DNA of 64,000 nucleotides from Malaciobacter pacificus (GTDB taxonomy: Bacteria > Campylobacterota > Campylobacteria > Campylobacterales > Arcobacteraceae). Positions within the stretch are counted from its first letter, which is position 1. Each line of letters starts with the position of its first letter. Shown piece by piece: positions 1 to 64,000 of the stretch. Below the pieces are notes generated by a model that ran no database searches, was not told where the DNA came from, and worked only from the letters and a program-made list of their open reading frames with translations. Where the stretch lies: assembly GCF_004214795.1 (NCBI RefSeq), contig NZ_CP035928.1, positions 2,480,001 to 2,544,000 on the forward strand, in the 5' to 3' direction. The translations under genes and the position numbers were made by a program.

Positions 1-687
1 TAAAAATAGATTTGATAATTCTTCTACTAAATAAATTTCATTTTTTGAAGCAACTTCAAATTTTATTTTGTGATTATCCTCAAATTTATAATTCAGAAAA
101 TCATCTATAATAGATGATTTATTTTCTTCATTAATACAAAAAAAGAGTTTTTTATTTCTTGATAATTCTTCATAATCATTTAAAAACATTGATAATCTAA
201 ATATTTCTAAACTATCTTCAACTATTAAGAATGTTTTGAACTCTGTTTTGTTTACAATTTCACTAATATGAAATCCTAAAATAGAACCTAAGAAAATGAA
301 TTTTTCATTAGGCTGAATATTTTTTCCATCAATTTTTTCAATATATCTATTTAATATTTTATACGGGTCAATTCTTTCATCATAAGATTTTCTTAATTCA
401 TATTTTGAATCTAATTTTATTAATAAAAAGTTACTCTCACTAGATAGATTATTAACTCTATGTTCTGCATCAAAATATGGATCACAATTATATGTTAGAT
501 TTCTATTTGAATCAACTAATTCAAAGTGATTATTTATAAATTCTATTTCATATTTAAAAACATTTTGTTCTTCAAGTTTTAAGATTTTTTCATAAAGTGA
601 AGGATAACAATTTATAAAAAAATTTATATTTTTTTTATAAATTGCCATCATAGTATTTTGAATTTCAGCTAATTCAATTTCAGTCAT
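1..687 (-). CDS. Maf-type (DUF115) flagellin glycosyltransferase, 3' end outside window
   Basis: Partial minus-strand gene. It starts at ATG 687 and stays open for 229 codons to the window edge. The predicted N-terminus begins MTEIELAEIQNTMM and continues with acidic, Lys/Asn-rich sequence containing a 'NEKFIFLGSILGFH' stretch, typical of motility accessory factor proteins. These proteins transfer nonulosonic acids to Ser/Thr of flagellin in the cytoplasm. The start overlaps the legF stop by 8 bp, so it is the promoter-distal gene of the legionaminic acid operon. That context is the strongest support for the call, because the conserved central DUF115/MptE-like domain lies beyond the window. 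Another cytoplasmic glycosyltransferase of the same cluster remains possible. Confidence 0.7.
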   Translation of the reverse strand, partial: MTEIELAEIQNTMMAIYKKNINFFINCYPSLYEKILKLEEQNVFKYEIEFINNHFELVDSNRNLTYNCDPYFDAEHRVNNLSSESNFLLIKLDSKYELRKSYDERIDPYKILNRYIEKIDGKNIQPNEKFIFLGSILGFHISEIVNKTEFKTFLIVEDSLEIFRLSMFLNDYEELSRNKKLFFCINEENKSSIIDDFLNYKFEDNHKIKFEVASKNEIYLVEELSNLFL

Positions 688-1372
688 TATCAGCCTTACT
701 TTTCATTAATTCATTTGCGATAATAAAATCTAATTTTTCATCAATATCAATAGAAACATCATTTTCCATAATATAAGCAAATATATTTTCTTTTAGAAAA
801 AAGCCTTTATTTTCTAAAAACTTTGAAGTATTACAAATATAAATAGCTCCATTTAATCTAAAATAATTGGGTAAATCTTGACTTCTTTTATTTAAAACCT
901 CATCACTTAAAAAACTAATCATACTTAAATCATCATCTAAAGTATTAGACCATAAAGGAGAGTGTTCCATCTTACAAACACTAATAACAGCATCAGCATT
1001 CTTTTTTTCTAATAATTTAATTGCTTCATCTATATGTTTTTCATTTCTAAGTGGACTTGTAGGCTGAAGTAACACTACATATTCATACTCTTTCATATTT
1101 TCAATTGTGTGTTTTAAAGTGTCAAAAGTAGTTGCAGTATCACTTGCAAATTCTTGTGGTCTTTTTATAGTTTTTGCATTTGATTCTTTTGCAATTTCTA
1201 ATATCTCTTCATCATCACTACTTACTACAACATCAGATATATACTTACTTTTTAAACCAGCCTCAATACTCCATACAATCAAAGGTTTGCCACTTAAATC
1301 TAAAACATTTTTTCTAGGTAGTCTTTTACTCCCACCTCGAGCAGGAATAATTGCTAAAAATTTATTTCTCAC
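680..1372 (-). CDS. legF: CMP-legionaminic acid synthetase (acylneuraminate cytidylyltransferase)
   Basis: Activates the nine-carbon sugar acid with CTP to give the CMP-sugar used by Maf glycosyltransferases. The signature FLAIIPARGGSKRLPRKN sits at the extreme N-terminus, as in NeuA/PseF/LegF, and 'LQPTSPLR' follows near residue 82. The protein is 230 aa, normal for the family. I chose the GTG at 1372 rather than the upstream ATG at 1414. The GTG has AGGA six bases before it and puts the PARGG motif at the usual distance from the start, whereas the ATG would add 14 unconserved residues inside ptmE. The gene overlaps ptmE by 11 bp and the Maf gene by 8 bp, implying translational coupling. LegF is preferred over NeuA or PseF because of the legBCHIG and ptmE neighbours. 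Confidence 0.9.
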   Translation of the reverse strand: MRNKFLAIIPARGGSKRLPRKNVLDLSGKPLIVWSIEAGLKSKYISDVVVSSDDEEILEIAKESNAKTIKRPQEFASDTATTFDTLKHTIENMKEYEYVVLLQPTSPLRNEKHIDEAIKLLEKKNADAVISVCKMEHSPLWSNTLDDDLSMISFLSDEVLNKRSQDLPNYFRLNGAIYICNTSKFLENKGFFLKENIFAYIMENDVSIDIDEKLDFIIANELMKSKADND

Positions 1373-2417
1373 TAAATATCCTAAAGTATTCACTTTGAGC
1401 TTGTTCAAAATCACTCATTCTTCCGATATCTAACCAATATTCATGAATAGGAAATGATGAAACCTTTTTTTGTTTTTCGATTAAAATATTAAAAAGTGTA
1501 GGCATATCAAAAAATTCATTTTCAGGAATATCATTAAATACACTCGGAGATAAAACATAAATACCTGCATTTACAAAAAACTTCTGAATAGGTTTTTCTA
1601 CAATAGATGTAATATCACTGTCTTTCGTTTGAATAACTCCATATGGAACTTGATACTCATACTCTCTAACACACATTGTTGCAGTTGAATTTCCAAATGA
1701 GTGAAAATCTAAAAGATGAGAGAAGTTAACATCAGTTAAAAGGTCTCCATTCATGACAAAAAATGGCTCATGTGGATTTTCTTTTAGTAAACTAAGTGCT
1801 CCAGCTGTTCCAAGTCTTTTATTCTCTTCAACATAATCAATATTAACCCCAAAATCACTTCCATCACCAAAGTAATCTTTAATCATATCACCCTTGTAAT
1901 TTAAACTTATAGTAATATTTACAAACCCATGTTCTGCAAAATTTCTTATAATTGTTTCTAGTATCGGTTTATTCCCTACTTTTAATAAAGGTTTTGGAAT
2001 ATCATCTGTTAACGGTCTAAGTCTAGTACCTAAACCTCCTGCCATCAGAATTACTTTATTTCTTTTTTTTGTAATATTTAGCAATGTTGCTAAATTAACA
2101 ATATCAACTAATTTATTATTTTCATCAACTAAAGGAATTTGATAAACTTGATTCATAATCGCTTTTTGAATAATTTTATCTTTACTTTCAGTATGAAGTG
2201 CTGTTGTTGGATTTTTATAATATAAACTTTCAATACTGTCATCTAAAGTTTTACCATTGAGTAAACCTCTTCTAATATCTCCATCAGACAAAGTCCCTAA
2301 AAGTCGATGTTCTTCATCAACCACTAAAGCAATTCTGATTGCACCAGTATCAATAATCTTCAATGCCTCTTTAATCGTATTATTTTGATTAACTAATAAC
2401 CCAGCTATATTTTTCAT
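1362..2417 (-). CDS. ptmE: CBS-domain sugar-1-phosphate nucleotidyltransferase (PtmE-like)
   Basis: 351 aa. A CBS pair occupies about residues 1–115, followed by a nucleotidyltransferase domain with the signature AGGLGTRLRPLTDDIPKPLL near residue 126 and 'MNGDLL' further on. In Campylobacter jejuni the homologue makes GDP-glucosamine at the head of the GDP-linked legionaminic acid pathway (established knowledge). Here the gene lies between legG and legF. Its ATG shares an ATGA overlap with the legG stop. The CBS pair suggests allosteric control by an adenine nucleotide, which is inference. The sugar and nucleotide specificity cannot be read from the sequence. Confidence 0.88.
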   Translation of the reverse strand: MKNIAGLLVNQNNTIKEALKIIDTGAIRIALVVDEEHRLLGTLSDGDIRRGLLNGKTLDDSIESLYYKNPTTALHTESKDKIIQKAIMNQVYQIPLVDENNKLVDIVNLATLLNITKKRNKVILMAGGLGTRLRPLTDDIPKPLLKVGNKPILETIIRNFAEHGFVNITISLNYKGDMIKDYFGDGSDFGVNIDYVEENKRLGTAGALSLLKENPHEPFFVMNGDLLTDVNFSHLLDFHSFGNSTATMCVREYEYQVPYGVIQTKDSDITSIVEKPIQKFFVNAGIYVLSPSVFNDIPENEFFDMPTLFNILIEKQKKVSSFPIHEYWLDIGRMSDFEQAQSEYFRIFSEK

Positions 2418-3571
2418 TGAATTTCCTTTATGTCATGAAAGTTCTTTATTAAGATATTATCAAAATTAAATTTCTTTATTATATTGATTATTTCTTTACT
2501 TGGCAAATTATTCCCATATGGATTCTCAGTATCTTTAACTATCTTCCTAAAATTATCACTATAAATATTATTAATTGCTTTTAATATTTCTTCTTTTTGA
2601 GCTTTACAATCAATTACGCTACTTACTTTTCGTCTACCTTTTTGTCTATCTCCAATATTGATTGTAGCTATTCTAAAACTTGGGGCTTCAAGTAAACCAC
2701 TTGAACTATTTCCAACAACAGTATCTACATATTGCAATGCACTTAAATATCTAAGTTGTCCTAATGATGTAAAAGCAATTGAGTTTGAATTCGTTAACAC
2801 ATATTTATCAATCATTTGATTTATAATTTTACCATCAGTATCACTATTTGCTTTTGTAAATATAATGTTCGTTTCTTCTAATTCATCAATTGCATCTATT
2901 AACTCTTGAAACTGTTCTTTTGAAGTTTGATTTGATAATGTTTCAGGATGAAAAGTAATAAGTAAATTCTTCTTATTTAATTTAAAATCAACAGATTTTT
3001 CAAACTCTTCTTTACTTAAAAGTTTTAATCTTTTTATATTTTCAATTCCCATTCCACCAACATTAAAAACTCTATCTGGTTCTTCACCTAATTGAATAAC
3101 TCTATTTTTATATTCCTCAGTTGCAGTAAAATGAAGATGGCTCATTTTAGTAATGCTATGTCTAAAAGCATCATCATAAGCACCTTGAGTCACTTCTCCT
3201 CCATGAATATGAGCTATAGGAATTTTACAAATTAAAGCACTGCTAGCTGCTACAAATATTTCATATCTATCTCCAAGAAGTATTATTAAATCAGGACTTA
3301 AATCTAAGAAAGTTTGTGTAAATCCAATTTGAGCTAATGCCATAGAGTTAGCAATTCCCAATTTAGAGTCATCTTTTAACTCAAGATTGATTTTAGAATC
3401 AATTTTAAACTCTTTTTCTATTTCCTTAACTGTTAGACCAAACTCTTCTTCTAGATGAGTTCCTGTAACAACAAGCTGTAACTGTAAATCTTCATCATTT
3501 TGAATCTCTTTTAAAAGCCAATATAATAAACCATATTCTGCTCTAGTACCTGTTGCAACACAAATTTTCAC
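2414..3571 (-). CDS. legG: NDP-diacetamido-trideoxyhexose hydrolase/2-epimerase (NeuC/LegG family)
   Basis: 385 aa member of the UDP-GlcNAc 2-epimerase superfamily. The N-terminus carries GTRAEYGLLYWLL, with 'LLGDRYE', 'HIHGGE' and 'GNSSSGLLEAP' further on, all diagnostic of NeuC/LegG hydrolysing epimerases. It removes the nucleotide and inverts C2 to give the 6-deoxy-mannosamine derivative that LegI condenses with phosphoenolpyruvate. The start is GTG at 3571, sharing TAGTG with the legI stop (one-base overlap). The stop overlaps ptmE as ATGA. Length and motifs are complete. A NeuC of true sialic acid synthesis is unlikely given the dehydratase and aminotransferase in the same operon. Confidence 0.9.
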   Translation of the reverse strand: MKICVATGTRAEYGLLYWLLKEIQNDEDLQLQLVVTGTHLEEEFGLTVKEIEKEFKIDSKINLELKDDSKLGIANSMALAQIGFTQTFLDLSPDLIILLGDRYEIFVAASSALICKIPIAHIHGGEVTQGAYDDAFRHSITKMSHLHFTATEEYKNRVIQLGEEPDRVFNVGGMGIENIKRLKLLSKEEFEKSVDFKLNKKNLLITFHPETLSNQTSKEQFQELIDAIDELEETNIIFTKANSDTDGKIINQMIDKYVLTNSNSIAFTSLGQLRYLSALQYVDTVVGNSSSGLLEAPSFRIATINIGDRQKGRRKVSSVIDCKAQKEEILKAINNIYSDNFRKIVKDTENPYGNNLPSKEIINIIKKFNFDNILIKNFHDIKEIQ

Positions 3572-4569
3572 TATATTAACTCATCTTTAGAATAATCTTT
3601 TTTTGCAACTGATCCAATAATTTCATCCCATCTCATTGGGCTTATCCCATCACCTGGTCTTTTTATTGCAAGATTTTCAGTATTTAAAATTTCACCCACT
3701 TTTATATCTTTTGAAGCAACTATTGATTTTCTAGCAACTTTCATATTAGGAGTTTCACTAGAAGATGGTTTTTTAATTACATTACCTAAAGCAAGTTCGA
3801 TATTTTTAATTGCTTCTACCATAGCTATTAATTCACTTGGTTCAAGTGACGCTTTATGGTCTGGTCCTTCCATAGTTTTATCTAGTGTAAAATGTTTTTC
3901 AATACAACTTGCACCTAGTGCAACGGCAGCTGTTGGCACTTCGATACCTAAAGTGTGATCACTATAGCCATAAGCTATATCAAAAGTATTTCCAATAGTT
4001 ACCATAGCTTTTAAATTTACATCACTCATTGGAGTTGGATACATAGTATTTGCATGAAGAACTGTAATATTTTCTTTTTTAGTTCCAGCATTTATTAATA
4101 CATCTAAAGCATCTTCAATTTCACCAATATCAGCCATTCCTGTTGATAAAACAATCTTTTTATTTAAATTTCCTATTTTTCTAAGATAAGGTAAATTTGT
4201 AATCTCACCACTAGGAATCTTAAAAATCTCTAATCCTAAATCACTTAGTAAATCTACACTATCTAAATCAAAAGGAGTTGAAAGAAACATGATATTCTTT
4301 TCATTACAGTAAGAAATTAATTCTTTATGTGTATCAACATCTAATTCAAGCTTTTTTATCATATCAAATTGGGATTCAGTAGAATCTGTAGTCTCTTTTT
4401 GATAATCAGCTTTTTGTGCATTTTTTGATACTAAATTTTCAGTTTTAAATGTCTGAAACTTTACTGCATTTGCTCCTGCTTGGGCAGCTACATCTATAAG
4501 TTTTTTTGCAAGTTCTATTGAGCCATTATGATTAACTCCAGCTTCTGCTATTACAAATACTTTACTCAT
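3571..4569 (-). CDS. legI: legionaminic acid synthase (NeuB family)
   Basis: 332 aa. Condenses phosphoenolpyruvate with the 2,4-diacetamido-trideoxymannose to form the nonulosonic acid. The N-terminal TIM barrel starts with 'VIAEAGVNHNGS' and 'GANAVKFQTF', and carries the metal-binding 'GYSDHTLG' and 'GASCIEKHFTLD' segments. The C-terminal SAF (antifreeze-like) domain contains 'ARKSIVASKDI' and 'LAIKRPGDGI'. The ATG overlaps the legH stop as ATGA. The family cannot be split into sialic, pseudaminic or legionaminic synthases by eye; legionaminic is inferred from the neighbours. Confidence 0.92.
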   Translation of the reverse strand: MSKVFVIAEAGVNHNGSIELAKKLIDVAAQAGANAVKFQTFKTENLVSKNAQKADYQKETTDSTESQFDMIKKLELDVDTHKELISYCNEKNIMFLSTPFDLDSVDLLSDLGLEIFKIPSGEITNLPYLRKIGNLNKKIVLSTGMADIGEIEDALDVLINAGTKKENITVLHANTMYPTPMSDVNLKAMVTIGNTFDIAYGYSDHTLGIEVPTAAVALGASCIEKHFTLDKTMEGPDHKASLEPSELIAMVEAIKNIELALGNVIKKPSSSETPNMKVARKSIVASKDIKVGEILNTENLAIKRPGDGISPMRWDEIIGSVAKKDYSKDELI

Positions 4570-5144
4570 ATTACAACTTCTCCTGCTTTAATAAATCCTC
4601 TAATTGTAGCTTCTTGTTTTGATGTACTATTACTTCCATAAAAAGTATTTTCTAAAACTTTAACTGCTCCATTTAAAACACTAGCAGTTGAAATATGGCA
4701 ATTATCTTCTACTATTACATCATGTTCAATTAATGCTTTTGTATTTATAATACAATTTTTACCTACTTTAGCATTGGCATTTATAAGAGCATGATGCATG
4801 ATAACTGTTGATTCTTCTATTAAAGAGTGTTTTGAAACATAAGCAAGTGGTGAGATAATAACTGGTAAATTAAAGCCTATCTCTTTAGCTTTTTCATAGA
4901 GTTTTTTTCTTAAGGTATTTGATTTAATATGACCTATAGTGATAACTGCGTTTTTACAAGTTTTATATATACTTTCTAAGTCATCATCACAAGCTATCAC
5001 TTCATATCCTAAAACTTTCTTCCCAATATTTTCTTTTACATCTATGATACCAACTATTTCATACTTGTTTTCTTGCTCAATTACATCAATCACACTATGG
5101 GCATGGCCACCACCACCTATAAGTATTATCTTTTCTTTTTTCAT
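4566..5144 (-). CDS. legH: sugar N-acetyltransferase, left-handed beta-helix (NeuD/PglD/LegH type)
   Basis: 192 aa. The N-terminal nucleotide-sugar binding subdomain contains 'ILIGGGGHAHSVIDVIE', and the C-terminal hexapeptide-repeat helix contains 'NANAKVGKNCIINTKALIEHD' type repeats from about residue 100. NeuD/PglD proteins transfer acetyl from acetyl-CoA to the C4 amine made by the preceding aminotransferase; the general-base His lies in the 'EHDVIVE' stretch. The gene is 11 bp downstream of legC and overlaps legI by 4 bp. The position between aminotransferase and synthase matches the LegH step. Confidence 0.88.
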   Translation of the reverse strand: MKKEKIILIGGGGHAHSVIDVIEQENKYEIVGIIDVKENIGKKVLGYEVIACDDDLESIYKTCKNAVITIGHIKSNTLRKKLYEKAKEIGFNLPVIISPLAYVSKHSLIEESTVIMHHALINANAKVGKNCIINTKALIEHDVIVEDNCHISTASVLNGAVKVLENTFYGSNSTSKQEATIRGFIKAGEVVI

Positions 5145-5155
5145 AATTAACTCTT

Positions 5156-6292
5156 TTATACTCTTACTGAACTAGGTATGTTTACTACTCTTTGCTCTAA
5201 AAATTTTGCATTTTCTAAAGAAGTAGCTTGACAATCTTTATACATCTCTAATTCGTTCATAAGTTTCCAAATAGGTCTTGTCATCACACCATTTTCATTT
5301 GTATATTTTAAAAATTCATCTCTTTTTGTTTTATCTTTTAATAAAACCGCTTGAAGCCAATAGTTTGAGTTTGAATTTCTTGGTTCAAAAATAAAATCTA
5401 TTTCCTTTGTAGAGAAAAACTCTTCATAAATTTTAGAAAGTTGTCTTTTTGAATCTAAAAACTTGTCTAAATTTTCCATTTGAGCTACTAAAAGTGCAGC
5501 ATTTATATTTGGTAATCTATAGTTATATGCTATTTCATCATGTACATATTCGTAAGGGTGAGGGATTTTGGCTGTTGTTGTGATATGTTTTGCTCTTTTT
5601 GCTAAATTCTCATCATCAGTTACAATGACTCCACCACCACCACTTGTGATAATTTTATTTCCATTAAATGAAAATGCTGATACTTTTCCAAAGGTTCCAG
5701 TATGTTTATTTTTATAAAAACTTCCTAAACTTTCAGCGCTATCTTCAACTAAAATGATATTCCATTTATCGCAAATACCTTTAATCTCATCAATTTTACA
5801 AGGGTGCCCAAAAGTATGCATAGGAACACATGCTTTTATAGTTTTGCCTGTAGTTTTATTGATACATTTATCATCTTTTATCTCACAGTTTTGCTCTAAA
5901 AAGGTTAGTAAAGATTTTGGACTCATTCCTAATGTATCTAAATCAACATCCACAAAAATAGGCTTTGCTTTGCAATAAGATATTGCATTTGTAGTAGCTA
6001 TAAAAGTTAAAGGTTGTGTAATTACTTCATCTTCATCTTTTACATTTGCTAAAATTAAAGATATATGAAGTGCAGCTGTTCCATTTACGGTTGCTATTGC
6101 ATACTTACTTCCAATATATGAAGCAAATTTTTTTTCAAATTCATCTACATATTTTCCCACACTTGAAACAAATGTTGAATCGATACAGTCATTTAGATAT
6201 TTTTTCTCATTTCCAATAAATCTTGGCTCATGTAAGGGAATAAATTCATTTGTATTAAAAGTTTGTTTTATAAAATCAACTATATTTTGCAT
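5156..6292 (-). CDS. legC: LegC-type PLP-dependent sugar aminotransferase
   Basis: 378 aa DegT/DnrJ/EryC1-family enzyme that aminates C4 of the 4-keto sugar nucleotide using PLP and glutamate. The PLP-lysine motif is visible in 'SFNGNKIITSGGGG' (Lys near residue 213), and 'LVEDSAESLGS' is the PLP-contact segment near residue 185. 'NGTAALH' near residue 69 binds the cofactor phosphate. The N-terminal 'LHEPRFIGNEKKYLNDCID' region is typical of the LegC subgroup. One base separates it from legB and 11 bp from legH, so it belongs to the same operon. Confidence 0.92.
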   Translation of the reverse strand: MQNIVDFIKQTFNTNEFIPLHEPRFIGNEKKYLNDCIDSTFVSSVGKYVDEFEKKFASYIGSKYAIATVNGTAALHISLILANVKDEDEVITQPLTFIATTNAISYCKAKPIFVDVDLDTLGMSPKSLLTFLEQNCEIKDDKCINKTTGKTIKACVPMHTFGHPCKIDEIKGICDKWNIILVEDSAESLGSFYKNKHTGTFGKVSAFSFNGNKIITSGGGGVIVTDDENLAKRAKHITTTAKIPHPYEYVHDEIAYNYRLPNINAALLVAQMENLDKFLDSKRQLSKIYEEFFSTKEIDFIFEPRNSNSNYWLQAVLLKDKTKRDEFLKYTNENGVMTRPIWKLMNELEMYKDCQATSLENAKFLEQRVVNIPSSVRV

Positions 6293-6293
6293 G

Positions 6294-7484
6294 TTACATC
6301 TTTGAGTCTAGATATTTACCAGTCTCTTTATGTCCAAAGTCTGGGATTAATTTGAAAAACTCTTTTACAATATCTTCTTTACTCCATGATAAATTTTGTT
6401 TCAGTTTATTAATAGTACTTTCAAATGAGTTTAATTTTTCATCATCAAAAATAGCTTCATTTTTAATAATCCCAAGGTTTTCAAATCTAGTCAAATCTAG
6501 TATCTCTTTTTCAGTAAAAAACTCTTCAAAATCTTTTTCACCTGTTGTGTCACTAGGTGTAAATAAACATGGCCATTTACCTTGAGAAGGTAGAGTTTTT
6601 ACTAAAGCTCTTGCTTCATCTTCATCTTTACAAAGATAAGGCTCATATCCTAAATCTTTTAGATATTTAATTGCTATTTCACTAAATGTAATTAGATGTA
6701 AATCCTCACTAAGTTTTGGAAAGAATATATCCCTATTTTCACCAAATATACAAGACATCAAGCATAGCTCACCACTCTCTTGTGGAGTAACAAAATATCT
6801 TTTTATATCATTTGGAGCAACTATTGGTTGAGCTTTTTGAATTCTTTGATTAAATCCATGAAGTAAACTACCATCACTAAAAGCAACATTTGCAAATCTA
6901 GCCATTGAAACATCAATATTAAGTGAATTTCTATTTACAAACATTTCCATGATTCTTTTACTTGCACCCATCATATTAACTGGATTTGCAGCTTTATCAG
7001 TACTTACACAAAAATATTTTTTAGTTCCATTTTGTATTGATTGTTTTATAGTTTTATCAGTGTTGAAAATATTTGTCTCAATCATTCTCATTAAAGTAAA
7101 TGGATCTTTTTCACTTCTTACATGTTTTAATGCTGATAAATTCAATACATAATCATATTTACCATCATTTTTAATAAAGGCATCGTATTCCACTGAACCG
7201 ATATCTAGTGCGAATGTTGCAAATTCTCCATCTATATAGCCAAATGAACTTCGAATGTCTCTTACCAATTCAACCATATTATTTTCACTAATATCAATAA
7301 CATGGAGTTTTTTAGGATTTCTTTTAAATATTTCTTTTGCAACAGCTTGACCAATTGATCCTGCGCCACCTATCACTAGAAATGAAGAAGATGAAACTGT
7401 ATCTTTTAGCTTTTTTTCATTAATATTAATATCATGTGAGAAAAGTTCCTTCTCTCTACCTATATATTTCAGTAAGTTTTTCAT
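6294..7484 (-). CDS. legB: NAD-dependent sugar-nucleotide 4,6-dehydratase (CapD/PglF-like)
   Basis: 396 aa SDR enzyme and first gene of the operon. The Rossmann motif is 'VIGGAGSIGQ' near residue 38, and the catalytic segment is 'STDKAANPVNMMGASKR' near residue 175. The sequence looks like CapD/PglF/PseB dehydratases, which in other species act on UDP-GlcNAc. That differs from C. jejuni LegB, which acts on GDP-GlcNAc, so the nucleotide used is uncertain even though ptmE is present. The C-terminal ~100 residues, beyond the SDR core, are Lys/Glu-rich. Its start faces the 7559 gene across a 74-bp AT-rich divergent promoter region. Confidence 0.88.
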   Translation of the reverse strand: MKNLLKYIGREKELFSHDININEKKLKDTVSSSSFLVIGGAGSIGQAVAKEIFKRNPKKLHVIDISENNMVELVRDIRSSFGYIDGEFATFALDIGSVEYDAFIKNDGKYDYVLNLSALKHVRSEKDPFTLMRMIETNIFNTDKTIKQSIQNGTKKYFCVSTDKAANPVNMMGASKRIMEMFVNRNSLNIDVSMARFANVAFSDGSLLHGFNQRIQKAQPIVAPNDIKRYFVTPQESGELCLMSCIFGENRDIFFPKLSEDLHLITFSEIAIKYLKDLGYEPYLCKDEDEARALVKTLPSQGKWPCLFTPSDTTGEKDFEEFFTEKEILDLTRFENLGIIKNEAIFDDEKLNSFESTINKLKQNLSWSKEDIVKEFFKLIPDFGHKETGKYLDSKM

Positions 7485-7558
7485 AGTTATCCATTATCTT
7501 AAGAAAAAATAATATAATTTTAATATATAATATATCTAAATAAACATTAGGCTTTAAT

Positions 7559-7801
7559 TTGGAAAATAACTCAATCCCAGCAGATATTATTAAAATACAA
7601 AAAAAATTGGCAACTTTTGAAAAAGGAAGTCGAAATTATAATAAATACTCTAAAATTTTAGCTAAACATGTTAAAAAACATAACATGAAAAAAAGAGTTA
7701 TATCACACATTAAAACTATTGAAAATATTCAAAAAATTGCTCAAAACAGTGAAGATGAAAAAATTCTGAAAAAGAAAACTAAAAAACCTTACAATTTGTA
7801 A
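7559..7801 (+). CDS. small basic protein of unknown function upstream of recA
   Basis: 80 aa, not recognised. The start is TTG with TTAGG about 7 bp upstream. The protein is very rich in Lys (about a quarter of residues) and looks helical: 'IQKKLATFEKGSRNYNKYSKILAKHVKKH' style sequence without Cys, a signal peptide or a membrane segment. The C-terminus is 'KKKTKKPYNL'. It sits 78 bp ahead of recA on the same strand and may share its promoter region. A nucleic-acid- or ribosome-associated role would suit the charge but is speculation. Confidence 0.6.
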   Translation: MENNSIPADIIKIQKKLATFEKGSRNYNKYSKILAKHVKKHNMKKRVISHIKTIENIQKIAQNSEDEKILKKKTKKPYNL

Positions 7802-7879
7802 TAAAAATCAAAACTTCAAAATAAATCTGTTAAAATCTCATCATAATTTAAAGAAAACAAATTTCATAGGAAAAATAAA

Positions 7880-8914
7880 ATGGATGAAAATCAAAAAAAA
7901 TCACTAGACTTAGCAATCAAACAAATTGATAAAACATTTGGTAAAGGTACTTTAATTAGACTTGGAGACAAAGAAGTTATTCCAGTAGATGCAATAAGTA
8001 CAGGTTCTTTAGGACTTGATTTAGGATTAGGTGTTGGAGGACTTCCAAAAGGTAGAGTAATCGAAATTTATGGACCAGAGTCTTCTGGTAAAACTACTCT
8101 TACACTACATGCAATCGCAGAGTGTCAAAAAGCTGGTGGAGTTTGTGCATTTATTGATGCAGAACATGCACTTGATACAAAATATGCAAGAGATATTGGT
8201 GTTGATATTGACAACTTACTAGTATCTCAACCAGATTTTGGGGAGCAAGCTTTAGAAATCTTAGAAACAGTTATTAGAAGTGGTGCTGTTGATTTAGTAG
8301 TTGTGGATTCAGTTGCTGCTCTTACTCCAAAAGTAGAAATTGATGGAGATATGGATGACCAGCAAGTAGGTGTTCAAGCAAGACTTATGTCTAAAGCTCT
8401 TAGAAAAGTAACTGGTTTATTAAATAAAATGAACTGTACAGTAATTTTCATTAACCAAATTAGAATGAAAATTGGTATGACGGGATATGGATCTCCAGAA
8501 ACAACAACTGGTGGAAATGCACTTAAATTCTACTCTTCAGTTAGACTTGATATTAGAAGAATTGCAACTTTAAAACAAGGTGAAAACTCAATTGGTAATA
8601 GAGTAAAAGTAAAAGTTGTTAAAAATAAAGTAGCAGCACCATTTAAGCAAGCAGAGTTTGATATTATGTTTGGTGAAGGTATTTCTAAAATGGGTGAACT
8701 AGTTGATTATGGTGTTAAACTAGATATCATTGATAAAGCAGGAGCTTGGTTTAGTTATGGTGATGCTAAAATTGGGCAAGGAAAAGAAAACGCAAAAGTA
8801 TTCTTAAAAGATAATCCAGAAATTGCGAAAGAGATTGAAGATAAGATTCTTGAAGCAATGGGAGTAAATGAACCAACAGATGATACTGAAACATCTGAAG
8901 AAATTGATGAATAA
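7880..8914 (+). CDS. recA: recombinase RecA
   Basis: 344 aa, full length. RecA forms ATP-dependent filaments on single-stranded DNA for strand exchange and repair. Walker A 'GPESSGKT' lies at residues 65–72, with '[15 protein letters not shown]', the '[15 protein letters not shown]' Walker B region, and the DNA-binding loops '[19 protein letters not shown]' in order. The C-terminus is acidic ([12 protein letters not shown]), as is usual. The start ATG has TAGGAAAAATAAA upstream. No LexA-type box was seen, consistent with the lack of LexA in Campylobacterota. A 13-bp hairpin terminator overlaps the stop region, separating recA from eno. Confidence 0.98.
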
Positions 8915-8944
8915 AAAGTAAAGAGTCAACTCTTTACTTTTACT
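8914..8944 (+). terminator. recA rho-independent terminator
   Basis: Perfect 13-bp arms AAAAGTAAAGAGT (8914–8926) and ACTCTTTACTTTT (8929–8941) around a two-base gap, directly after the recA stop. The stem is self-complementary with U-rich 3' sequence, so it could terminate in either direction. Confidence 0.8.
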
Positions 8945-9033
8945 ACTAAAAACCTACAAAACCTTTAACATAACCTACATAAAAGCAAACAAAAATTAAA
9001 TTTTAGCTATAATCATATAAATTATGAAAATAG

Positions 9034-10320
<1,287 letters not shown>

Positions 10321-10323
10321 TTT

Positions 10324-10566
10324 ATGAAAAAAAAACTACAGGGGTATAGGAAATTTTTCGTAATAGCACTGGGTTCAGTTACTATTACCATATTTCTTAG
10401 CTACCATGTAGCTAATATTCTTTTTGGAGATAACTCTTTAGAAGTTTATAACTCTTTAAAACATAAAAAAGAGTATCTTGAAAATGAAATTTCAAGACTA
10501 CAAAAACATAATGCTTATTTGCAAAAAGAGTATTTCGAATTAAAAAACTTGGAGCCTGAAGAATGA
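10324..10566 (+). CDS. FtsB/DivIC-like septum protein
   Basis: 80 aa. A short basic cytoplasmic tail (KKKLQGYRK) precedes one membrane helix around residues 12–33. A predicted coiled coil follows, 'LEVYNSLKHKKEYLENEIS', with 'RLQKHNAYLQKEYFELK'. This is the architecture of FtsB/DivIC septum-formation initiators, which bridge FtsL and FtsQ in the divisome. Sequence similarity in this family is low, so the call rests on architecture and on conserved position between eno and the AMIN protein. Confidence 0.7.
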   Translation: MKKKLQGYRKFFVIALGSVTITIFLSYHVANILFGDNSLEVYNSLKHKKEYLENEISRLQKHNAYLQKEYFELKNLEPEE

Positions 10567-11306
10567 AAAAACTATCTTTTTTAACATTATCTGTGATTAC
10601 TGCTATTAGTTTAAATGCGAGGGAAAACCCTTTTGAAATGACAAATGCATATGAAGAAGAAGCTGCAAGAATAATTGAAACCAATGAAACAGCAATACAT
10701 GAAGCTATGAGTGAAGCATCTTATATAAAAGAGATGCAAGAAAAAATGCAAAAACCTAAAGTTGAAGATGCTGTGAAAAAGCTTATTCCTGTAATTAAAG
10801 AAGAGAAACCAAAAGAGAAGGTTTATACAAAAAAAGAAGTTGATACATTAATTAATAAAACTAAAAAACAGACTGAATATAAAACTAAACAGATTGTAAA
10901 AAAAGAGTTAGAAAAAGAGCTTAAAACAACAAAAATAGAAAAGCCAGCTCAGGTTGTATATGTAAAACCTAGACCTGATATTATTGATGATGAACTTATA
11001 ACAAAAAAGATTCTTCCTTTTGTAGATATTGAATACAATGATGAAAAATTTATGATAAAAACTGATAGTGATATATCAAGAAAATTTACTTTAGATAAAG
11101 ATAATAAAATTATTATTGATTACAAAGCAAAAAAGAATTTTTATACAAAAAGAGACACTTTAGAATCAAAAAGTTTCAAAAAGATAACTGTAGGTAACCA
11201 CAAAAAAGAAAATTACTACAGAGTTGTAATTGAGCTTAACTCTAAACCTTCAAACTTTGAAGTAACATATAAAGATAAGTTAATTACTATTTCTAAAACT
11301 AATTAG
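10563..11306 (+). CDS. AMIN-domain periplasmic protein
   Basis: 247 aa with an N-terminal signal sequence (MKKLSFLTLSVITAISLNA, probable cleavage after LNA). A long Lys/Glu-rich, probably extended or helical region spans about residues 30–135. A C-terminal beta-rich AMIN-like domain spans about 145–247 ('VDIEYNDEKFMIKTDSD', 'YRVVIELNSKPSNFEVTY'). AMIN domains target envelope proteins to peptidoglycan or division sites. The gene overlaps the FtsB-like gene by 4 bp and its 3' end overlaps the convergent antiporter gene by 27 bp. The C. jejuni protein at this position is a known N-glycosylated periplasmic protein. No obvious extended D/E-X-N-X-S/T sequon was checked here. Confidence 0.75.
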   Translation: MKKLSFLTLSVITAISLNARENPFEMTNAYEEEAARIIETNETAIHEAMSEASYIKEMQEKMQKPKVEDAVKKLIPVIKEEKPKEKVYTKKEVDTLINKTKKQTEYKTKQIVKKELEKELKTTKIEKPAQVVYVKPRPDIIDDELITKKILPFVDIEYNDEKFMIKTDSDISRKFTLDKDNKIIIDYKAKKNFYTKRDTLESKSFKKITVGNHKKENYYRVVIELNSKPSNFEVTYKDKLITISKTN

Positions 11307-12440
11307 GCTATTTATAATCCTAATTAGTATCATAACAACTAATACTTCTAAAATAGCTGCTAAAATAAATGCATAATAATACTCTTGTGTAATTGAGTGA
11401 TTGTTATATGCAATTGTTGTTACTGCAATTAAAAGTGTCAGTGGCATTGCATGAGAAAGTCCCAACATATAAAATCTATTCCACCCCATTTCTTGAATAA
11501 ATAACATTGAAGCAATTATCCTAATTACAATCATTGCAAAGGTAATTAAGAGTGCTTTTAACACTAAGTCACTATTTAATAGTGCTTCAATTTCAAGGGA
11601 TGCTCCAACTGAGATAAAAAATATTGGAACTAACCAACCAAATCCAAAGTGTTCTAATTTATGAGGTAATTGCTTGTTGTGTTCCTCAAAGAAAGTAGTA
11701 ATAAAAGTTCCTGCTATAAATGCTCCAAAGGCTACTTCTAAATGTAAATACATCATAACTGTAATCATTAAGAAAAATATCGCCATTGAGATTCTAATAT
11801 CTTGTTCTTGATGATCTTCTTGAGGCATTAAATAACTTTTAATTTCAGGAAACCACCAAATAAGATTATGAAAAATTTTATATACTACTAGCATTACAAG
11901 TAAGAATAAAACAAATAATGCCATTGTTTTATAAAAGTCATAACTTATTCCATACTCTAAAACAGCAGATACAGTTGTTAATGCAAAAATAGATACTATT
12001 TCTCCAATTAAACCTACTATAAAAGCCATTTTTATCCATTCTGTTTCACCATACTCTTTTTTAAGAGCTGCTAATACTCCAATAGAAATTAAAGGTAATA
12101 TAACTATAAATATCTTTCCTAAATCAAAATAAAAAGTTATAAAAATAGAGCTTGCAAAAAGAACGACGTTATACAGTAGTGATTTTTTTAACATTGTAGG
12201 GGAAATGGACAGAAGCTTTTTCAAATCAATTTCAAGACCAGCTAGGAACATTAAGTACAAGAAACCAAGCTCTGCTACTAAATGTAGTATCGCATGGTCA
12301 CTTATAAGTGCAAAATATGCAGCAACTGCTCCCATCATAATTTCAACAGGGATTGTTGGTAGTTTTGTTAATTTTGAGATTAATGGTGAAGTAAATATTA
12401 TTAGTGATATTGATATAATAATTAAAATTTCTTCACTCAT
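11280..12440 (-). CDS. CPA2-family cation:proton antiporter
   Basis: 386 aa integral membrane protein with about 12 hydrophobic segments. Landmarks are 'LGFLYLMFLAGLEIDLKKLL' near residue 60, the 'GAFIAGTFITTFFEEH' helix near 240, and 'GFGWLVPIFFISVGASLEIEALL' near 270, all typical of Na_H_Exchanger/NapA/KefB-type antiporters. There is no C-terminal TrkA-N or TrkA-C domain, so it is the short form. It probably exchanges Na+ or K+ for H+ across the inner membrane; the ion cannot be read. It is 11 bp downstream of bioB and may be cotranscribed. Confidence 0.85.
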   Translation of the reverse strand: MSEEILIIISISLIIFTSPLISKLTKLPTIPVEIMMGAVAAYFALISDHAILHLVAELGFLYLMFLAGLEIDLKKLLSISPTMLKKSLLYNVVLFASSIFITFYFDLGKIFIVILPLISIGVLAALKKEYGETEWIKMAFIVGLIGEIVSIFALTTVSAVLEYGISYDFYKTMALFVLFLLVMLVVYKIFHNLIWWFPEIKSYLMPQEDHQEQDIRISMAIFFLMITVMMYLHLEVAFGAFIAGTFITTFFEEHNKQLPHKLEHFGFGWLVPIFFISVGASLEIEALLNSDLVLKALLITFAMIVIRIIASMLFIQEMGWNRFYMLGLSHAMPLTLLIAVTTIAYNNHSITQEYYYAFILAAILEVLVVMILIRIINSLISFRNSN

Positions 12441-12451
12441 TAAATTACCTC

Positions 12452-13303
12452 TTAATCTCTTTCTCTTTTAATTTTATATCCGTGTTTTTCTAATTCAGCA
12501 ATATCATCAGCAGGTGTTTTACCAGCAGTAGTTAAATAATCTCCAATTACAAAGGCATTTGCACCTTTTTCAAAGATTTTATATTGTTCATCACCAAACA
12601 TTACTTCTCTTCCACCTGCAACCATAATTTTTTTAGCATTTGGAATCATTTTTCTAGCTAGTGTGATTAATTCAAATGCTTCTTCTCTAGTAATTGTATT
12701 TTCAACAATTGGTAAAGCTGCATTTGGATGGAAGAAGTTTAATGGCACATTCATAGGGTCTAATGAAGCTAAAGACTCTAACATAGAGATTCTTTGCTCT
12801 TGAGTTTCACCCATACCAAAAATTCCACCAGTTACTAGTCTTAATCCAACTTCTTTAACATTTAAACAAGTTTGATATCTATCATCCCAAGGGTGAGTTG
12901 TACAAATTGTTTCATAAAAATCTCTTGCTGTTTCTAAGTTGTGATTATATGCATCAACACCTGCATCTTTAAGTGCTTGTAATTGCTCAACACTTGCAAT
13001 ACCATTACATGCAATTAAAATTAAACCTAATTTCTCTTTTTTAATAGCCCGTGCAGCTTCACAAACGTATTCTAATCTTTTAGGAGTTAATCCTTTTCCT
13101 GCTGTTACTAAACAAAAACCATTTGCATTATTAGCTCTTGCTCTTTTAGCTTCTTCAACAATTTGTTCGATCTCTTTTTGTTTATATCTTTGAATTTCAG
13201 CTTTATATTTCACACTTTGTGTACAGAATTTACAATCTTCATTACATGTTCCACTTTCAATATTACAAATAGCACATAAAAAAATTTCATTATTTTCGTT
13301 CAT
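12452..13303 (-). CDS. bioB: biotin synthase
   Basis: 283 aa radical-SAM enzyme that inserts sulfur into dethiobiotin. The [4Fe-4S] motif 'CNEDCKFCTQS' is near residue 18. 'GLTPKRLEYVCEAAR', 'DAYNHNLETA' and 'PLNFFHPN' follow as in BioB. The protein is shorter than E. coli BioB (346 aa), as is normal for the campylobacterotan short form. I placed the start at ATG 13303, which has GAAGAG seven bases upstream. An upstream in-frame ATG (13336) lies inside the preceding gene and adds 11 unconserved residues. The gene overlaps the YfcE-like gene by 14 bp. bioB next to topA matches Campylobacter. Confidence 0.95.
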   Translation of the reverse strand: MNENNEIFLCAICNIESGTCNEDCKFCTQSVKYKAEIQRYKQKEIEQIVEEAKRARANNANGFCLVTAGKGLTPKRLEYVCEAARAIKKEKLGLILIACNGIASVEQLQALKDAGVDAYNHNLETARDFYETICTTHPWDDRYQTCLNVKEVGLRLVTGGIFGMGETQEQRISMLESLASLDPMNVPLNFFHPNAALPIVENTITREEAFELITLARKMIPNAKKIMVAGGREVMFGDEQYKIFEKGANAFVIGDYLTTAGKTPADDIAELEKHGYKIKRERD

Positions 13304-13805
13304 ATTTATACTCTTCTTTCTTAAAATTGTTTTCATTTATATTTTTAAAATAGTAGGAGATTATATACTCATTTTCATTAATTTCTAGTATCACACACTC
13401 AATTAAGGGCTTCTCTCTTGCACATACTTCACCTGGGTTTACAAAAAGTGTCTTATTAGTATATTCACATTCAAACATATGAGTATGACCAAAAATTACA
13501 ATATCGCTATCTGGAGTTAGATGATAAGGTAAATGCATTAGTTTAAATTTTATATCTTTTATTTTGAAATAATATGGCTCTTTTTTTATAAAATACTTAT
13601 CACTAACACTAAGTAAACCTCTATCATTATTTCCAAATACACTTACATATGTTAATCCTGAGTTTTCTAGTAGCTCTAAATTTTTTTCAACACATAAATC
13701 ACCTGCATGAATCAAATATTGAACTTTATTTTCTTTAAGATGATTAATTACATCTTCGGTATAGTCAACTTTTGTGTGACTATCCGATAGTATTCCTATT
13801 TTCAT
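13290..13805 (-). CDS. YfcE/MJ0936-type metallophosphoesterase
   Basis: 171 aa. Compact calcineurin-like fold with metal-binding motifs in order: 'DSH' (residues 8–10), 'HAGDL' near 34, 'GNNDRG' near 58 and 'GHTH' near 104. Such proteins hydrolyse phosphodiesters with Mn2+; the physiological substrate is unknown. The C-terminal tail is Lys/Glu/Asn-rich. Three bases separate it from the topA stop and it overlaps bioB, so topA–yfcE–bioB–antiporter looks like one transcription unit. Confidence 0.85.
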   Translation of the reverse strand: MKIGILSDSHTKVDYTEDVINHLKENKVQYLIHAGDLCVEKNLELLENSGLTYVSVFGNNDRGLLSVSDKYFIKKEPYYFKIKDIKFKLMHLPYHLTPDSDIVIFGHTHMFECEYTNKTLFVNPGEVCAREKPLIECVILEINENEYIISYYFKNINENNFKKEEYKYERK

Positions 13806-13808
13806 GAT

Positions 13809-16172
13809 TTATTTATCAGTTTTTTTGATAGTGCTCTTTTTAGCAGTTGTTTTTTTAGTTGTAGTCTTTTTTGTTGTTGTTTTTTTTGCAGGAGCTTTTT
13901 TTGCTGCTGTTTTAGATTTTGGATCTTTTGCAATAATCTCTTCACATTGCTCTAGTGTTAAATCTTCAGCCTCAATCCCTTTTGGAATTTTATAGTTTTT
14001 TCTACCTTGTTTAATATATGGACCATATTGACCTATAAGTACATGAATTTTTTCTTTTTCAAATACTTTAATTGTAGCTTTTGCTTTTGCTTCATCAATC
14101 TCTTTGATTACCTCTAAAGCTCTTGGTAACTCTATTTTATATGGGTCATCAGTTTTTAATGAATAAAACTTTGTCTTAACTTGTAAGTATGGTCCAAATC
14201 TTCCAATATTTGCTTTGATATCTTCACCATCTGCTGTTTGACCCACAACTCTAGGAAGAGTAAATAAATACAATGCTTCATCAAGGGTAATTGTATCCAT
14301 ATTTTTATCATCTGGAATTGCTACAAATTTAGGTTTTTCTTCATCATCTTTTGTACCAATTTGAATAAATGGACCAAATCTTCCCACTCTTGCACTCACT
14401 GGTTTTCCAGATTTTGGATCAGTTCCAAGCTCTCTTACTTGTAAATAATCCTCTTTATTAACGCTTTCTTCTTTTTCTTCAATTGTCTTTTTGAAATCCC
14501 CATAAAAGTCTTTCATTACTTGTTCCCAAGCAATTTTGCCCTCAGCAATTTCATCAAACTGTTCTTCAATTTTAGCAGTAAATCCTAAGTCAACAATATG
14601 TGAAAAATGGTCAACTAAAAAACTATTTACAATTTCACCCGTTGGAGTAGGTGCTAGTTTTTTATCTTCAGTTTTTACAACATATTCTCTTTGTAAAATT
14701 GTTGTAATAGTTGGAGCATAAGTTGAAGGTCTACCAATTCCTTCACTTTCTAACTTCTTAACCAAACTAGCCTCTGTATATCTAGCAGGTGGCTTTGTAA
14801 AGTTTTGCTCACACTCTAAATTTTCTAATTCTAAAACTGTTCCAACTTTGATATTTGGTAAAATTTTTTCTGTACTATCAAGTGCAGCTTCAGGATTATC
14901 ACTACCTTCAGTATAAGCTTTCATAAATCCAGGGAAGATAATTCTTTGTCCCTTAGTTTGAAATTCAAACTCTTTATCTTTTCCAGCTTCTATTTTATAT
15001 GTAGTATTAGCAATTTTTGCTTGTGCCATTTGAGTTGCTAATGTTCTTTTCCAAATTAGACTGTAAAGTTTAAATTGAGCTGGTTCAACATAAGCTTTTA
15101 TTTCACTTGGTTTTAGTGCTAAGTTAACTGGTCTAATAGCTTCGTGAGCCTCTTGTGCTCCTTTTGCTTTTGATTTATAAGTTCTAGGCTTATTTAAACT
15201 ATACTCTTTCCCATATTCTGCTTCAATAACTTTTTTTGCTGCACTTGTAGCAACAGTTGAAAGATTTAATGAGTCAGTTCTCATATAAGTAATTAAACCA
15301 CCACTATGACCTGGAATATTACCAACATTTCCTTCATATAACTGTTGAGCGATAATCATTGTTTGTTTAACAGAAAGCCCAAGTTTTCTTGAAGCCTCTT
15401 GTTGTAAAGTTGAAGTTGTAAATGGAGCAGCTGGATTTCTAGTGCTCTCTTTTTCTTCAATATCAACTAGCTGATAAATACCTTGATTTAATGAAGCTTC
15501 AATTGCTCTTGCTTCTTGCTCATTTGGAATTTTTTGAACTTTTCCATTTATTTTTGCTAGTTCTGCTTTTAATTCAGGATTTATAAAATCTGCTTTTATT
15601 TTCCAAAACTCTTCAGGAATAAATGCTCTAATTTCATTCTCTCTATCAACTATAATTCTAACAGCAACAGATTGAACTCTACCAGCACTTAGACCATATC
15701 TAACTTTTTTCCATAAAAGAGGTGAAAGCTCATATCCAACTGCTCTATCTAAAATTCTTCTTGCTTGTTGTGCATCAACTAAGTTTTGGTCAACATCCCT
15801 TGGTGTTTCTAAAGCTTTTAAAATAGCATCTTTTGTAATTTCATGAAATACAATTCTTTTAATAGGGTTTTTTTCAATTTTTAGTGCAGGAATTAAGTGC
15901 CAAGCAATAGCTTCTCCCTCTCTATCCTCATCGGCCGCTAGGTAAATAGTGGTGTCTTTATTAATCTCTTTTTTAAGGTCACTAATAACCTTTTTCTTAT
16001 CAGTTGAGATTAAATACTTTGGTTCAAAATTATTATCTGGATCAAATCCAAGTTTTGATTTTGGTAAATCTCTTACATGACCCATTGAGGCCATTACTTT
16101 AAAATCATTTCCTAAAAATTTTGAAATTGTTTTTGCTTTTGCTGGGGACTCCACTATTACTAAATTCTTCAC
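13809..16172 (-). CDS. topA: DNA topoisomerase I, Lys-rich tail, no zinc ribbons
   Basis: 787 aa. Relaxes negative supercoils. The N-terminal Toprim domain has 'VESPAKAKTI' and the acidic 'DEDREGE' at residues 81–87. The active-site Tyr is in 'GLITYMRTDS' (Y296). Instead of the Cys4 zinc ribbons of E. coli TopA, the C-terminus has three glycine-rich repeats of the form GRFGPxIQ/LQ/IK (near residues 610, 675 and 735). They are followed by a tail of about 30 residues made almost only of Lys, Thr and Ala. No CxxC pair is visible. Related C-terminal designs bind DNA in actinobacterial TopA. The gene lies 3 bp upstream of the phosphoesterase. Confidence 0.96.
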   Translation of the reverse strand: MKNLVIVESPAKAKTISKFLGNDFKVMASMGHVRDLPKSKLGFDPDNNFEPKYLISTDKKKVISDLKKEINKDTTIYLAADEDREGEAIAWHLIPALKIEKNPIKRIVFHEITKDAILKALETPRDVDQNLVDAQQARRILDRAVGYELSPLLWKKVRYGLSAGRVQSVAVRIIVDRENEIRAFIPEEFWKIKADFINPELKAELAKINGKVQKIPNEQEARAIEASLNQGIYQLVDIEEKESTRNPAAPFTTSTLQQEASRKLGLSVKQTMIIAQQLYEGNVGNIPGHSGGLITYMRTDSLNLSTVATSAAKKVIEAEYGKEYSLNKPRTYKSKAKGAQEAHEAIRPVNLALKPSEIKAYVEPAQFKLYSLIWKRTLATQMAQAKIANTTYKIEAGKDKEFEFQTKGQRIIFPGFMKAYTEGSDNPEAALDSTEKILPNIKVGTVLELENLECEQNFTKPPARYTEASLVKKLESEGIGRPSTYAPTITTILQREYVVKTEDKKLAPTPTGEIVNSFLVDHFSHIVDLGFTAKIEEQFDEIAEGKIAWEQVMKDFYGDFKKTIEEKEESVNKEDYLQVRELGTDPKSGKPVSARVGRFGPFIQIGTKDDEEKPKFVAIPDDKNMDTITLDEALYLFTLPRVVGQTADGEDIKANIGRFGPYLQVKTKFYSLKTDDPYKIELPRALEVIKEIDEAKAKATIKVFEKEKIHVLIGQYGPYIKQGRKNYKIPKGIEAEDLTLEQCEEIIAKDPKSKTAAKKAPAKKTTTKKTTTKKTTAKKSTIKKTDK

Positions 16173-16227
16173 TAAAAAACCTTACACTATTTTTAATTTT
16201 TTGCATTCTAACATAAATTTATTAATA

Positions 16228-17013
16228 TTACTTATAAATAATTACTTCTTCTTGTATATCTATATTAAACTGCTCTTTTACTCTTTTCTTTGCTTCATTG
16301 ATTAAATAAACAGCATCTTCAAAGGTACCATCTCCATTATTCACCAAAAAATTAGCATGTTCTTGTGAAAAACTCATACCACCTTTTGGTTCACCTTTTA
16401 ATCCGACTTCTTGAATTAATCTACCTGCAAAATCACCTTTTGGGTTTTTAAAACAACTTCCTGCGCTTGGCATATGAGGTTGATTATCTCTCATACGATT
16501 AAACTCTTTTAATTTATCTTTGCAAAATCCATACTCTATATTAAATACAACTTCATAAACTATGGTATCTAATTTTGTATGCCTATAAGAGTACTCAACA
16601 TCCTCTTTTTTAATATATCCATCTTTTGTTTTTATACTATGAATATAGTTAAATACTTCCCAAGATTTTAACCCTGCATTCATCTTAACTAAACCACCCA
16701 TATTCCCTGGTAATTTAGCTAAAAATTCTAAATTTGCAATATCATTTTTTCTAGTATAAGTTAAAAGCTTACCAGAAGTTGTAGCACAACCAACATAAAG
16801 TAAATCTCCCTCTTGTCTAATATAATCAAATGCTTCACCAAGAATAGCAAACTTCTTTTTTGTATTTGGAGAGATTAAAAGATTATTTGCCCTACCTATA
16901 ATTTGATAATCACTATAATCTCCTATTTCATTAATTACTAAAACTTCAAGTTGGGGTCCAATCTTTATTGATGAGTATCTTTTAAAATCAATTGTTTTTG
17001 TACTATTTTGCAA
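16228..17013 (-). CDS. murB: UDP-N-acetylenolpyruvoylglucosamine reductase
   Basis: 261 aa. FAD- and NADPH-dependent second committed step of peptidoglycan precursor synthesis. The FAD-binding region includes 'YSSIKIG' and 'GCATTSGKLL', the substrate region 'LPGNMGGLVKMNAG', and the catalytic Ser/Glu region 'SAGSCFKNPKGDFAGRLI' with 'NFLVNNGDGTFEDAV'. This is the short type II form found in Campylobacterota. The start is TTG at 17013, immediately after the mqnD stop, with AAGGG about nine bases upstream. No other start lies before the conserved 'IDFKRYSSIKIG'. Confidence 0.94.
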   Translation of the reverse strand: MQNSTKTIDFKRYSSIKIGPQLEVLVINEIGDYSDYQIIGRANNLLISPNTKKKFAILGEAFDYIRQEGDLLYVGCATTSGKLLTYTRKNDIANLEFLAKLPGNMGGLVKMNAGLKSWEVFNYIHSIKTKDGYIKKEDVEYSYRHTKLDTIVYEVVFNIEYGFCKDKLKEFNRMRDNQPHMPSAGSCFKNPKGDFAGRLIQEVGLKGEPKGGMSFSQEHANFLVNNGDGTFEDAVYLINEAKKRVKEQFNIDIQEEVIIYK

Positions 17014-17877
17014 CTATTGTGCCCTTAAGCTTTCATATTCACTTGGGATTAAATAATCTTTTGCTTTTATTAAACTATTGAAATATCCATGTTTATAACC
17101 AAGCTCATATAGTTTATCTAAAGCTTGATATTGTACTTCACTTAATTGAACTGAATTATCATTTGCATAAAGGTCTAAATATGTATCAAGTGTTGGAGCA
17201 TCTACTCTAATTAGTCCTTTTTCAAGTAACATAGGAGCTAAAACACGTCTATTTTTATTTGCTACATCAACTGCTTTAATTAATGTATTTTCATAATTAA
17301 TTGCATTATGAATTGGAAGTGATCTTCTTAAACACATTCCTCCAAGTGGTAATGGTAAACCTCCACCACTAAGCTCAACCCATACATCCCACATCTCTTT
17401 TTCAACTTCTAAAGATTCATCAAAAGTTAAAATTGATTCATGAATTAAAACACCAGCATCAACAGTTCCATCAATAACTGCTTGCTCAATATCTAAAAAG
17501 TTCATATATGTGATTCTAGCTTCTGGATAGGCTATTTTAAATAATAAAGCATTTGTTGTAAACTCACCACTAAGTGCAACTTTGAAATTTCTTTTTAATT
17601 TAGTGCCTTTTTTCTTAATAAGTTTTGGTCCATAACCCTCTCCAAAAGAAACAGCAGTTTTAAGTAATGCATAGTCATCTTTAACAAATGGATATAAAGC
17701 AAATGAGATAGCACAGATATCGTATTCACCTTTTAAAGTTGCTTGATTTAATGTTTCAATATCATCAGCTATATTTTCAAAAACTGCATCTTTTGGAGTA
17801 ACCCATCCAAACTTAATTGCATAATACATAAAAATATCATCGGCATCTGGTGAGTGTGCAACACTAATTTTCTTCAA
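17014..17877 (-). CDS. mqnD: 1,4-dihydroxy-6-naphthoate synthase (futalosine pathway)
   Basis: 287 aa, VitK2_biosynth family with a periplasmic-binding-protein-like fold. It converts cyclic dehypoxanthine futalosine to 1,4-dihydroxy-6-naphthoate for menaquinone. The N-terminal 'VAHSPDADDIFMYYAI' is characteristic of MqnD rather than MqnA. 'YDICAISFALYPF', 'GAGVLIHES'-like sequence ('DAGVLIHES') and 'ELSGGGLPLPLGG' follow. The start is TTG 17877, with AAGGA six bases upstream. Menaquinone is the electron acceptor of the complex I encoded nearby. MurB translation is probably coupled to this gene. Confidence 0.88.
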   Translation of the reverse strand: MKKISVAHSPDADDIFMYYAIKFGWVTPKDAVFENIADDIETLNQATLKGEYDICAISFALYPFVKDDYALLKTAVSFGEGYGPKLIKKKGTKLKRNFKVALSGEFTTNALLFKIAYPEARITYMNFLDIEQAVIDGTVDAGVLIHESILTFDESLEVEKEMWDVWVELSGGGLPLPLGGMCLRRSLPIHNAINYENTLIKAVDVANKNRRVLAPMLLEKGLIRVDAPTLDTYLDLYANDNSVQLSEVQYQALDKLYELGYKHGYFNSLIKAKDYLIPSEYESLRAQ

Positions 17878-17944
17878 AGTTATTCCTTATTCTTTTGTAT
17901 TTGGATTTTATCTAGTTTAGCTTTATGCTTTGGTTATAACTCAT

Positions 17945-18433
17945 TTATAAGTTATATTCAACTTTTAATTTCTTTATTATCTTAAATATTGATTGAGCAT
18001 ATTTAACTCCTGTATTGCTCTTATATTTATACCCCGTATTGTAACTAGACCATATTCTAGCCCAATTGTCTTTATGAACTTTTCTCCAGTATCTTAATTC
18101 TATTATTGCATTTGCTGTTGCAAAACCTACATCATTTAAAAGCTTATTAGCATAATAAGCTCTATTTTCAGGAGTATCAGCGACTTTTTGTCTACTTAAA
18201 ACAGTTTTTATATTTGCTTGAAAAGGGCCATAATCATTTGTTTTGCTATTAATTTGATTTTTACCTAAACTTGATTCTTTTATGGCAATTGCCATAAGAG
18301 TATATTTCATCATTTCATCATTTGTTAATGATTTAATTTTTTTTAAACTTATAATGTCTTTTTGAGTTAAACCTAATGAATTTGAATATAAAAAAGAGAA
18401 AAGAAGAGTAAAACTTAACAATATTTTTTGCAT
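17945..18433 (-). CDS. small periplasmic lytic transglycosylase-like protein
   Basis: 162 aa with an N-terminal signal peptide (MQKILLSFTLLFSFLYSNS). The lysozyme-like core shows 'AIAIKESSLGKNQ' with the presumptive catalytic Glu near residue 53, then 'DYGPFQANIKTVL' and 'WARIWSSYNTGY', the order seen in SLT-type transglycosylases. It probably cleaves the peptidoglycan glycan strand locally. It stands alone on the minus strand between the nuoN hairpin and mqnD. Confidence 0.75.
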   Translation of the reverse strand: MQKILLSFTLLFSFLYSNSLGLTQKDIISLKKIKSLTNDEMMKYTLMAIAIKESSLGKNQINSKTNDYGPFQANIKTVLSRQKVADTPENRAYYANKLLNDVGFATANAIIELRYWRKVHKDNWARIWSSYNTGYKYKSNTGVKYAQSIFKIIKKLKVEYNL

Positions 18434-18446
18434 GAAATATTGTACT

Positions 18447-18482
18447 ATAATTCTAACTATTTTTACAAATAGCTAGAATTAT
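18447..18482 (-). terminator. hairpin after nuoN, possible operon terminator
   Basis: Arms of 16 bases (18447–18462 and 18467–18482) with one wobble pair and a four-base loop lie just beyond the nuoN stop. There is no U-tract on either side, so it may instead be a processing or stabilising stem at the end of the nuo transcript. Confidence 0.5.
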
Positions 18483-18487
18483 TAAAT

Positions 18488-19990
18488 CTAAAAGCCTGCA
18501 CTAGATACGTATGAACCAATAACTTTTAATAGTGGATCAACTAATAGTACAGAGATTAATGTTAAAAATACTGCAAGCCCGATAGCAGCTTTCATTGGTG
18601 TTGAACCATTTTGCATAAATCTAGTTTTTAATTCAGGGTCAGGATCTTTTAAGAACATATAAGAAACCGGTCTTAAATAGTAATATGCTGCAATTGCAGA
18701 GTTTAATACCATAATAATTGCTAAAGCAATATGCCCTGCATTTACTGCACTTGCAATAATATACATTTTACCCCAAAATAGAGCAAATGGAGGAAGTCCA
18801 GTTAGTGCAAATAAGAACATTCCTAAAATTGATGCTGTAAATGGCGAAATTTGTGCAAGTCCTGCAAATTTCTTAAATGAGTATGGTGATTGATAGTCTG
18901 AATACTCTTTACCTCTATTAAGCCATAACATACCAAATGCCCCAAAATTAGTAATTGCAAATAAAACCCAATATAAGAATAAAGCATTTGTAGCTTGATG
19001 AGTTCCTATTACTATTGCAGCCATTGCCATACCAGCATTTGAAATTGATGAATATGCAAGCATTCTTTTTATATCTATTTGTTGAAGTGCAATTAAATTT
19101 GGAATTGTAATTGTTAGAACAACTGTTGTATAAAGCATAGTTTGAATAATAATATCATCTGCTTGAATAAAAATCTCAAAAAATCTAAGTGCAACAACAA
19201 AACCTGCCATTTTTGGAACAACAGATAAAAAACCTGCCATAGCTGAAGTTGAACCTTGATAAACATCTGGAACCCAAATATGATATGGGAATAGTGATAA
19301 TTTAAACCCAAGAGCTGCAAACATGAACACAAAACCAACTAACATCAAAATATAATTACTGTAGTTTTCATCAGAGAAATAGTTTTGTTCATTTAATACT
19401 TGTGCAATTTGTGCTAATTCAACTGAACCAGTTATTGCATAGAACATCATAGAACCAAAGGCAAAGAATGCTGCTGCTAATGCTCCCATAGTAAAATATT
19501 TAACTGCAGCTTCTATAGAAACCATTCTATTATGCATTGCAATCATAGTATAAAGTGCTAAAGATGAAGTCTCAAGTCCAACAAATATTAAAATCAATGA
19601 ATCTGTACTTACCATAAACTGGAAACCAGCAATTGCAAAAAGATATAAAGCGAAATATTCAGCATATCTAAACTCTTGGAATCTTAGTTTAGAAATTCCT
19701 AAGAAAATAAACATCAATGCACCAATTAAAATAATACATTGAGCTATTATTGATATACCATCAATTAGCATTAAATCAAACAGACCTCTTTCATCACTAT
19801 TAAATGCTAAAACCGTAAATAAATCAAACATTAAGAATAATGCAACAATAACTACATATAGTGATTTATGTTTATCTTTATTAAATAGGTCAGTTAATAA
19901 AATTCCTAATGCTCCAATAATTGCAATTGAAACAGGAGCTAATGTTGCTAAGTTTAGACTTTCTAAACTTATATTAATTGGCTCAATCAT
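18488..19990 (-). CDS. nuoN: complex I antiporter-like subunit N
   Basis: 500 aa, about 14 membrane helices. One of three Mrp-antiporter-like proton-pumping subunits of the membrane arm. The conserved core 'ALGFKLSLFPYHIWVPDVYQG' near residue 225 holds the TM7/TM8 lysine region, and 'IDIKRMLAYSSISNAGM' near 305 is the TM9–10 segment. The start shares TAATG with the nuoM stop. It is the last gene of the nuo operon. Confidence 0.97.
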   Translation of the reverse strand: MIEPINISLESLNLATLAPVSIAIIGALGILLTDLFNKDKHKSLYVVIVALFLMFDLFTVLAFNSDERGLFDLMLIDGISIIAQCIILIGALMFIFLGISKLRFQEFRYAEYFALYLFAIAGFQFMVSTDSLILIFVGLETSSLALYTMIAMHNRMVSIEAAVKYFTMGALAAAFFAFGSMMFYAITGSVELAQIAQVLNEQNYFSDENYSNYILMLVGFVFMFAALGFKLSLFPYHIWVPDVYQGSTSAMAGFLSVVPKMAGFVVALRFFEIFIQADDIIIQTMLYTTVVLTITIPNLIALQQIDIKRMLAYSSISNAGMAMAAIVIGTHQATNALFLYWVLFAITNFGAFGMLWLNRGKEYSDYQSPYSFKKFAGLAQISPFTASILGMFLFALTGLPPFALFWGKMYIIASAVNAGHIALAIIMVLNSAIAAYYYLRPVSYMFLKDPDPELKTRFMQNGSTPMKAAIGLAVFLTLISVLLVDPLLKVIGSYVSSAGF

Positions 19991-21516
19991 TACTTAACCT
20001 CCCCTACAGTATTTAAAGCTCTAAGCTTCTCTTTTGTATCTTGATTAACTGCTTTAATCTCCATTACTTTTGTAAGATTTGTAACAGTTGTATTTAAAGG
20101 CTCTAATATAATCTTTGGATAAATACCTAAAACTATTGTTAAAACAACTAATGAACCAAGAGCAACTAATTCTCTACCAAAAATATCTTTTAAAGATTTA
20201 TTTTCTGGTTTAACTAATTTTCCAAAGAATGTTCTTTTGTACATTGCTAACATATAAACTGCACTTAACACAATAGTTAAAGTTGCAATTACTGTTAATG
20301 TTGGAGAGAATTTAAAGAATCCAAGTAATGATAAAAACTCACCAATAAATCCAACTGTTAAAGGAAGACCAATTGATGCCATTAATATAATTGCATAGAA
20401 TGCTGCAAATACTGGCATATTATGAGCTAAGCCTCCAAAGGCACCAATCATCTTAGTTCCTCTTCTATCATATAACATTCCAACTGCCATAAATAGAGCT
20501 CCTGATACAATACCGTGACCAATCATTAAATATACTGAACCTGCAATTCCTTCAACATTTAGTGCAAATACACCTAAAGTAATAACACCCATATGTGAGA
20601 TTGAAGAGTAAGCAATCATTTGTTTCATATCTTCTTGTGCATAAGCTACCATTGCTGTATAGATAATTGCTATTAGTCCAAGTGTTGCCATAAATGGTAC
20701 AAAATAAACTGATGCATCAGGGAACAGAGGTAGAGAGAATCTAATAAATCCGTACGTTTCCATTTTTAATAAAATAGCTGCAAGCATAATAGAACCAATT
20801 GTTGGTGCTTGACCGTGAGCTAATGGAAGCCATGTATGGAATGGGAACATTGGAACTTTTACTGCAAATCCAAAGAAGAATGCAATGAATAACCACATTT
20901 GAGCTTCAAAAGGAAGAACAATACTATTCCAATCAAATAGACTAAAACTCCAAGTTCCTGTTGTTTGATGATAAATATATCCAAAATATAAAATACCAAC
21001 AAGCATTACAAGTGAACCTGTAAAAGTATATAAGAAGAATTTAATTGCAGCGTAAAATCTTTTTTCAGCACCCCAAAAACCAATTACGTAGAACATTGGA
21101 ATAAGTGTTAATTCCCAGAAAATATAAAACATTATAACATCTAAAGAAACGAAAACCCCAACCATTGTCATCTCTAAATATAAAATAGAGATAATTAAGT
21201 TCTTCATACCCTTAGTTACAGTTAATCCAATAACTGCAATCATTGTTACAAATGTAATCATTACAACAAGGAACAGTGAAACCCCATCTACTCCCACAGT
21301 ATATGTTATACCATACTCACTAATTAGTGGTAGTGATTTAACAAACTGCATCTCTGCTACATTAACATCAAAGTGGTACCATAATAAAAGTGCTAATACA
21401 AACTCCACAACTGTTACAACAACACCAAATTGTCTCATTGAATTTTTGTCAACTAAAAATCCAATAGTTGCAGCAGCAGCTGGGAAAAATATAAGCATTG
21501 ATAAAATATTTTCCAT
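19990..21516 (-). CDS. nuoM: complex I antiporter-like subunit M
   Basis: 508 aa membrane protein. Antiporter-like proton channel subunit. Conserved residues appear in 'FYIFWELTLIPMFYVIGFWG' (TM5 Glu), 'FFGFAVKVPMFPFHTWLPLAH' (TM7 Lys) and 'QEDMKQMIAYSSISHMG'. The C-terminal region after residue 470 is hydrophilic. The ATG is 15 bp after the nuoL stop. Confidence 0.97.
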   Translation of the reverse strand: MENILSMLIFFPAAAATIGFLVDKNSMRQFGVVVTVVEFVLALLLWYHFDVNVAEMQFVKSLPLISEYGITYTVGVDGVSLFLVVMITFVTMIAVIGLTVTKGMKNLIISILYLEMTMVGVFVSLDVIMFYIFWELTLIPMFYVIGFWGAEKRFYAAIKFFLYTFTGSLVMLVGILYFGYIYHQTTGTWSFSLFDWNSIVLPFEAQMWLFIAFFFGFAVKVPMFPFHTWLPLAHGQAPTIGSIMLAAILLKMETYGFIRFSLPLFPDASVYFVPFMATLGLIAIIYTAMVAYAQEDMKQMIAYSSISHMGVITLGVFALNVEGIAGSVYLMIGHGIVSGALFMAVGMLYDRRGTKMIGAFGGLAHNMPVFAAFYAIILMASIGLPLTVGFIGEFLSLLGFFKFSPTLTVIATLTIVLSAVYMLAMYKRTFFGKLVKPENKSLKDIFGRELVALGSLVVLTIVLGIYPKIILEPLNTTVTNLTKVMEIKAVNQDTKEKLRALNTVGEVK

Positions 21517-21531
21517 TAAACAAACCCCTTC

Positions 21532-23391
21532 TTATAGTACCGATAAAACTAAGGCAAGAACTAATCCTAAGATTAATCCAACAACCATTAGTCTTAAAGA
21601 TGTTGATAAATTACCAGATTGAATTGGTCTAGCTTTTACACCTAATTTATTAATAAAGTGTGCTAAGTTATCAATTGAGTTATCAATTAATTTAATTTCA
21701 ATCACTTTCCATACCCAAACAGAAACTGCATAATATGGTTTTGAAATGAATACCTCATAGAATTTTGGAATATAGTATTGATTAGATAGTAATTTATAAA
21801 TAAATGTATCTTCCCAAGACTTACTAAACCCATCATTTCTGTATTTAATTACCGCAACTGCAATACCACCAATTGCAACTGCACTAGTTATTAAAATAAG
21901 TATCCAAACTGTTGAGTGCTCAAGATTATTAGCTTCCCATGTTGGAAGTGTTTTTGTTACAAAATCTACAAAGGCATGCTCAAACCATCCTGCAATCACT
22001 GCTAAAACTGCTAATGGAATCATAGCTGCAATTACAAAACCTTTTGCTTCATGGGGATGGAACTCTTCATCACTGTAGTTTTGCTTTCCAAAGAAAATTT
22101 TCATTACAAGTCTAAATGAATAAAATGCAGTTAAACCTGCTGTTATCCATAAAATAACCCATAATCCAATCGCATCAGCATTAAAGGCTGCTTCTAATAT
22201 TTTGTCTTTTGAGAAGAATCCAGCTAATGGGAAAATACCAGCAAGTGCTAAAGAAGCAATAATCATAATATACGATGTTGCTTTCATTTTCTTATGTAAT
22301 CCACCCATCTTTCTAATATCAAGTTCATCATCCATAGCATGCATTACATTACCTGCACCTAAGAATAAAACTGATTTAAAAAAGGCATGAGCTGCTAGGT
22401 GGAATAGTGCTACCCAATAAGCTCCAAGTCCAGCTGCTACAAACATATATCCAAGTTGAGATAATGTAGAGTAAGCAATAATTCTTTTCATATCATTATT
22501 TACTAATGCCATAGTTGCAGCAAATATCGCAACAAATGCTCCAAGTGCAGCAATTGCATATCCAACTTCAGGAATTAAAGTGTAAAGTTCATTTGCTCTA
22601 ACTACTAAGTAAACCCCAGCTGTTACCATTGTTGCAGCATGAATTAATGCTGAAACTGGAGTTGGTCCTTCCATTGCATCAGCTAACCATGTATGAAGTG
22701 GGAATTGAGCTGATTTACCCATAGCCCCTAAGAATAGTAAAGCACCGATCCAAACTAAAGTTGAAGTCTCTAAAGTTGAAATTTGAGCAAATACAACATC
22801 ATATTGTAAGCTTCCTAAATTCCAATAGATTAAGAACATACCAAGTAATAGTCCTAAATCCCCAACTCTATTCATAATAAAGGCTTCATTTGCTGCCCAT
22901 GATGCTGATTCTTTGTGATACCAAAAACCAATTAATAACCATGAACAAACTCCAACACCTTCCCATCCAATAAATAATACAGCAAAGTTATCACCCATTA
23001 CTAAAACTAACATAGAAAAAACGAAAGCTGATAGGTAAGAGAAATATCTATTAAAACCTTTGTCATGTTCCATATATCCAATTGAGTGAATATGAACCAT
23101 TGTTGAAACAACTGTTACAACTGACATCATGACAACAGATACATGATCAACCACAAATCCAAATGGAATATCTAAACTTCCAATTACAATCCAATCAAAT
23201 AGATTTACATGAAGTGTAGTCTCTGTTGTATAAACAAAATGTAATAAGTTTAATGATGCAACCATAGAAACTGCAAGCATAAATGATGTAAATATACCTG
23301 TAAAAAGTGTTTTTGGTTGAGTTGAGAAAAGTGCAGCAACTAAAGAACCAACTAAGGGAGCAAAAAGTGCAATGTATATATATTTTTCCAT
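21532..23391 (-). CDS. nuoL: complex I antiporter-like subunit L
   Basis: 619 aa. The largest antiporter-like subunit, at the distal end of the membrane arm. 'LFIGWEGVGVCSWLLIGFWYH' carries the TM5 Glu, 'GAMGKSAQFPLHTWLADAMEG' the TM7 Lys, and 'VNNDMKRIIAYSTLSQLGYM' the TM9–10 signature. A C-terminal extension of about 150 residues with a final hydrophobic segment corresponds to the lateral helix and anchor helix. The stop is two bases from nuoK's start region. Confidence 0.97.
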   Translation of the reverse strand: MEKYIYIALFAPLVGSLVAALFSTQPKTLFTGIFTSFMLAVSMVASLNLLHFVYTTETTLHVNLFDWIVIGSLDIPFGFVVDHVSVVMMSVVTVVSTMVHIHSIGYMEHDKGFNRYFSYLSAFVFSMLVLVMGDNFAVLFIGWEGVGVCSWLLIGFWYHKESASWAANEAFIMNRVGDLGLLLGMFLIYWNLGSLQYDVVFAQISTLETSTLVWIGALLFLGAMGKSAQFPLHTWLADAMEGPTPVSALIHAATMVTAGVYLVVRANELYTLIPEVGYAIAALGAFVAIFAATMALVNNDMKRIIAYSTLSQLGYMFVAAGLGAYWVALFHLAAHAFFKSVLFLGAGNVMHAMDDELDIRKMGGLHKKMKATSYIMIIASLALAGIFPLAGFFSKDKILEAAFNADAIGLWVILWITAGLTAFYSFRLVMKIFFGKQNYSDEEFHPHEAKGFVIAAMIPLAVLAVIAGWFEHAFVDFVTKTLPTWEANNLEHSTVWILILITSAVAIGGIAVAVIKYRNDGFSKSWEDTFIYKLLSNQYYIPKFYEVFISKPYYAVSVWVWKVIEIKLIDNSIDNLAHFINKLGVKARPIQSGNLSTSLRLMVVGLILGLVLALVLSVL

Positions 23392-23393
23392 TA

Positions 23394-23693
23394 TTATCCT
23401 TTCATCCCTGCAATTTCATCTAAGTTAATAGAACCTGTTCTTTTATACCACATAATAAGTAGCCCAAGACCTATAGCAACTTCTGCTGCTGCTACTGCAA
23501 TGATAAAAAATGCAAACATTTGACCTGTTAAATCCCCGTGGAATTTTGAAACAGCAGCAAGTCCAACATTTACAGCATTTAACATAATTTCTGTTGAAAA
23601 GAAAAGCATTAATACATTTTTTCTTTTAATTACTCCGATTAAACCAATACAAAATAAAATCGTTGATAGAATTAAATAAGCATTAAGTGTCAT
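23394..23693 (-). CDS. nuoK: complex I subunit K
   Basis: 99 aa with three membrane helices. The two buried glutamates of the proton path are visible in 'MLFFSTEIMLNAVNVGL' and 'VAAAEVAIGLGLL'. The start overlaps the nuoJ stop by 4 bp. Confidence 0.96.
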   Translation of the reverse strand: MTLNAYLILSTILFCIGLIGVIKRKNVLMLFFSTEIMLNAVNVGLAAVSKFHGDLTGQMFAFFIIAVAAAEVAIGLGLLIMWYKRTGSINLDEIAGMKG

Positions 23694-24265
23694 TTTGTAT
23701 CCTTTGAAGTATCTAACTCAATTTTTTCATCAATTTCATCCTCTTTCATTTCAGAGTATGATTCATTCATTTTTTTACCAGCAAGTACAATTCCACCAAT
23801 CATTGCTACTAAAAGCATAATTGCTGCAACTTCAAAAGGAACTAAATATTTTGTAAATAAAACTAAACCAACATCAACAGAGTTTCCATATTCTGGATTT
23901 ATAGGATGCTGCGCTGTTAAATTTTCTCCAATTACAGGAGCCATAAAAACAACAACTAATATAACAGCTACTACTCCTGATAATAAAAATACTAATCTTG
24001 GATGTTTTACTTTTTCTTTTACATCAGCTAATGTATCAAAGAACATCATTCCAAATGCATATAAAGCCATAATTGCACCTGTATAAACTACAATTTGCAC
24101 CGCACCTAAAAAATCTGCACCTAATAAGAAGAAAAATGCAGAAATAAAAATCATTCCAGCTGCAAGAGAACTTAGGGCATATAAAGCATTACTAGTTAAA
24201 ACAGTAATACTAAACATTCCTATAGTCAAAACAGAGAATATAATAAAAGCTACTTGTTCAAACAT
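23690..24265 (-). CDS. nuoJ: complex I subunit J
   Basis: 191 aa with five membrane helices. TM3 carries the conserved 'VQIVVYTGAIMALYAFGMMFF' (pi-bulge region). The soluble C-terminus after residue 165 is acidic and Lys-rich (about 25 residues). Cotranscribed between nuoI (8-bp gap) and nuoK (4-bp overlap). Confidence 0.96.
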   Translation of the reverse strand: MFEQVAFIIFSVLTIGMFSITVLTSNALYALSSLAAGMIFISAFFFLLGADFLGAVQIVVYTGAIMALYAFGMMFFDTLADVKEKVKHPRLVFLLSGVVAVILVVVFMAPVIGENLTAQHPINPEYGNSVDVGLVLFTKYLVPFEVAAIMLLVAMIGGIVLAGKKMNESYSEMKEDEIDEKIELDTSKDTK

Positions 24266-24273
24266 TTTCTCTC

Positions 24274-24894
24274 CTAATATGATAATGGCGTTTTTTTGAT
24301 TTTTTTATCTGCATCTTTAGAAACAGAACCAAATCCATCAAACTCTAATTGAGCACCTAAGCCATCAGCACTTGTTAAGATATCTTCTTTTAGTGAGAAA
24401 TGTGCTCTTTGTTCACTTGCATTTTCATATCTTCCACCATGAACAATTGCAAGTTCAGGACAAACCTCAGCACAATATCCACAGAAAATACATCTACCCA
24501 TATTGATTGTATATTGTGTTGCAACTTTTCTAGAATTTTCATCTATTTTAGTCTCCATTCTAATACAATTTGCAATACATATCTTTTCACAAAGTCCACA
24601 ACCAATACATCTCTCTTCACCTGATTCTAAAAGTCTAAGAAGTTTATGTACCGCTCTATATCTAGGACCAATTGGAAGTTTTTCTTTTGGATATTGTACA
24701 GTTGCCATTTCACCTTTGAAAAGTGCTCTAGTCATAATTCCAAATGTAATTTTTAAACCAACAAAAAGTTCACCTTTAACAGATCTAGAAATAACTTGTT
24801 TAAAAACTTCCCAAGATGTTTTAGGATAGTTATCTTCTTGAACTGTTACGTAATCTTCAGAAATATTTCTATTTTTAAATTCATTAAAACCCAT
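24274..24894 (-). CDS. nuoI: complex I subunit I, two [4Fe-4S] ferredoxin
   Basis: 206 aa. Carries clusters N6a and N6b, which pass electrons towards NuoB. Two Cys motifs are visible: 'CIGCGLCEKIC' near residue 97 and 'CIFCGYCAEVCPE' near 136. An amphipathic N-terminal region lies along the membrane. The C-terminal 60 residues ('LKEDILTSADGLGAQLEFD') extend past the E. coli length (180 aa). Confidence 0.97.
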   Translation of the reverse strand: MGFNEFKNRNISEDYVTVQEDNYPKTSWEVFKQVISRSVKGELFVGLKITFGIMTRALFKGEMATVQYPKEKLPIGPRYRAVHKLLRLLESGEERCIGCGLCEKICIANCIRMETKIDENSRKVATQYTINMGRCIFCGYCAEVCPELAIVHGGRYENASEQRAHFSLKEDILTSADGLGAQLEFDGFGSVSKDADKKIKKTPLSY

Positions 24895-24904
24895 AATTTA
24901 ACTC

Positions 24905-25897
24905 CTAAAACATCATTACAAAACCAGTAACTAAAATATTTAGTACTGCTAATGGCATTAAGATTTTCCAACATAACCACATTAATTGATCAGGTCTAAC
25001 ATGTGGCCAAGCAGCTCTTGTCCATAAGAAGAAGAAAATTAAAGCCATAACTTTAAGGATAATTGCTAATCCACCAGGGATAAACCACATATCATTAAAT
25101 CCACCTAAGAAAATAAGTGCTGTTAAAAATGCAATTGTAAATAGTGCTGCATATTCACCAATAAAGAACATACCCCATCTCATACCTGAATACTCAGTAG
25201 CATAACCTGCAACTAACTCAGCTTCATGTTCAAGTAAATCAAATGGCGTTCTATTTGTTTCTGCAAAACCAGCAATTACAAATAAAATAAATGCTAATGG
25301 CTGATACCAAACAATCCAGTCTGAAACTCCACCTGATTGATAGTTATTAATATCAATTAATGATAAACTTCCAACCATCATTAATGGAGCAAGAAGTGAT
25401 AATCCTGATACAACTTCATAAGATAAAAGTTGAATAGCTGTTCTAGCTCCACCTAAAAGAGCCCATTTATTTGCTGAAGCCATACCAGCTAAAAGTGGTC
25501 CATATAATCCAACACCACCAACAGATAATACAAATAATACACCAACATTTATATCTGAAATAATTGGTCTGATGACATAACCAAACATTTCAAATTCTGG
25601 TAAAAATGGAATAGCACTCATTGAAATAAAGGCAGTTGCTGCTGTGATAATTGGTGCAATCATAAAGATTGGTTTATTTGCATTTGCTGGGATGAAATCC
25701 TCTTTTGTAAATAATTTTATACCATCAGCAGCAATTTGAAGCAAACCATAAGGTCCAACATTTGTTGGACCTAATCTTCTTTGCATAAATGCTAAAACTT
25801 TTCTCTCAATATAAGTAGTAAATCCAGCAAGTGCAGAAAAAACTGCAAGAACTATTACTACTTTAACAATAGTTTCTATAATAATACTTGTTTCCAT
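24905..25897 (-). CDS. nuoH: complex I quinone-site subunit H
   Basis: 330 aa with eight membrane helices. Forms the quinone chamber with NuoB and NuoD. 'YIERKVLAFMQRRLGPTNVGP' near residue 30 and 'ETNRTPFDLLEHEAELVAGY' near 215 are the family signatures and carry the conserved acidic and Arg residues. Menaquinone is the likely acceptor (see mqnD). Confidence 0.97.
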   Translation of the reverse strand: METSIIIETIVKVVIVLAVFSALAGFTTYIERKVLAFMQRRLGPTNVGPYGLLQIAADGIKLFTKEDFIPANANKPIFMIAPIITAATAFISMSAIPFLPEFEMFGYVIRPIISDINVGVLFVLSVGGVGLYGPLLAGMASANKWALLGGARTAIQLLSYEVVSGLSLLAPLMMVGSLSLIDINNYQSGGVSDWIVWYQPLAFILFVIAGFAETNRTPFDLLEHEAELVAGYATEYSGMRWGMFFIGEYAALFTIAFLTALIFLGGFNDMWFIPGGLAIILKVMALIFFFLWTRAAWPHVRPDQLMWLCWKILMPLAVLNILVTGFVMMF

Positions 25898-25898
25898 A

Positions 25899-28373
25899 CT
25901 ATGCCTTTGTCACTTTAGCTTTATTAAATCTGTAAGTATTAAATAAAGCATTTGAAGGAGAGTTTTTCATAAATGTTGATATATAAGGGATATCACCATC
26001 AATTTGAATATCACAGTAAGCATTTAACTCTAAAGTTACTCCGTTTGCTTCTACTTTTACTTTATCACCTTCTGCTAATCCTAAAGCTTCAAAAGATTTT
26101 TTAGAGAAGAAAATTCCATCTTGTAACTTATCTTTAAATTCATGGGCAATTGCAGTAAACTCATTAAATTGATTAATTGGATTTGCTCTATAAATAATAG
26201 TTTCATCTTCAGCTAAAGATATTTTTTCTGCTTTATATTCTAAAGCTTGGTTAGTTCTATCTACATCAATAGAAACTAAATCATAGCCACGTCTTTCTAC
26301 TTGATCATTTCCAAACTCATTTGGTAAATCATCGAATTCAATTGGTCTGTAACCTTTCTCAACTGGTAACTCTTTTGTATACTCAATTGTATAATCAACT
26401 TCACATCCTAAAATTTCATTTGCCATATCATTTAATGTATAACCTTTAAAAGGAAGTGCCGCATTTGTAGGAATTACTTTTTTATCAATATTTGTAAAAG
26501 TTCCTTCTTGTTGGTTAAGAGCTGGTACATCAATATCCCCATCACCTAAAGATGAAATTTGAACATCAGCTGCTACATTGTATCCAACTGTAAATCCTGT
26601 CTCTTCATCTGAAAGTTTACAGATTTGAGCTACACCTAAAGTATTTGTTTGAGTTGGAATAATAACTACATTAAATTTTGTATATCTATCAATTAAACCA
26701 CATAGTTTTGCTAAATTTTGTGCATTTGGATGAGTAATTAAATCTTCACCTACAATTAATGAAAATCTCTCTTTTTTAGCAAGCATTGAGTCAATTAATT
26801 CAATAAATGATTCATCTTTCCCAAACTCTTCAAGTAGTGAAATGTATTCGTATTCAACTTCAGTTGAAACTTTTTTAGGAACCATTTTCTTAACTTCTTT
26901 TTCCTCACCCGTCTCTTCATCTTTTACAATTTCAACAACTTGCTCTTTAATTGTTTCAGTTACAGTTTTAACTCTTTTTTCAGTTAATGAATCTAAATAT
27001 GTTTTGATATTTTGAGGTAAATCATTTCCAAACTTATATAGTATGAAATAAAGAATTGATTCTTCTACCATTGGATCATGGTAAATAAACTCAGTAGTTT
27101 TACCTTTTTTACCAATTTTTTCCATAATTGGATCAGCTACTGGATGGAAGTATAAACCTGCACCTTTATTAATAGTAATTGGGTTATTAAAAGCATATCT
27201 TGCATTTGGTAAATCTGATTTTAAATATGAACCAACTGAAATCACAAAATCAGTATTTAATACATCACTTAAAGTTGAAGAGTAAAGTGTAGTTCCAGCT
27301 GTTGATGAATAATCTTTTAAGAATTTTTGATATCTTCTTGCATCTTCATTTACTAATCTTGCGCCTCTATGGTCTGCAATTTTTTGTAAAAGTAATGCTT
27401 CTTCATTTGTAATAAATGAATTAAACTTAATAGTTCTAGCCATACTTAAAGCTTCAACTGCTTTTTTAAATGCTTCAAAATCTTTACTTTGAACTTTGTT
27501 TTCAAAGTCATATCCAAATCTTGCTGCACCATTTACAGTTGAATAATGTGGTTCACTATTTACTCTGTAGATTTTTTTAGTTTCATGATTATCAATTGAT
27601 TCATGTTTTACATCATAATACATAAATGCACAGTCAGATGAATGAGGATTAGCTGCTGGGATTTTCTTTAACTCCCATGCATTTGAAGTATATTGGAAAT
27701 CATGACTTACAAGTGCTCCAACAGGACAGGCTGCAATACATTCACCACAATTTGTACAGGCATCAGCATCATAACCAATAAGTGATTTATTAAGTTTATT
27801 CCACATAGCATATGCATCTTTTGGCATTTCAGCCTTAAATGTTTTATCAATTGCATCACTTGGTCTTTTTACAGTTGAAAGTGCATTTGAACCAACCATA
27901 TCTTTACATACAGTTACACATCTTTCACAAACGATACATAAACCTGGGTCATAATTCATAACCCCCCAGTGTTGTGTAGGTCTATGAATATCTTTAATAC
28001 TATAACTTTGAGAATCAACTTTCATGTATAAAGAGTAGTTTTGAAGTTCACACTCACCACTTTGGTCACAAACTCCACACTGTAATGGGTGGTTTACATC
28101 GTAAACTTCCATTATTGCACGTCTCTCTTTTGCAATATTTTCAGTTACAGTTGTAACTTCCATATCTTGTTTTATTTTAGTATTACAGCCATATACTTGT
28201 TTACCATCAGCTTCAACTAAACACAATCTACAGGCTAATGTTGGAGAACATCTTGTTAAATAACAAACAGCGGGAACAAAAACATCATTTGCTCTTGCTA
28301 CATTTAAGATAGTTTCACCCTCTTTAGCTTGAACTGATTTACCATCAATTGTAAGTGTAATCATTTCACTCAT
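25899..28373 (-). CDS. nuoG: complex I subunit G, Fe-S electron-entry protein
   Basis: 824 aa. The N-terminal 2Fe-2S domain has Cys in 'AVCYLTRCSPTLACRLC' (residues 36–52), then the His/Cys3 site 'HPLQCGVCDQSGECELQ' near 97. Two 4Fe-4S motifs follow: 'CIVCERCVTVCKD' near 147 and 'CTNCGECIAACPVGAL' near 210. The rest is a molybdopterin-oxidoreductase-like domain without obvious cofactor-binding Cys. With no NuoF beside it, NuoG is the probable entry point for electrons from the two small upstream proteins or from a reduced carrier (inference). A Lys/Glu-rich insert lies around residue 480. Confidence 0.95.
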   Translation of the reverse strand: MSEMITLTIDGKSVQAKEGETILNVARANDVFVPAVCYLTRCSPTLACRLCLVEADGKQVYGCNTKIKQDMEVTTVTENIAKERRAIMEVYDVNHPLQCGVCDQSGECELQNYSLYMKVDSQSYSIKDIHRPTQHWGVMNYDPGLCIVCERCVTVCKDMVGSNALSTVKRPSDAIDKTFKAEMPKDAYAMWNKLNKSLIGYDADACTNCGECIAACPVGALVSHDFQYTSNAWELKKIPAANPHSSDCAFMYYDVKHESIDNHETKKIYRVNSEPHYSTVNGAARFGYDFENKVQSKDFEAFKKAVEALSMARTIKFNSFITNEEALLLQKIADHRGARLVNEDARRYQKFLKDYSSTAGTTLYSSTLSDVLNTDFVISVGSYLKSDLPNARYAFNNPITINKGAGLYFHPVADPIMEKIGKKGKTTEFIYHDPMVEESILYFILYKFGNDLPQNIKTYLDSLTEKRVKTVTETIKEQVVEIVKDEETGEEKEVKKMVPKKVSTEVEYEYISLLEEFGKDESFIELIDSMLAKKERFSLIVGEDLITHPNAQNLAKLCGLIDRYTKFNVVIIPTQTNTLGVAQICKLSDEETGFTVGYNVAADVQISSLGDGDIDVPALNQQEGTFTNIDKKVIPTNAALPFKGYTLNDMANEILGCEVDYTIEYTKELPVEKGYRPIEFDDLPNEFGNDQVERRGYDLVSIDVDRTNQALEYKAEKISLAEDETIIYRANPINQFNEFTAIAHEFKDKLQDGIFFSKKSFEALGLAEGDKVKVEANGVTLELNAYCDIQIDGDIPYISTFMKNSPSNALFNTYRFNKAKVTKA

Positions 28374-29173
28374 TATGCCCCAACCTTTTCAATTTTTACT
28401 TGTTTATATCTATAACCATTTAAAATATTTTCACTTGTTTTTAAAATTGCAACCGTTCCATGAAGTTTATTATCAACTTTTAAGTTTTTTTCAATTTTTT
28501 CAGTGGGAGTATTAATAATAATTTTATCACCATCTTTAACTTTAGCAACATTTGCAAAAGTTTGACTAGCAATTAATTCATCTTCTTTATTTTCATCAAT
28601 AAGTTTATAAACTAATGTTCCATCATATGATTTTAAATCTTCTACTTCATCTAGATTTTCATCATCACATGCATTAATTTTTTCTTCTAATATTTCATTT
28701 AAAACTACAAGATTTAAAGAAGAGTATTTTTTGATAACTGATAAAAATTTCACAATATTATCAATTCTTTCATGTTCTACTAAATCATCACCAATTATCA
28801 AAGTTTTATTTTTAAAGTTTTGTGAACTTTCTAAAAGTTCTTCAAATTCTTCTTCTCCAGCACTACTTTCAGCAGAAATATAACCTAAATCTAAATCATC
28901 AATATAGTTTTGAATTTTCTCATTTGAACTTTTAACAAATGAATCAAGTAACATAGCACAAACGCCCTCTTCACTACCAACTTCATATTTAATAAATTGA
29001 TTGTAATAAAGTTTTAAATCTATATTATCAACTGGATGCATATAAATAAATTGAGTATCATTTTTAGCAATTGCTTCAATAATACTATCTCTAAATTGCT
29101 CTTTATTATCTGCAAGCATAGTTCCAAAAGTGATAATAAAGTCACTATTAGCAATTTGCTCAATTTTATTCAT
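28373..29173 (-). CDS. lineage-specific complex I subunit at the NuoF position
   Basis: 266 aa acidic soluble protein. It sits exactly where nuoF would be but has none of NuoF's FMN/NADH-binding glycine motifs and no 4Fe-4S Cys motif. It corresponds by position to C. jejuni Cj1574, which with Cj1575 replaces NuoEF and is linked to flavodoxin-dependent electron input. Visible features are 'FIITFGTMLADNKEQF' and 'LKTSENILNGYRYK' near the C-terminus. The middle resembles segments of the NuoG molybdopterin-like fold ('IIGDDLVEHE' compare NuoG 'IVGEDLITHP'), suggesting common ancestry. I use ATG 29173 with AAGG upstream; a TTG at 29197 would start inside the preceding gene. Confidence 0.8.
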   Translation of the reverse strand: MNKIEQIANSDFIITFGTMLADNKEQFRDSIIEAIAKNDTQFIYMHPVDNIDLKLYYNQFIKYEVGSEEGVCAMLLDSFVKSSNEKIQNYIDDLDLGYISAESSAGEEEFEELLESSQNFKNKTLIIGDDLVEHERIDNIVKFLSVIKKYSSLNLVVLNEILEEKINACDDENLDEVEDLKSYDGTLVYKLIDENKEDELIASQTFANVAKVKDGDKIIINTPTEKIEKNLKVDNKLHGTVAILKTSENILNGYRYKQVKIEKVGA

Positions 29174-29441
29174 CACTACTACCTTCAGCTTCTTCAAGCT
29201 CTCTTGGTTCTGGCTTTACTTTTTTAACTACTAAAGTCCAATCAACTTCATTGAATTTTATAGAGTTCATTAGAGTATAACCAGCTTCATAAATAACATC
29301 AGCACTTTTTTGAACATTCTCAAAATCACCAATCTCAAACATAATAATTGCTGTTTCACCCTCAGCAATTTGTTTATCCATTAACTCTAACATTTTGTCG
29401 TAGAAGTCATTTTTTAAGTGTCTTAAATCAAATCTTTTCAT
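29166..29441 (-). CDS. lineage-specific complex I subunit at the NuoE position
   Basis: 91 aa, positionally equivalent to C. jejuni Cj1575. It lacks the four Cys of the NuoE 2Fe-2S cluster; there is no Cys at all. The sequence 'HLKNDFYDKMLELMDKQIAEG' and 'AIIMFEIGDFENV' suggests a small alpha/beta domain, ending in an acidic tail (EEAEGSSDE). It lies 8 bp after the nuoD stop and overlaps the next gene by 8 bp. The role in electron entry is inferred from position. Confidence 0.8.
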   Translation of the reverse strand: MKRFDLRHLKNDFYDKMLELMDKQIAEGETAIIMFEIGDFENVQKSADVIYEAGYTLMNSIKFNEVDWTLVVKKVKPEPRELEEAEGSSDE

Positions 29442-29449
29442 AATAACCC

Positions 29450-30676
29450 CTATCTATCAATTTCACCAAATACAATATTTAAGTTACCAATAATAGTAAC
29501 AACATCAGCTAATTGTAATCCAACTAATAACTCTTCTAAAATAGCAGTGTGTTGGAAAGAAGGTGTTCTAATTTTCATTCTATATGCATAAGGACTTCCA
29601 TCACTACATACAAAGTATCCTAATTCACCCTTTGGTGATTCAGTTGCAACATATACTTCACCAACAGGTGGTCTCATACCTTGAGTTACTAGAACAAAGT
29701 GTTGCATAAGTGAATAGTTTTGAGTCATTATTTGCTCTTTTGGAGCTGAGATATAATTTGGTGCATGAGCCATAAGTTGAGTATCAGACTCTTCATACAT
29801 TGGTACTAATTGTTTTAAGATTTTCGAAGATTCTCTCATTTCTTGGATACAAATTTTATATCTTCCATATGAATCATTTGTATATGAAACAGGAACATCA
29901 AAGTCAAGCTCTGGATATAAGCCATAAGGCATCTCTTTTCTTAAATCCCATTTAATACCACTTCCTCTTAAAGCAATTCCTGAACATCCCCAATCTTTTG
30001 CCATTTGTGGAGTAATAATACCTACATTTTCAAGTCTCATTTTCCAGATTCTATTTTCAGTTAATAAACCTTCATAAGTCTCTAACTCTTTTTCTAAAAC
30101 TTCTAAGAAACTCATGCAGTCTTCGATCCAATTTGATGGTAAATCTAATGGAACTCCACCAATTCTAACTGCACTGTGAGTAAGTCTAGCACCACAATAA
30201 TCTTCGATTAAATCTATTGCATATTCTCTTTCTCTAAAACAGTAAAGAAACATAGACATGGCACCAACATCAAGTGCGTGAGTTGCTAGCCAGAAAAGAT
30301 GAGAAGTGATTCTATTTAATTCTAATAACATAGTTCTAATAACTTCAGCTCTTCTAGGTGCTTCAATTCCAAGAAGTTGCTCAATAGCTAAAGCATATCC
30401 ATAATTATTTGAAGTTGCTGCAATATAATCCATTCTATCTGTAGTTGGTAAGAATTCATTATAAATCATATTCTCAGCCATTTTTTCCATACCTCTATGA
30501 AGGTATCCAATCATTGGTCTTGATTTAACTACTTCTTCACCTTGAAGTTCTAATACTAATCTTAACTGACCATGAGCTGATGGGTGCTGAGGCCCAAAGT
30601 TCACAGTCATTGTATTATCTTCACGCTCGAAGTTAATATTTTCAAAAAAAGGTTTTAATCTATTTGGTTGTTGCAT
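29450..30676 (-). CDS. nuoD: complex I 49-kDa subunit D
   Basis: 408 aa, separate from nuoC. Forms the quinone pocket with NuoB. The conserved '[17 protein letters not shown]' near residue 28 holds the quinone-facing His, and '[13 protein letters not shown]' follows. The C-terminus ends '[12 protein letters not shown]', the strongly conserved family ending. It is 6 bp downstream of nuoC. Confidence 0.97.
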
Positions 30677-30682
30677 ATTTAT

Positions 30683-31486
30683 CTACCTTCTTCTTTTTAA
30701 AACTACTGATTCTTCAGGTTTTAATTTTTTTACTAATGTATTTCCTTCTTCTTCCTCATAAGAAATAGAAGTCTCAGGTTCAAATTGTGAAATATCAGTA
30801 TTAAATGGAACTTCATGTCCAAGTCTTGCAAATCTAGTTGTGTCATATCTATCAATAGCAGCTGGATCTCTTTGTTCAGGTCCAATTATATCTCTTGCTT
30901 CTTTTCCAAAAATTTTGTCAACTTCATACCATGAAGCTGCCTCATCACCTTGAAGTGGGTAAGTCTTTTTAAGTGGATGGTCATACCAATCATCAGGCAT
31001 AATAATTCTTTTCATATTAGGGTGTCCTGTTACTTTTACTCCTAACATGTCATACATTTCTCGCTCGCTCCAATTTGCTGAAGCGAAAAATGGAGTTAAA
31101 GAGTCTATATATTCATCTTTTGGTAAAAAACATTTAATTCTGATTCTTTTGTGTTTTGTTAGTGATAAGAATTCATAAAATAGTTCATATCCACCTTTTG
31201 AAGCTAAATATTCAATTGCTGAAAGTTCCATTAACATGTCATATTCTAAAGTATCTTTAAGTAGTTTTACACATGCAGTTAAAAAACTTTTATCGATAAT
31301 TACTACTAAATGTGTATGTTCAATGTATGCTTCTTTTACATGAATTGAGTAGTTAATCTCTTCAAAATCTTTAGTAAATATATCATCTTCATTTGGATTC
31401 TTTCTAGGAACTATTGGTCCTACAAAAAATCTATCAGAAAAATATGATTTTCTTTGTACATCTTGTCTATTTTTATACTCTCTCAT
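30683..31486 (-). CDS. nuoC: complex I 30-kDa subunit C
   Basis: 267 aa. The 30-kDa core contains 'YELFYEFLSLTKHKRIRIKC' and the signature 'SANWSEREMYDMLGVKVTGHP' followed by 'RIIMPDDWYDHPLKKTYPLQG'. About 60 residues precede the core and 60 Glu-rich residues follow it. The start shares one base with the nuoB stop. Confidence 0.96.
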   Translation of the reverse strand: MREYKNRQDVQRKSYFSDRFFVGPIVPRKNPNEDDIFTKDFEEINYSIHVKEAYIEHTHLVVIIDKSFLTACVKLLKDTLEYDMLMELSAIEYLASKGGYELFYEFLSLTKHKRIRIKCFLPKDEYIDSLTPFFASANWSEREMYDMLGVKVTGHPNMKRIIMPDDWYDHPLKKTYPLQGDEAASWYEVDKIFGKEARDIIGPEQRDPAAIDRYDTTRFARLGHEVPFNTDISQFEPETSISYEEEEGNTLVKKLKPEESVVLKRRR

Positions 31487-31995
31487 TACACTAGCCTCTT
31501 TTTCTTATGAGCTCTAAAGATAGACTCTTTTCTAATTTTCTTTTGTAGTGTCATTAGGGCATATTGAAGTGTTTCAGGTCTTGGGGCACAACCTGGAAGA
31601 TATATATCAACAGGAATAATTCTATCAGCACCTTGAACAGTTGCATAAGTATTAAACATACCACCTGTATTTGCACATGAACCCATTGAGATAACCCACT
31701 TTGGATCAGGCATTTGATCGTATAATCTTCTCATAAACTCTGCATGCTTTTTAGTTAAAGTTCCAGCGATAATTAAAACATCAGATTGTCTAGGAGATGC
31801 TCTAAAAATAGTTCCAAATCTATCAAAATCATATCTTGAAGCACCAGTTGCCATCATTTCGATTGCACAACAAGCTAATCCATAAGTCATAGGCCATAAA
31901 GAGTTTGACCTACCAAAATTAACAATTTTATCAATTGTTGTTAATTTTACAGCAGCACCGTTATCTTGTAAATAATTTATTTTATGCTGTGCCAT
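31486..31995 (-). CDS. nuoB: complex I subunit B, cluster N2
   Basis: 169 aa. Binds the terminal [4Fe-4S] cluster N2 that reduces quinone. Tandem Cys in '[20 protein letters not shown]' near residue 40, plus '[10 protein letters not shown]' and '[10 protein letters not shown]', complete the ligand set. The start lies inside the nuoA 3' end (19-bp overlap). Confidence 0.97.
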
Positions 31996-32366
31996 TCAAG
32001 CGCTCCTTTTTTCCAAGCGTATAAAAACCCAATAGACAATAATGTTATAAATAGTAACATTTCAATAAAACCAAACCATCCAAGAAGTTTAAAGTTTATA
32101 GCCCAAGGGAACATGAAGATAATTTCCACATCAAATAAAATAAACAATAATGCAATTAAATAAAATTGCGTAGATATCGTATTTGGTTGTTTTGTAACCT
32201 CTGGTCCACACTCATATAGCGTAGTTTTCAGTTTTTCTGTATCTAGTCTTGCAATTTTTCTACTAATGTACCTTGACAACCAAACTGTTGCAAAGAAAGC
32301 AGAAAAAGTCACAACAAACATTACAAATGCACCAAAATAAGGATGAGCAAAATCCATATGTGTCAT
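31977..32366 (-). CDS. nuoA: complex I subunit A
   Basis: 129 aa with three membrane helices. '[13 protein letters not shown]' carries the conserved loop Cys, and '[16 protein letters not shown]' the TM2 acidic pair. It is the first gene of the nuo operon. ATG 32366 has AAAGGA about seven bases upstream. The 273 bp before it (32367–32639) hold no gene; AT-rich stretches such as 'TAGTATAAATAG' about 60 bp upstream could include the operon promoter. Confidence 0.96.
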
Positions 32367-32639
32367 TTATGTATCCTTTGTATACTTAAATATATCAATT
32401 AGTAATCACTATTTATACTATCTAATTTGTAATAAATACCCAATTACAAAAATTACTAGCAAATAATAAACTAATCTGTGAAAAATAAGCTTTAAAATTA
32501 ATGTTTTTCTAAGAATAAGGTTTAGCTTGGTACAAAAAGAAACACTATAATATTAAAAAAAATAAACTCCTAATTAATTAACTCCTTTTTATTAATTAAA
32601 AAAATAAGTAAATCTATTTAGCTTTAATTACTTAGTTAA

Positions 32640-33341
32640 CTATATATCGCAGTTTATAAAACTATATTTTTTTTGATAACGAGAGCACTCTTTTCTAGGT
32701 AGTTGTATTAATATTGGAAATTTACTTATATCTAACCATTTTATGATACTTTTTATCCTTTCTTTTTTCATAGATGTACAGCCACTTGTATATTTTTTTT
32801 TAGGATTTTCTACGTGTAGAAAAATACATGAACCCAAATTATATTTTTGCATCTTATTATGCTCAACAACAATTACATATTCATATGTTTCATTTTTTAG
32901 CAACATATTTTCATAACTGTTATAATTTTGCTTATTTTTAGTTTTTATAATTTTATTATAGTTGTTACTTTTTGAATCATCTACACAAATGTGATTTTCT
33001 GTTGATTTTTCATATGGCATATTTGTATATACAAAGTTATGATAAGTATAAATTTTTGTTAAATCAAAAATTCCAGCAACTGCTTTTTTATCACCTTCAA
33101 CTTTTACAGGATCAATACTATTTACTTCAAGATTATAATTAGACTCTCCCCATGCAAGTCCATTTTCACCAATATTAACTTTAATGACTTTTGATACTTG
33201 CTTAAACTTTCCATCAATTTTTTCATATTGAACTAAAGAGGCCCTTTGAGATTGAAAATCATCAGCTAGTACAAATATAACTTGCTTTGTTTCTGCAAAA
33301 ATAGAAGTAAAAAAAATTGATAATAAAAATAGAAGTTTCAT
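32640..33341 (-). CDS. L,D-transpeptidase (YkuD-type), secreted
   Basis: 233 aa with a signal peptide (MKLLFLLSIFFTSIFA). The YkuD catalytic pattern is seen as 'SCIFLHVENPKKKYTSGCTS' (His176, Ser186, Gly187, nucleophile Cys188). The domain lacks the HGT form of the motif, so it is a divergent member. L,D-transpeptidases cross-link or trim peptidoglycan or attach proteins to it in the periplasm. Its ATG lies 12 bp after the stop of the AAA+ ATPase gene, so the two are probably cotranscribed. An additional C-terminal Cys pair (CSRYQKKYSFINC) could form a disulfide. Confidence 0.78.
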   Translation of the reverse strand: MKLLFLLSIFFTSIFAETKQVIFVLADDFQSQRASLVQYEKIDGKFKQVSKVIKVNIGENGLAWGESNYNLEVNSIDPVKVEGDKKAVAGIFDLTKIYTYHNFVYTNMPYEKSTENHICVDDSKSNNYNKIIKTKNKQNYNSYENMLLKNETYEYVIVVEHNKMQKYNLGSCIFLHVENPKKKYTSGCTSMKKERIKSIIKWLDISKFPILIQLPRKECSRYQKKYSFINCDI

Positions 33342-33353
33342 ACTAAAAAGGGC

Positions 33354-35087
33354 TTAGAAAAACCCTACTTTAGTTTCACCATCAAATTGACCTTTTTGTT
33401 CTTTAGTAATTTGCTCTTTAAAATCTTCTACTTTAAAAATAGGCTCATCACTAACAGCAATTTTATATGCTGTATTTTTAATAACAAGTTCAATTTGACC
33501 ACCTGTTAGTTCATACTTTGCTAACTCTTCTAATTCAAAATCATCACTTAAAGGTAAAGTTGAAGGTAATAACTTTTCCCATAGTTTTATTCTTTGAGTT
33601 TTATTTGGTTTAATAAACTCAATTTTATAGTTAAATCTTCTAGAAAATGCTTTATCAAGATTTTCTAATAAGTTTGTAGTTGCTATTAAAATCCCGTCAA
33701 ATCTCTCAATTTGTTCTAAAAAGATATTTTGCATTTGGTTATGCATTTTATCACTACTACTCATTCCTCCAGCTGATCTTGCACTTAGAAATTGATCAGC
33801 TTCATTTAAAAGTAAAACAGGGTCTGATTTTGTTTCACTTCTTAATTCATAATACTTATCAAAAATATTTCTAACATTCTTTTCACTCTCACCAATATAC
33901 ATTGATAAGATTTTAGAACAATCAAAACTAAGGACCTCTTTTTTAAGTGATTTTGCAAGGGCAAGAGCTGTTAATGTTTTACCAGTCCCTGCTACTCCAT
34001 AAAAGATAATCTTAGCTTCAATTCCTTTTTTCTTATCTTTTATTCCCCACTGTTTTAATCTATTTACAACGTTTTTATCAACTTGTTTTAATAAGGCATT
34101 TAAAGTCTCTTTTGTTTTATCATTTAGTACAACATCATCAAGTGTTTTATTTGTAGAGATTAATTCAAACATCTCTTGGTCTTTGATAATTGTATCCAGC
34201 TTGATTTTACCCATATTTGTTTTTTTCTTAGTTGGGTGAGAAATTTTATATAAGACCTCATCAGGGATATAAAAATTTCTATTAATTCCACCAAAAGGAG
34301 TTAATACTTCATCATAATCAACTAAACCTTTTGATACTAAAGGTGAACTCTCTTCAAGTAAACTTCTATATTTGATTTTTTCATAATCATCATTTGAAAT
34401 TAGTTCAATTAAAGCATTCATATCTCTCATTGAACCATCTCCTCCTGAATACTCCTCTTTTAAAAGAGCTAAAAATAGAGTCTGTTCTTGGTCGTTTAAA
34501 TCATTGTCTTTAAAAAAATCAACTAACATAATAGAATTACTGGTTACTTTAACTCTCTCTTTAATTCTATTTTCTAATAATACTAACTTTGATTTTAACC
34601 TATTTGAACTAGGGCTATTTACATCAAAATTTTTTCTAACAATATTTAACTGTTGAGCTAAATCAATTCTAAAAAACTGGTCTTGTAAATATTCTAAGTG
34701 GTCACTATAATTTTTAATTTCAGGAAGAACAAAATCATTTGCTCCACTTTCTAGCATCTTTAAATATGAACTAGATAAAGAGACACTAGAATTGATTAGT
34801 TCTAATTTTGAGACTTCACTTAACTTAATTTGGTCAAAAGATACTTGAACTAACCAACCAAACTCTAAAAGAGATTTTATTAAATCTAGTTTTTCTAAAT
34901 GTTCAAACTCTTTTATATTGTAAAATTCATTTAATATTTCAATAATTCCTAATGTATCTCTACCTGATACATACTCTTTTGTCATAAACTGTAATATTTT
35001 TGCTTCTTCCACACTACACTTTAATTGTGCAAAAAAGTTTGTTTTTTCTATATCTTGTGAATTGATAAAATCAATAACTTCTTTCAT
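33354..35087 (-). CDS. AAA+ ATPase with large N-terminal region, unknown role
   Basis: 577 aa. The first 290 residues are helical and Leu/Glu/Lys-rich without a recognised domain. A single AAA module follows: Walker A 'GVAGTGKT' at 364–371, pore-like 'MYIGESEKNV' near 396, Walker B 'LLLNEAD' at 425–431, sensor 1 'ATTN' near 469 and Arg fingers 'SRRF' near 482. Asn replaces the usual Walker B Asp but the catalytic Glu is kept; 'NEAD' also occurs in some SpoVK-like AAA proteins. It probably remodels a protein partner; the target is unknown. It sits between a small membrane protein (17-bp gap) and an L,D-transpeptidase, which suggests an envelope link. Confidence 0.78.
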   Translation of the reverse strand: MKEVIDFINSQDIEKTNFFAQLKCSVEEAKILQFMTKEYVSGRDTLGIIEILNEFYNIKEFEHLEKLDLIKSLLEFGWLVQVSFDQIKLSEVSKLELINSSVSLSSSYLKMLESGANDFVLPEIKNYSDHLEYLQDQFFRIDLAQQLNIVRKNFDVNSPSSNRLKSKLVLLENRIKERVKVTSNSIMLVDFFKDNDLNDQEQTLFLALLKEEYSGGDGSMRDMNALIELISNDDYEKIKYRSLLEESSPLVSKGLVDYDEVLTPFGGINRNFYIPDEVLYKISHPTKKKTNMGKIKLDTIIKDQEMFELISTNKTLDDVVLNDKTKETLNALLKQVDKNVVNRLKQWGIKDKKKGIEAKIIFYGVAGTGKTLTALALAKSLKKEVLSFDCSKILSMYIGESEKNVRNIFDKYYELRSETKSDPVLLLNEADQFLSARSAGGMSSSDKMHNQMQNIFLEQIERFDGILIATTNLLENLDKAFSRRFNYKIEFIKPNKTQRIKLWEKLLPSTLPLSDDFELEELAKYELTGGQIELVIKNTAYKIAVSDEPIFKVEDFKEQITKEQKGQFDGETKVGFF

Positions 35088-35103
35088 TCTAAATTAAATC
35101 CTA

Positions 35104-35454
35104 TTATTTTAATTTTTTTTGTAATTTTTCATAAAAATCATTTACTTCATCTTCAAGCTTGAACTCTAACTTGTCGTTTCCATTAATAATGATATTTTTC
35201 TTTTTAATTTCTAAACTATTTATACTTTTATAGTCAAAGTCTTTTGAATTTTTCTGTAAGTCAACAAAAAAGCTATTATGAACTTCCAAAACTCTATCTT
35301 CACATAAAGCTTTATATGAGCCCTTTGAATATACATACTCTTTACAATTATTTGTTTTTAAGTGTTCTTGTATTTTTTCTAAATTAGATGTGTCGTGCAG
35401 ATTTAAACCTATAACAACTATTGCAATAATTACAAATAAAGCAATAAATATCAT
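35104..35454 (-). CDS. small membrane-anchored protein, unknown
   Basis: 116 aa, not recognised. One N-terminal membrane helix (MIFIALFVIIAIVVIGLNL), then a hydrophilic domain with a Cys pair (Cys38 and Cys51 region, 'NNCKEYVYSKGSYKALCED') and alternating beta-like segments ('SLEIKKKNIIINGNDKLEFKL'). A clear GGAG lies eight bases before ATG 35454. It is the first gene of a three-gene run with the AAA+ ATPase and the L,D-transpeptidase. Confidence 0.65.
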   Translation of the reverse strand: MIFIALFVIIAIVVIGLNLHDTSNLEKIQEHLKTNNCKEYVYSKGSYKALCEDRVLEVHNSFFVDLQKNSKDFDYKSINSLEIKKKNIIINGNDKLEFKLEDEVNDFYEKLQKKLK

Positions 35455-35517
35455 TTTTACTCCTATATACTAATAACATCTTACAGCAAAATCTCTTAAC
35501 TACATATGAATAATAAA

Positions 35518-35541
35518 ATTGATAAAATATTATCTATCAAT
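35518..35541 (+). promoter_or_regulatory. inverted repeat upstream of the Sel1 lipoprotein
   Basis: ATTGATA (35518–35524) and TATCAAT (35535–35541) form a 7-bp inverted repeat 20 bp before ATG 35561, overlapping the likely promoter. Possible operator, but in AT-rich DNA a 7-bp match is weak evidence. Confidence 0.3.
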
Positions 35542-35560
35542 AAAATACTAAAGGGTAATA

Positions 35561-36178
35561 ATGAAGAAGTCCTTAACTTCACTTTTAACAACTACTGTTT
35601 TGGCTACAACTGTATTCACAGGTTGTACAAATCATAAAGAAGCATTAAAGGTTTTACCAAGTGAACTTGCCATTGCAGATGATTGTAGAAATCAAAATAA
35701 AAGTTTCGAGTACGACTGTTATGATTTAATCGCTTATAAAAATAGTTTTGCACAAATTAGACTAGGAATAATTGCACAAACTAAAGGTAACCACACTGAA
35801 GCTTTTCAAAGATACACAATAGCACAAAAAAAAGGGAATTTTTATGCTAATGCACTATTAGCTGATTTATACAATAAAGGTGAAGGTGTACAAAAAGATA
35901 AAGATAAAGTAATTGATTTATTAAAAGATGTCGATGAATTTGATCCAATTGCTGCATATAAATTAGCATATTATTACTTAGATAAAAAAGATTATACAGA
36001 GGCTATTGAATTACTAGAATTTGCTGCATTAAATAATGTAAAAAAAGCACAGTATGAACTTTATAAAATTTACAGTGAAGGAACTATCACAAAAATTAAT
36101 TTAGATAGAAGTAAAGAGTGGTTTAAAAAATATGAAGATAAATCAAATAGTTTTATTTCTAAAATTTATGGTATTTAA
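35561..36178 (+). CDS. Sel1/TPR-repeat lipoprotein
   Basis: 205 aa. The signal peptide ends in a lipobox (VFTGC, Cys21), so it should be a lipoprotein. From about residue 70 there are Sel1-like repeats: 'FYANALLADLYNKGEGVQKD' type, then 'AYKLAYYYLDKKDYTEAIEL' and 'AQYELYKIYSEGT'. Sel1 proteins scaffold protein interactions in the periplasm. It is single, with AAAGGG before the ATG, and converges on nfo. Confidence 0.8.
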   Translation: MKKSLTSLLTTTVLATTVFTGCTNHKEALKVLPSELAIADDCRNQNKSFEYDCYDLIAYKNSFAQIRLGIIAQTKGNHTEAFQRYTIAQKKGNFYANALLADLYNKGEGVQKDKDKVIDLLKDVDEFDPIAAYKLAYYYLDKKDYTEAIELLEFAALNNVKKAQYELYKIYSEGTITKINLDRSKEWFKKYEDKSNSFISKIYGI

Positions 36179-36184
36179 AAAATA

Positions 36185-36214
36185 ATTGAGAAGTAAGCTA
36201 ACTTACTTTTCAAT
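36185..36214. terminator. bidirectional terminator between Sel1 lipoprotein and nfo
   Basis: 13-bp stem ATTGAGAAGTAAG / CTTACTTTTCAAT with loop CTAA and one wobble, between convergent genes; the right arm covers the nfo stop codon. A-rich and T-rich flanks suit both directions. Confidence 0.65.
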
Positions 36215-37048
36215 TAAATCATATAAAGCCTTAATCTCCTCAGGCCAAATTGTTTCATCTATAGTTTCTAAAACTAATGGAATATCATCCATTCTATCAT
36301 CATTCATAATAAATTTAAATGCATCCCAACCAATTTTTCCAACACCTAAAGAATCATGTCTATCTACTCTACTTCCAAGTTCTGGTTTTGAGTCATTTAT
36401 GTGCATACCCATTAAATACTCTCTACCAACAATATCATCAAACTCTTTCCAAGTTTTATCGTAAGCCTCTTTTGTTCTAATATCATAACCAGCTGTAAAC
36501 ATATGACAAGTATCAATACAAACACCAACTCTTGATTTATCTTCAACTTTATCAATTAAATATGCTAAATGTTCAAATTTGTATCCTAAGTTACTTCCTT
36601 GACCTGCTGTGTTTTCAATTACTAATTTTATGTCATTTGTTGCATCAATTGCTTGATTCATTGATAAAGCAATTCTATCTAAACACTCTTCTTCACTTAT
36701 TTTTCTTAAATGACTACCTGGATGAAAATTTAATCTATCAAGTTTTAAAGTCTCACATCTTTGTATCTCATGAATAAAACCATTTAAAGACTTTTCTCTT
36801 TTCTCTTCTTCTGGATGACCAAGATTGATTAAATATGAATCATGAGGCAAAATATGTTTTGCTTCAATACCCGTTTTTTCAAACTCTTCAAACCATTTAT
36901 CTAAAGTTTTAGTGTCAAAATCTTTTGCAGTCCACTGTCTTTGATTCTTTACAAATAAAGCAAAAGCTTTTGCCCCTATTTCTCTTGCATTTATTAGAGC
37001 ATTATATACTCCACCACTTGCACTTACATGAGCTCCAACATATTTCAT
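36203..37048 (-). CDS. nfo: endonuclease IV (AP endonuclease)
   Basis: 281 aa TIM-barrel zinc enzyme that cuts 5' of abasic sites in base excision repair. Signatures in order: '[15 protein letters not shown]' near residue 3, 'LNFHPGSHL' near 101, '[13 protein letters not shown]' near 141, '[15 protein letters not shown]' near 172, and '[21 protein letters not shown]' in part near 214. These supply the His, Asp and Glu zinc ligands. The length is normal. A 283-bp gene-free stretch (37049–37331) follows upstream and includes the imperfect palindrome AGCCGCTACATGTAGGCT near 37202. Confidence 0.96.
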
Positions 37049-37331
37049 ATCAAATCCTATTAGTTATAAATTATTAATTTTAGTTATTAAAATCTTTATT
37101 AAGTGTAATATATAAACACTCTTAAAATAAAATTTCAACTATTTAAGATTTTTATCTTATCCTAAAATTGCTAAGTATAAAATTTCAAATAGTATTTATT
37201 CAGCCGCTACATGTAGGCTATAAAATTTGAGTAATATTACAAAATTAGTTCTTATGTTAATTCTAATACACTGTGAATAAGTAGTAGAGTTAATCTAAAA
37301 GCTAAATATAAAGTAGACAAGAGGGAAATTA

Positions 37332-38534
37332 ATGAAAAGAGTCGTAATTATTGGAGGAGGGTATGCTGGAATATATGCCCTAAGAGAGTTAGTTAAAAAT
37401 AAAAATATAAAAATAACATTGATTGATAAACATACTTATCATAACTTGCAACCAGAAGTTTATGATTTAATCGCAAATAAATCGAATTTTGCTGATGTAA
37501 CAATTGACTTAACAACTCTTTGCTTAGGTTTTAACCATGACCATCTAGAATTCAAAAACTTAAAAGTAAGAAAAATAGACCAACATAAACAAAAAATCTT
37601 CACAGAAGAGGAAGAGATTGTAGAATATGATTATCTAATTATGGCAGCTGGGACTAGAACTTACTTCCCTCCTCAAATTCCAGGACTTAATAGTGCAGAT
37701 GATATTAAAAAACTTCATAGAGCTATTACATTTAAACAGCACTTTGAATCTCAGTTATTCCAAAAAATAAAAGATGAAGCAAGACAATGTGCTGATACTC
37801 ATATTGTAGTTGTAGGTGCTGGTTTATCTGGTGTTGAAATTGCAGCTGAAATGGCATATTATTCAAATAAGTTTTTTGAAAGAGGAAACTTCTCTTGTGA
37901 CAATTTAAAAATATCCCTTGTTAGTAGTTCATCTGCAATCTTACCTGGATTAAAACAAGACTTAATTAATATCTCTCAAAAAAGATTAAAATCACTTGGA
38001 ATTAATATTATTACTAACACTAAACTTCAAAGTGTTGAAGATGGTTATTGTGTACTTTCAAATGGAACAAAAATACATCATTCATTTGTAATATTCACAG
38101 GGGGTATAGAAGCTTCTACAATCAGTTCAGAGCTTGATGATGTTGAAAGAAATGGTAGAGGACAATTAATAGTAAATGAACATCTACAAACTGAGAAACA
38201 TCAAAATATTTTTGCAATTGGAGATATTGCTGAAATAAAGAATAAAGATGGTGAATTGATGCCTCCAAATGTTACAATTGCAAGAATAAGTGGAACATGT
38301 GCTGGTAAAAATGTATTAAAGCTAATTGATGGTAAACCAATGGGTGTATGTGATCCAAAACTTGATGGTATTTTAATTGCACTTGGTGGGAAATATGCTG
38401 CAGGTGATATCTATGGTATGCTAACTGTAAGTGGTAGATTAGCATATGAGATTAAAAAATATGTATTTAGTTCATATAGAAAACCTTTAATTAAGTTAAT
38501 TAAAAAAGGTTATAATAAATTAAGAAGAATGTAG
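37332..38534 (+). CDS. type II NADH dehydrogenase-like flavoprotein
   Basis: 400 aa pyridine nucleotide-disulfide oxidoreductase. The FAD motif 'VVIIGGGYAGIYALREL' is at the N-terminus, the NAD(P) motif 'VVVGAGLSGVEIAAEMA' is near residue 160, and 'IFAIGDIAEI' with 'PPNVTIARISGTCAG' supplies the second FAD contact. The C-terminus is amphipathic and very basic ('YRKPLIKLIKKGYNKLRRM'), suited to peripheral membrane attachment as in NDH-2. It would pass electrons from NADH to menaquinone without pumping, which complements a complex I that lacks an NADH module (inference). GAGGG precedes the ATG. A sulfide:quinone oxidoreductase is less likely because the usual Cys pair is not evident. Confidence 0.78.
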   Translation: MKRVVIIGGGYAGIYALRELVKNKNIKITLIDKHTYHNLQPEVYDLIANKSNFADVTIDLTTLCLGFNHDHLEFKNLKVRKIDQHKQKIFTEEEEIVEYDYLIMAAGTRTYFPPQIPGLNSADDIKKLHRAITFKQHFESQLFQKIKDEARQCADTHIVVVGAGLSGVEIAAEMAYYSNKFFERGNFSCDNLKISLVSSSSAILPGLKQDLINISQKRLKSLGINIITNTKLQSVEDGYCVLSNGTKIHHSFVIFTGGIEASTISSELDDVERNGRGQLIVNEHLQTEKHQNIFAIGDIAEIKNKDGELMPPNVTIARISGTCAGKNVLKLIDGKPMGVCDPKLDGILIALGGKYAAGDIYGMLTVSGRLAYEIKKYVFSSYRKPLIKLIKKGYNKLRRM

Positions 38535-38558
38535 TTCTTAAAAAATAATTTTTTTGTA

Positions 38559-38601
38559 ACAAAGCTTAATTATGATATAATTATAACTATCTAAGCTTTG
38601 T
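38559..38601 (+). promoter_or_regulatory. promoter between inverted repeats, EAL sensor gene
   Basis: ACAAAGCTTA (38559–38568) and TAAGCTTTGT (38592–38601) are perfect 10-bp inverted repeats with 23 bp between them. TATAAT lies at 38576–38581 inside the spacer, so the arms flank the -10 and would fall near -30 and +5. This is a good operator candidate for the c-heme/EAL gene. Confidence 0.5.
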
Positions 38602-38611
38602 GGCAGAATTA

Positions 38612-40567
38612 ATGAAGAAAAAAACAACCTATAAAAAACTTATTTTAAAAATCATATTAACAACTCTGACATTGACATTAACTGTCGCGTTCATATATTC
38701 AAATTATATGAAACAAGAAGCTATACAAAAACTTTCAAAAATTGATGCTAGAAAAACTACTGAACTTATTTTTCAATCTTTATACTCAGCAATGGAAAAA
38801 GGATGGACAAGAACTGATTTAGAAAATATTATAAAAAGACTAAATACTGTTGATGAGAATATGATAGTTAATGTCTACAGAAGCCAAGAAGTAGTTAAAA
38901 ACTTTGGTGATATTCAAAAAGATTATTACGCAAGAGAAAATAATCCTTTTGTTAAAAAATCATTACAAAATGATGAAATATTAAATATTGTTGATGATTC
39001 AACAATTGAATACTATTATCCAATTGTAGCAAAAAATGAATGTCTAAAATGCCATACTAAGACTACACAAGGAGAAGTACTAGGTATTATAAATATCAAT
39101 TACCCAATTAATGATTTAAAAGTTTCATTGTCATCATTTATTAATTTCTTTATATTATTTATAATACTTTTTTCTATTGCAATTTTTGTAGCTTTATATT
39201 TTGAATTTGAAAAATATGTTATTAAACCTATTAAAAAATTTGTAAACAATATAAATTATATATCAGAAAATAAAGATATAAAAAGAAGAATAGGAATTGA
39301 AAATAAAATTCATGAAATTGATAATATGCAAGATGTCTTTAATGAGATGTTAAACTCATTAGAGTATCAATTTTATTATGATGAATTAACACAACTTCCT
39401 AATAGAAAAAAACTTATTGAAGTTTTAGCAAATAAAAGAAACTCTATTTTAATGATAATTAATATAGACAAATTCCAACATATTAATGATTTGTATGGTG
39501 ATAAAATTGGAAATGATATTTTAGTAAATACTGCAAAAATCATTAATAATAATGTTTCTGAAGAAATTGAACTTTTTAAGCTACATGCTGATGAATATGC
39601 TTTATATATGCCTTTGACTATAACAAAAGAGGAGATACATATTTTAGCAAATCACCTTACAACTGCAATTGAAGACAATACTTTAAAAGTAAAGGATTCA
39701 GAAGTATTTGTAAATGCAACAATTGGTGTTTCTGTTGGAAATGAGTATTTATTAAATAATGCAGATATGGCATTAAAACTTGCAAAAAAGAAAAAAACAA
39801 AATATCTAATTTATGATGTATCTATGAATATTGAACATGAGTATGAACAAAATCTTAAATGGTCAAAAAAAATAAAAGATGCTATTCAAACAAATCAAGT
39901 TATACCAGTTTTTCAACCAATAGTAGATATTAAAACTTCTCAGATTGTAAAATATGAAGCACTAATGAGAATAATTGATGATAATGGTGACTTTATTGAA
40001 CCTGTTCATTTTCTTGATTTAGCTAAAAAAAATAAGTTATATACAAAATTAACTCAAGTAATTGTAGAAAAAACATTTGAAATTTTTAAGGACAAAGATT
40101 ATCAGGTTTCTATTAACTTATCAGTTCAAGATATTCTAAATGAAGAGGTACATCAACTAATTTTGAGTTTGCTAAACAAATACAAATTCAAAGATAAAAT
40201 TGTTTTTGAGTTAATTGAATCAGAAGGAATTGAAAACTTTGATGAAGTAATTAATTTTATTGAACAAGTTAAAAAACTTGGAGCAAAAATTTCTATCGAT
40301 GATTTTGGTACAGGTTACTCAAACTTTGAATATATTATGAAACTAAAAGTTGACTATATCAAAATTGATGCTTCTATGATAAAAAATATTGATACAAATA
40401 AAAACTCACAAATGGTTACTGAAACTATCATTGATTTTGCAAAAAAACTAGAGATTAAAACAATTGCTGAATTTATACACTCAAAAAATGTATATGATGT
40501 AGTAAAAGAAATGGGCGTTGATTATGCGCAAGGATACTATTTAGGGAAAACTCAAAGATTAGATTAG
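38612..40567 (+). CDS. periplasmic c-heme sensor with degenerate GGDEF and EAL domain
   Basis: 651 aa from ATG 38612; a GTG at 38600 is also possible, and neither has a strong Shine-Dalgarno. TM1 spans residues 10–30. The periplasmic domain of about 140 residues contains one CLKCH heme c motif (144–148), as in DUF3365/Tll0287-type sensors. TM2 spans about 172–198, with a HAMP-like linker after it. The GGDEF position reads 'HADEYAL' (325–331), so cyclase activity is unlikely. The EAL domain keeps 'YEALMR' (448–453), 'INLSVQ', 'FELIESEG', 'DDFGTGYSNF' (563–572), 'IKIDASMI' and 'QGYYLG', so c-di-GMP hydrolysis is plausible. It probably senses redox state, NO or another heme ligand. Confidence 0.88.
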   Translation: MKKKTTYKKLILKIILTTLTLTLTVAFIYSNYMKQEAIQKLSKIDARKTTELIFQSLYSAMEKGWTRTDLENIIKRLNTVDENMIVNVYRSQEVVKNFGDIQKDYYARENNPFVKKSLQNDEILNIVDDSTIEYYYPIVAKNECLKCHTKTTQGEVLGIININYPINDLKVSLSSFINFFILFIILFSIAIFVALYFEFEKYVIKPIKKFVNNINYISENKDIKRRIGIENKIHEIDNMQDVFNEMLNSLEYQFYYDELTQLPNRKKLIEVLANKRNSILMIINIDKFQHINDLYGDKIGNDILVNTAKIINNNVSEEIELFKLHADEYALYMPLTITKEEIHILANHLTTAIEDNTLKVKDSEVFVNATIGVSVGNEYLLNNADMALKLAKKKKTKYLIYDVSMNIEHEYEQNLKWSKKIKDAIQTNQVIPVFQPIVDIKTSQIVKYEALMRIIDDNGDFIEPVHFLDLAKKNKLYTKLTQVIVEKTFEIFKDKDYQVSINLSVQDILNEEVHQLILSLLNKYKFKDKIVFELIESEGIENFDEVINFIEQVKKLGAKISIDDFGTGYSNFEYIMKLKVDYIKIDASMIKNIDTNKNSQMVTETIIDFAKKLEIKTIAEFIHSKNVYDVVKEMGVDYAQGYYLGKTQRLD

Positions 40568-40582
40568 TCTTTGAGTATTTTT
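40550..40582. terminator. bidirectional terminator between EAL gene and lipoprotein
   Basis: ACTCAAAGA (40550–40558) pairs with TCTTTGAGT (40568–40576), followed by ATTTTT. The stem includes the last codons and stop codons of both convergent genes, which overlap by 4 bp. Confidence 0.7.
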
Positions 40583-40947
40583 ATTAATATGCCATGGGCT
40601 TTGTCTCTATAAAGAATCTCTTTATCATTTTTTTCAAATAATTCTTTTATAAAATTCTCTTTATAACTGCTATGTAAATTTTCTTTATTAAATGTTTTAA
40701 AATCTTGACATCTAAATGTTGAGCTACAAATTCTATCATCATATATTTTCATATCTAATACAACTGTACCTGCACTAAATATTTGAACTTGCGTGTAATG
40801 TTCATATTTATAGATAAACCCTTTATCATAAAACTTCATATTTGGTGTTTTTATAAGAATTGTAGCACTTGAACTGCTAACTATCTGTTTTGAAGTACAA
40901 GATGTAAAAAGAAAAATTGTCATTAGAAAAAATATTAAATTTTTTAT
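40564..40947 (-). CDS. small lipoprotein with possible ATA start
   Basis: 127 aa if started at ATA 40947, which has AAAGGA six bases upstream; it is the only position with a well-placed ribosome-binding site. From there the N-terminus reads KNLIFFLMTIFLFTSC, a proper lipoprotein signal with Cys at residue 17. The first ATG (40923) would leave only eight residues before the lipid Cys, and longer upstream frames would run into the divergent queH gene. The mature part has two further Cys ('RICSSTFRCQDF') and no recognised domain. Function unknown. Confidence 0.6.
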   Translation of the reverse strand: MKNLIFFLMTIFLFTSCTSKQIVSSSSATILIKTPNMKFYDKGFIYKYEHYTQVQIFSAGTVVLDMKIYDDRICSSTFRCQDFKTFNKENLHSSYKENFIKELFEKNDKEILYRDKAHGILIKILKD

Positions 40948-41012
40948 AACTAATCCTTTGTTTTGAAATATTTTACTATAATATCCATAAATTATATAAT
41001 CAAAGGTTTTAT

Positions 41013-42086
41013 TTGTTAGTACATATTTGTTGTGCAGTTGATAGTCACTATTTTTTAGAAAGAATTCAAGAAGAGTATCCAAATGAAGAATTAGTAGGTT
41101 ATTTTTATGACCCTAATATTCATCCATATAGTGAGTATAGACTTAGATATTTAGATGTAGAGTATTCATGTAAAAAATTAGGAATTAAACTAATTGAAGG
41201 TGCTTATAACCTAGAAGAATGGTTAAAAAAAGTTAAAGGAATGGAACACTTACCTGAAAAGGGCGATAGATGTACAGTTTGTTATGATGATAGACTAGAA
41301 ACAACTGTTAAAAAAGCCCAAGAATTAGGTCATGATAAGTTTACATCAACACTTTTAATCTCTCCAAAAAAATCTCAAGAAAAGTTAGAAAAGATTGGTG
41401 GATACTTACAAAAAGAGACTGGAGTTGAGTTTATTTTTAGGGATTACAGAAGTGGAAATGGTGGTCAAATTCAAGGTGAAAAAGTAAAAGAAAACTCACT
41501 ATATAGACAAAATTATTGTGGCTGTTTATTTGGTCTTAGTGCCCAAAGAGAAGCTCAAAAAAAGATTATGGATGAAATGTTTAGTCCAATTTCTAATCAA
41601 ATTTTACCTGAATCTATTGAAGAAAGATTAGAGCTTTATAAAAGAAGAAATAACCTTGAAGATAGTGGTGAGCAATACAAAATCATCAAACAAAGATTTT
41701 TAAACTATAGACTTCTAAGTGGTATTGTAAAGGTTAAAAAACAGATTGTTCCCTCATATATTTTATGTTACTCAACAATTCAGCGAAATAGAATGGAAGG
41801 AAGAATTGAGTATGAAAAAGATGGTATTAATTATCTAAATAGGAATGAAGTAAAAGTGCTAAGTTTAGAGACTTTTAATACTATTGCAAATACTTCATAT
41901 AAAAATGTAGTAGAGCTTATGTACAAGCCACTATCATTTGAAAAAGAGTTAGAAATTAGAAATAAAATTACAAAAAATCCATTTGATTTAAGTGCAGTTA
42001 TAATTTTAGATGAAATACAAAATGAGAAATATGAAATCAATATCAATGCTGAGACTTATGAAGATGTGAAAGAAGAGATTATATGA
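41013..42086 (+). CDS. queH: epoxyqueuosine reductase QueH
   Basis: 357 aa (DUF208). Reduces epoxyqueuosine to queuosine in tRNA, an iron-sulfur alternative to QueG. The N-terminal 'LVHICCAVDSHYFLERI' has the adjacent Cys pair, 'GDRCTVCYDDRLE' near residue 87 the second pair, and 'YRQNYCGCLFGL' near 170 the third. After about residue 190 there is an extension ('YKRRNNLEDSG...') typical of campylobacterotan QueH. The start is TTG 41013 with AAAGG six bases upstream, and the conserved 'HICC' follows at once. The stop overlaps lpxB as ATGA. Confidence 0.92.
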   Translation: MLVHICCAVDSHYFLERIQEEYPNEELVGYFYDPNIHPYSEYRLRYLDVEYSCKKLGIKLIEGAYNLEEWLKKVKGMEHLPEKGDRCTVCYDDRLETTVKKAQELGHDKFTSTLLISPKKSQEKLEKIGGYLQKETGVEFIFRDYRSGNGGQIQGEKVKENSLYRQNYCGCLFGLSAQREAQKKIMDEMFSPISNQILPESIEERLELYKRRNNLEDSGEQYKIIKQRFLNYRLLSGIVKVKKQIVPSYILCYSTIQRNRMEGRIEYEKDGINYLNRNEVKVLSLETFNTIANTSYKNVVELMYKPLSFEKELEIRNKITKNPFDLSAVIILDEIQNEKYEININAETYEDVKEEII

Positions 42087-43126
42087 AAATATTAGTAAGT
42101 GCATTAGAAACATCATCAAATATCCACTTAAAAGAGTTAAAAAAACATTTAAATGATGATATTGAAATAGTTGGAGTTTTTGATAAAGAGTTGGGAAATC
42201 CACTTTATGATTTGACTGCACTTGCTATTATGGGATTTGTAGATGCTTTAAAGAAATTAAGATTCTTCTTTAAATTAAGGGATGAATTAGTTGAGTTAGC
42301 AAAGGATTGCGATAAAGTTTTACTTATGGATTCTTCTGGATTTAACCTACCCTTAGCAAAAAAATTAAAAGAAACATACCCAAATAAAGAGATTATTTAC
42401 TATATTCTACCTCAAGCTTGGGCTTGGAAAAAAGGTAGAGTAAAAAAACTTGAAGCATATTGTACAAAGCTTTGCTCTATCATTCCATTTGAAAGTGAAA
42501 TATATAATGACAAAGAAAAAATCACTTACGTAGGACACCCATTACTTGATGAAATAAATCATTTCAAAGAGAAATTAACTGAATCAAATAAAATCGCATT
42601 TATGCCAGGAAGTAGAAAGACTGAGATAAAAAATCACATGCCAATTTTTAAAGAACTTGCTTCAAAAATACCTAATAAAGAGCATATATTAATCATCCCT
42701 GAAAAATTTGATGATGAATATATCAAAAAGATATATGGGGATATTTCAGGATTTACAATTTCAAAACAAGCCCACAAAACACTGCAAGAAGCTGAGTATG
42801 CTTTTATTTGTTCTGGAACTGCAACTTTAGAAGCAGCATTGATTGGAACTCCATTTACCCTAAGCTATATTGCCAAAAAGTTTGACTATTTTTTAGGAAG
42901 TATGTTTGTGAAACTAAACTTTGTAGGACTTGCAAATATTTTCTTTGAAAAAATGGGAAGAACACAAATACATAGTGAGTTTTTACAAGAAAACGTTACC
43001 ATTGAAAACTTATTAAATGACTATAAAAACATGGATAAAAATAAGTTTTTTGATGACTCAAAACAGCTAAGAGAATACTTAAGAAATGGAAGTTCAAAAA
43101 ACGTCGCACAGATAATAAAAAACTAA
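42083..43126 (+). CDS. lpxB: lipid-A-disaccharide synthase
   Basis: 347 aa GT-B glycosyltransferase. Joins UDP-2,3-diacylglucosamine and lipid X at the inner membrane. Landmarks are 'LVSALETSSNIHLKEL' at the N-terminus, 'LMDSSGFNLPLAKKL', 'YYILPQAWAWKKGRVKKL' near residue 110, 'YVGHPLLDE' near 150, 'FMPGSRKTEI' near 173 and 'CSGTATLEAALIGTPF' near 247. Coupled to queH by a 4-bp overlap and followed 52 bp later by fabZ and lpxA. Confidence 0.95.
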   Translation: MKILVSALETSSNIHLKELKKHLNDDIEIVGVFDKELGNPLYDLTALAIMGFVDALKKLRFFFKLRDELVELAKDCDKVLLMDSSGFNLPLAKKLKETYPNKEIIYYILPQAWAWKKGRVKKLEAYCTKLCSIIPFESEIYNDKEKITYVGHPLLDEINHFKEKLTESNKIAFMPGSRKTEIKNHMPIFKELASKIPNKEHILIIPEKFDDEYIKKIYGDISGFTISKQAHKTLQEAEYAFICSGTATLEAALIGTPFTLSYIAKKFDYFLGSMFVKLNFVGLANIFFEKMGRTQIHSEFLQENVTIENLLNDYKNMDKNKFFDDSKQLREYLRNGSSKNVAQIIKN

Positions 43127-43178
43127 CTTTTTTTTAGTTATAATATTTACCATTTTAGAAAAAATCATAGGATAATAA

Positions 43179-43622
43179 ATGTTAGATGTAAACGAGATTA
43201 TGGAAATACTTCCACATAGATACCCATTTTTATTAGTTGATAGAATCACTGATATGGAAAAAGGTAAAAGCGTAATTGGATATAAAAATATATCAATTAG
43301 TGAACCAGCTTTCATGGGACACTTCCCAGGACACCCAATTTATCCAGGTGTTTTAATTTTAGAAGGTATGGCACAAGCAGGTGGAGTTTTAGCACTTAAG
43401 AGTAATGACTTAACAAAAGAAGAGCTTGCACAAAAAGTTATTTACTTTATGAGTATTGACAAAGCAAAGTTTAGAAGCCCTGTTAAACCAGGTGATAAAT
43501 TAGAGTACAGAATCGAAGTTAAAAAACTAAGAGGAACATTAATTGTACTTGATGGAAAAGCTTACGTTGATGATGCTTTAGTTGCTGAAGCTGAATTAAA
43601 AGCTATGATAGTAGACAAATAA
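43179..43622 (+). CDS. fabZ: 3-hydroxyacyl-ACP dehydratase FabZ
   Basis: 147 aa hot-dog fold enzyme of type II fatty acid synthesis. '[14 protein letters not shown]' near residue 10 and the catalytic His/Glu helix '[20 protein letters not shown]' near 47 are intact. It shares substrate 3-hydroxyacyl-ACP with LpxA just downstream (12-bp gap), the usual clustering that balances phospholipid and lipid A synthesis. Confidence 0.96.
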
Positions 43623-43634
43623 TCTAGGTAAATT

Positions 43635-44417
43635 ATGAATAACATTCACAAAACTGCAATAATAGAAGATGGTGCAATTTTAGGTGATAATATCACAGTT
43701 GGTGCTTATACTATTATTGGTAAAGATGTTAAAATCGGTGATGGAACAATTATTGATTCTCACACTGTTATTGATGGAAAAACTACAATTGGAAAAGGTA
43801 ATCATATCTTTTCTCATGCGAGTATTGGTACTATTCCTCAAGATTTAAAATTTAATGGTGAAGATGTAGAACTAATCATCGGTGATAACAACAAGATTAG
43901 AGAATATACTCTATTTAACCCAGGAACTGAAGGTGGTGGAGCAAAAACTATCATTGGTTCAAATAATTTATTTATGGGTTACACACACGTTGCACATGAT
44001 GTAATTATTGGGAATAACTGTGTATTTGCAAATGTTGCAACACTAGCAGGTCATGTTGAGTGTGGTGATTATGTTGTAATTGGAGGATTAACTCCAATTC
44101 ACCAATTTTGTAAAATCGGTAGCCATGTTATGGTTGGTGGTGGTTCTGTTGTAGTACAAGATATTCCACCATACTGTTTAGCAGAAGGAAATAAAGCTGT
44201 TTTAAGAGGATTAAATCTAAATGGTCTTAGAAGAAGATTTGAAAATAGAGATGATATAAATGCAATTAAAACTGCATATAAAGAGCTATTTAGTTCAGGT
44301 AATCCTTTACAAGAAACAGCACAAGAAATATTACAAAATAGTAAAAATGAACACGTTTTAGAATTAGCTCAATTTGTAGCTAATACACAACGTGGAATTC
44401 CATTTAATAGAAAGTAG
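43635..44417 (+). CDS. lpxA: UDP-N-acetylglucosamine O-acyltransferase
   Basis: 260 aa. First step of lipid A synthesis. Left-handed beta-helix of hexapeptide repeats over about residues 1–185 ('[20 protein letters not shown]' onward), with the catalytic His in '[14 protein letters not shown]' near residue 117. '[13 protein letters not shown]' and a helical C-terminal domain follow. Full length. Confidence 0.96.
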
Positions 44418-44421
44418 AAAA

Positions 44422-45642
44422 ATGAGTAAAATAATATGTGATTTTTGTGGAGCAACAGACAGCGTAGATAATCCTGTTATTTCAGGGGATAATGCTTGTA
44501 TTTGTAAAGCTTGTATTAGTGCAGCACATGATATTATGCATGGAAATGACCCCCAAGATTATCATCAAGAACAAAATGTACAAACTCAAGAAGAGGTTAT
44601 TAAATTAAGAACACCTCAAGAGTTAAAAGATATTTTAGATGAGTATGTAATTGGTCAAGACACAGCTAAAAAAGTTTTATCAGTTGCTGTATATAACCAC
44701 TATAAAAGAATATTTAGACACAATGAAATTGATGATGATACTGAATTAAATAAATCAAATGTTTTATTAATTGGACCAACTGGTTCTGGTAAAACACTAC
44801 TTGCGCAAACTATTTCTAAATATCTTGATGTTCCTTTAGCAATTGCAGATGCTACTTCACTAACTGAAGCTGGATATGTTGGTGATGATGTTGAAAATGT
44901 TGTAACAAGACTTGTTCAAGCAGCAAACGGTGATATTGAAAAAGCTCAAAGAGGAATTATCTTTATTGATGAAGTTGATAAAGTTGCTAGAATGAGTGAA
45001 AATAGATCAATCACTAGAGATGTATCAGGAGAGGGAGTTCAACAAGCACTTTTAAAAATTGTTGAAGGAAGTGTTGTAAATGTTCCACCAAAAGGTGGAA
45101 GAAAACATCCAGGTCAAGATGCACTTCAAGTTGATACTACAAATATTTTATTTGTTTGTGGTGGAGCTTTTGATGGTCTTGAAGAGATTATCAAGAAAAA
45201 ACAAGGTGCAAATGTACTTGGATTCAATCAAGATAAAAAATCAAAAAATGATCATGATAAAATCATTTCAAAAGTTGAAACTGATGATTTAGTAAAATAT
45301 GGGTTAATTCCTGAATTAATTGGTAGACTTCATATGACTGCAACTTTAAATGAAATTACTGAAGATGATATGGTTCATATTTTAACAGAACCTAAAAATG
45401 CATTAATAAAACAATATATCAAACTATTTGCGATGGATGAAGTTAATTTAGAGTTTGAGCAAGATGCATTAAAAGAGTTAGCAAAATTAGCGATTGAAAG
45501 AAAAACAGGGGCAAGAGGTCTTAGATCAATTTTAGAAGATATTATGCTTGATATTATGTTTGACCTTCCAAAATACAAAAATAAAACAATTACAATAACA
45601 AAAGAAGTTGTCTTAAAAAAACAAGAACCAAAAGTAGCTTAA
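44422..45642 (+). CDS. clpX: ClpXP ATP-dependent unfoldase ClpX
   Basis: 406 aa. Hexameric AAA+ unfoldase that feeds ClpP. The N-terminal zinc finger is 'CDFCGATDS' plus 'CICKAC'. Walker A is '[12 protein letters not shown]' near residue 114, Walker B '[13 protein letters not shown]' near 180, and the pore and sensor regions '[10 protein letters not shown]' and '[10 protein letters not shown]' follow. The ClpP-binding IGF-type loop appears as 'NVLGFNQ' near 273. I start at ATG 44422, four bases after lpxA; an upstream in-frame ATG (44392) lies within lpxA and would precede the zinc finger with ten unconserved residues. Confidence 0.96.
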
Positions 45643-45655
45643 AAAGGAAAACAAA

Positions 45656-46687
45656 GTGATATTAGATAAATTAGTAGGTCTATTTTCAAATGATATGGCA
45701 ATAGATTTAGGTACAGCAAATACTATTGTTTCAGTTAAAGGAAAAGGTATTATAATCAACGAACCTTCAGTTGTAGCAGTACAAAAAGATAAATTCGGTA
45801 AAGATAGAATTTTAGCAGTTGGACAAGAAGCTAAACAAATGATTGGTAAAACTCCTTTAAGTATCCAAGCTGTTAGACCTATGCAAGATGGTGTTATTGC
45901 TGATTTTGAAATGACTGAAAGAATGATCAGATACTTTATTGAAAAAGCACATTCTAGAAAATCATTTATCAGACCTAGAATTATTATCTGTATCCCTTAT
46001 GGTATTACTCAAGTTGAGAAAAAAGCTGTTGAAGAATCAGCTATGAGTGCAGGAGCTAGAGATGTATATTTAGTTGAAGAGCCAATGGCAGCAGCAATTG
46101 GAGCAGGAATTCCTGTATCAGATCCTTCAGGATATGTTGTAGTTGATATTGGTGGAGGTACTACAGAGATTGGTGTAACTTCACTAGGTGGTCTTGTTTT
46201 ATGTAGATCTATAAAAGTTGCAGGGGATAGATTTGATAAAGCAATTATTGAGTATGTTAGACAAAACTATAATTTATTTATAGGTGAAAGAACTGCTGAA
46301 AATATCAAAATAGAGATTGGTACTGCTATAAAACTTGATACTGAATTAAAAATCAAAGTTAAAGGTAGAGATAACTCTGGATTACTTTCAACTATTGAGC
46401 TTGGAAGTGAAGGAGTTAGAACTGCATTAAAAGAACCATTAAAAGATATTGTTAGTGCTATTAAAGCCGTACTTGAAAATATGCCACCTGATTTAGCAAG
46501 TGATATTGTAGATAATGGAGTTATTGTAACTGGTGGAGGTGCTTTAATTAGAGGATTAGATGAATATTTAGCTGACATAATCAAACTTCCAGTTAAAATT
46601 GCAGATGAACCACTATTATCAGTTGCTTATGGTACAAGTGCTGTATTAGATGAGGAAGATTTACTAAAACTAATCACTAATGCGTAA
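45656..46687 (+). CDS. mreB: rod-shape actin MreB
   Basis: 343 aa bacterial actin that directs lateral wall synthesis. 'DLGTANTIVSVKGKGIIINEPS' type N-terminal phosphate-1 loop, 'VVVDIGGGTTEIGVTSLGG' phosphate-2 near residue 160, and 'GVIVTGGGALIRGLDEYLA' adenosine motif near 287. The start is GTG 45656 with AAGGAA upstream. mreC starts within its last codons (8-bp overlap). Confidence 0.97.
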   Translation: MILDKLVGLFSNDMAIDLGTANTIVSVKGKGIIINEPSVVAVQKDKFGKDRILAVGQEAKQMIGKTPLSIQAVRPMQDGVIADFEMTERMIRYFIEKAHSRKSFIRPRIIICIPYGITQVEKKAVEESAMSAGARDVYLVEEPMAAAIGAGIPVSDPSGYVVVDIGGGTTEIGVTSLGGLVLCRSIKVAGDRFDKAIIEYVRQNYNLFIGERTAENIKIEIGTAIKLDTELKIKVKGRDNSGLLSTIELGSEGVRTALKEPLKDIVSAIKAVLENMPPDLASDIVDNGVIVTGGGALIRGLDEYLADIIKLPVKIADEPLLSVAYGTSAVLDEEDLLKLITNA

Positions 46688-47456
46688 ATTTGTTTTTATA
46701 CTTATTTTTTTAACAGTAGGCTTATTATACTTATTTGAAGTAGATAAGCTTATTACTAAAAACTTTTCTTTTTTTAATGACCTAAAACTATCATATATAG
46801 ATAAAGTTATAAATATATCAACAACCGTTGAAAAATATTTTAATCAAGCTACTACAATTGAACAATTAAAAGCTGAGAACAAAGAGCTTAAAGAGTATAA
46901 AATTTTATATACTTCTACTCAAAAACAACTTGATACTATAAAAGAGTTAATTATTGGACTAAACCCAAGTGAACTTAAACCAAAAATTGAGCTTGTAAAA
47001 GTTTTATCATATATTAGTTTTAATGATTTTACAAAGGTTTGGATTGATAAAAAAACTTCAAGTGAAAAAATACTTGGTTTAATTACAGAAAATTATGCAG
47101 CTGGGATTGTTGTACAAAAAGATGATAGATCAGTAGCACTTTTAAATGGAAATAAAGAGTGTTCATATGCTGTATTTATTGGTGAAAACAAAGTACCAGG
47201 AATCATTACCTCATCAAAAGATGGGAAAGATATGATTATAAAATTTATTCCTATTTGGAGTGAAATAACTAAAGGAGATGAAGTTATAACTTCAGGTATG
47301 GATAATATATTCTTTGAAGGTCTTAAAGTAGGAAGAATTACAGAAATAACAACACTACCTGATATGAAAATAGCTACACTAAAACCATATGCAAATGTCT
47401 TAGAGAAGAAATATTTCTATACTTATGAGCATGTAGATGCTCAAAGTGCTAAGTAG
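46680..47456 (+). CDS. mreC: rod-shape protein MreC
   Basis: 258 aa. A single N-terminal membrane helix (FVFILIFLTVGLLYLFEV), a coiled coil around residues 55–90 ('TIEQLKAENKELKEYKILY'), then two beta-barrel lobes ('GDEVITSGMDNIFFEGLKVGRI' in the second). Periplasmic partner of MreB and the elongasome synthases. The stop abuts the convergent ribE stop with no gap. mreD is not adjacent. Confidence 0.92.
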   Translation: MRKFVFILIFLTVGLLYLFEVDKLITKNFSFFNDLKLSYIDKVINISTTVEKYFNQATTIEQLKAENKELKEYKILYTSTQKQLDTIKELIIGLNPSELKPKIELVKVLSYISFNDFTKVWIDKKTSSEKILGLITENYAAGIVVQKDDRSVALLNGNKECSYAVFIGENKVPGIITSSKDGKDMIIKFIPIWSEITKGDEVITSGMDNIFFEGLKVGRITEITTLPDMKIATLKPYANVLEKKYFYTYEHVDAQSAK

Positions 47457-48077
47457 TTAATACCTAGCCATTATTCCTTCTACATCACTCCAAGAAAGAT
47501 TATTTTCTTTTTGATTCATACCTTTAAACATATTATAAACATATCTAGCAAACATATCAGTTTCTAGGTTTACTTTTGTTCCAACTTTATATCTCTTAAA
47601 AAGTGTATTTTGTATAGTATGAGGAATGATAGTCAGTCTAAAACTATCTTTTAAAACTTCATTTACAGTAAGTGAAACTCCATCAATAGTCACACTACCT
47701 TTTGGAATAATATATTTTGAATACTCACTTGGTAAACTTATAAAAAAATCTGTTGAGTTTCCATTATTTTTAATAGAAGTTACTGTTCCTAAACAATCAA
47801 CATGACCTTGAACAATATGACCTTCAAATCTATCACCCATCATCATAGCAGGTTCCATGTGTACTTCATCTTTATAATTTTCCATTGCTAATATCTTTTG
47901 AGACTCAGGTGAAAGCTCAACTGTGAAAGTTCCAGTAGCAATTCTAACAACTGTTAAACATGCTCCATTTATAGCAATCGAGTCTCCAATTTTTGGCTGA
48001 TATTTAGCTTTTAATGTCAAAAAATTGTTTTGAAAACTAACAACTTTTGCCATCTCTCTTATAAGTCCTGTAAACAC
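47457..48077 (-). CDS. ribE: riboflavin synthase, alpha subunit
   Basis: 206 aa made of two related lumazine-binding barrels. Dismutates two 6,7-dimethyl-8-ribityllumazines to riboflavin. 'FTGLIREMAKVVSF', 'IAINGACLTVV' and 'VELSPESQKILAMENY' lie in the first barrel; 'GHIVQGHVDCLGTV' and 'GSVTIDGVSLTVNEV' in the second. The start is GTG 48077, since MFTGLI is the normal N-terminus. No FMN riboswitch was recognised upstream. Confidence 0.95.
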   Translation of the reverse strand: MFTGLIREMAKVVSFQNNFLTLKAKYQPKIGDSIAINGACLTVVRIATGTFTVELSPESQKILAMENYKDEVHMEPAMMMGDRFEGHIVQGHVDCLGTVTSIKNNGNSTDFFISLPSEYSKYIIPKGSVTIDGVSLTVNEVLKDSFRLTIIPHTIQNTLFKRYKVGTKVNLETDMFARYVYNMFKGMNQKENNLSWSDVEGIMARY

Positions 48078-48104
48078 TTAAAAAACCTTTTTCTAAATTT
48101 TAGA

Positions 48105-48196
48105 TATAATAGCCAAAAAATGATAAGAAGCTAATATTTACTTCTTAGTAGTAAATTTCTTAGATAAGTGGAAGAAAACATTTATCTAAGAAATTT
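48105..48196 (+). promoter_or_regulatory. mnmG promoter and structured leader
   Basis: TATAAT at 48105–48110 is a good -10. The leader of about 105 nt holds a perfect 15-bp stem: AAATTTCTTAGATAA (48153–48167) pairs with TTATCTAAGAAATTT (48182–48196) around a 14-base loop. It ends 26 bp before ATG 48223. A shorter AAGAAG/CTTCTT pair precedes it. There is no U-tract after the stem, so a terminator is not obvious. Confidence 0.5.
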
Positions 48197-48222
48197 CCAT
48201 TTGGATTAAACAAAGGAAAATT

Positions 48223-50094
48223 ATGAGTTATGATGTAATAGTAGTTGGTGGTGGACATGCAGGTATTGAAGCATGTTTAGCTGCAGCTAGAATGGGTAAA
48301 AAAACCTTACTAATTACTATGTTAGTAGAACAAATCGGAGCAGCTTCTTGTAATCCTGCTGTAGGAGGTCTTGCAAAAGGTCATTTGGTGAGAGAACTTG
48401 ATGCAATTGGTGGAGAGATGGGTCTTTGTACTGATGCAACTGGTATTCAGTTTAGAATATTAAACGCTTCAAAAGGTGCAGCAGTTCAAGGTAGCCGTGC
48501 TCAAATCGATATGGATGAGTACAGAACATACATGAGAAAAGTTTGTCACAGTACACCTAATCTAGAAGTATATCAAGATGAAGTAGCTAGTTTACTTGTA
48601 AAAAATGAAAACGAAGTTTATGGTGTAAAAACAAAACTTGGTGAAGAGTTCGAAGCTAAAAAAGTAATCATTACAACAGGTACTTTTATGAAAGGTCTAG
48701 TTCATATTGGTGAGAGTCAATATGAAGCTGGTCGTGCTTGGGAATTACCATCTAGTACACTTTCAACTCAACTAAAAGAGCTTGGACTTAGAGTAGGAAG
48801 ATTAAAAACAGGAACTCCTGCTAGACTTGATGGAGATAGTATTGATTTTAGTGTTATGGATATGCATGGTGGTGACCCTATGCCTTCTCCATTCTCATTT
48901 AGAACTGATAAATCAAAATTCAGCCCTACTCAATACCCATGTTACATCACATATACTAGTGAAAAAACACATGAAATCATTAGGTCAAACTTCTATAGAG
49001 CACCTTTATTTACAGGTCAAATAGAAGGATTAGGACCTAGATACTGTCCAAGTATTGAAGATAAAGTAAATAGATTTGCTGAACGTGATAGACACCAATT
49101 ATTCTTAGAACCACAAACAGCAATGTGTACAGAGTACTATATAAATGGTTTATCAACTTCACTTCCAATTGATGTTCAAAAAGAGATGATTCACTCAATT
49201 GTTGGATTAGAAAATGCAAAAATCATTAGATATGGATATGCCATTGAGTATGATTATGTTGATCCAACAGAGTTAAAACATACTTTAGAAACTAAAAAGG
49301 TTAAAAACCTTTATAATGCTGGGCAAATCAATGCAACAACAGGTTATGAAGAAGCAGCATCTCAAGGACTAATGGCTAGTATCAATGCATGTTTAGCAAT
49401 AGATGGAAAAGAGCCATTTATTCTAAGACGTGATGAAGCATATATCGGTGTTTTAATTGATGATTTAGTTACAAAAGGAACTAATGAACCATATAGAATG
49501 TTTACTTCACGTGCTGAATATAGACTTCTTTTAAGAGAAGAAAATGCCGACTTAAGACTTAGCCAATATGGTCATGAATTTGGATTAATTGATGATGAAA
49601 CATTTGAAAAAGTTGAACATAAAAGAAAAGTATTAGCTGATGCAGTAGAACTTATGTCAAATGAATGGTTCACTTCAAAAAAAGAAAACCTAGAACTACT
49701 AGAAGAACTAGGTGAAGATAGAATCAAAGATAGAGCACTACTAATTGATGTTGTTGGAAGAAACACTGTTACAAAAGAAAAGTTTGATAGATTAGTTCCA
49801 AATTTAAGTGAGCTTGATAATTATTTAAAAGAGCAAGTTTTAATTGAAGCAAAATATTATAGATATATTCAAAAACAACAAAAACAAATCGAAAAAATGA
49901 AAAAAATGCTTAAAATGAAAATACCAGAAAACTTCAGTTTCAAAGGAATTTCTGGGCTTTCAAATGAAGTTATAGAGAAACTTGAAAAATTTAGACCACC
50001 AACACTGTTTAATGCAAGTGAAATTTCTGGAATTACGCCAGCTGCTGTGGATATTATTCATTTACACTTAAATGCGTTAGGCAAAAAACAATAA
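48223..50094 (+). CDS. mnmG: tRNA U34 carboxymethylaminomethyl synthase subunit MnmG
   Basis: 623 aa. With MnmE it installs cmnm5 at the wobble U34 of tRNA. FAD motif '[19 protein letters not shown]' near residue 7, '[18 protein letters not shown]' near 44, the folate/tRNA region '[14 protein letters not shown]' near 193, and '[16 protein letters not shown]' near 427 are present. The C-terminal helical domain for MnmE contact is complete ('[18 protein letters not shown]'). AAAGGAAAA precedes the ATG. It is the last core gene before the accessory region. Confidence 0.97.
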
Positions 50095-50106
50095 TTAATC
50101 AGAATA

Positions 50107-50150
50107 TTGAATCTCTACTTTAAAGTGGAGATTCAACCTCTGGGGTGTGG
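50107..50150. repeat. inverted copy of the GTTGAATCTCC repeat with 14-bp hairpin
   Basis: Arms 50107–50120 and 50123–50136 form a 14-bp stem with one wobble just after mnmG, so it may act as its terminator. The right half, read on the minus strand from 50150, is CACCCCAGAGGTTGAATCTC..., the same repeat that occurs three times in the opposite orientation at 51287–51426. The left half is a partial second copy (ATATTGAATCTCTACTTT). Confidence 0.7.
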
Positions 50151-50416
50151 TTGCAGAACCTTTGGAAGAAAGGGGTATCAATGTTAAGGAATTTGAAATA
50201 GGGGAAATGATAATAAAAAATGAAAGTGAATATCACAATGTTAGAACTTTATATATCCCTGACAATTTTACAAAGTTTATTAAAATTAATTCCTCAAAAA
50301 TTAACTCAAAATTTAAAAGTGAAGAGGATAAATTTATAAAAGAGACTATAACTAATTATCCTTTTGAGAACAAAATTTATAGTCTTGAAAATTGTTTAAA
50401 TGATTTTAATATATGA
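50147..50416 (+). CDS. short open frame, possibly a gene remnant
   Basis: 89 codons from GTG 50147, not recognised. The start codon falls inside the repeat copy and lacks a Shine-Dalgarno; an ATG at residue 20 has GGGGA only two bases away. The product ('LYIPDNFTKFIKINSSKINS') is hydrophilic, without signal or membrane segment, and looks like a C-terminal piece of something larger. It may be a remnant whose 5' part was replaced by the repeat-bounded insertion. Confidence 0.35.
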   Translation: MVAEPLEERGINVKEFEIGEMIIKNESEYHNVRTLYIPDNFTKFIKINSSKINSKFKSEEDKFIKETITNYPFENKIYSLENCLNDFNI

Positions 50417-50469
50417 TTAACTTATTTTAAGATAATATTCAAGAAAATAATAATTTAAAGGTTATAAGT

Positions 50470-50799
50470 TTGAAAAAGATTATCTTAGTAATTTCTTTTT
50501 TTTCAGTTATAGTAAATGCAGCAGTTACTCCCAGGTTTATAAATATTAAAGATTATAAAACTCTGACTAAAAATGAAAAGTCATATTATTTAATGGGTAG
50601 TATTGATATGTTAGAAATTCAACTTAAAAATAAATATGGAATAAATAATAACGTGTCATTATGTTTGAAAACAATAGGAAATAGTGGTAAGTATGTAACT
50701 TTACTTGATAATTATTTAAACTCAATAGGAACTAAATATGATAATTATTCTACATCAGAAATATTAACAGTAGCTATTGCAGAATATTGTAAAAAATAG
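50470..50799 (+). CDS. small secreted protein, Rap1a/Tai-like
   Basis: 109 aa from TTG 50470, with AAAGG eight bases upstream. Signal peptide KKIILVISFFSVIVNA followed by a mature domain of about 90 residues. The pattern 'YYLMGSIDML' – 'VSLCLKTIG' – 'YVTLLDNYLNSIGT' – 'STSEILTVAIAEYCKK', with one Cys in the middle and one at the C-terminus, matches the layout of Rap1a/Tai proteins. Those are periplasmic helical proteins, some of which are immunity proteins for type VI effectors. The match is by eye and the role is unproven. No effector gene is adjacent. Confidence 0.5.
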   Translation: MKKIILVISFFSVIVNAAVTPRFINIKDYKTLTKNEKSYYLMGSIDMLEIQLKNKYGINNNVSLCLKTIGNSGKYVTLLDNYLNSIGTKYDNYSTSEILTVAIAEYCKK

Positions 50800-50808
50800 T
50801 ATTAATAA

Positions 50809-51174
50809 ATGAAATTACAGAATATTTTAAAAAAAATAATAAATTTTATAAATTTAGACTTTAATGATATCCCTAATTCAGATTTAGAAAATTTAAAATC
50901 TAAAAAACTTTTAATGATAGAATATAATCATATTAATGAGATTTTAAAAAATAAACAAAGTTCAAGAAATAAACTATCTTATTTCTTTATTACGGGTATA
51001 TTTTTAGTTCTATTTACAGTATTAGAAAAAATATCAACTATTGAATTTAACCAAGGAATTATAACTCTTTTTCTGGTGTTTTTTTTATCATTTGTATTAA
51101 GTGATCTTTATCATAGTCATATAATCATAAAGAAAAAAAGAATAATAGTTAAAAAAATACAAGAATTAAATTAA
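50809..51174 (+). CDS. two-helix membrane protein, unknown
   Basis: 121 aa, not recognised. Hydrophilic Leu/Asn/Lys-rich N-terminal 60 residues, two membrane helices ('YFFITGIFLVLFTVLEKI' near 63 and 'GIITLFLVFFLSFVLSDLY' near 88), and a very basic C-terminal tail (IIIKKKRIIVKKIQELN). It starts 9 bp after the Rap1a-like gene, so the two are probably cotranscribed. No clear Shine-Dalgarno. Confidence 0.5.
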   Translation: MKLQNILKKIINFINLDFNDIPNSDLENLKSKKLLMIEYNHINEILKNKQSSRNKLSYFFITGIFLVLFTVLEKISTIEFNQGIITLFLVFFLSFVLSDLYHSHIIIKKKRIIVKKIQELN

Positions 51175-51286
51175 TAATTTTATTTAGCCTAAAAGAAAAA
51201 ATATCTTTTAGGTTTTATCTAAATAAAAAATACTAAAAATTCAAATCTACATTATAATTTTTTTTCATTTCCTCAATTAAAGATAT

Positions 51287-51428
51287 ACCCCAGGGGTTGA
51301 ATCTCCACTTTTAAATTTGTAATATTGCAAAATGAAATATTTTAAATGATTAATCAAAAACTTTATTATTATACTACACCCCAGGAGTTGAATCTCCTAA
51401 TACTTCACCTCAGGAGTTAAATCTCCAC
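51287..51428 (+). repeat. three copies of the CCCCAGG(A/G)GTTGAATCTCC repeat
   Basis: Copies start near 51287 (CCCCAGGGGTTGAATCTCC), 51378 (CCCCAGGAGTTGAATCTCC) and 51406 (CACCTCAGGAGTTAAATCTC), all on the plus strand. The spacings of about 90 and 29 bp are irregular. The core GGAG-TTGAAT-CTCC can form a small hairpin. The opposite-orientation copy at 50117–50150 bounds the three-gene segment on its left. The surrounding 379 bp (51175–51553) contain no gene, only these repeats and the promoter described next. Confidence 0.75.
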
Positions 51429-51465
51429 TATTTAGATTTTCACCAATTAATATATCTCACATTTA

Positions 51466-51541
51466 TATTCAATTTTAAATACAATTCCTTGACATTTTTA
51501 AATAATGATTATAAAATATAAATTATATTTAAAATTGAATA
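51466..51541 (+). promoter_or_regulatory. promoter flanked by perfect 16-bp inverted repeats
   Basis: TTGACA (51489–51494), 17-bp spacer and TAAAAT (51512–51517) make the best sigma70-like promoter in the window, 37 bp before the STAND ATPase ATG. It is framed by TATTCAATTTTAAATA (51466–51481) and its exact complement TATTTAAAATTGAATA (51526–51541). The arms are 60 bp apart start to start. The right arm begins about at the transcription start, so the repeat acts as DNA rather than as an RNA hairpin. Confidence 0.65.
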
Positions 51542-51553
51542 CAAAGGTTTTTT

Positions 51554-52648
51554 ATGCAAACTCCATTTCCTTTTGAAACAATTGCTCCTAAAGAGTTTTT
51601 TTATGGAAGACAAAAAGAGCTAGAGGAACTAAAGTCTCATGTAAAAACTTGTTCAAATGTTCTACTTTTTTCTAAAAGAAGAATGGGAAAAAGCACCCTA
51701 ATAAAAAATCTATTTGAGGAAATAGATAAAGATTATACTGTAATCTATATTGATATTTATAATATTATTACAGCAGAGGATTTTGGTAAACTATTGTTAA
51801 ATGGCATAACAAAAAGTCAAAAAGGTGATATAAAATCATCTATACTAAAACTTACACAATTCTTTAAAAGAACAAAAGTAGAACCAACATTTGACCCGCA
51901 AAGTGGAGAAATGGGAATAAGAGCAGTTACAACAGCTTTGAGTTTTGATGAACTTATGGAAGACTCTTTTAATGCTTTGTTTAAATTAGCAAAAGAGAAA
52001 AATGTAATTTTAGCAATAGATGAATTTCAACAAATTGCAGATATTAAAAATGTAAAAATAGATGCCATTTTAAGAAAATATATGCAAGAAGCAAAAAATA
52101 TATCTTATATATTTTTAGGTTCAAAAAGAAATATCTTAAACTCTTTATTTGCATATAAATCACCTTTATATGCAATGGCAACTCCTATGTCTTTACAGCC
52201 ATTGCAATTAGATGATATTTATAACTACTCAAAAAAACATTTGAATATCTCAAAAGAAATCGTAGAATATATATATAATTTGAGTGCAAAAGAGACAAAA
52301 CTAATTCAAATGATTCTTCATAGAATATATGTAGAAAAAGATAATATAGAAAAAATAGATGAAAATCTTGTAGATAAAATTTTAGAAACTATATTAATAT
52401 CAAAAAATGACCATTATAAATCTCTTTTTGAGTTTTTTAGTACAAATCAAAAAAAAGCTTTTAAACTTTTAGCAAAACACGAAAGAGAACTCTTTCACGA
52501 AAAAATATTAAGAGAAGAAAATATTTCAAGACCTTCTATGCAATCATCTTTGAATCAGTTATTTGCAAAAGAGTTTATTGATAAAGAAGATGGAGAATAT
52601 TTTATTCCTGATAGAGCTTTTGAATTATGGGCAAAGAAAAAATTGTAA
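51554..52648 (+). CDS. STAND-type ATPase (PF01637-like) with C-terminal winged helix
   Basis: 364 aa. Resembles the archaeal-type ATPase family of STAND NTPases. 'FYGRQKELEEL' precedes Walker A 'KRRMGKST' (41–48). Walker B is 'VILAIDEFQQ' (D156, E157), sensor 'YIFLGSKRNIL' is near 186, and 'ATPMSLQPLQLDDIYNY' is the characteristic post-sensor segment. A C-terminal winged-helix-like region covers about 295–364 ('LLREENISRPSMQSSLNQLF' region), possibly DNA-binding. AAAGG precedes the ATG. Such proteins are common in mobile and defence-like neighbourhoods but most have no assigned role. It stands alone between the repeats and the insertion sequences. Confidence 0.75.
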   Translation: MQTPFPFETIAPKEFFYGRQKELEELKSHVKTCSNVLLFSKRRMGKSTLIKNLFEEIDKDYTVIYIDIYNIITAEDFGKLLLNGITKSQKGDIKSSILKLTQFFKRTKVEPTFDPQSGEMGIRAVTTALSFDELMEDSFNALFKLAKEKNVILAIDEFQQIADIKNVKIDAILRKYMQEAKNISYIFLGSKRNILNSLFAYKSPLYAMATPMSLQPLQLDDIYNYSKKHLNISKEIVEYIYNLSAKETKLIQMILHRIYVEKDNIEKIDENLVDKILETILISKNDHYKSLFEFFSTNQKKAFKLLAKHERELFHEKILREENISRPSMQSSLNQLFAKEFIDKEDGEYFIPDRAFELWAKKKL

Positions 52649-52673
52649 AAGATAAGTTTTAAAACTTATCTTT
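52648..52673 (+). terminator. terminator after STAND ATPase
   Basis: Perfect 26-bp palindrome (arms AAAGATAAGTTTT and AAAACTTATCTTT) beginning at the last base of the stop codon; likely hairpin with U-rich arm. The 80 bp that follow (to 52755) hold no gene and may be remnant mobile DNA. Confidence 0.65.
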
Positions 52674-52755
52674 CGAGACTGTTCAGAGTTTTGTGTCAGT
52701 AACCGATAGGTTCTAAAATTATAACATAGTCTTTCTTATTCACGAAATATCTGCG

Positions 52756-54481
52756 CCAAAACCTACAGAGACTGTGAAAGAACTAAAGCCGTTGATAACA
52801 GAAAATTAGCTAAAATATAGATATCATAGATTAATAAAAAGGCTTTACAATGCCGAACTACAAAGAAGGTTTAGACCGTAATCAACAACTTCTTTTTCCT
52901 CCTAGTTTAGATGAATATGTTGATGAAAATAATCCAGTAAGAGCTATTGATAGTTATGTTGATAGTATTGATTTAGCTTCTTTAGGAGTATTTACTAATA
53001 ATGGTGGTTTGGAAGGTCAACCAGCATATCATCCAGCACTACTTTTAAAAATTTATCTCTATGGATATCTAAATAGTATTAGAAGTTCTAGAAAGCTTGA
53101 GCGTGAGATTAAACGTAATGTTGAAATGATGTGGCTATGTGAAGGATTAACTCCTGGATATAAAACTATTGCTAACTTTCGTAAAGATAATCCTTCAGTG
53201 TTAAAACAACTATTTCGTGACTTTGTAATATTATGTCGTTCTGTTGATTTAATTGATGGAGAAGTTGTTGCTATTGATGGAGCTTTTTTAAGAGCTAATG
53301 CCTCAAAGAATCAACTTATCTCTGAAAAAATGACTCTTAAAGATATGGAATCAGTTGATGAGAAAATAACAGAGTATCTAAATTCCCTAGAATACAGTGA
53401 TAGTTGTGAGAATAAAGAAACTAAACCTCTTGTTTGTAAGCAACATATTGACCGACTTAAAAAGCGTAAAGCCAAACTAAATGATGATCTGAATATTCTC
53501 AAAGAACATCAAGTAAAACAGTATTGTAAAAGTGATCCTGATGCGACCTTAATGACTAAACCAGCACATCACTTGGTAGCTTATAATTCTCAAATTGCTG
53601 TTGATGGAAAATATAAGTTCATAGTTGCTACTGATATTTCTAGTAAAGGGGTAGACCACGATCAACTTTATCCAATGGCAACACAAGCTAAAGAAGTTAT
53701 TGATAATGAACAAATGAAAGTAGCAGCTGATGCAGGTTATTATAATTCCAAAGAGATCAAGCGATGTAGTGATGAAGGGATTGATGTTTATATTCCTGAA
53801 CCAGACAAGCAAAAGAAGCAAAAAGATAAAGGGAAGTTTCCAAGAGATTCATTCACTTATGATGAAATCAATGACTGTTATATTTGTCCAAATGAAAAAG
53901 TGATGAAGCGGAAAAAAACTACTTTTGAGCAAAATGGTATAAAACGCTTTATGTATTTTGGTACTGGTTCTGTATGTAAAGTTTGTCCAATACGTTCACA
54001 ATGTATTCCTGAAAAAACTCCTGCAAAACGTCTTTGGCGTTGGGAACATGAAGAAGTTGTCACTGCACACCGTGCAAAGATGAATACACAAGAAGCTAAA
54101 GTGATGATTCAACAGCGTGCAGAATTAGTTGAACACCCATTTGGGACAATCAAACAAAATCTTGGCTGGAGTCATTTTCTAGTACGGGGTAAAATAAAAG
54201 TTGCTGGAGAGAATGCTCTTATTATGCTTACCTATAATTTTAGAAGATTATTAAATCTAATTGGTATTACACTGTTTAAAAAGCTAATAAAAGCCAGTAA
54301 AAGTGGCAATATTGAAGATATAAAACAAGAAATAGCAGAGTACATTGCAGTTCTAGTCTTTTTTAAAGCTTTTTATCATCGAAAAATGAGTTTATACATT
54401 TAAATATTGAAAAATATTCTTTAACTCGATTCTTTTTACTTACATAGGAGTTAGTTCTTTCACAGTCTCTACAGGTTGTGG
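52756..54481 (+). mobile_element. IS1182-family insertion sequence
   Basis: 1,726 bp bounded by imperfect 35-bp terminal inverted repeats: 52756–52790 on the left and 54447–54481 on the right. The repeats share the uninterrupted core AGAGACTGTGAAAGAACTAA and the outer CCA. One intact transposase fills the element. No target-site duplication is evident (left flank ctgcg, right flank aacta). Confidence 0.9.
52850..54403 (+). CDS. IS1182-family DDE transposase
   Basis: 517 aa, intact. The N-terminal DUF772-type region 'LDRNQQLLFPPSLDEYVDENN' (split here) and 'YHPALLLKIYLYGYLNSIRSS' is typical of IS1182. The catalytic acidic residues are likely in 'EVVAIDGAFLRANAS', 'VAADAGYYNSKEI' and 'RAELVEHPFGTIKQNLGW'. 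A Cys cluster ('CPNEK', 'CKVCPIRSQC') precedes the last motif. AAAGG lies before the ATG. The full length suggests a recent, possibly active insertion. Confidence 0.93.
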   Translation: MPNYKEGLDRNQQLLFPPSLDEYVDENNPVRAIDSYVDSIDLASLGVFTNNGGLEGQPAYHPALLLKIYLYGYLNSIRSSRKLEREIKRNVEMMWLCEGLTPGYKTIANFRKDNPSVLKQLFRDFVILCRSVDLIDGEVVAIDGAFLRANASKNQLISEKMTLKDMESVDEKITEYLNSLEYSDSCENKETKPLVCKQHIDRLKKRKAKLNDDLNILKEHQVKQYCKSDPDATLMTKPAHHLVAYNSQIAVDGKYKFIVATDISSKGVDHDQLYPMATQAKEVIDNEQMKVAADAGYYNSKEIKRCSDEGIDVYIPEPDKQKKQKDKGKFPRDSFTYDEINDCYICPNEKVMKRKKTTFEQNGIKRFMYFGTGSVCKVCPIRSQCIPEKTPAKRLWRWEHEEVVTAHRAKMNTQEAKVMIQQRAELVEHPFGTIKQNLGWSHFLVRGKIKVAGENALIMLTYNFRRLLNLIGITLFKKLIKASKSGNIEDIKQEIAEYIAVLVFFKAFYHRKMSLYI

Positions 54482-54548
54482 AACTATATATTAAAGATAA
54501 ATAATAACTAAGGTAGAATAAATAAAATCAAATAAGAGGTACTCTTTC

Positions 54549-54556
54549 CTTGAAAA
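54549..54556 (+). repeat. IS256 target-site duplication, left copy
   Basis: CTTGAAAA, repeated exactly at 55906–55913 on the other side of the element; 8 bp is the usual IS256-family length. Confidence 0.8.
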
Positions 54557-55905
54557 GGTAGTGTAAAAATAACTGTGTAAATCCAAAAATATCAATTTAT
54601 TAGATAGAATTTATCTAGTAGATTTATTTAAAGGATTTACATTATGGGTATACTAAATAAAGAAGAATTACGAAAACAAATAAGAGAAGGTAAAGAGGTA
54701 TCATTAGATGGTATTTTAGATGAATTTAAAGGCTTACTAAAAGAAGCTTTACAAACTGCTACACAAGAAGAACTTACTTCACATCTAGGTTATGATAAAA
54801 ATCAAGAATCTCAAAATCCAAATTATAGAAATGGTTATAGTAAAAAAACATTAAAATCCAAATATGGAGAAGTAGATGTTGAAATACCAAGGGATAGAGA
54901 CAGTTCCTTTGAACCTAAGCTTGTTCCAAAAAGAGAAAGACTATTAAAAGGTAGTGAAGATTTAATTCTTTCACTTTATACAAAAGGAATGAGTGTAAGG
55001 GATATACAACATCATTTAGATGATTTATATGGATATGAACTATCAGAACAAACAATATCAAATATTACAAGTGCAATAATAGAAAAAGCTAAAGAGTGGC
55101 AAAATCGTCCCTTAGAATCTATCTATCCTATTATCTTTATGGATGCCACAGTTTTAAAAATTAGAGTAGATAGAGTTGTTAAAAATATAGCAGCATATAT
55201 AATGCTAGGAGTTACACTTGAAGGTAAAAAAGAGATAATAGGTATTTGGATAGGAGAAAATGAAAGTTCGAAATATTGGCTTACCCTTTTAAATGAATTA
55301 AAAAATAGAGGTGTTGAAGATGTATTAATCTTTGCAATAGATGGTTTAAATGGATTTAACCAAGCAATACAAGCTGTTTATCCACAAGCTGAAATACAAA
55401 GATGCATTGTTCATCAAATACGTTCTTCACTTCGTTATGTATCTTGGAAAGATAGAAAAGCAGTTGCAAAGGATTTAAAAACTATTTATACTGCAAATAC
55501 AGAAGAAGATGCACAACTTGCTCTAACAGAATTCAATGATATTTGGGGTAAAAAATATCCTCATATTTCTCAGTCTTGGAGTAATAACTGGAATGAATTA
55601 TCAACTTTTTTCAAATATCCACAAGCGATTAAAACTTTGATTTATACCACTAATCCAATTGAATCATTAAATTCAAATATCAAAAGAAAAACTAAATCAA
55701 AAGGTTCATTTCCAACCATAGATTCAGCATTTAAATTATTATACTTAGCAACACAGGAGGTTCAAGAAAAATGGAAAAAAAGTAGTATGAGAAATTGGAG
55801 TGAGATTTACCCTCAACTTAGCATATTTTTCAGTGAAATTATGGAAAAATACACTAAGTGATTAAAAGGTAACTGGTGGATTTACACAGTTTATTTTACA
55901 GGGTC
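54557..55905 (+). mobile_element. IS256-family insertion sequence
   Basis: 1,349 bp. Terminal inverted repeats of 28 bp at 54557–54584 and 55878–55905 share the inner block CTGTGTAAATCC and the outer TGTAAAA. The exact 8-bp direct repeat CTTGAAAA flanks it. Removing the element and one repeat rejoins GAGGTACTCTTTCCTTGAAAATA, the start region of an interrupted gene. It carries one intact transposase. Confidence 0.9.
54644..55861 (+). CDS. IS256/Mutator-family transposase
   Basis: 405 aa, intact. The family core is clear: 'KLVPKRERLLKGSEDLILSLY' type segment near residue 90, 'MSVRDIQHHLDDLYG' near 117, the first catalytic Asp in 'PIIFMDATVLKIRVD' near 166, the second in 'ILIFAIDGLNGFNQA' style sequence near 230 followed by 'QRCIVHQIRSSLRYV', and the final Glu in 'YTTNPIESLNSNIKRKTKS' near 340. 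Complete catalytic DDE set and full family length. Confidence 0.94.
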   Translation: MGILNKEELRKQIREGKEVSLDGILDEFKGLLKEALQTATQEELTSHLGYDKNQESQNPNYRNGYSKKTLKSKYGEVDVEIPRDRDSSFEPKLVPKRERLLKGSEDLILSLYTKGMSVRDIQHHLDDLYGYELSEQTISNITSAIIEKAKEWQNRPLESIYPIIFMDATVLKIRVDRVVKNIAAYIMLGVTLEGKKEIIGIWIGENESSKYWLTLLNELKNRGVEDVLIFAIDGLNGFNQAIQAVYPQAEIQRCIVHQIRSSLRYVSWKDRKAVAKDLKTIYTANTEEDAQLALTEFNDIWGKKYPHISQSWSNNWNELSTFFKYPQAIKTLIYTTNPIESLNSNIKRKTKSKGSFPTIDSAFKLLYLATQEVQEKWKKSSMRNWSEIYPQLSIFFSEIMEKYTK

Positions 55906-55906
55906 C

Positions 55907-56022
55907 TTGAAAATAAAAAATATTATATTATTATCATTACTTTTTATATCTATAAGTGCCATAGTATATTTCAATACAGAAACTCACTTAAAACAAAGAA
56001 TAGATTTAGTTGGAGTGGTAAC
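55907..56022 (+). pseudogene. 5' remnant of a membrane sensor or chemoreceptor
   Basis: From TTG 55907 the frame reads KIKNIILLSLLFISISAIVYF then NTETHLKQRIDLVG, after which it runs into the IS3-family end and stops. One membrane helix plus the start of an extracytoplasmic domain is typical of methyl-accepting chemotaxis proteins or sensor kinases, but 35 residues cannot decide. The upstream part, with AAGAGG about ten bases before the TTG, lies on the far side of the IS256 element. So the gene was split at its start codon by IS256 and truncated by IS3. Confidence 0.6.
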
Positions 56023-56049
56023 TTAAAATAAGACACTTTTTTTATAATT

Positions 56050-56880
56050 CTATGCAGCTATTTCATTTTGTAACATCAAATTGATTTCTTCAAATCTAAC
56101 AGGTGATAAATTTCCAAGATAACTATGTGATCTTGTTCTATTATAATAAAACTCAATATACTCAAAAATCTCTTGTTTTGCTTGTTTTTTAGTATAGAAA
56201 TATTTCTGATAAATTAACTCATTTTTTAATGATTTAAAAAAACTCTCTGCTACTGCATTATCCCAACAATTTCCTTTCCTACTCATACTTTGAATTATTC
56301 CATATTTTTGCAATAAATCTTTATGACTATAAGAAGCATATTGACTTCCTCGATCTGTATGCCAAATAAGTCCTTTAGGTGGATTTCTATGTTTAATTGC
56401 CATATCTAAAGCATCATTTACAAGTGATACTTTCATACTATCATCAATAGACCATCCAACAACTTTTCTTGAATATAAATCAATTACAGTTGCAAGATAC
56501 AACCATCCCTCTCCAGTAGGAATATAAGTAATATCACCAACATATTTCTCATTAGGATTTGAAGCATAAAAATCTCTATTTAAAATATTTGGTGCTATTG
56601 GTAGATTATGATTTGAATCTGTAGTATTTTTATATCTTCTTTTAATATTCACTTTTAGATTCAAATCTTTCATAATAGTAGAAATACGTCTTCTTGATAC
56701 AATAAGCCCATAGAGTTCTTTTAGTTTATCTTGAATTCTTCTACTGCCATAATTATTTCTACCAAAAACAAATATAGATTTTACAAGTTCATTAAGTTGA
56801 ATATCTACTTTTTTTACAATACAACCAGCTTTTACCCAATGATAATATGAAGCTCTATTTACTTTTAGAATTTTACACAT
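56050..56880 (-). CDS. IS3-family transposase OrfB (integrase core)
   Basis: 276 aa from ATG 56880. HTH_21 region 'GSRRIQDKLKELYG' near residue 45, then the rve domain with 'YVGDITYIPTGEGWLYLATV' (first Asp), 'LIWHTDRGSQYAS' (second Asp) and 'SRKGNCWDNAVAESFFKSLK' (Glu). The reading frame stays open upstream of the ATG into the OrfA region (…YAWIQKHTKSFNINKM), so the true product is probably a fused OrfAB made by -1 frameshifting at the A7 run. Confidence 0.93.
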   Translation of the reverse strand: MCKILKVNRASYYHWVKAGCIVKKVDIQLNELVKSIFVFGRNNYGSRRIQDKLKELYGLIVSRRRISTIMKDLNLKVNIKRRYKNTTDSNHNLPIAPNILNRDFYASNPNEKYVGDITYIPTGEGWLYLATVIDLYSRKVVGWSIDDSMKVSLVNDALDMAIKHRNPPKGLIWHTDRGSQYASYSHKDLLQKYGIIQSMSRKGNCWDNAVAESFFKSLKNELIYQKYFYTKKQAKQEIFEYIEFYYNRTRSHSYLGNLSPVRFEEINLMLQNEIAA

Positions 56881-56927
56881 TTTATTGATATTGAAACTCT
56901 TTGTATGTTTTTGTATCCAGGCATACT

Positions 56928-57224
56928 TTATAGAGTTTCTTTTGCGAAGTATGCTGTTGCTTTTTTTAATATATCCCTTTCTTGCTTTAAAATCTTATTC
57001 TCTTTACGTAAGCGTTTAAGCTCTTCAGCTTCACTCTCTTTGAGTGTACTTTTTATTTCAATATTCCTCATTGGAATATTATGTTCTTTTTTATATGCAG
57101 TAACCCATGCATATAATGTTTTTGGATTTAAATCTAAATCTTTTGCTATATCTTTTACATTTTCATTATTGTTAATAATTAATTGTACTGTTGAGTCTTT
57201 AAACTCTTGACTATATTTTCTCAT
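56928..57224 (-). CDS. IS3-family transposase OrfA (HTH_Tnp_1)
   Basis: 98 aa. Helix-turn-helix 'RKYSQEFKDSTVQLIINNNE' with 'VKDIAKDLDLNPKTLYAWVT', then a leucine-zipper region 'EAEELKRLRKENKILKQERDIL'. The end contains a run of seven A (56961–56967 on the minus strand) where a -1 shift enters the OrfB frame. Confidence 0.92.
   Translation of the reverse strand: MRKYSQEFKDSTVQLIINNNENVKDIAKDLDLNPKTLYAWVTAYKKEHNIPMRNIEIKSTLKESEAEELKRLRKENKILKQERDILKKATAYFAKETL
56961..56967 (-). other. probable -1 programmed frameshift site (A7)
   Basis: AAAAAAA followed by G within 'TTA AAA AAA GCA' of orfA. The -1 frame reads KKSNSILRKRNSIKYAWIQK straight into OrfB without a stop, the usual IS3-family design. 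Confidence 0.65.
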
Positions 57225-57282
57225 GGTAACCCTTATTCATTTTTTATTTTAACGCAGAATCTCTAAAATTCTTTGTCTGAAT

Positions 57283-57804
57283 TTATGTTACCTCTCCAAA
57301 AAGCTTGGATAACAAGGCAACAGACTTTCCTTTTTCATGTTGTTTGTATATTACGTTCTTCTCTTTAGTACTTAAAATAGCTTTTCTACCAAAGTGAACA
57401 CCTTTTTTCTTTGCAGCTTCAATTCCTTCTTTAACACGTTCATTTATTAAATCACGTTCAAATTCTGCAATAGCACCTAACATAGTAAATAATAGTCTAC
57501 CTGCTGGAGATGTTGTATCAATATTTTGATGTAATACTTTAAGATTTACATCTTTGCTTTCTAAAAACTTTGCAATATTATGAAGGTCTATTACAGACCT
57601 TGCTAATCTGTCAAGTTTTGTAATATAAAGGACATCACCTTCTCTTACAAAATCCATCATAACCTTAAACTGTTCACGATCTGCTTCATTCTTCCCTGAT
57701 CTTTTTTCTGAGAAAATCTTTTTACAGCCAGCACTCTTAAGTTGATTAATTTGATTCTCAAGATTTTGACTTGAAGTTGAAACTCTTGCATAACCTACAT
57801 TCAT
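57283..57804 (-). pseudogene. serine recombinase/resolvase, C-terminus cut by IS3
   Basis: Resolvase/invertase family. 'VGYARVSTSSQNLENQI' carries the nucleophile Ser9, 'ITKLDRLARS' and 'LLFTMLGAIAEFERDLINERVKEG' in part the arginine-rich active site, and 'FGRKAIL' the linker. The DNA-binding helix-turn-helix starts ('GKSVALLSKLF') but the last native residue is Phe; Gly-Glu-Val-Thr-stop comes from the IS3 end. About 10–25 residues including the recognition helix are missing, so it is probably inactive. The 247 bp upstream (57805–58051) hold no gene; a TATAAT-like -10 near 58017 probably serves the cyd operon. Confidence 0.85.
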
Positions 57805-58051
57805 AATAAATCCTTTGTATTGAACTTACTATTTATCTCATATATTGGAAGGATTGTAAAGTCATGTATTTTCCCTAAAAGAACAGGTTGTTGCATTTAT
57901 TAATTAATATATCATAACTTAATTTTAGAATGATTTGCACATTATAAAATTCAAATATTAATTTATTATAAAAAAATCTTATATTTAAATTAACATTTTT
58001 TTAACTAATAAAGAGTATAATTTTATAATTAAAATTTATGAAAGTTATAAT

Positions 58052-58264
58052 ATGCATAAAATTAAAAATATCTATTTATTATATAAAGAAGGGTTTCAAA
58101 ACTTAACTATAGGTCGTATTCTTTGGAAACTGATTATTATAAAACTAATTGTAATACTACTATTTTTAAACACTTTTGTTTATGACAAAACTATTAAAAC
58201 TGAATATAAAAATGATAATGAAAAAATTCAATTTGTATTAAAAAATCTTATAAAGGATAACTAA
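58052..58264 (+). CDS. DUF4492 protein ahead of cydAB
   Basis: 70 aa. 'YLLYKEGFQNLTIGRILWKLIIIKLIVI' (in two pieces) is the DUF4492 signature. One membrane helix at about 24–44, then a hydrophilic tail. The family is found next to cytochrome bd genes in Campylobacterota and Bacteroidota; its function is not known. Stop and cydA start share TAATG. An assembly or accessory role for the oxidase is an inference from linkage. Confidence 0.85.
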   Translation: MHKIKNIYLLYKEGFQNLTIGRILWKLIIIKLIVILLFLNTFVYDKTIKTEYKNDNEKIQFVLKNLIKDN

Positions 58265-59790
58265 TGGAAGAACATTTAGTAGATTGGTCTAGAGCTCAGT
58301 TTGCATTGACTGCAATTTACCATTGGCTTTTTGTTCCATTAACTTTAGGGCTAGGTTTTATTATAGCTATTATGGAAACTATTTATGTAAAAACTGGTGA
58401 TGAGTTTTGGAAAAAAACAACAAAGTTTTGGATGACTTTGTTTGCAATAAATTTTGCAATAGGAGTTGCAACTGGAATTATAATGGAGTTTGAATTTGGA
58501 ACTAATTGGGCAAATTACTCTTGGTTTGTCGGTGACATTTTTGGAGCTCCACTTGCTGTTGAGGGTATTTTAGCATTTTTTATGGAATCTACTTTTTTTG
58601 CAGTAATGTTTTTTGGTTGGGATAAAGTAAGTAAAGGTTTTCATTTGCTTTCAACTTGGCTTGTTGCAATTGGTTCAAATTTAAGTGCACTATGGATTTT
58701 AGTTGCAAACGGTTGGATGCAATACCCTGTTGGCATGAAATTTAATCCAGACACAGTAAGAAATGAAATGGATAACTTTTGGGATGTTCTCTTCTCACCT
58801 GTTGCTATATCTAAGTTTTTACATACTATTACAAGTGGTTATGTTGTAGCTTCACTTTTTGTTGTAGGAATTTCTGCTTGGTATTTATTAAAAAGAAGAG
58901 AGATTGAGTTTGCAAAAAAATCAATAATTGTTGCTGCAAGTTTTGGACTTATAACTTCAATATTTATTACTATTACAGGTGATGAATCTGCCCATCAGGT
59001 TGCACTAAAACAGCCTGTAAAATTGGCAGCTATGGAAGGACTGTATGAGGGAAGAACAGAAGCTGGAATAGTTGCTATTGGAGTTTTAAATCCTAAAAAA
59101 ACATTAACAAATGATGAAGAGCCATTTTTATTTGAAATTGAAGCTCCTTATGCTTTATCTCTTTTAGGTTATCACGATATTAATGCTTTTGTTCCAGGAC
59201 TTAAAGATTTGGTTTATGGAAATGAAAAATATAATATTGAATCTGCTCAAAGTAAAATGGACAAAGGAAAAATTGCTATAAATGCTTTAAAAGAGTATAA
59301 GAAAGCAAAAAAAATAAATGACATTGAAAATATAAGAAAATATCAAGAGATATTAGAAAAAAATATGAAATATTTTGGATATGGACATTTAAAAAAACCT
59401 GAAGATATTATCCCACCTATACCACTTACTTTTTATACTTTTCACTTAATGGTGGCATTGGGGTCTTGGTTTTTAGTTCTTTTTGCTTTACTTCTATTTT
59501 TTACACTAAAAAGAGAGATTTTAAACCATAAATGGCTTTTAATAAGTACAGTTACTTCAATTCCATTAGGGTATATAGCAAGTGAAGCTGGCTGGATAGT
59601 TGCTGAAGTTGGAAGGCAACCTTGGGCTATACAAGATTTAATGCCAGTAGGAATTGCCTTAACTGATATATCAACATCAAATGTAAAAACAACATTTTTT
59701 ATGTTTTTATTTTTATTTACAGCTTTACTAATTGCAGAGATTAAAATAATGATTGGTCAAATAAAAATAGGCCCAGAAGGAGGACATTAA
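58264..59790 (+). CDS. cydA: cytochrome bd ubiquinol/menaquinol oxidase subunit I
   Basis: 508 aa. Terminal oxidase with high oxygen affinity. 'FALTAIYHWLFVPLTLGLGF' has the heme b595 ligand His20, 'SKFLHTITSGYVVAS' the b558 His near 185, and 'GRQPWAIQDLMPVG' near 448 is the bd-type signature. A hydrophilic stretch of about 130 residues between 'GLYEGRTEAG' and 'IPPIPLTFY' is the periplasmic Q-loop and looks like the long form, here rich in Lys and Asn. Nine membrane helices are expected. Confidence 0.96.
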   Translation: MEEHLVDWSRAQFALTAIYHWLFVPLTLGLGFIIAIMETIYVKTGDEFWKKTTKFWMTLFAINFAIGVATGIIMEFEFGTNWANYSWFVGDIFGAPLAVEGILAFFMESTFFAVMFFGWDKVSKGFHLLSTWLVAIGSNLSALWILVANGWMQYPVGMKFNPDTVRNEMDNFWDVLFSPVAISKFLHTITSGYVVASLFVVGISAWYLLKRREIEFAKKSIIVAASFGLITSIFITITGDESAHQVALKQPVKLAAMEGLYEGRTEAGIVAIGVLNPKKTLTNDEEPFLFEIEAPYALSLLGYHDINAFVPGLKDLVYGNEKYNIESAQSKMDKGKIAINALKEYKKAKKINDIENIRKYQEILEKNMKYFGYGHLKKPEDIIPPIPLTFYTFHLMVALGSWFLVLFALLLFFTLKREILNHKWLLISTVTSIPLGYIASEAGWIVAEVGRQPWAIQDLMPVGIALTDISTSNVKTTFFMFLFLFTALLIAEIKIMIGQIKIGPEGGH

Positions 59791-59791
59791 T

Positions 59792-60925
59792 ATGTTTGAA
59801 GATTTAACACTATTACAACTACAGCAGTTTTGGTGGATAATAATTTCACTTCTTGGTGGATTATTTGCTTTTATTATGTTTGTTCAAGGTGGACAAACAC
59901 TCTTAGGAAGAATTTCAAAAGGGGATGAAACTTATAAAACAATGCTCATTAATTCTTTAGGTAGAAAATGGGAATTAGGATTTACAACATTAGTTTTATT
60001 TGGTGGAGCTTTATTTGCTGCATTTCCACTTTTTTATTCCACTAGTTTTGGCGGGGCATATTGGGTTTGGATGGCAATATTATTTTGTTTCATAATTCAA
60101 GCAGTTAGTTATGAATATAGAAAAAAACCTAATAATTTTTTAGGTAAAAAAGTTTATGAAGCTTTTCTTTTTATAAATGGAAGTTTAGGCGTTATTTTAC
60201 TAGGAGTTGCAATTGCTACATTTTTTTCTGGCTCAAGTTTCAGTGTAGATGAAAACAATTTTTCCCATTGGCATAACTCTTTAAGAGGTTTAGAGTCACT
60301 ATTTTCAATATTTAATCTTAGTTTAGGAATTGCATTGTTTTTCTTAGTAAGAATTTTAGGTGCATTATATTTTATTAACAATATTGATAACGATACTATT
60401 AGGTTTAGAGCAATTAAAAGTATAAAAATCGATATGCCAATTTTTTTGATATTCTTTTTAGTGTTTTTATTTTTGCTATTTACAAAAACAGGATTTGCAT
60501 ATGATGAAAATTTATCAATATATGTACAAAAGTATAAATATTTGATTAATTTTTTAGAGATGCCTTTTGTACTAGGAATGTTTATTACTGGAATATTGAT
60601 GGTTATTGTTGCTGTATTTTTAACTATTCACTTTAAAAAAACTTGTTGTATAAAAACGGGTGGATTAGGTGTTGTGCTAACAGTAAAAGCACTATTTTTG
60701 AATGTAGGATTAAATAATACATCATATTATCCTTCAACTTATGATTTGCAAAGCTCATTAACTATTATAAATAGTTCAGGTAGTCATTATACATTAACAG
60801 TTATGTCTTATACTGCACTAATGGTTCCTTTTGTTTTAGGATATATCTTTTATGTTTGGTATCAAATGGATAAGGTAAAAATTACAAAAGAGGAGATAGA
60901 AGATCCTCACGCACACAATTATTAG
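59792..60925 (+). CDS. cydB: cytochrome bd oxidase subunit II
   Basis: 377 aa with about eight to nine membrane helices. Begins 'LQLQQFWWIIISLLGGLFAF', the conserved first helix, then 'SLGRKWELGFTTLVLFGGALF' near residue 52. The C-terminus is hydrophilic and ends DPHAHNY. One base separates it from cydA. It is followed at 9 bp by a microprotein gene. Confidence 0.95.
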   Translation: MFEDLTLLQLQQFWWIIISLLGGLFAFIMFVQGGQTLLGRISKGDETYKTMLINSLGRKWELGFTTLVLFGGALFAAFPLFYSTSFGGAYWVWMAILFCFIIQAVSYEYRKKPNNFLGKKVYEAFLFINGSLGVILLGVAIATFFSGSSFSVDENNFSHWHNSLRGLESLFSIFNLSLGIALFFLVRILGALYFINNIDNDTIRFRAIKSIKIDMPIFLIFFLVFLFLLFTKTGFAYDENLSIYVQKYKYLINFLEMPFVLGMFITGILMVIVAVFLTIHFKKTCCIKTGGLGVVLTVKALFLNVGLNNTSYYPSTYDLQSSLTIINSSGSHYTLTVMSYTALMVPFVLGYIFYVWYQMDKVKITKEEIEDPHAHNY

Positions 60926-60934
60926 GATTATAAA

Positions 60935-61030
60935 ATGGAATATTTAAGTTCAATTATTTGGCTATGTACATGGCCACTTGTTATTTATATCTCTTATAGA
61001 TTAATTTTAAGAAATATAAAGAAGATATGA
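60935..61030 (+). CDS. 31-residue single-helix microprotein, CydX-like candidate
   Basis: 31 aa: 'MEYLSSIIWLCTWPLVIYIS' then 'YRLILRNIKKI'. One membrane helix with a Trp-rich start and a basic tail, 9 bp after the cydB stop. TTAGGATTATAAA before the ATG gives a fair Shine-Dalgarno. In E. coli the small subunit CydX (37 aa, one helix) follows cydB and is needed for oxidase stability; size, topology and position agree, while the sequence does not obviously match. Probably an oxidase accessory subunit. Confidence 0.6.
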   Translation: MEYLSSIIWLCTWPLVIYISYRLILRNIKKI

Positions 61031-61164
61031 TGATTACACTAATGAAAAGAAGTTTTATTTATTTCTTTTTTTTAATGATTTTAATAAATTTAGGCCAAAA
61101 CCTATATACACACTATATTTTAAAGGATAAAAAAAATGATTACATTTCCAGTAAAAACAAATAA
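61027..61164 (+). CDS. 45-residue single-helix microprotein
   Basis: 45 aa from ATG 61027, overlapping the previous stop as ATGATGA; a second ATG follows at 61030. Sequence 'MKRSFIYFFFLMILINLGQN' then 'LYTHYILKD' and a hydrophilic end. It has one membrane helix or an uncleaved signal. Its 3' end overlaps the NifX-like gene by 29 bp. Overlap on both sides favours a real gene; an alternative is that it only serves translational coupling. Confidence 0.4.
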   Translation: MMITLMKRSFIYFFFLMILINLGQNLYTHYILKDKKNDYISSKNK

Positions 61165-61519
61165 AGAGAATGCTGCGGTATCACCGCTTTTTGGAAAGGC
61201 AAAATATTTTGCTTTTTATGATGGTGAAAATTTAACAATAGAAGAGAATACATTTAAACATGGTGCACCGCTTATTGATTGGTTTTTAAATAAAGGTGTT
61301 AATGATATTGTAATAAAAGAGATGGGAATAAATCCATATAAAAAAATAAAAGCTACAAGTATGAATATCTATCATGCTGGAGATGATAGAGTAACTACAA
61401 ATGAGCTTATTGAAAAATATAAGAATAATGAACTTGTAGTTCTAGATGAAGAAAAAATGAAACTTATAATTAAAAAACATGAAAGTTCACATACTCATGG
61501 GCATAGTCACAATCATTAG
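61136..61519 (+). CDS. NifX/NifB-type (Fe-Mo cofactor-like) protein with His-rich tail
   Basis: 127 aa. Dinitrogenase iron-molybdenum cofactor-type domain: 'VKTNKENAAVSPLFGKAKYF' at the N-terminus, 'GVNDIVIKEMG' in the middle and 'TTNELIEKYKNNEL' near the end. The C-terminal 'ESSHTHGHSHNH' has five His and looks like a metal-binding tail. AAAGGATAAAAAA precedes the ATG. No nitrogenase genes are nearby. Its place after cydAB suggests a role in metal or cofactor handling around the oxidase, which is inference. Confidence 0.72.
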   Translation: MITFPVKTNKENAAVSPLFGKAKYFAFYDGENLTIEENTFKHGAPLIDWFLNKGVNDIVIKEMGINPYKKIKATSMNIYHAGDDRVTTNELIEKYKNNELVVLDEEKMKLIIKKHESSHTHGHSHNH

Positions 61520-61523
61520 AATT

Positions 61524-61633
61524 AATTATCAAAGTATTATAAGTAAATCTAATGATAATTTAAGTTTTATTTTATGCTTAGTGATGTATACTTCCATCAA
61601 TTAAAGGAAAAATATTATCGTTTGATAATATTT
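61524..61633 (+). promoter_or_regulatory. paired ATTATC/GATAAT palindromes upstream of ahpC
   Basis: AATTATCA (61524–61531) faces TGATAATT (61553–61560), and AAATATTATC (61610–61619) faces GATAATATTT (61624–61633) with only four bases between. The second is a perfect 10-bp dyad 23 bp before ATG 61657. The half-site GATAAT recalls Fur/PerR-type boxes. An operator or 5'-UTR hairpin for the peroxiredoxin. Confidence 0.5.
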
Positions 61634-61656
61634 ATTTAGTATAGAAAGGATATAAA

Positions 61657-62361
61657 ATGGCTTGCGATACAGGAGCAAAACCAATTGAAACAAAAGAAGT
61701 TTCAACAAATGAAGAAAATATAAATATAGAAAAAAAGGAAGAAAAAATGAGTTCAAGTTTAGTATTAAGAAAAGCACCAGAGTTTAAAATGGAAGCATAT
61801 GATTCAAAAACAGGACACTATACAGAAGTAAATAGTGAAGATTTCAAAGGTAAATGGCATGTTGTTTGTTTTTACCCAGCAGACTTTACTTTTGTTTGTC
61901 CAACAGAGATTGCAGCAATGAATGCAAAATATGATGAGTTCCAAGAATTAGGTGTAGAAATTACAGCAGTATCTACTGATACAAAATTCTCTCATAAAAG
62001 ATTTGTAGAGACTGAGCCATTATTAGCAGGATTAAAACTTACAATCGGTGCAGATACTACAGGTGTAGTTTCAAGAGCATTTGGTGTAATGATTGAAGAA
62101 GAAGGAGTTGCATTAAGAGGAAGATTCTTAATTAACCCAGAAGGAACAGTAGTAGCTCAAGAAGTACAAGCTCCAATGGTAGGAAGAAATGTAAATGAAT
62201 TCCTAAGACAAGTAAGAGCTTGGCAACATGCAGAAAAAACTGGTGAAGTTTGTCCAGCAGGATGGGTTCCAGGTAAGAAAACACTTCCAGTTAATACTGA
62301 TGTTGAGCAAATGACTGGTAGAGTAGGTGATTATATTACTGTTGAAGAGATTATGTCTTAA
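61657..62361 (+). CDS. ahpC: AhpC-type 2-Cys peroxiredoxin with N-terminal extension
   Basis: 234 aa from ATG 61657 (GAAAGGATATAAA upstream). Peroxidatic Cys in 'FYPADFTFVCPTEIAAMN' and resolving Cys in 'KTGEVCPAGWVPGKK'; it reduces peroxides. 'GRFLINPEGTVVAQEV' is typical. The first 30 residues (MACDTGAKPIETKEVSTNEE and on) are hydrophilic, contain an extra Cys3 and are absent from standard AhpC. A second ATG at 61747 has its own AAGGA and would give the normal ~204-aa form. Ends at a strong terminator. Confidence 0.93.
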   Translation: MACDTGAKPIETKEVSTNEENINIEKKEEKMSSSLVLRKAPEFKMEAYDSKTGHYTEVNSEDFKGKWHVVCFYPADFTFVCPTEIAAMNAKYDEFQELGVEITAVSTDTKFSHKRFVETEPLLAGLKLTIGADTTGVVSRAFGVMIEEEGVALRGRFLINPEGTVVAQEVQAPMVGRNVNEFLRQVRAWQHAEKTGEVCPAGWVPGKKTLPVNTDVEQMTGRVGDYITVEEIMS

Positions 62362-62375
62362 TAGTATATAAAAGT

Positions 62376-62407
62376 AAAAAGGCTTAGTATTTACTAAGCC
62401 TTTTTTT
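62376..62407 (+). terminator. ahpC rho-independent terminator
   Basis: AAAAAGGCTTAGTA pairs with TACTAAGCC followed by seven T: a strong canonical hairpin plus U-tract 15 bp after the ahpC stop. Confidence 0.9.
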
Positions 62408-62763
62408 ATTCCAATAAATTTGATACTTGCGGTCATGTCCCTATTTAGTTACTAACTTTCATGACCATAACTGTGAGATTTAGACTTATTTAAAAAAGCT
62501 ACATATTATTTATTTAGGGAAAACTCCAAATATTACAGTTTGTTGAACTTTTTGCAGCCACTTGTAAATAAACCCTTCTTTACTACTAATATAGTGAAGT
62601 TTTATGAATATTGAAGGAGTGCAAAATAGCCATTTAAATTTGTCAATTCAATCATTAACATAAGGGTCTATAACAATTACTCTTAAATTTTATATTTTAA
62701 TGAAAACTATGCGCACATAATTTAGTCTTAGTTATTTAAATATTTCAATCTAAAAAGATGTTT
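62408..62763. other. gene-free stretch between ahpC and the CDF gene
   Basis: About 356 bp with stops in all frames and no convincing gene. The only structure seen is an inverted repeat GGTCATG (62431–62437) / CATGACC (62460–62466). Could be degenerate DNA. Confidence 0.5.
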
Positions 62764-63687
62764 TCATATAACACAATTTGTTTTGTTTTGTATATTCATT
62801 ATAGAGTCAGCTTGAATCAATATATGATTAAACCCATTTATTTTCAAATCTATCTTCATCTTATTTGTAATAGATTCTATCTCTTGTAATGTTATACTAT
62901 CATCATCTAATACTATATGAAAAGAAATAAAACTGTATTTTGAACTTGGGTTACTAATATGTAAATCATGATACTCAACTATTCTGGTATCTTTTTTTAT
63001 AATTTTTTCGAGTTCATGTTCGCTAATATCTGATGTATTCATATCCATAAGAGACAAGAAACTTTTTTTAAGTAGTGGGTATGAATGAAATAAAATATAA
63101 ACTGAAAAAACCATTGTTAAAATAGAATCAATATAGTAAATTTTAAAAAAATAAATAAATATACCAGCAACAACGACAGCTACTGAAATCAAAGCATCAC
63201 TTAACATATGTAAATATGCTGATTTTATATTTGCATCTTCGTCACCATTGTGATTATGAGGAGTGTGATCATGTGAAGCACAAGCAGATACTCCAATATT
63301 GTTTAAAATATAAGCACTAATACCATTAGCAATAACTGCAATAATACCAACAACTATCATATAAATAGGATCTATAATTTCAGGATTAAAAAATCTATCA
63401 ATAGATTGATAAATCATTAAAGCCATTGTAATAAATAAGAATAAAGTATTTACAAAAGCAGCCATCATTTCGGCTTTTATGTAACCAAATGTTTTTTTGA
63501 ATGTTGTAGTTTTCACGCCTAAAATTAAAGCTATATAAGTAATTATAACTGCTAGTACATCACCAGCATTATGTAAGGCATCAGCAATAAGTGCAAATGA
63601 GTTGGAGATATACCCAAATATTATTTCAGAAACTACTATTAGTAGATTAACAATGATTATGAGTAGAATTTTCTTTTCTTTTGACAT
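62764..63687 (-). CDS. CDF-family divalent metal exporter
   Basis: 307 aa with six membrane helices, then a cytoplasmic metallo-chaperone-like domain from about residue 215. The metal site in TM2 is 'ALIADALHNAGDVLAV' (HNxGD) and in TM5 'YLHMLSDALISV' (HxxxD), the zinc-type His/Asp pattern. The loop between TM4 and TM5, 'CASHDHTPHNHNGDED', is His-rich. It exports Zn2+, Cd2+ or a similar ion from the cytoplasm by proton exchange. The gene diverges from a LysR remnant. Confidence 0.92.
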   Translation of the reverse strand: MSKEKKILLIIIVNLLIVVSEIIFGYISNSFALIADALHNAGDVLAVIITYIALILGVKTTTFKKTFGYIKAEMMAAFVNTLFLFITMALMIYQSIDRFFNPEIIDPIYMIVVGIIAVIANGISAYILNNIGVSACASHDHTPHNHNGDEDANIKSAYLHMLSDALISVAVVVAGIFIYFFKIYYIDSILTMVFSVYILFHSYPLLKKSFLSLMDMNTSDISEHELEKIIKKDTRIVEYHDLHISNPSSKYSFISFHIVLDDDSITLQEIESITNKMKIDLKINGFNHILIQADSIMNIQNKTNCVI

Positions 63688-63760
63688 TTTTATCCCTTAC
63701 TTTATTTATATGTATCATCTTAAAAAGGATTATAGCTAAATGTGACTTAATGAAGAATAG

Positions 63761-64000
63761 TCTTTAGCAGCAGTTGATTTAAACTTTACCCAATCAAATG
63801 CAACTAATAGAATTAAGCAATTAGAAAAGAGTTTAGGTTACCTCCTTTTTCATAGAGTGCCATCTGGTGTAATTTTGACAAAAGAGGGAGAAAAACTCTA
63901 TCCTATGGCTGTTGAGATTATAAAAAAAGTTGAAATAGCACAATATAAAATGCAAAATATAACTCATCAAGAAACACTTCGTATTGGCTCTGGTCAAGCA
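63761..64000 (+). pseudogene. 5'-broken LysR-family regulator, continues past window
   Basis: 80 codons open to the window edge. 'SLAAVDLNFTQSNATNRIKQ' followed by 'LEKSLGYLLFHR' and 'GVILTKEGEKLYPMA' is the LysR winged helix-turn-helix, and 'TLRIGSGQA' begins the effector domain. The normal first ~20 residues are absent: an in-frame TAG (63758) directly precedes and no start codon is available before the recognition helix. Either a true pseudogene or a sequence error at this point. Confidence 0.65.

Follow-up and report, generated by a model that had tools for sequence, protein, structure and literature searches.

The bd oxidase genes of Malaciobacter pacificus (contig NZ_CP035928.1), located in the 64,000-nucleotide stretch of DNA analysed here (the window), are followed directly after cydB by two very short open reading frames, ORF1 and ORF2. 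The question raised by this locus is whether these frames encode proteins and, if so, whether both proteins belong to the oxidase. The original prediction had described them as two single-helix microproteins grouped with the oxidase, the first being a possible campylobacterotan analogue of the CydX subunit. The gene order of the region is DUF4492–cydA–cydB–ORF1–ORF2–PF02579, and its features are as follows:

57989..58022, + strand: conserved promoter-like element (ATTAAC...TATAATT) 5' of the operon, a sequence pattern only
58052..58264, + strand: DUF4492 small membrane protein, 70 aa (PF14899, E 4.9e-22)
58264..59790, + strand: cydA, bd oxidase subunit I (PF01654, E 4e-167)
59792..60925, + strand: cydB, bd oxidase subunit II (PF02322, E 3e-67; TIGR00203 above cut-off)
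60935..61030, + strand: cydY/cioY (ORF1), 31-aa single-helix small subunit (co-occurrence with CydA, C. jejuni homology, dN/dS)
61030..61164, + strand: ORF2, single-helix microprotein, 44 aa, or 45 aa from 61027 (9/104 family genomes, dN/dS, third-position enrichment)
61136..61519, + strand: PF02579 (Nitro_FeMo-Co) protein, 127 aa, with a His-rich tail (PF02579, E 1.8e-9)

The positions originally given for both frames were correct, with cydB ending at 60925, ORF1 spanning 60935–61030 (31 aa) after a 9-bp gap, and ORF2 spanning 61027–61164 (45 aa) with a 4-bp overlap with ORF1, although the likelier start of ORF2 lies one codon later. ORF1 has its own SD-like AGGA at 60924–60927, and each frame holds one hydrophobic stretch. 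Directly 5' of the operon, and pointing away from it, lies an ORF resembling a resolvase-type site-specific recombinase (57283–57804, minus strand).

Short ORFs are abundant in AT-rich sequence (67 of at least 20 aa within 6 kb), and one or both of the frames could on this ground be regarded as having opened by chance. This explanation is contradicted by the conservation, the purifying selection and the position of both ORFs, and is considered exceedingly improbable. A lack of conservation, or broken frames in relatives, had been named beforehand as evidence against the two microproteins; when checked in the Arcobacteraceae, ORF1 and ORF2 both withstood it. Both are under purifying selection and are more than chance frames, with a dN/dS of about 0.19 for ORF1 by the same measure as used for ORF2 (see below).

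Sequence, position and co-occurrence identify the product of ORF1, MEYLSSIIWLCTWPLVIYISYRLILRNIKKI, as CydY (CioY), the small subunit with a single helix that belongs to the bd-type quinol oxidases of Campylobacterota. CydY was described in 2014 as encoded 3' of cydB in operons of epsilon- and deltaproteobacteria that have a long-Q CydA and no CydX, Arcobacter butzleri being in the figure and original CydY set (PMC4325964). In 2025, the Campylobacter jejuni protein, carried as a hypothetical protein in the annotation of some strains, was renamed CioY, its translation was shown by Ribo-seq, and reciprocal co-immunoprecipitation of CioY and CioA established it as a component of the C. jejuni CioAB oxidase (PMC11955535). 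The C. jejuni member found directly after cydB, MFHALFLLTWPLVIYLSYKFIMLNIKQLEKDNKL, has the same 34 aa that are reported for CioY and is clearly homologous to ORF1, with a WPLVIYxSY core (W-P-x-V-x-Y-x-x-Y being common to both). Among 24 CydY members W9, W13 and Y18 are invariant and P14 is nearly so, and the WP...Y..Y pattern is found in the C. jejuni member as well. ORF1 thus shares with CydY/CioY the place after cydB, a length of about 31–37 aa, the single helix, the W-P...Y...Y core and a long-Q CydA partner, and the differences are immaterial: relative to C. jejuni CioY, the copy in the window is a little shorter and carries a second Trp (W9). The notion of a campylobacterotan small subunit at the place of CydX, unmatched by PF08173, therefore holds, but it is not new: ORF1 belongs to a family described before, in PMC4325964 and PMC11955535, and is hence no new CydX analogue.

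The alternative of a divergent CydX, belonging to family PF08173, was weighed against this identification of ORF1. ORF1 resembles CydX of E. coli bd-I in its position in the operon, its length and topology, and a conserved Trp near the start of the helix, and its partner is likewise a CydA with a long Q-loop; the CydA of the window is colinear over its whole length with that of E. coli (6rko), the long Q-loop region included. No sequence relation to CydX is detectable, however. The PF08173 profile had no match in the window's own genome and was not matched by any of the 24 CydY members, nor did any solved chain match ORF1, in line with the originally noted unrelated sequence. CydY is also treated as a protein separate from CydX in PMC4325964. 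On the profile searches and the comparison with solved chains, membership of CydX was rejected, and a divergent CydX is regarded as quite unlikely. CydZ (PF10617/DUF2474) is similarly a small single-helix protein encoded after cydB, but it is found with short-Q CydA (PMC4325964), and ORF1 has no Pfam match to PF10617/DUF2474. CioY has been predicted to pack on CioA as CydX does on CydA (PMC11955535). If it behaves like CioY of C. jejuni and CydX of E. coli, the CydY of the window would form a single helix packed on CydA, stabilising the haem site or helping its assembly; of these properties the binding to CydA/CioA was seen in C. jejuni (PMC11955535), and the role at the haem is inferred.

The distribution of CydY follows that of the oxidase closely. 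ORF1 matches were found in 41 of 104 Arcobacteraceae genomes (E<1e-5). CydA (PF01654 above cut-off) is present in 40 of the 104, and CydY in all 40 of these, always on the same strand and about 1.2 kb, or one cydB, after cydA; where it was read, the end of cydB lies 8–15 nt 5' of cydY. Only one of the 64 genomes without CydA has a CydY match (G017), located 270 bp from a contig end and followed by the PF02579 gene. In two genomes (G021 and G022), the remnants of cydB and cydY are broken, an in-frame TAG replacing the second Trp of cydY, and the PF02579 gene is still open despite the decay of cydAB. A second cydA-like operon was seen in G030 (C1:1703357-1710707), together with a fragment of CydY and two additional PF02579 copies. 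One of these copies lies close to the remnant of a cydY that contains a stop codon; the cyd operon is here duplicated and partly decayed.

Across the phylum, a CydY profile matched in 138 of 397 genomes, in a search that scored just the top candidates of each genome and may therefore have missed some CydY. At least 137 of the 160 genomes with CydA had a match, at least one of which (in G325, at a distance of 40 kb from cydA) could be due to chance, compared to 1 of the 237 without CydA, where the exception (G007) is a weak match of 15 residues. A scan of named genomes found CydY in C. jejuni (L108, L119), other Campylobacter, Helicobacter, Sulfurospirillum, Sulfurovum and Sulfuricurvum, the ORF following a cydB-sized gene in each case checked. 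CydY-like ORFs after a cydB-sized gene were also seen in contigs labelled Bacteroidetes/Bacteroidales (L104, 3501–3590; L101, 3501–3593), one contig being 1.39 Mb long. The range of CydY may exceed the groups reported in 2014, and these labels could reflect bin contamination.

The gene at the other end of the operon behaves similarly. DUF4492 was found above cut-off in 39 of the 40 Arcobacteraceae genomes with CydA, and in the exception (G075) the contig starts just before the matched region of cydA; in this family, DUF4492 is tied to CydA as tightly as CydY is. Its gene lies 5' of cydA with a 1-nt overlap and is a probable part of the cyd operon. The protein is a strong candidate for an as yet unstudied subunit of the oxidase, or for a factor in its assembly. 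A small hydrophobic protein was reported 5' in CydY operons (PMC4325964) and, judged by its position, probably corresponds to the DUF4492 gene. A literature search on DUF4492, or on PF02579 proteins beside cydAB in Campylobacter, returned nothing.

ORF2 is real and, as far as could be found, has no earlier report. In all its relatives the start codon corresponds to the second ATG of the ORF2 copy described here (61030), so ORF2 is likelier to encode 44 aa with a 1-nt TGATG overlap with cydY. The peptide has MKR near its N-terminus, a hydrophobic core and a charged tail. At the 3' end, a feature absent from the original prediction, the last 29 nt overlap the start of the PF02579 gene (61136) in a different frame. 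Outside this overlap, seven sequences gave a pooled pN of 0.19 and a pS of 0.56 (Jukes-Cantor dN/dS about 0.22), the third codon position accounts for 24 of the 49 variable sites (permutation p 0.001), and stops interrupt the other reading frames of the region. Within the overlap, none of the changes is silent in the ORF2 frame, and the conserved C-terminus of ORF2 (NDYISSKN) is therefore best explained by the PF02579 gene. Since ORF2 overlaps both cydY and the PF02579 gene, its translation is probably coupled to theirs, and the peptide is probably made from the same transcript as the cyd genes by coupled re-initiation. A programmed fusion of ORF2 to the PF02579 gene, by slippage on the run of eight A between them, was considered and rejected, as the run is not conserved in relatives.

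ORF2 occurs in 9 of the 104 Arcobacteraceae genomes, in five genera, and had no credible match outside the family; one match in G325 lies within a 495-aa frame and was judged to be chance. Searches of Pfam and NCBIfam gave nothing above cut-off, and homology to named families was rejected because the matches were all sub-threshold (e.g. DUF2909, E 0.048). The likeness of ORF2 to known families is thus that of a generic single-pass microprotein. From the signature of selection, we infer that it is very probably a translated single-pass membrane microprotein restricted to some Arcobacteraceae.

CydY and DUF4492 are kept and lost together with the oxidase, and ORF2 is not. Eight of the nine genomes with ORF2 are among the 40 with cydAB, and the ninth is G057, which has no cydAB. 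The order in G069, G054 and G068 is MCP–DUF4492–cydA–cydB–cydY–ORF2–PF02579–fumC. Between the same flanking genes, G057 has lost DUF4492–cydA–cydB–cydY, leaving MCP–ORF2–PF02579–fumC with an intact ORF2 frame and the overlapping PF02579 gene; the upstream (promoter) region of the operon is kept, the promoter-like element that aligns 5' of DUF4492 in other relatives standing here 5' of ORF2. In G061 the order is MCP–PF02579–fumC, without ORF2 and with another ORF preceding fumC, and in G065 a PF02579 gene lies beside fumC without an intact ORF2, with cydABY elsewhere. G055 and G033 have cydY and the PF02579 gene and lack ORF2, in G055 even though its CydY is 94% identical. An adjacent PF02579 gene is found in eight of the nine ORF2 carriers. 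In one of these, G058, ORF2 and the PF02579 protein are fused in frame into 156 aa, and both the internal ATG and the ribosome-binding-like site are retained; the remaining carrier, G036, keeps cydABY–ORF2, and no relative of the window's PF02579 protein was found in its genome.

The PF02579 protein itself has relatives in 42 of the 104 Arcobacteraceae genomes, and its His-rich tail suggests metal binding. It was seen to stay intact beside the site of cydY where cydAB has been lost (G021, G022, G057 and G061), and is therefore no oxidase-only factor.

What ORF2 does can be read in several ways. As our tentative best guess, ORF2 may span the membrane once and act as a partner to the PF02579 protein, which it would tether or assist there. 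The retention of ORF2 together with the PF02579 gene after oxidase loss in G057 and the in-frame fusion in G058 favour this link, each being a single genome and the loss in G057 possibly recent, whereas G036, lacking a PF02579 relative, speaks against an exclusive one; the absence of ORF2 beside most PF02579 genes in this position counts against the link in general. In its fuller form, in which ORF2 recruits a metal- or cofactor-binding PF02579 protein to the inner membrane to serve the bd oxidase or another membrane enzyme, is occasionally fused to it and can outlive the oxidase, the proposal is possible at best. A lineage-specific accessory subunit of the oxidase, a second small one like CydH in E. 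coli, would fit the single hydrophobic helix, the location directly after cydY (overlapping it by 1–4 nt or separated from it by a few nt) and the cydABY–ORF2 arrangement of G036, yet ORF2 is missing from 32 of the 40 cydABY operons, that of G055 included, and its frame is intact in G057, which has no cydABY. Such a subunit is accordingly doubtful and, because G057 keeps ORF2 after losing DUF4492–cydA–cydB–cydY, ORF2 is probably not an obligate one; the same two observations count against the original grouping of ORF2 with the oxidase.

The peptide could also matter little in itself, ORF2 acting mainly as a leader for translational coupling, in which the PF02579 gene has its ribosome-binding site. 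The AAAGGA ribosome-binding-like site of that gene does sit inside ORF2, whose overlap is 1–4 nt with cydY and 29 nt with the start of the PF02579 gene. The absence of silent ORF2-frame changes in the latter overlap also speaks for a leader. It is difficult to reconcile with this that amino acids are conserved outside the overlap, as the dN/dS and the third-position excess indicate, that relatives without ORF2 start the PF02579 gene directly after cydY, and that G036 keeps ORF2 without such a gene; a mere leader is rather unlikely. The rest of the weight goes to something else. Taken together, we consider it quite probable that ORF1 is CydY/CioY and that ORF2 is a separate, Arcobacteraceae-restricted membrane microprotein, likeliest an aid to the PF02579 protein and not an oxidase subunit.

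The results confirm that campylobacterotan bd oxidases almost always include CydY/CioY, and the neglected DUF4492 protein joins the same constant unit, DUF4492, CydA, CydB and CydY occurring, and being lost, together. The ORF2 microprotein and the PF02579 protein are set apart from this unit and follow different evolutionary rules, a separation which tells experimenters which peptides to seek in the purified oxidase.
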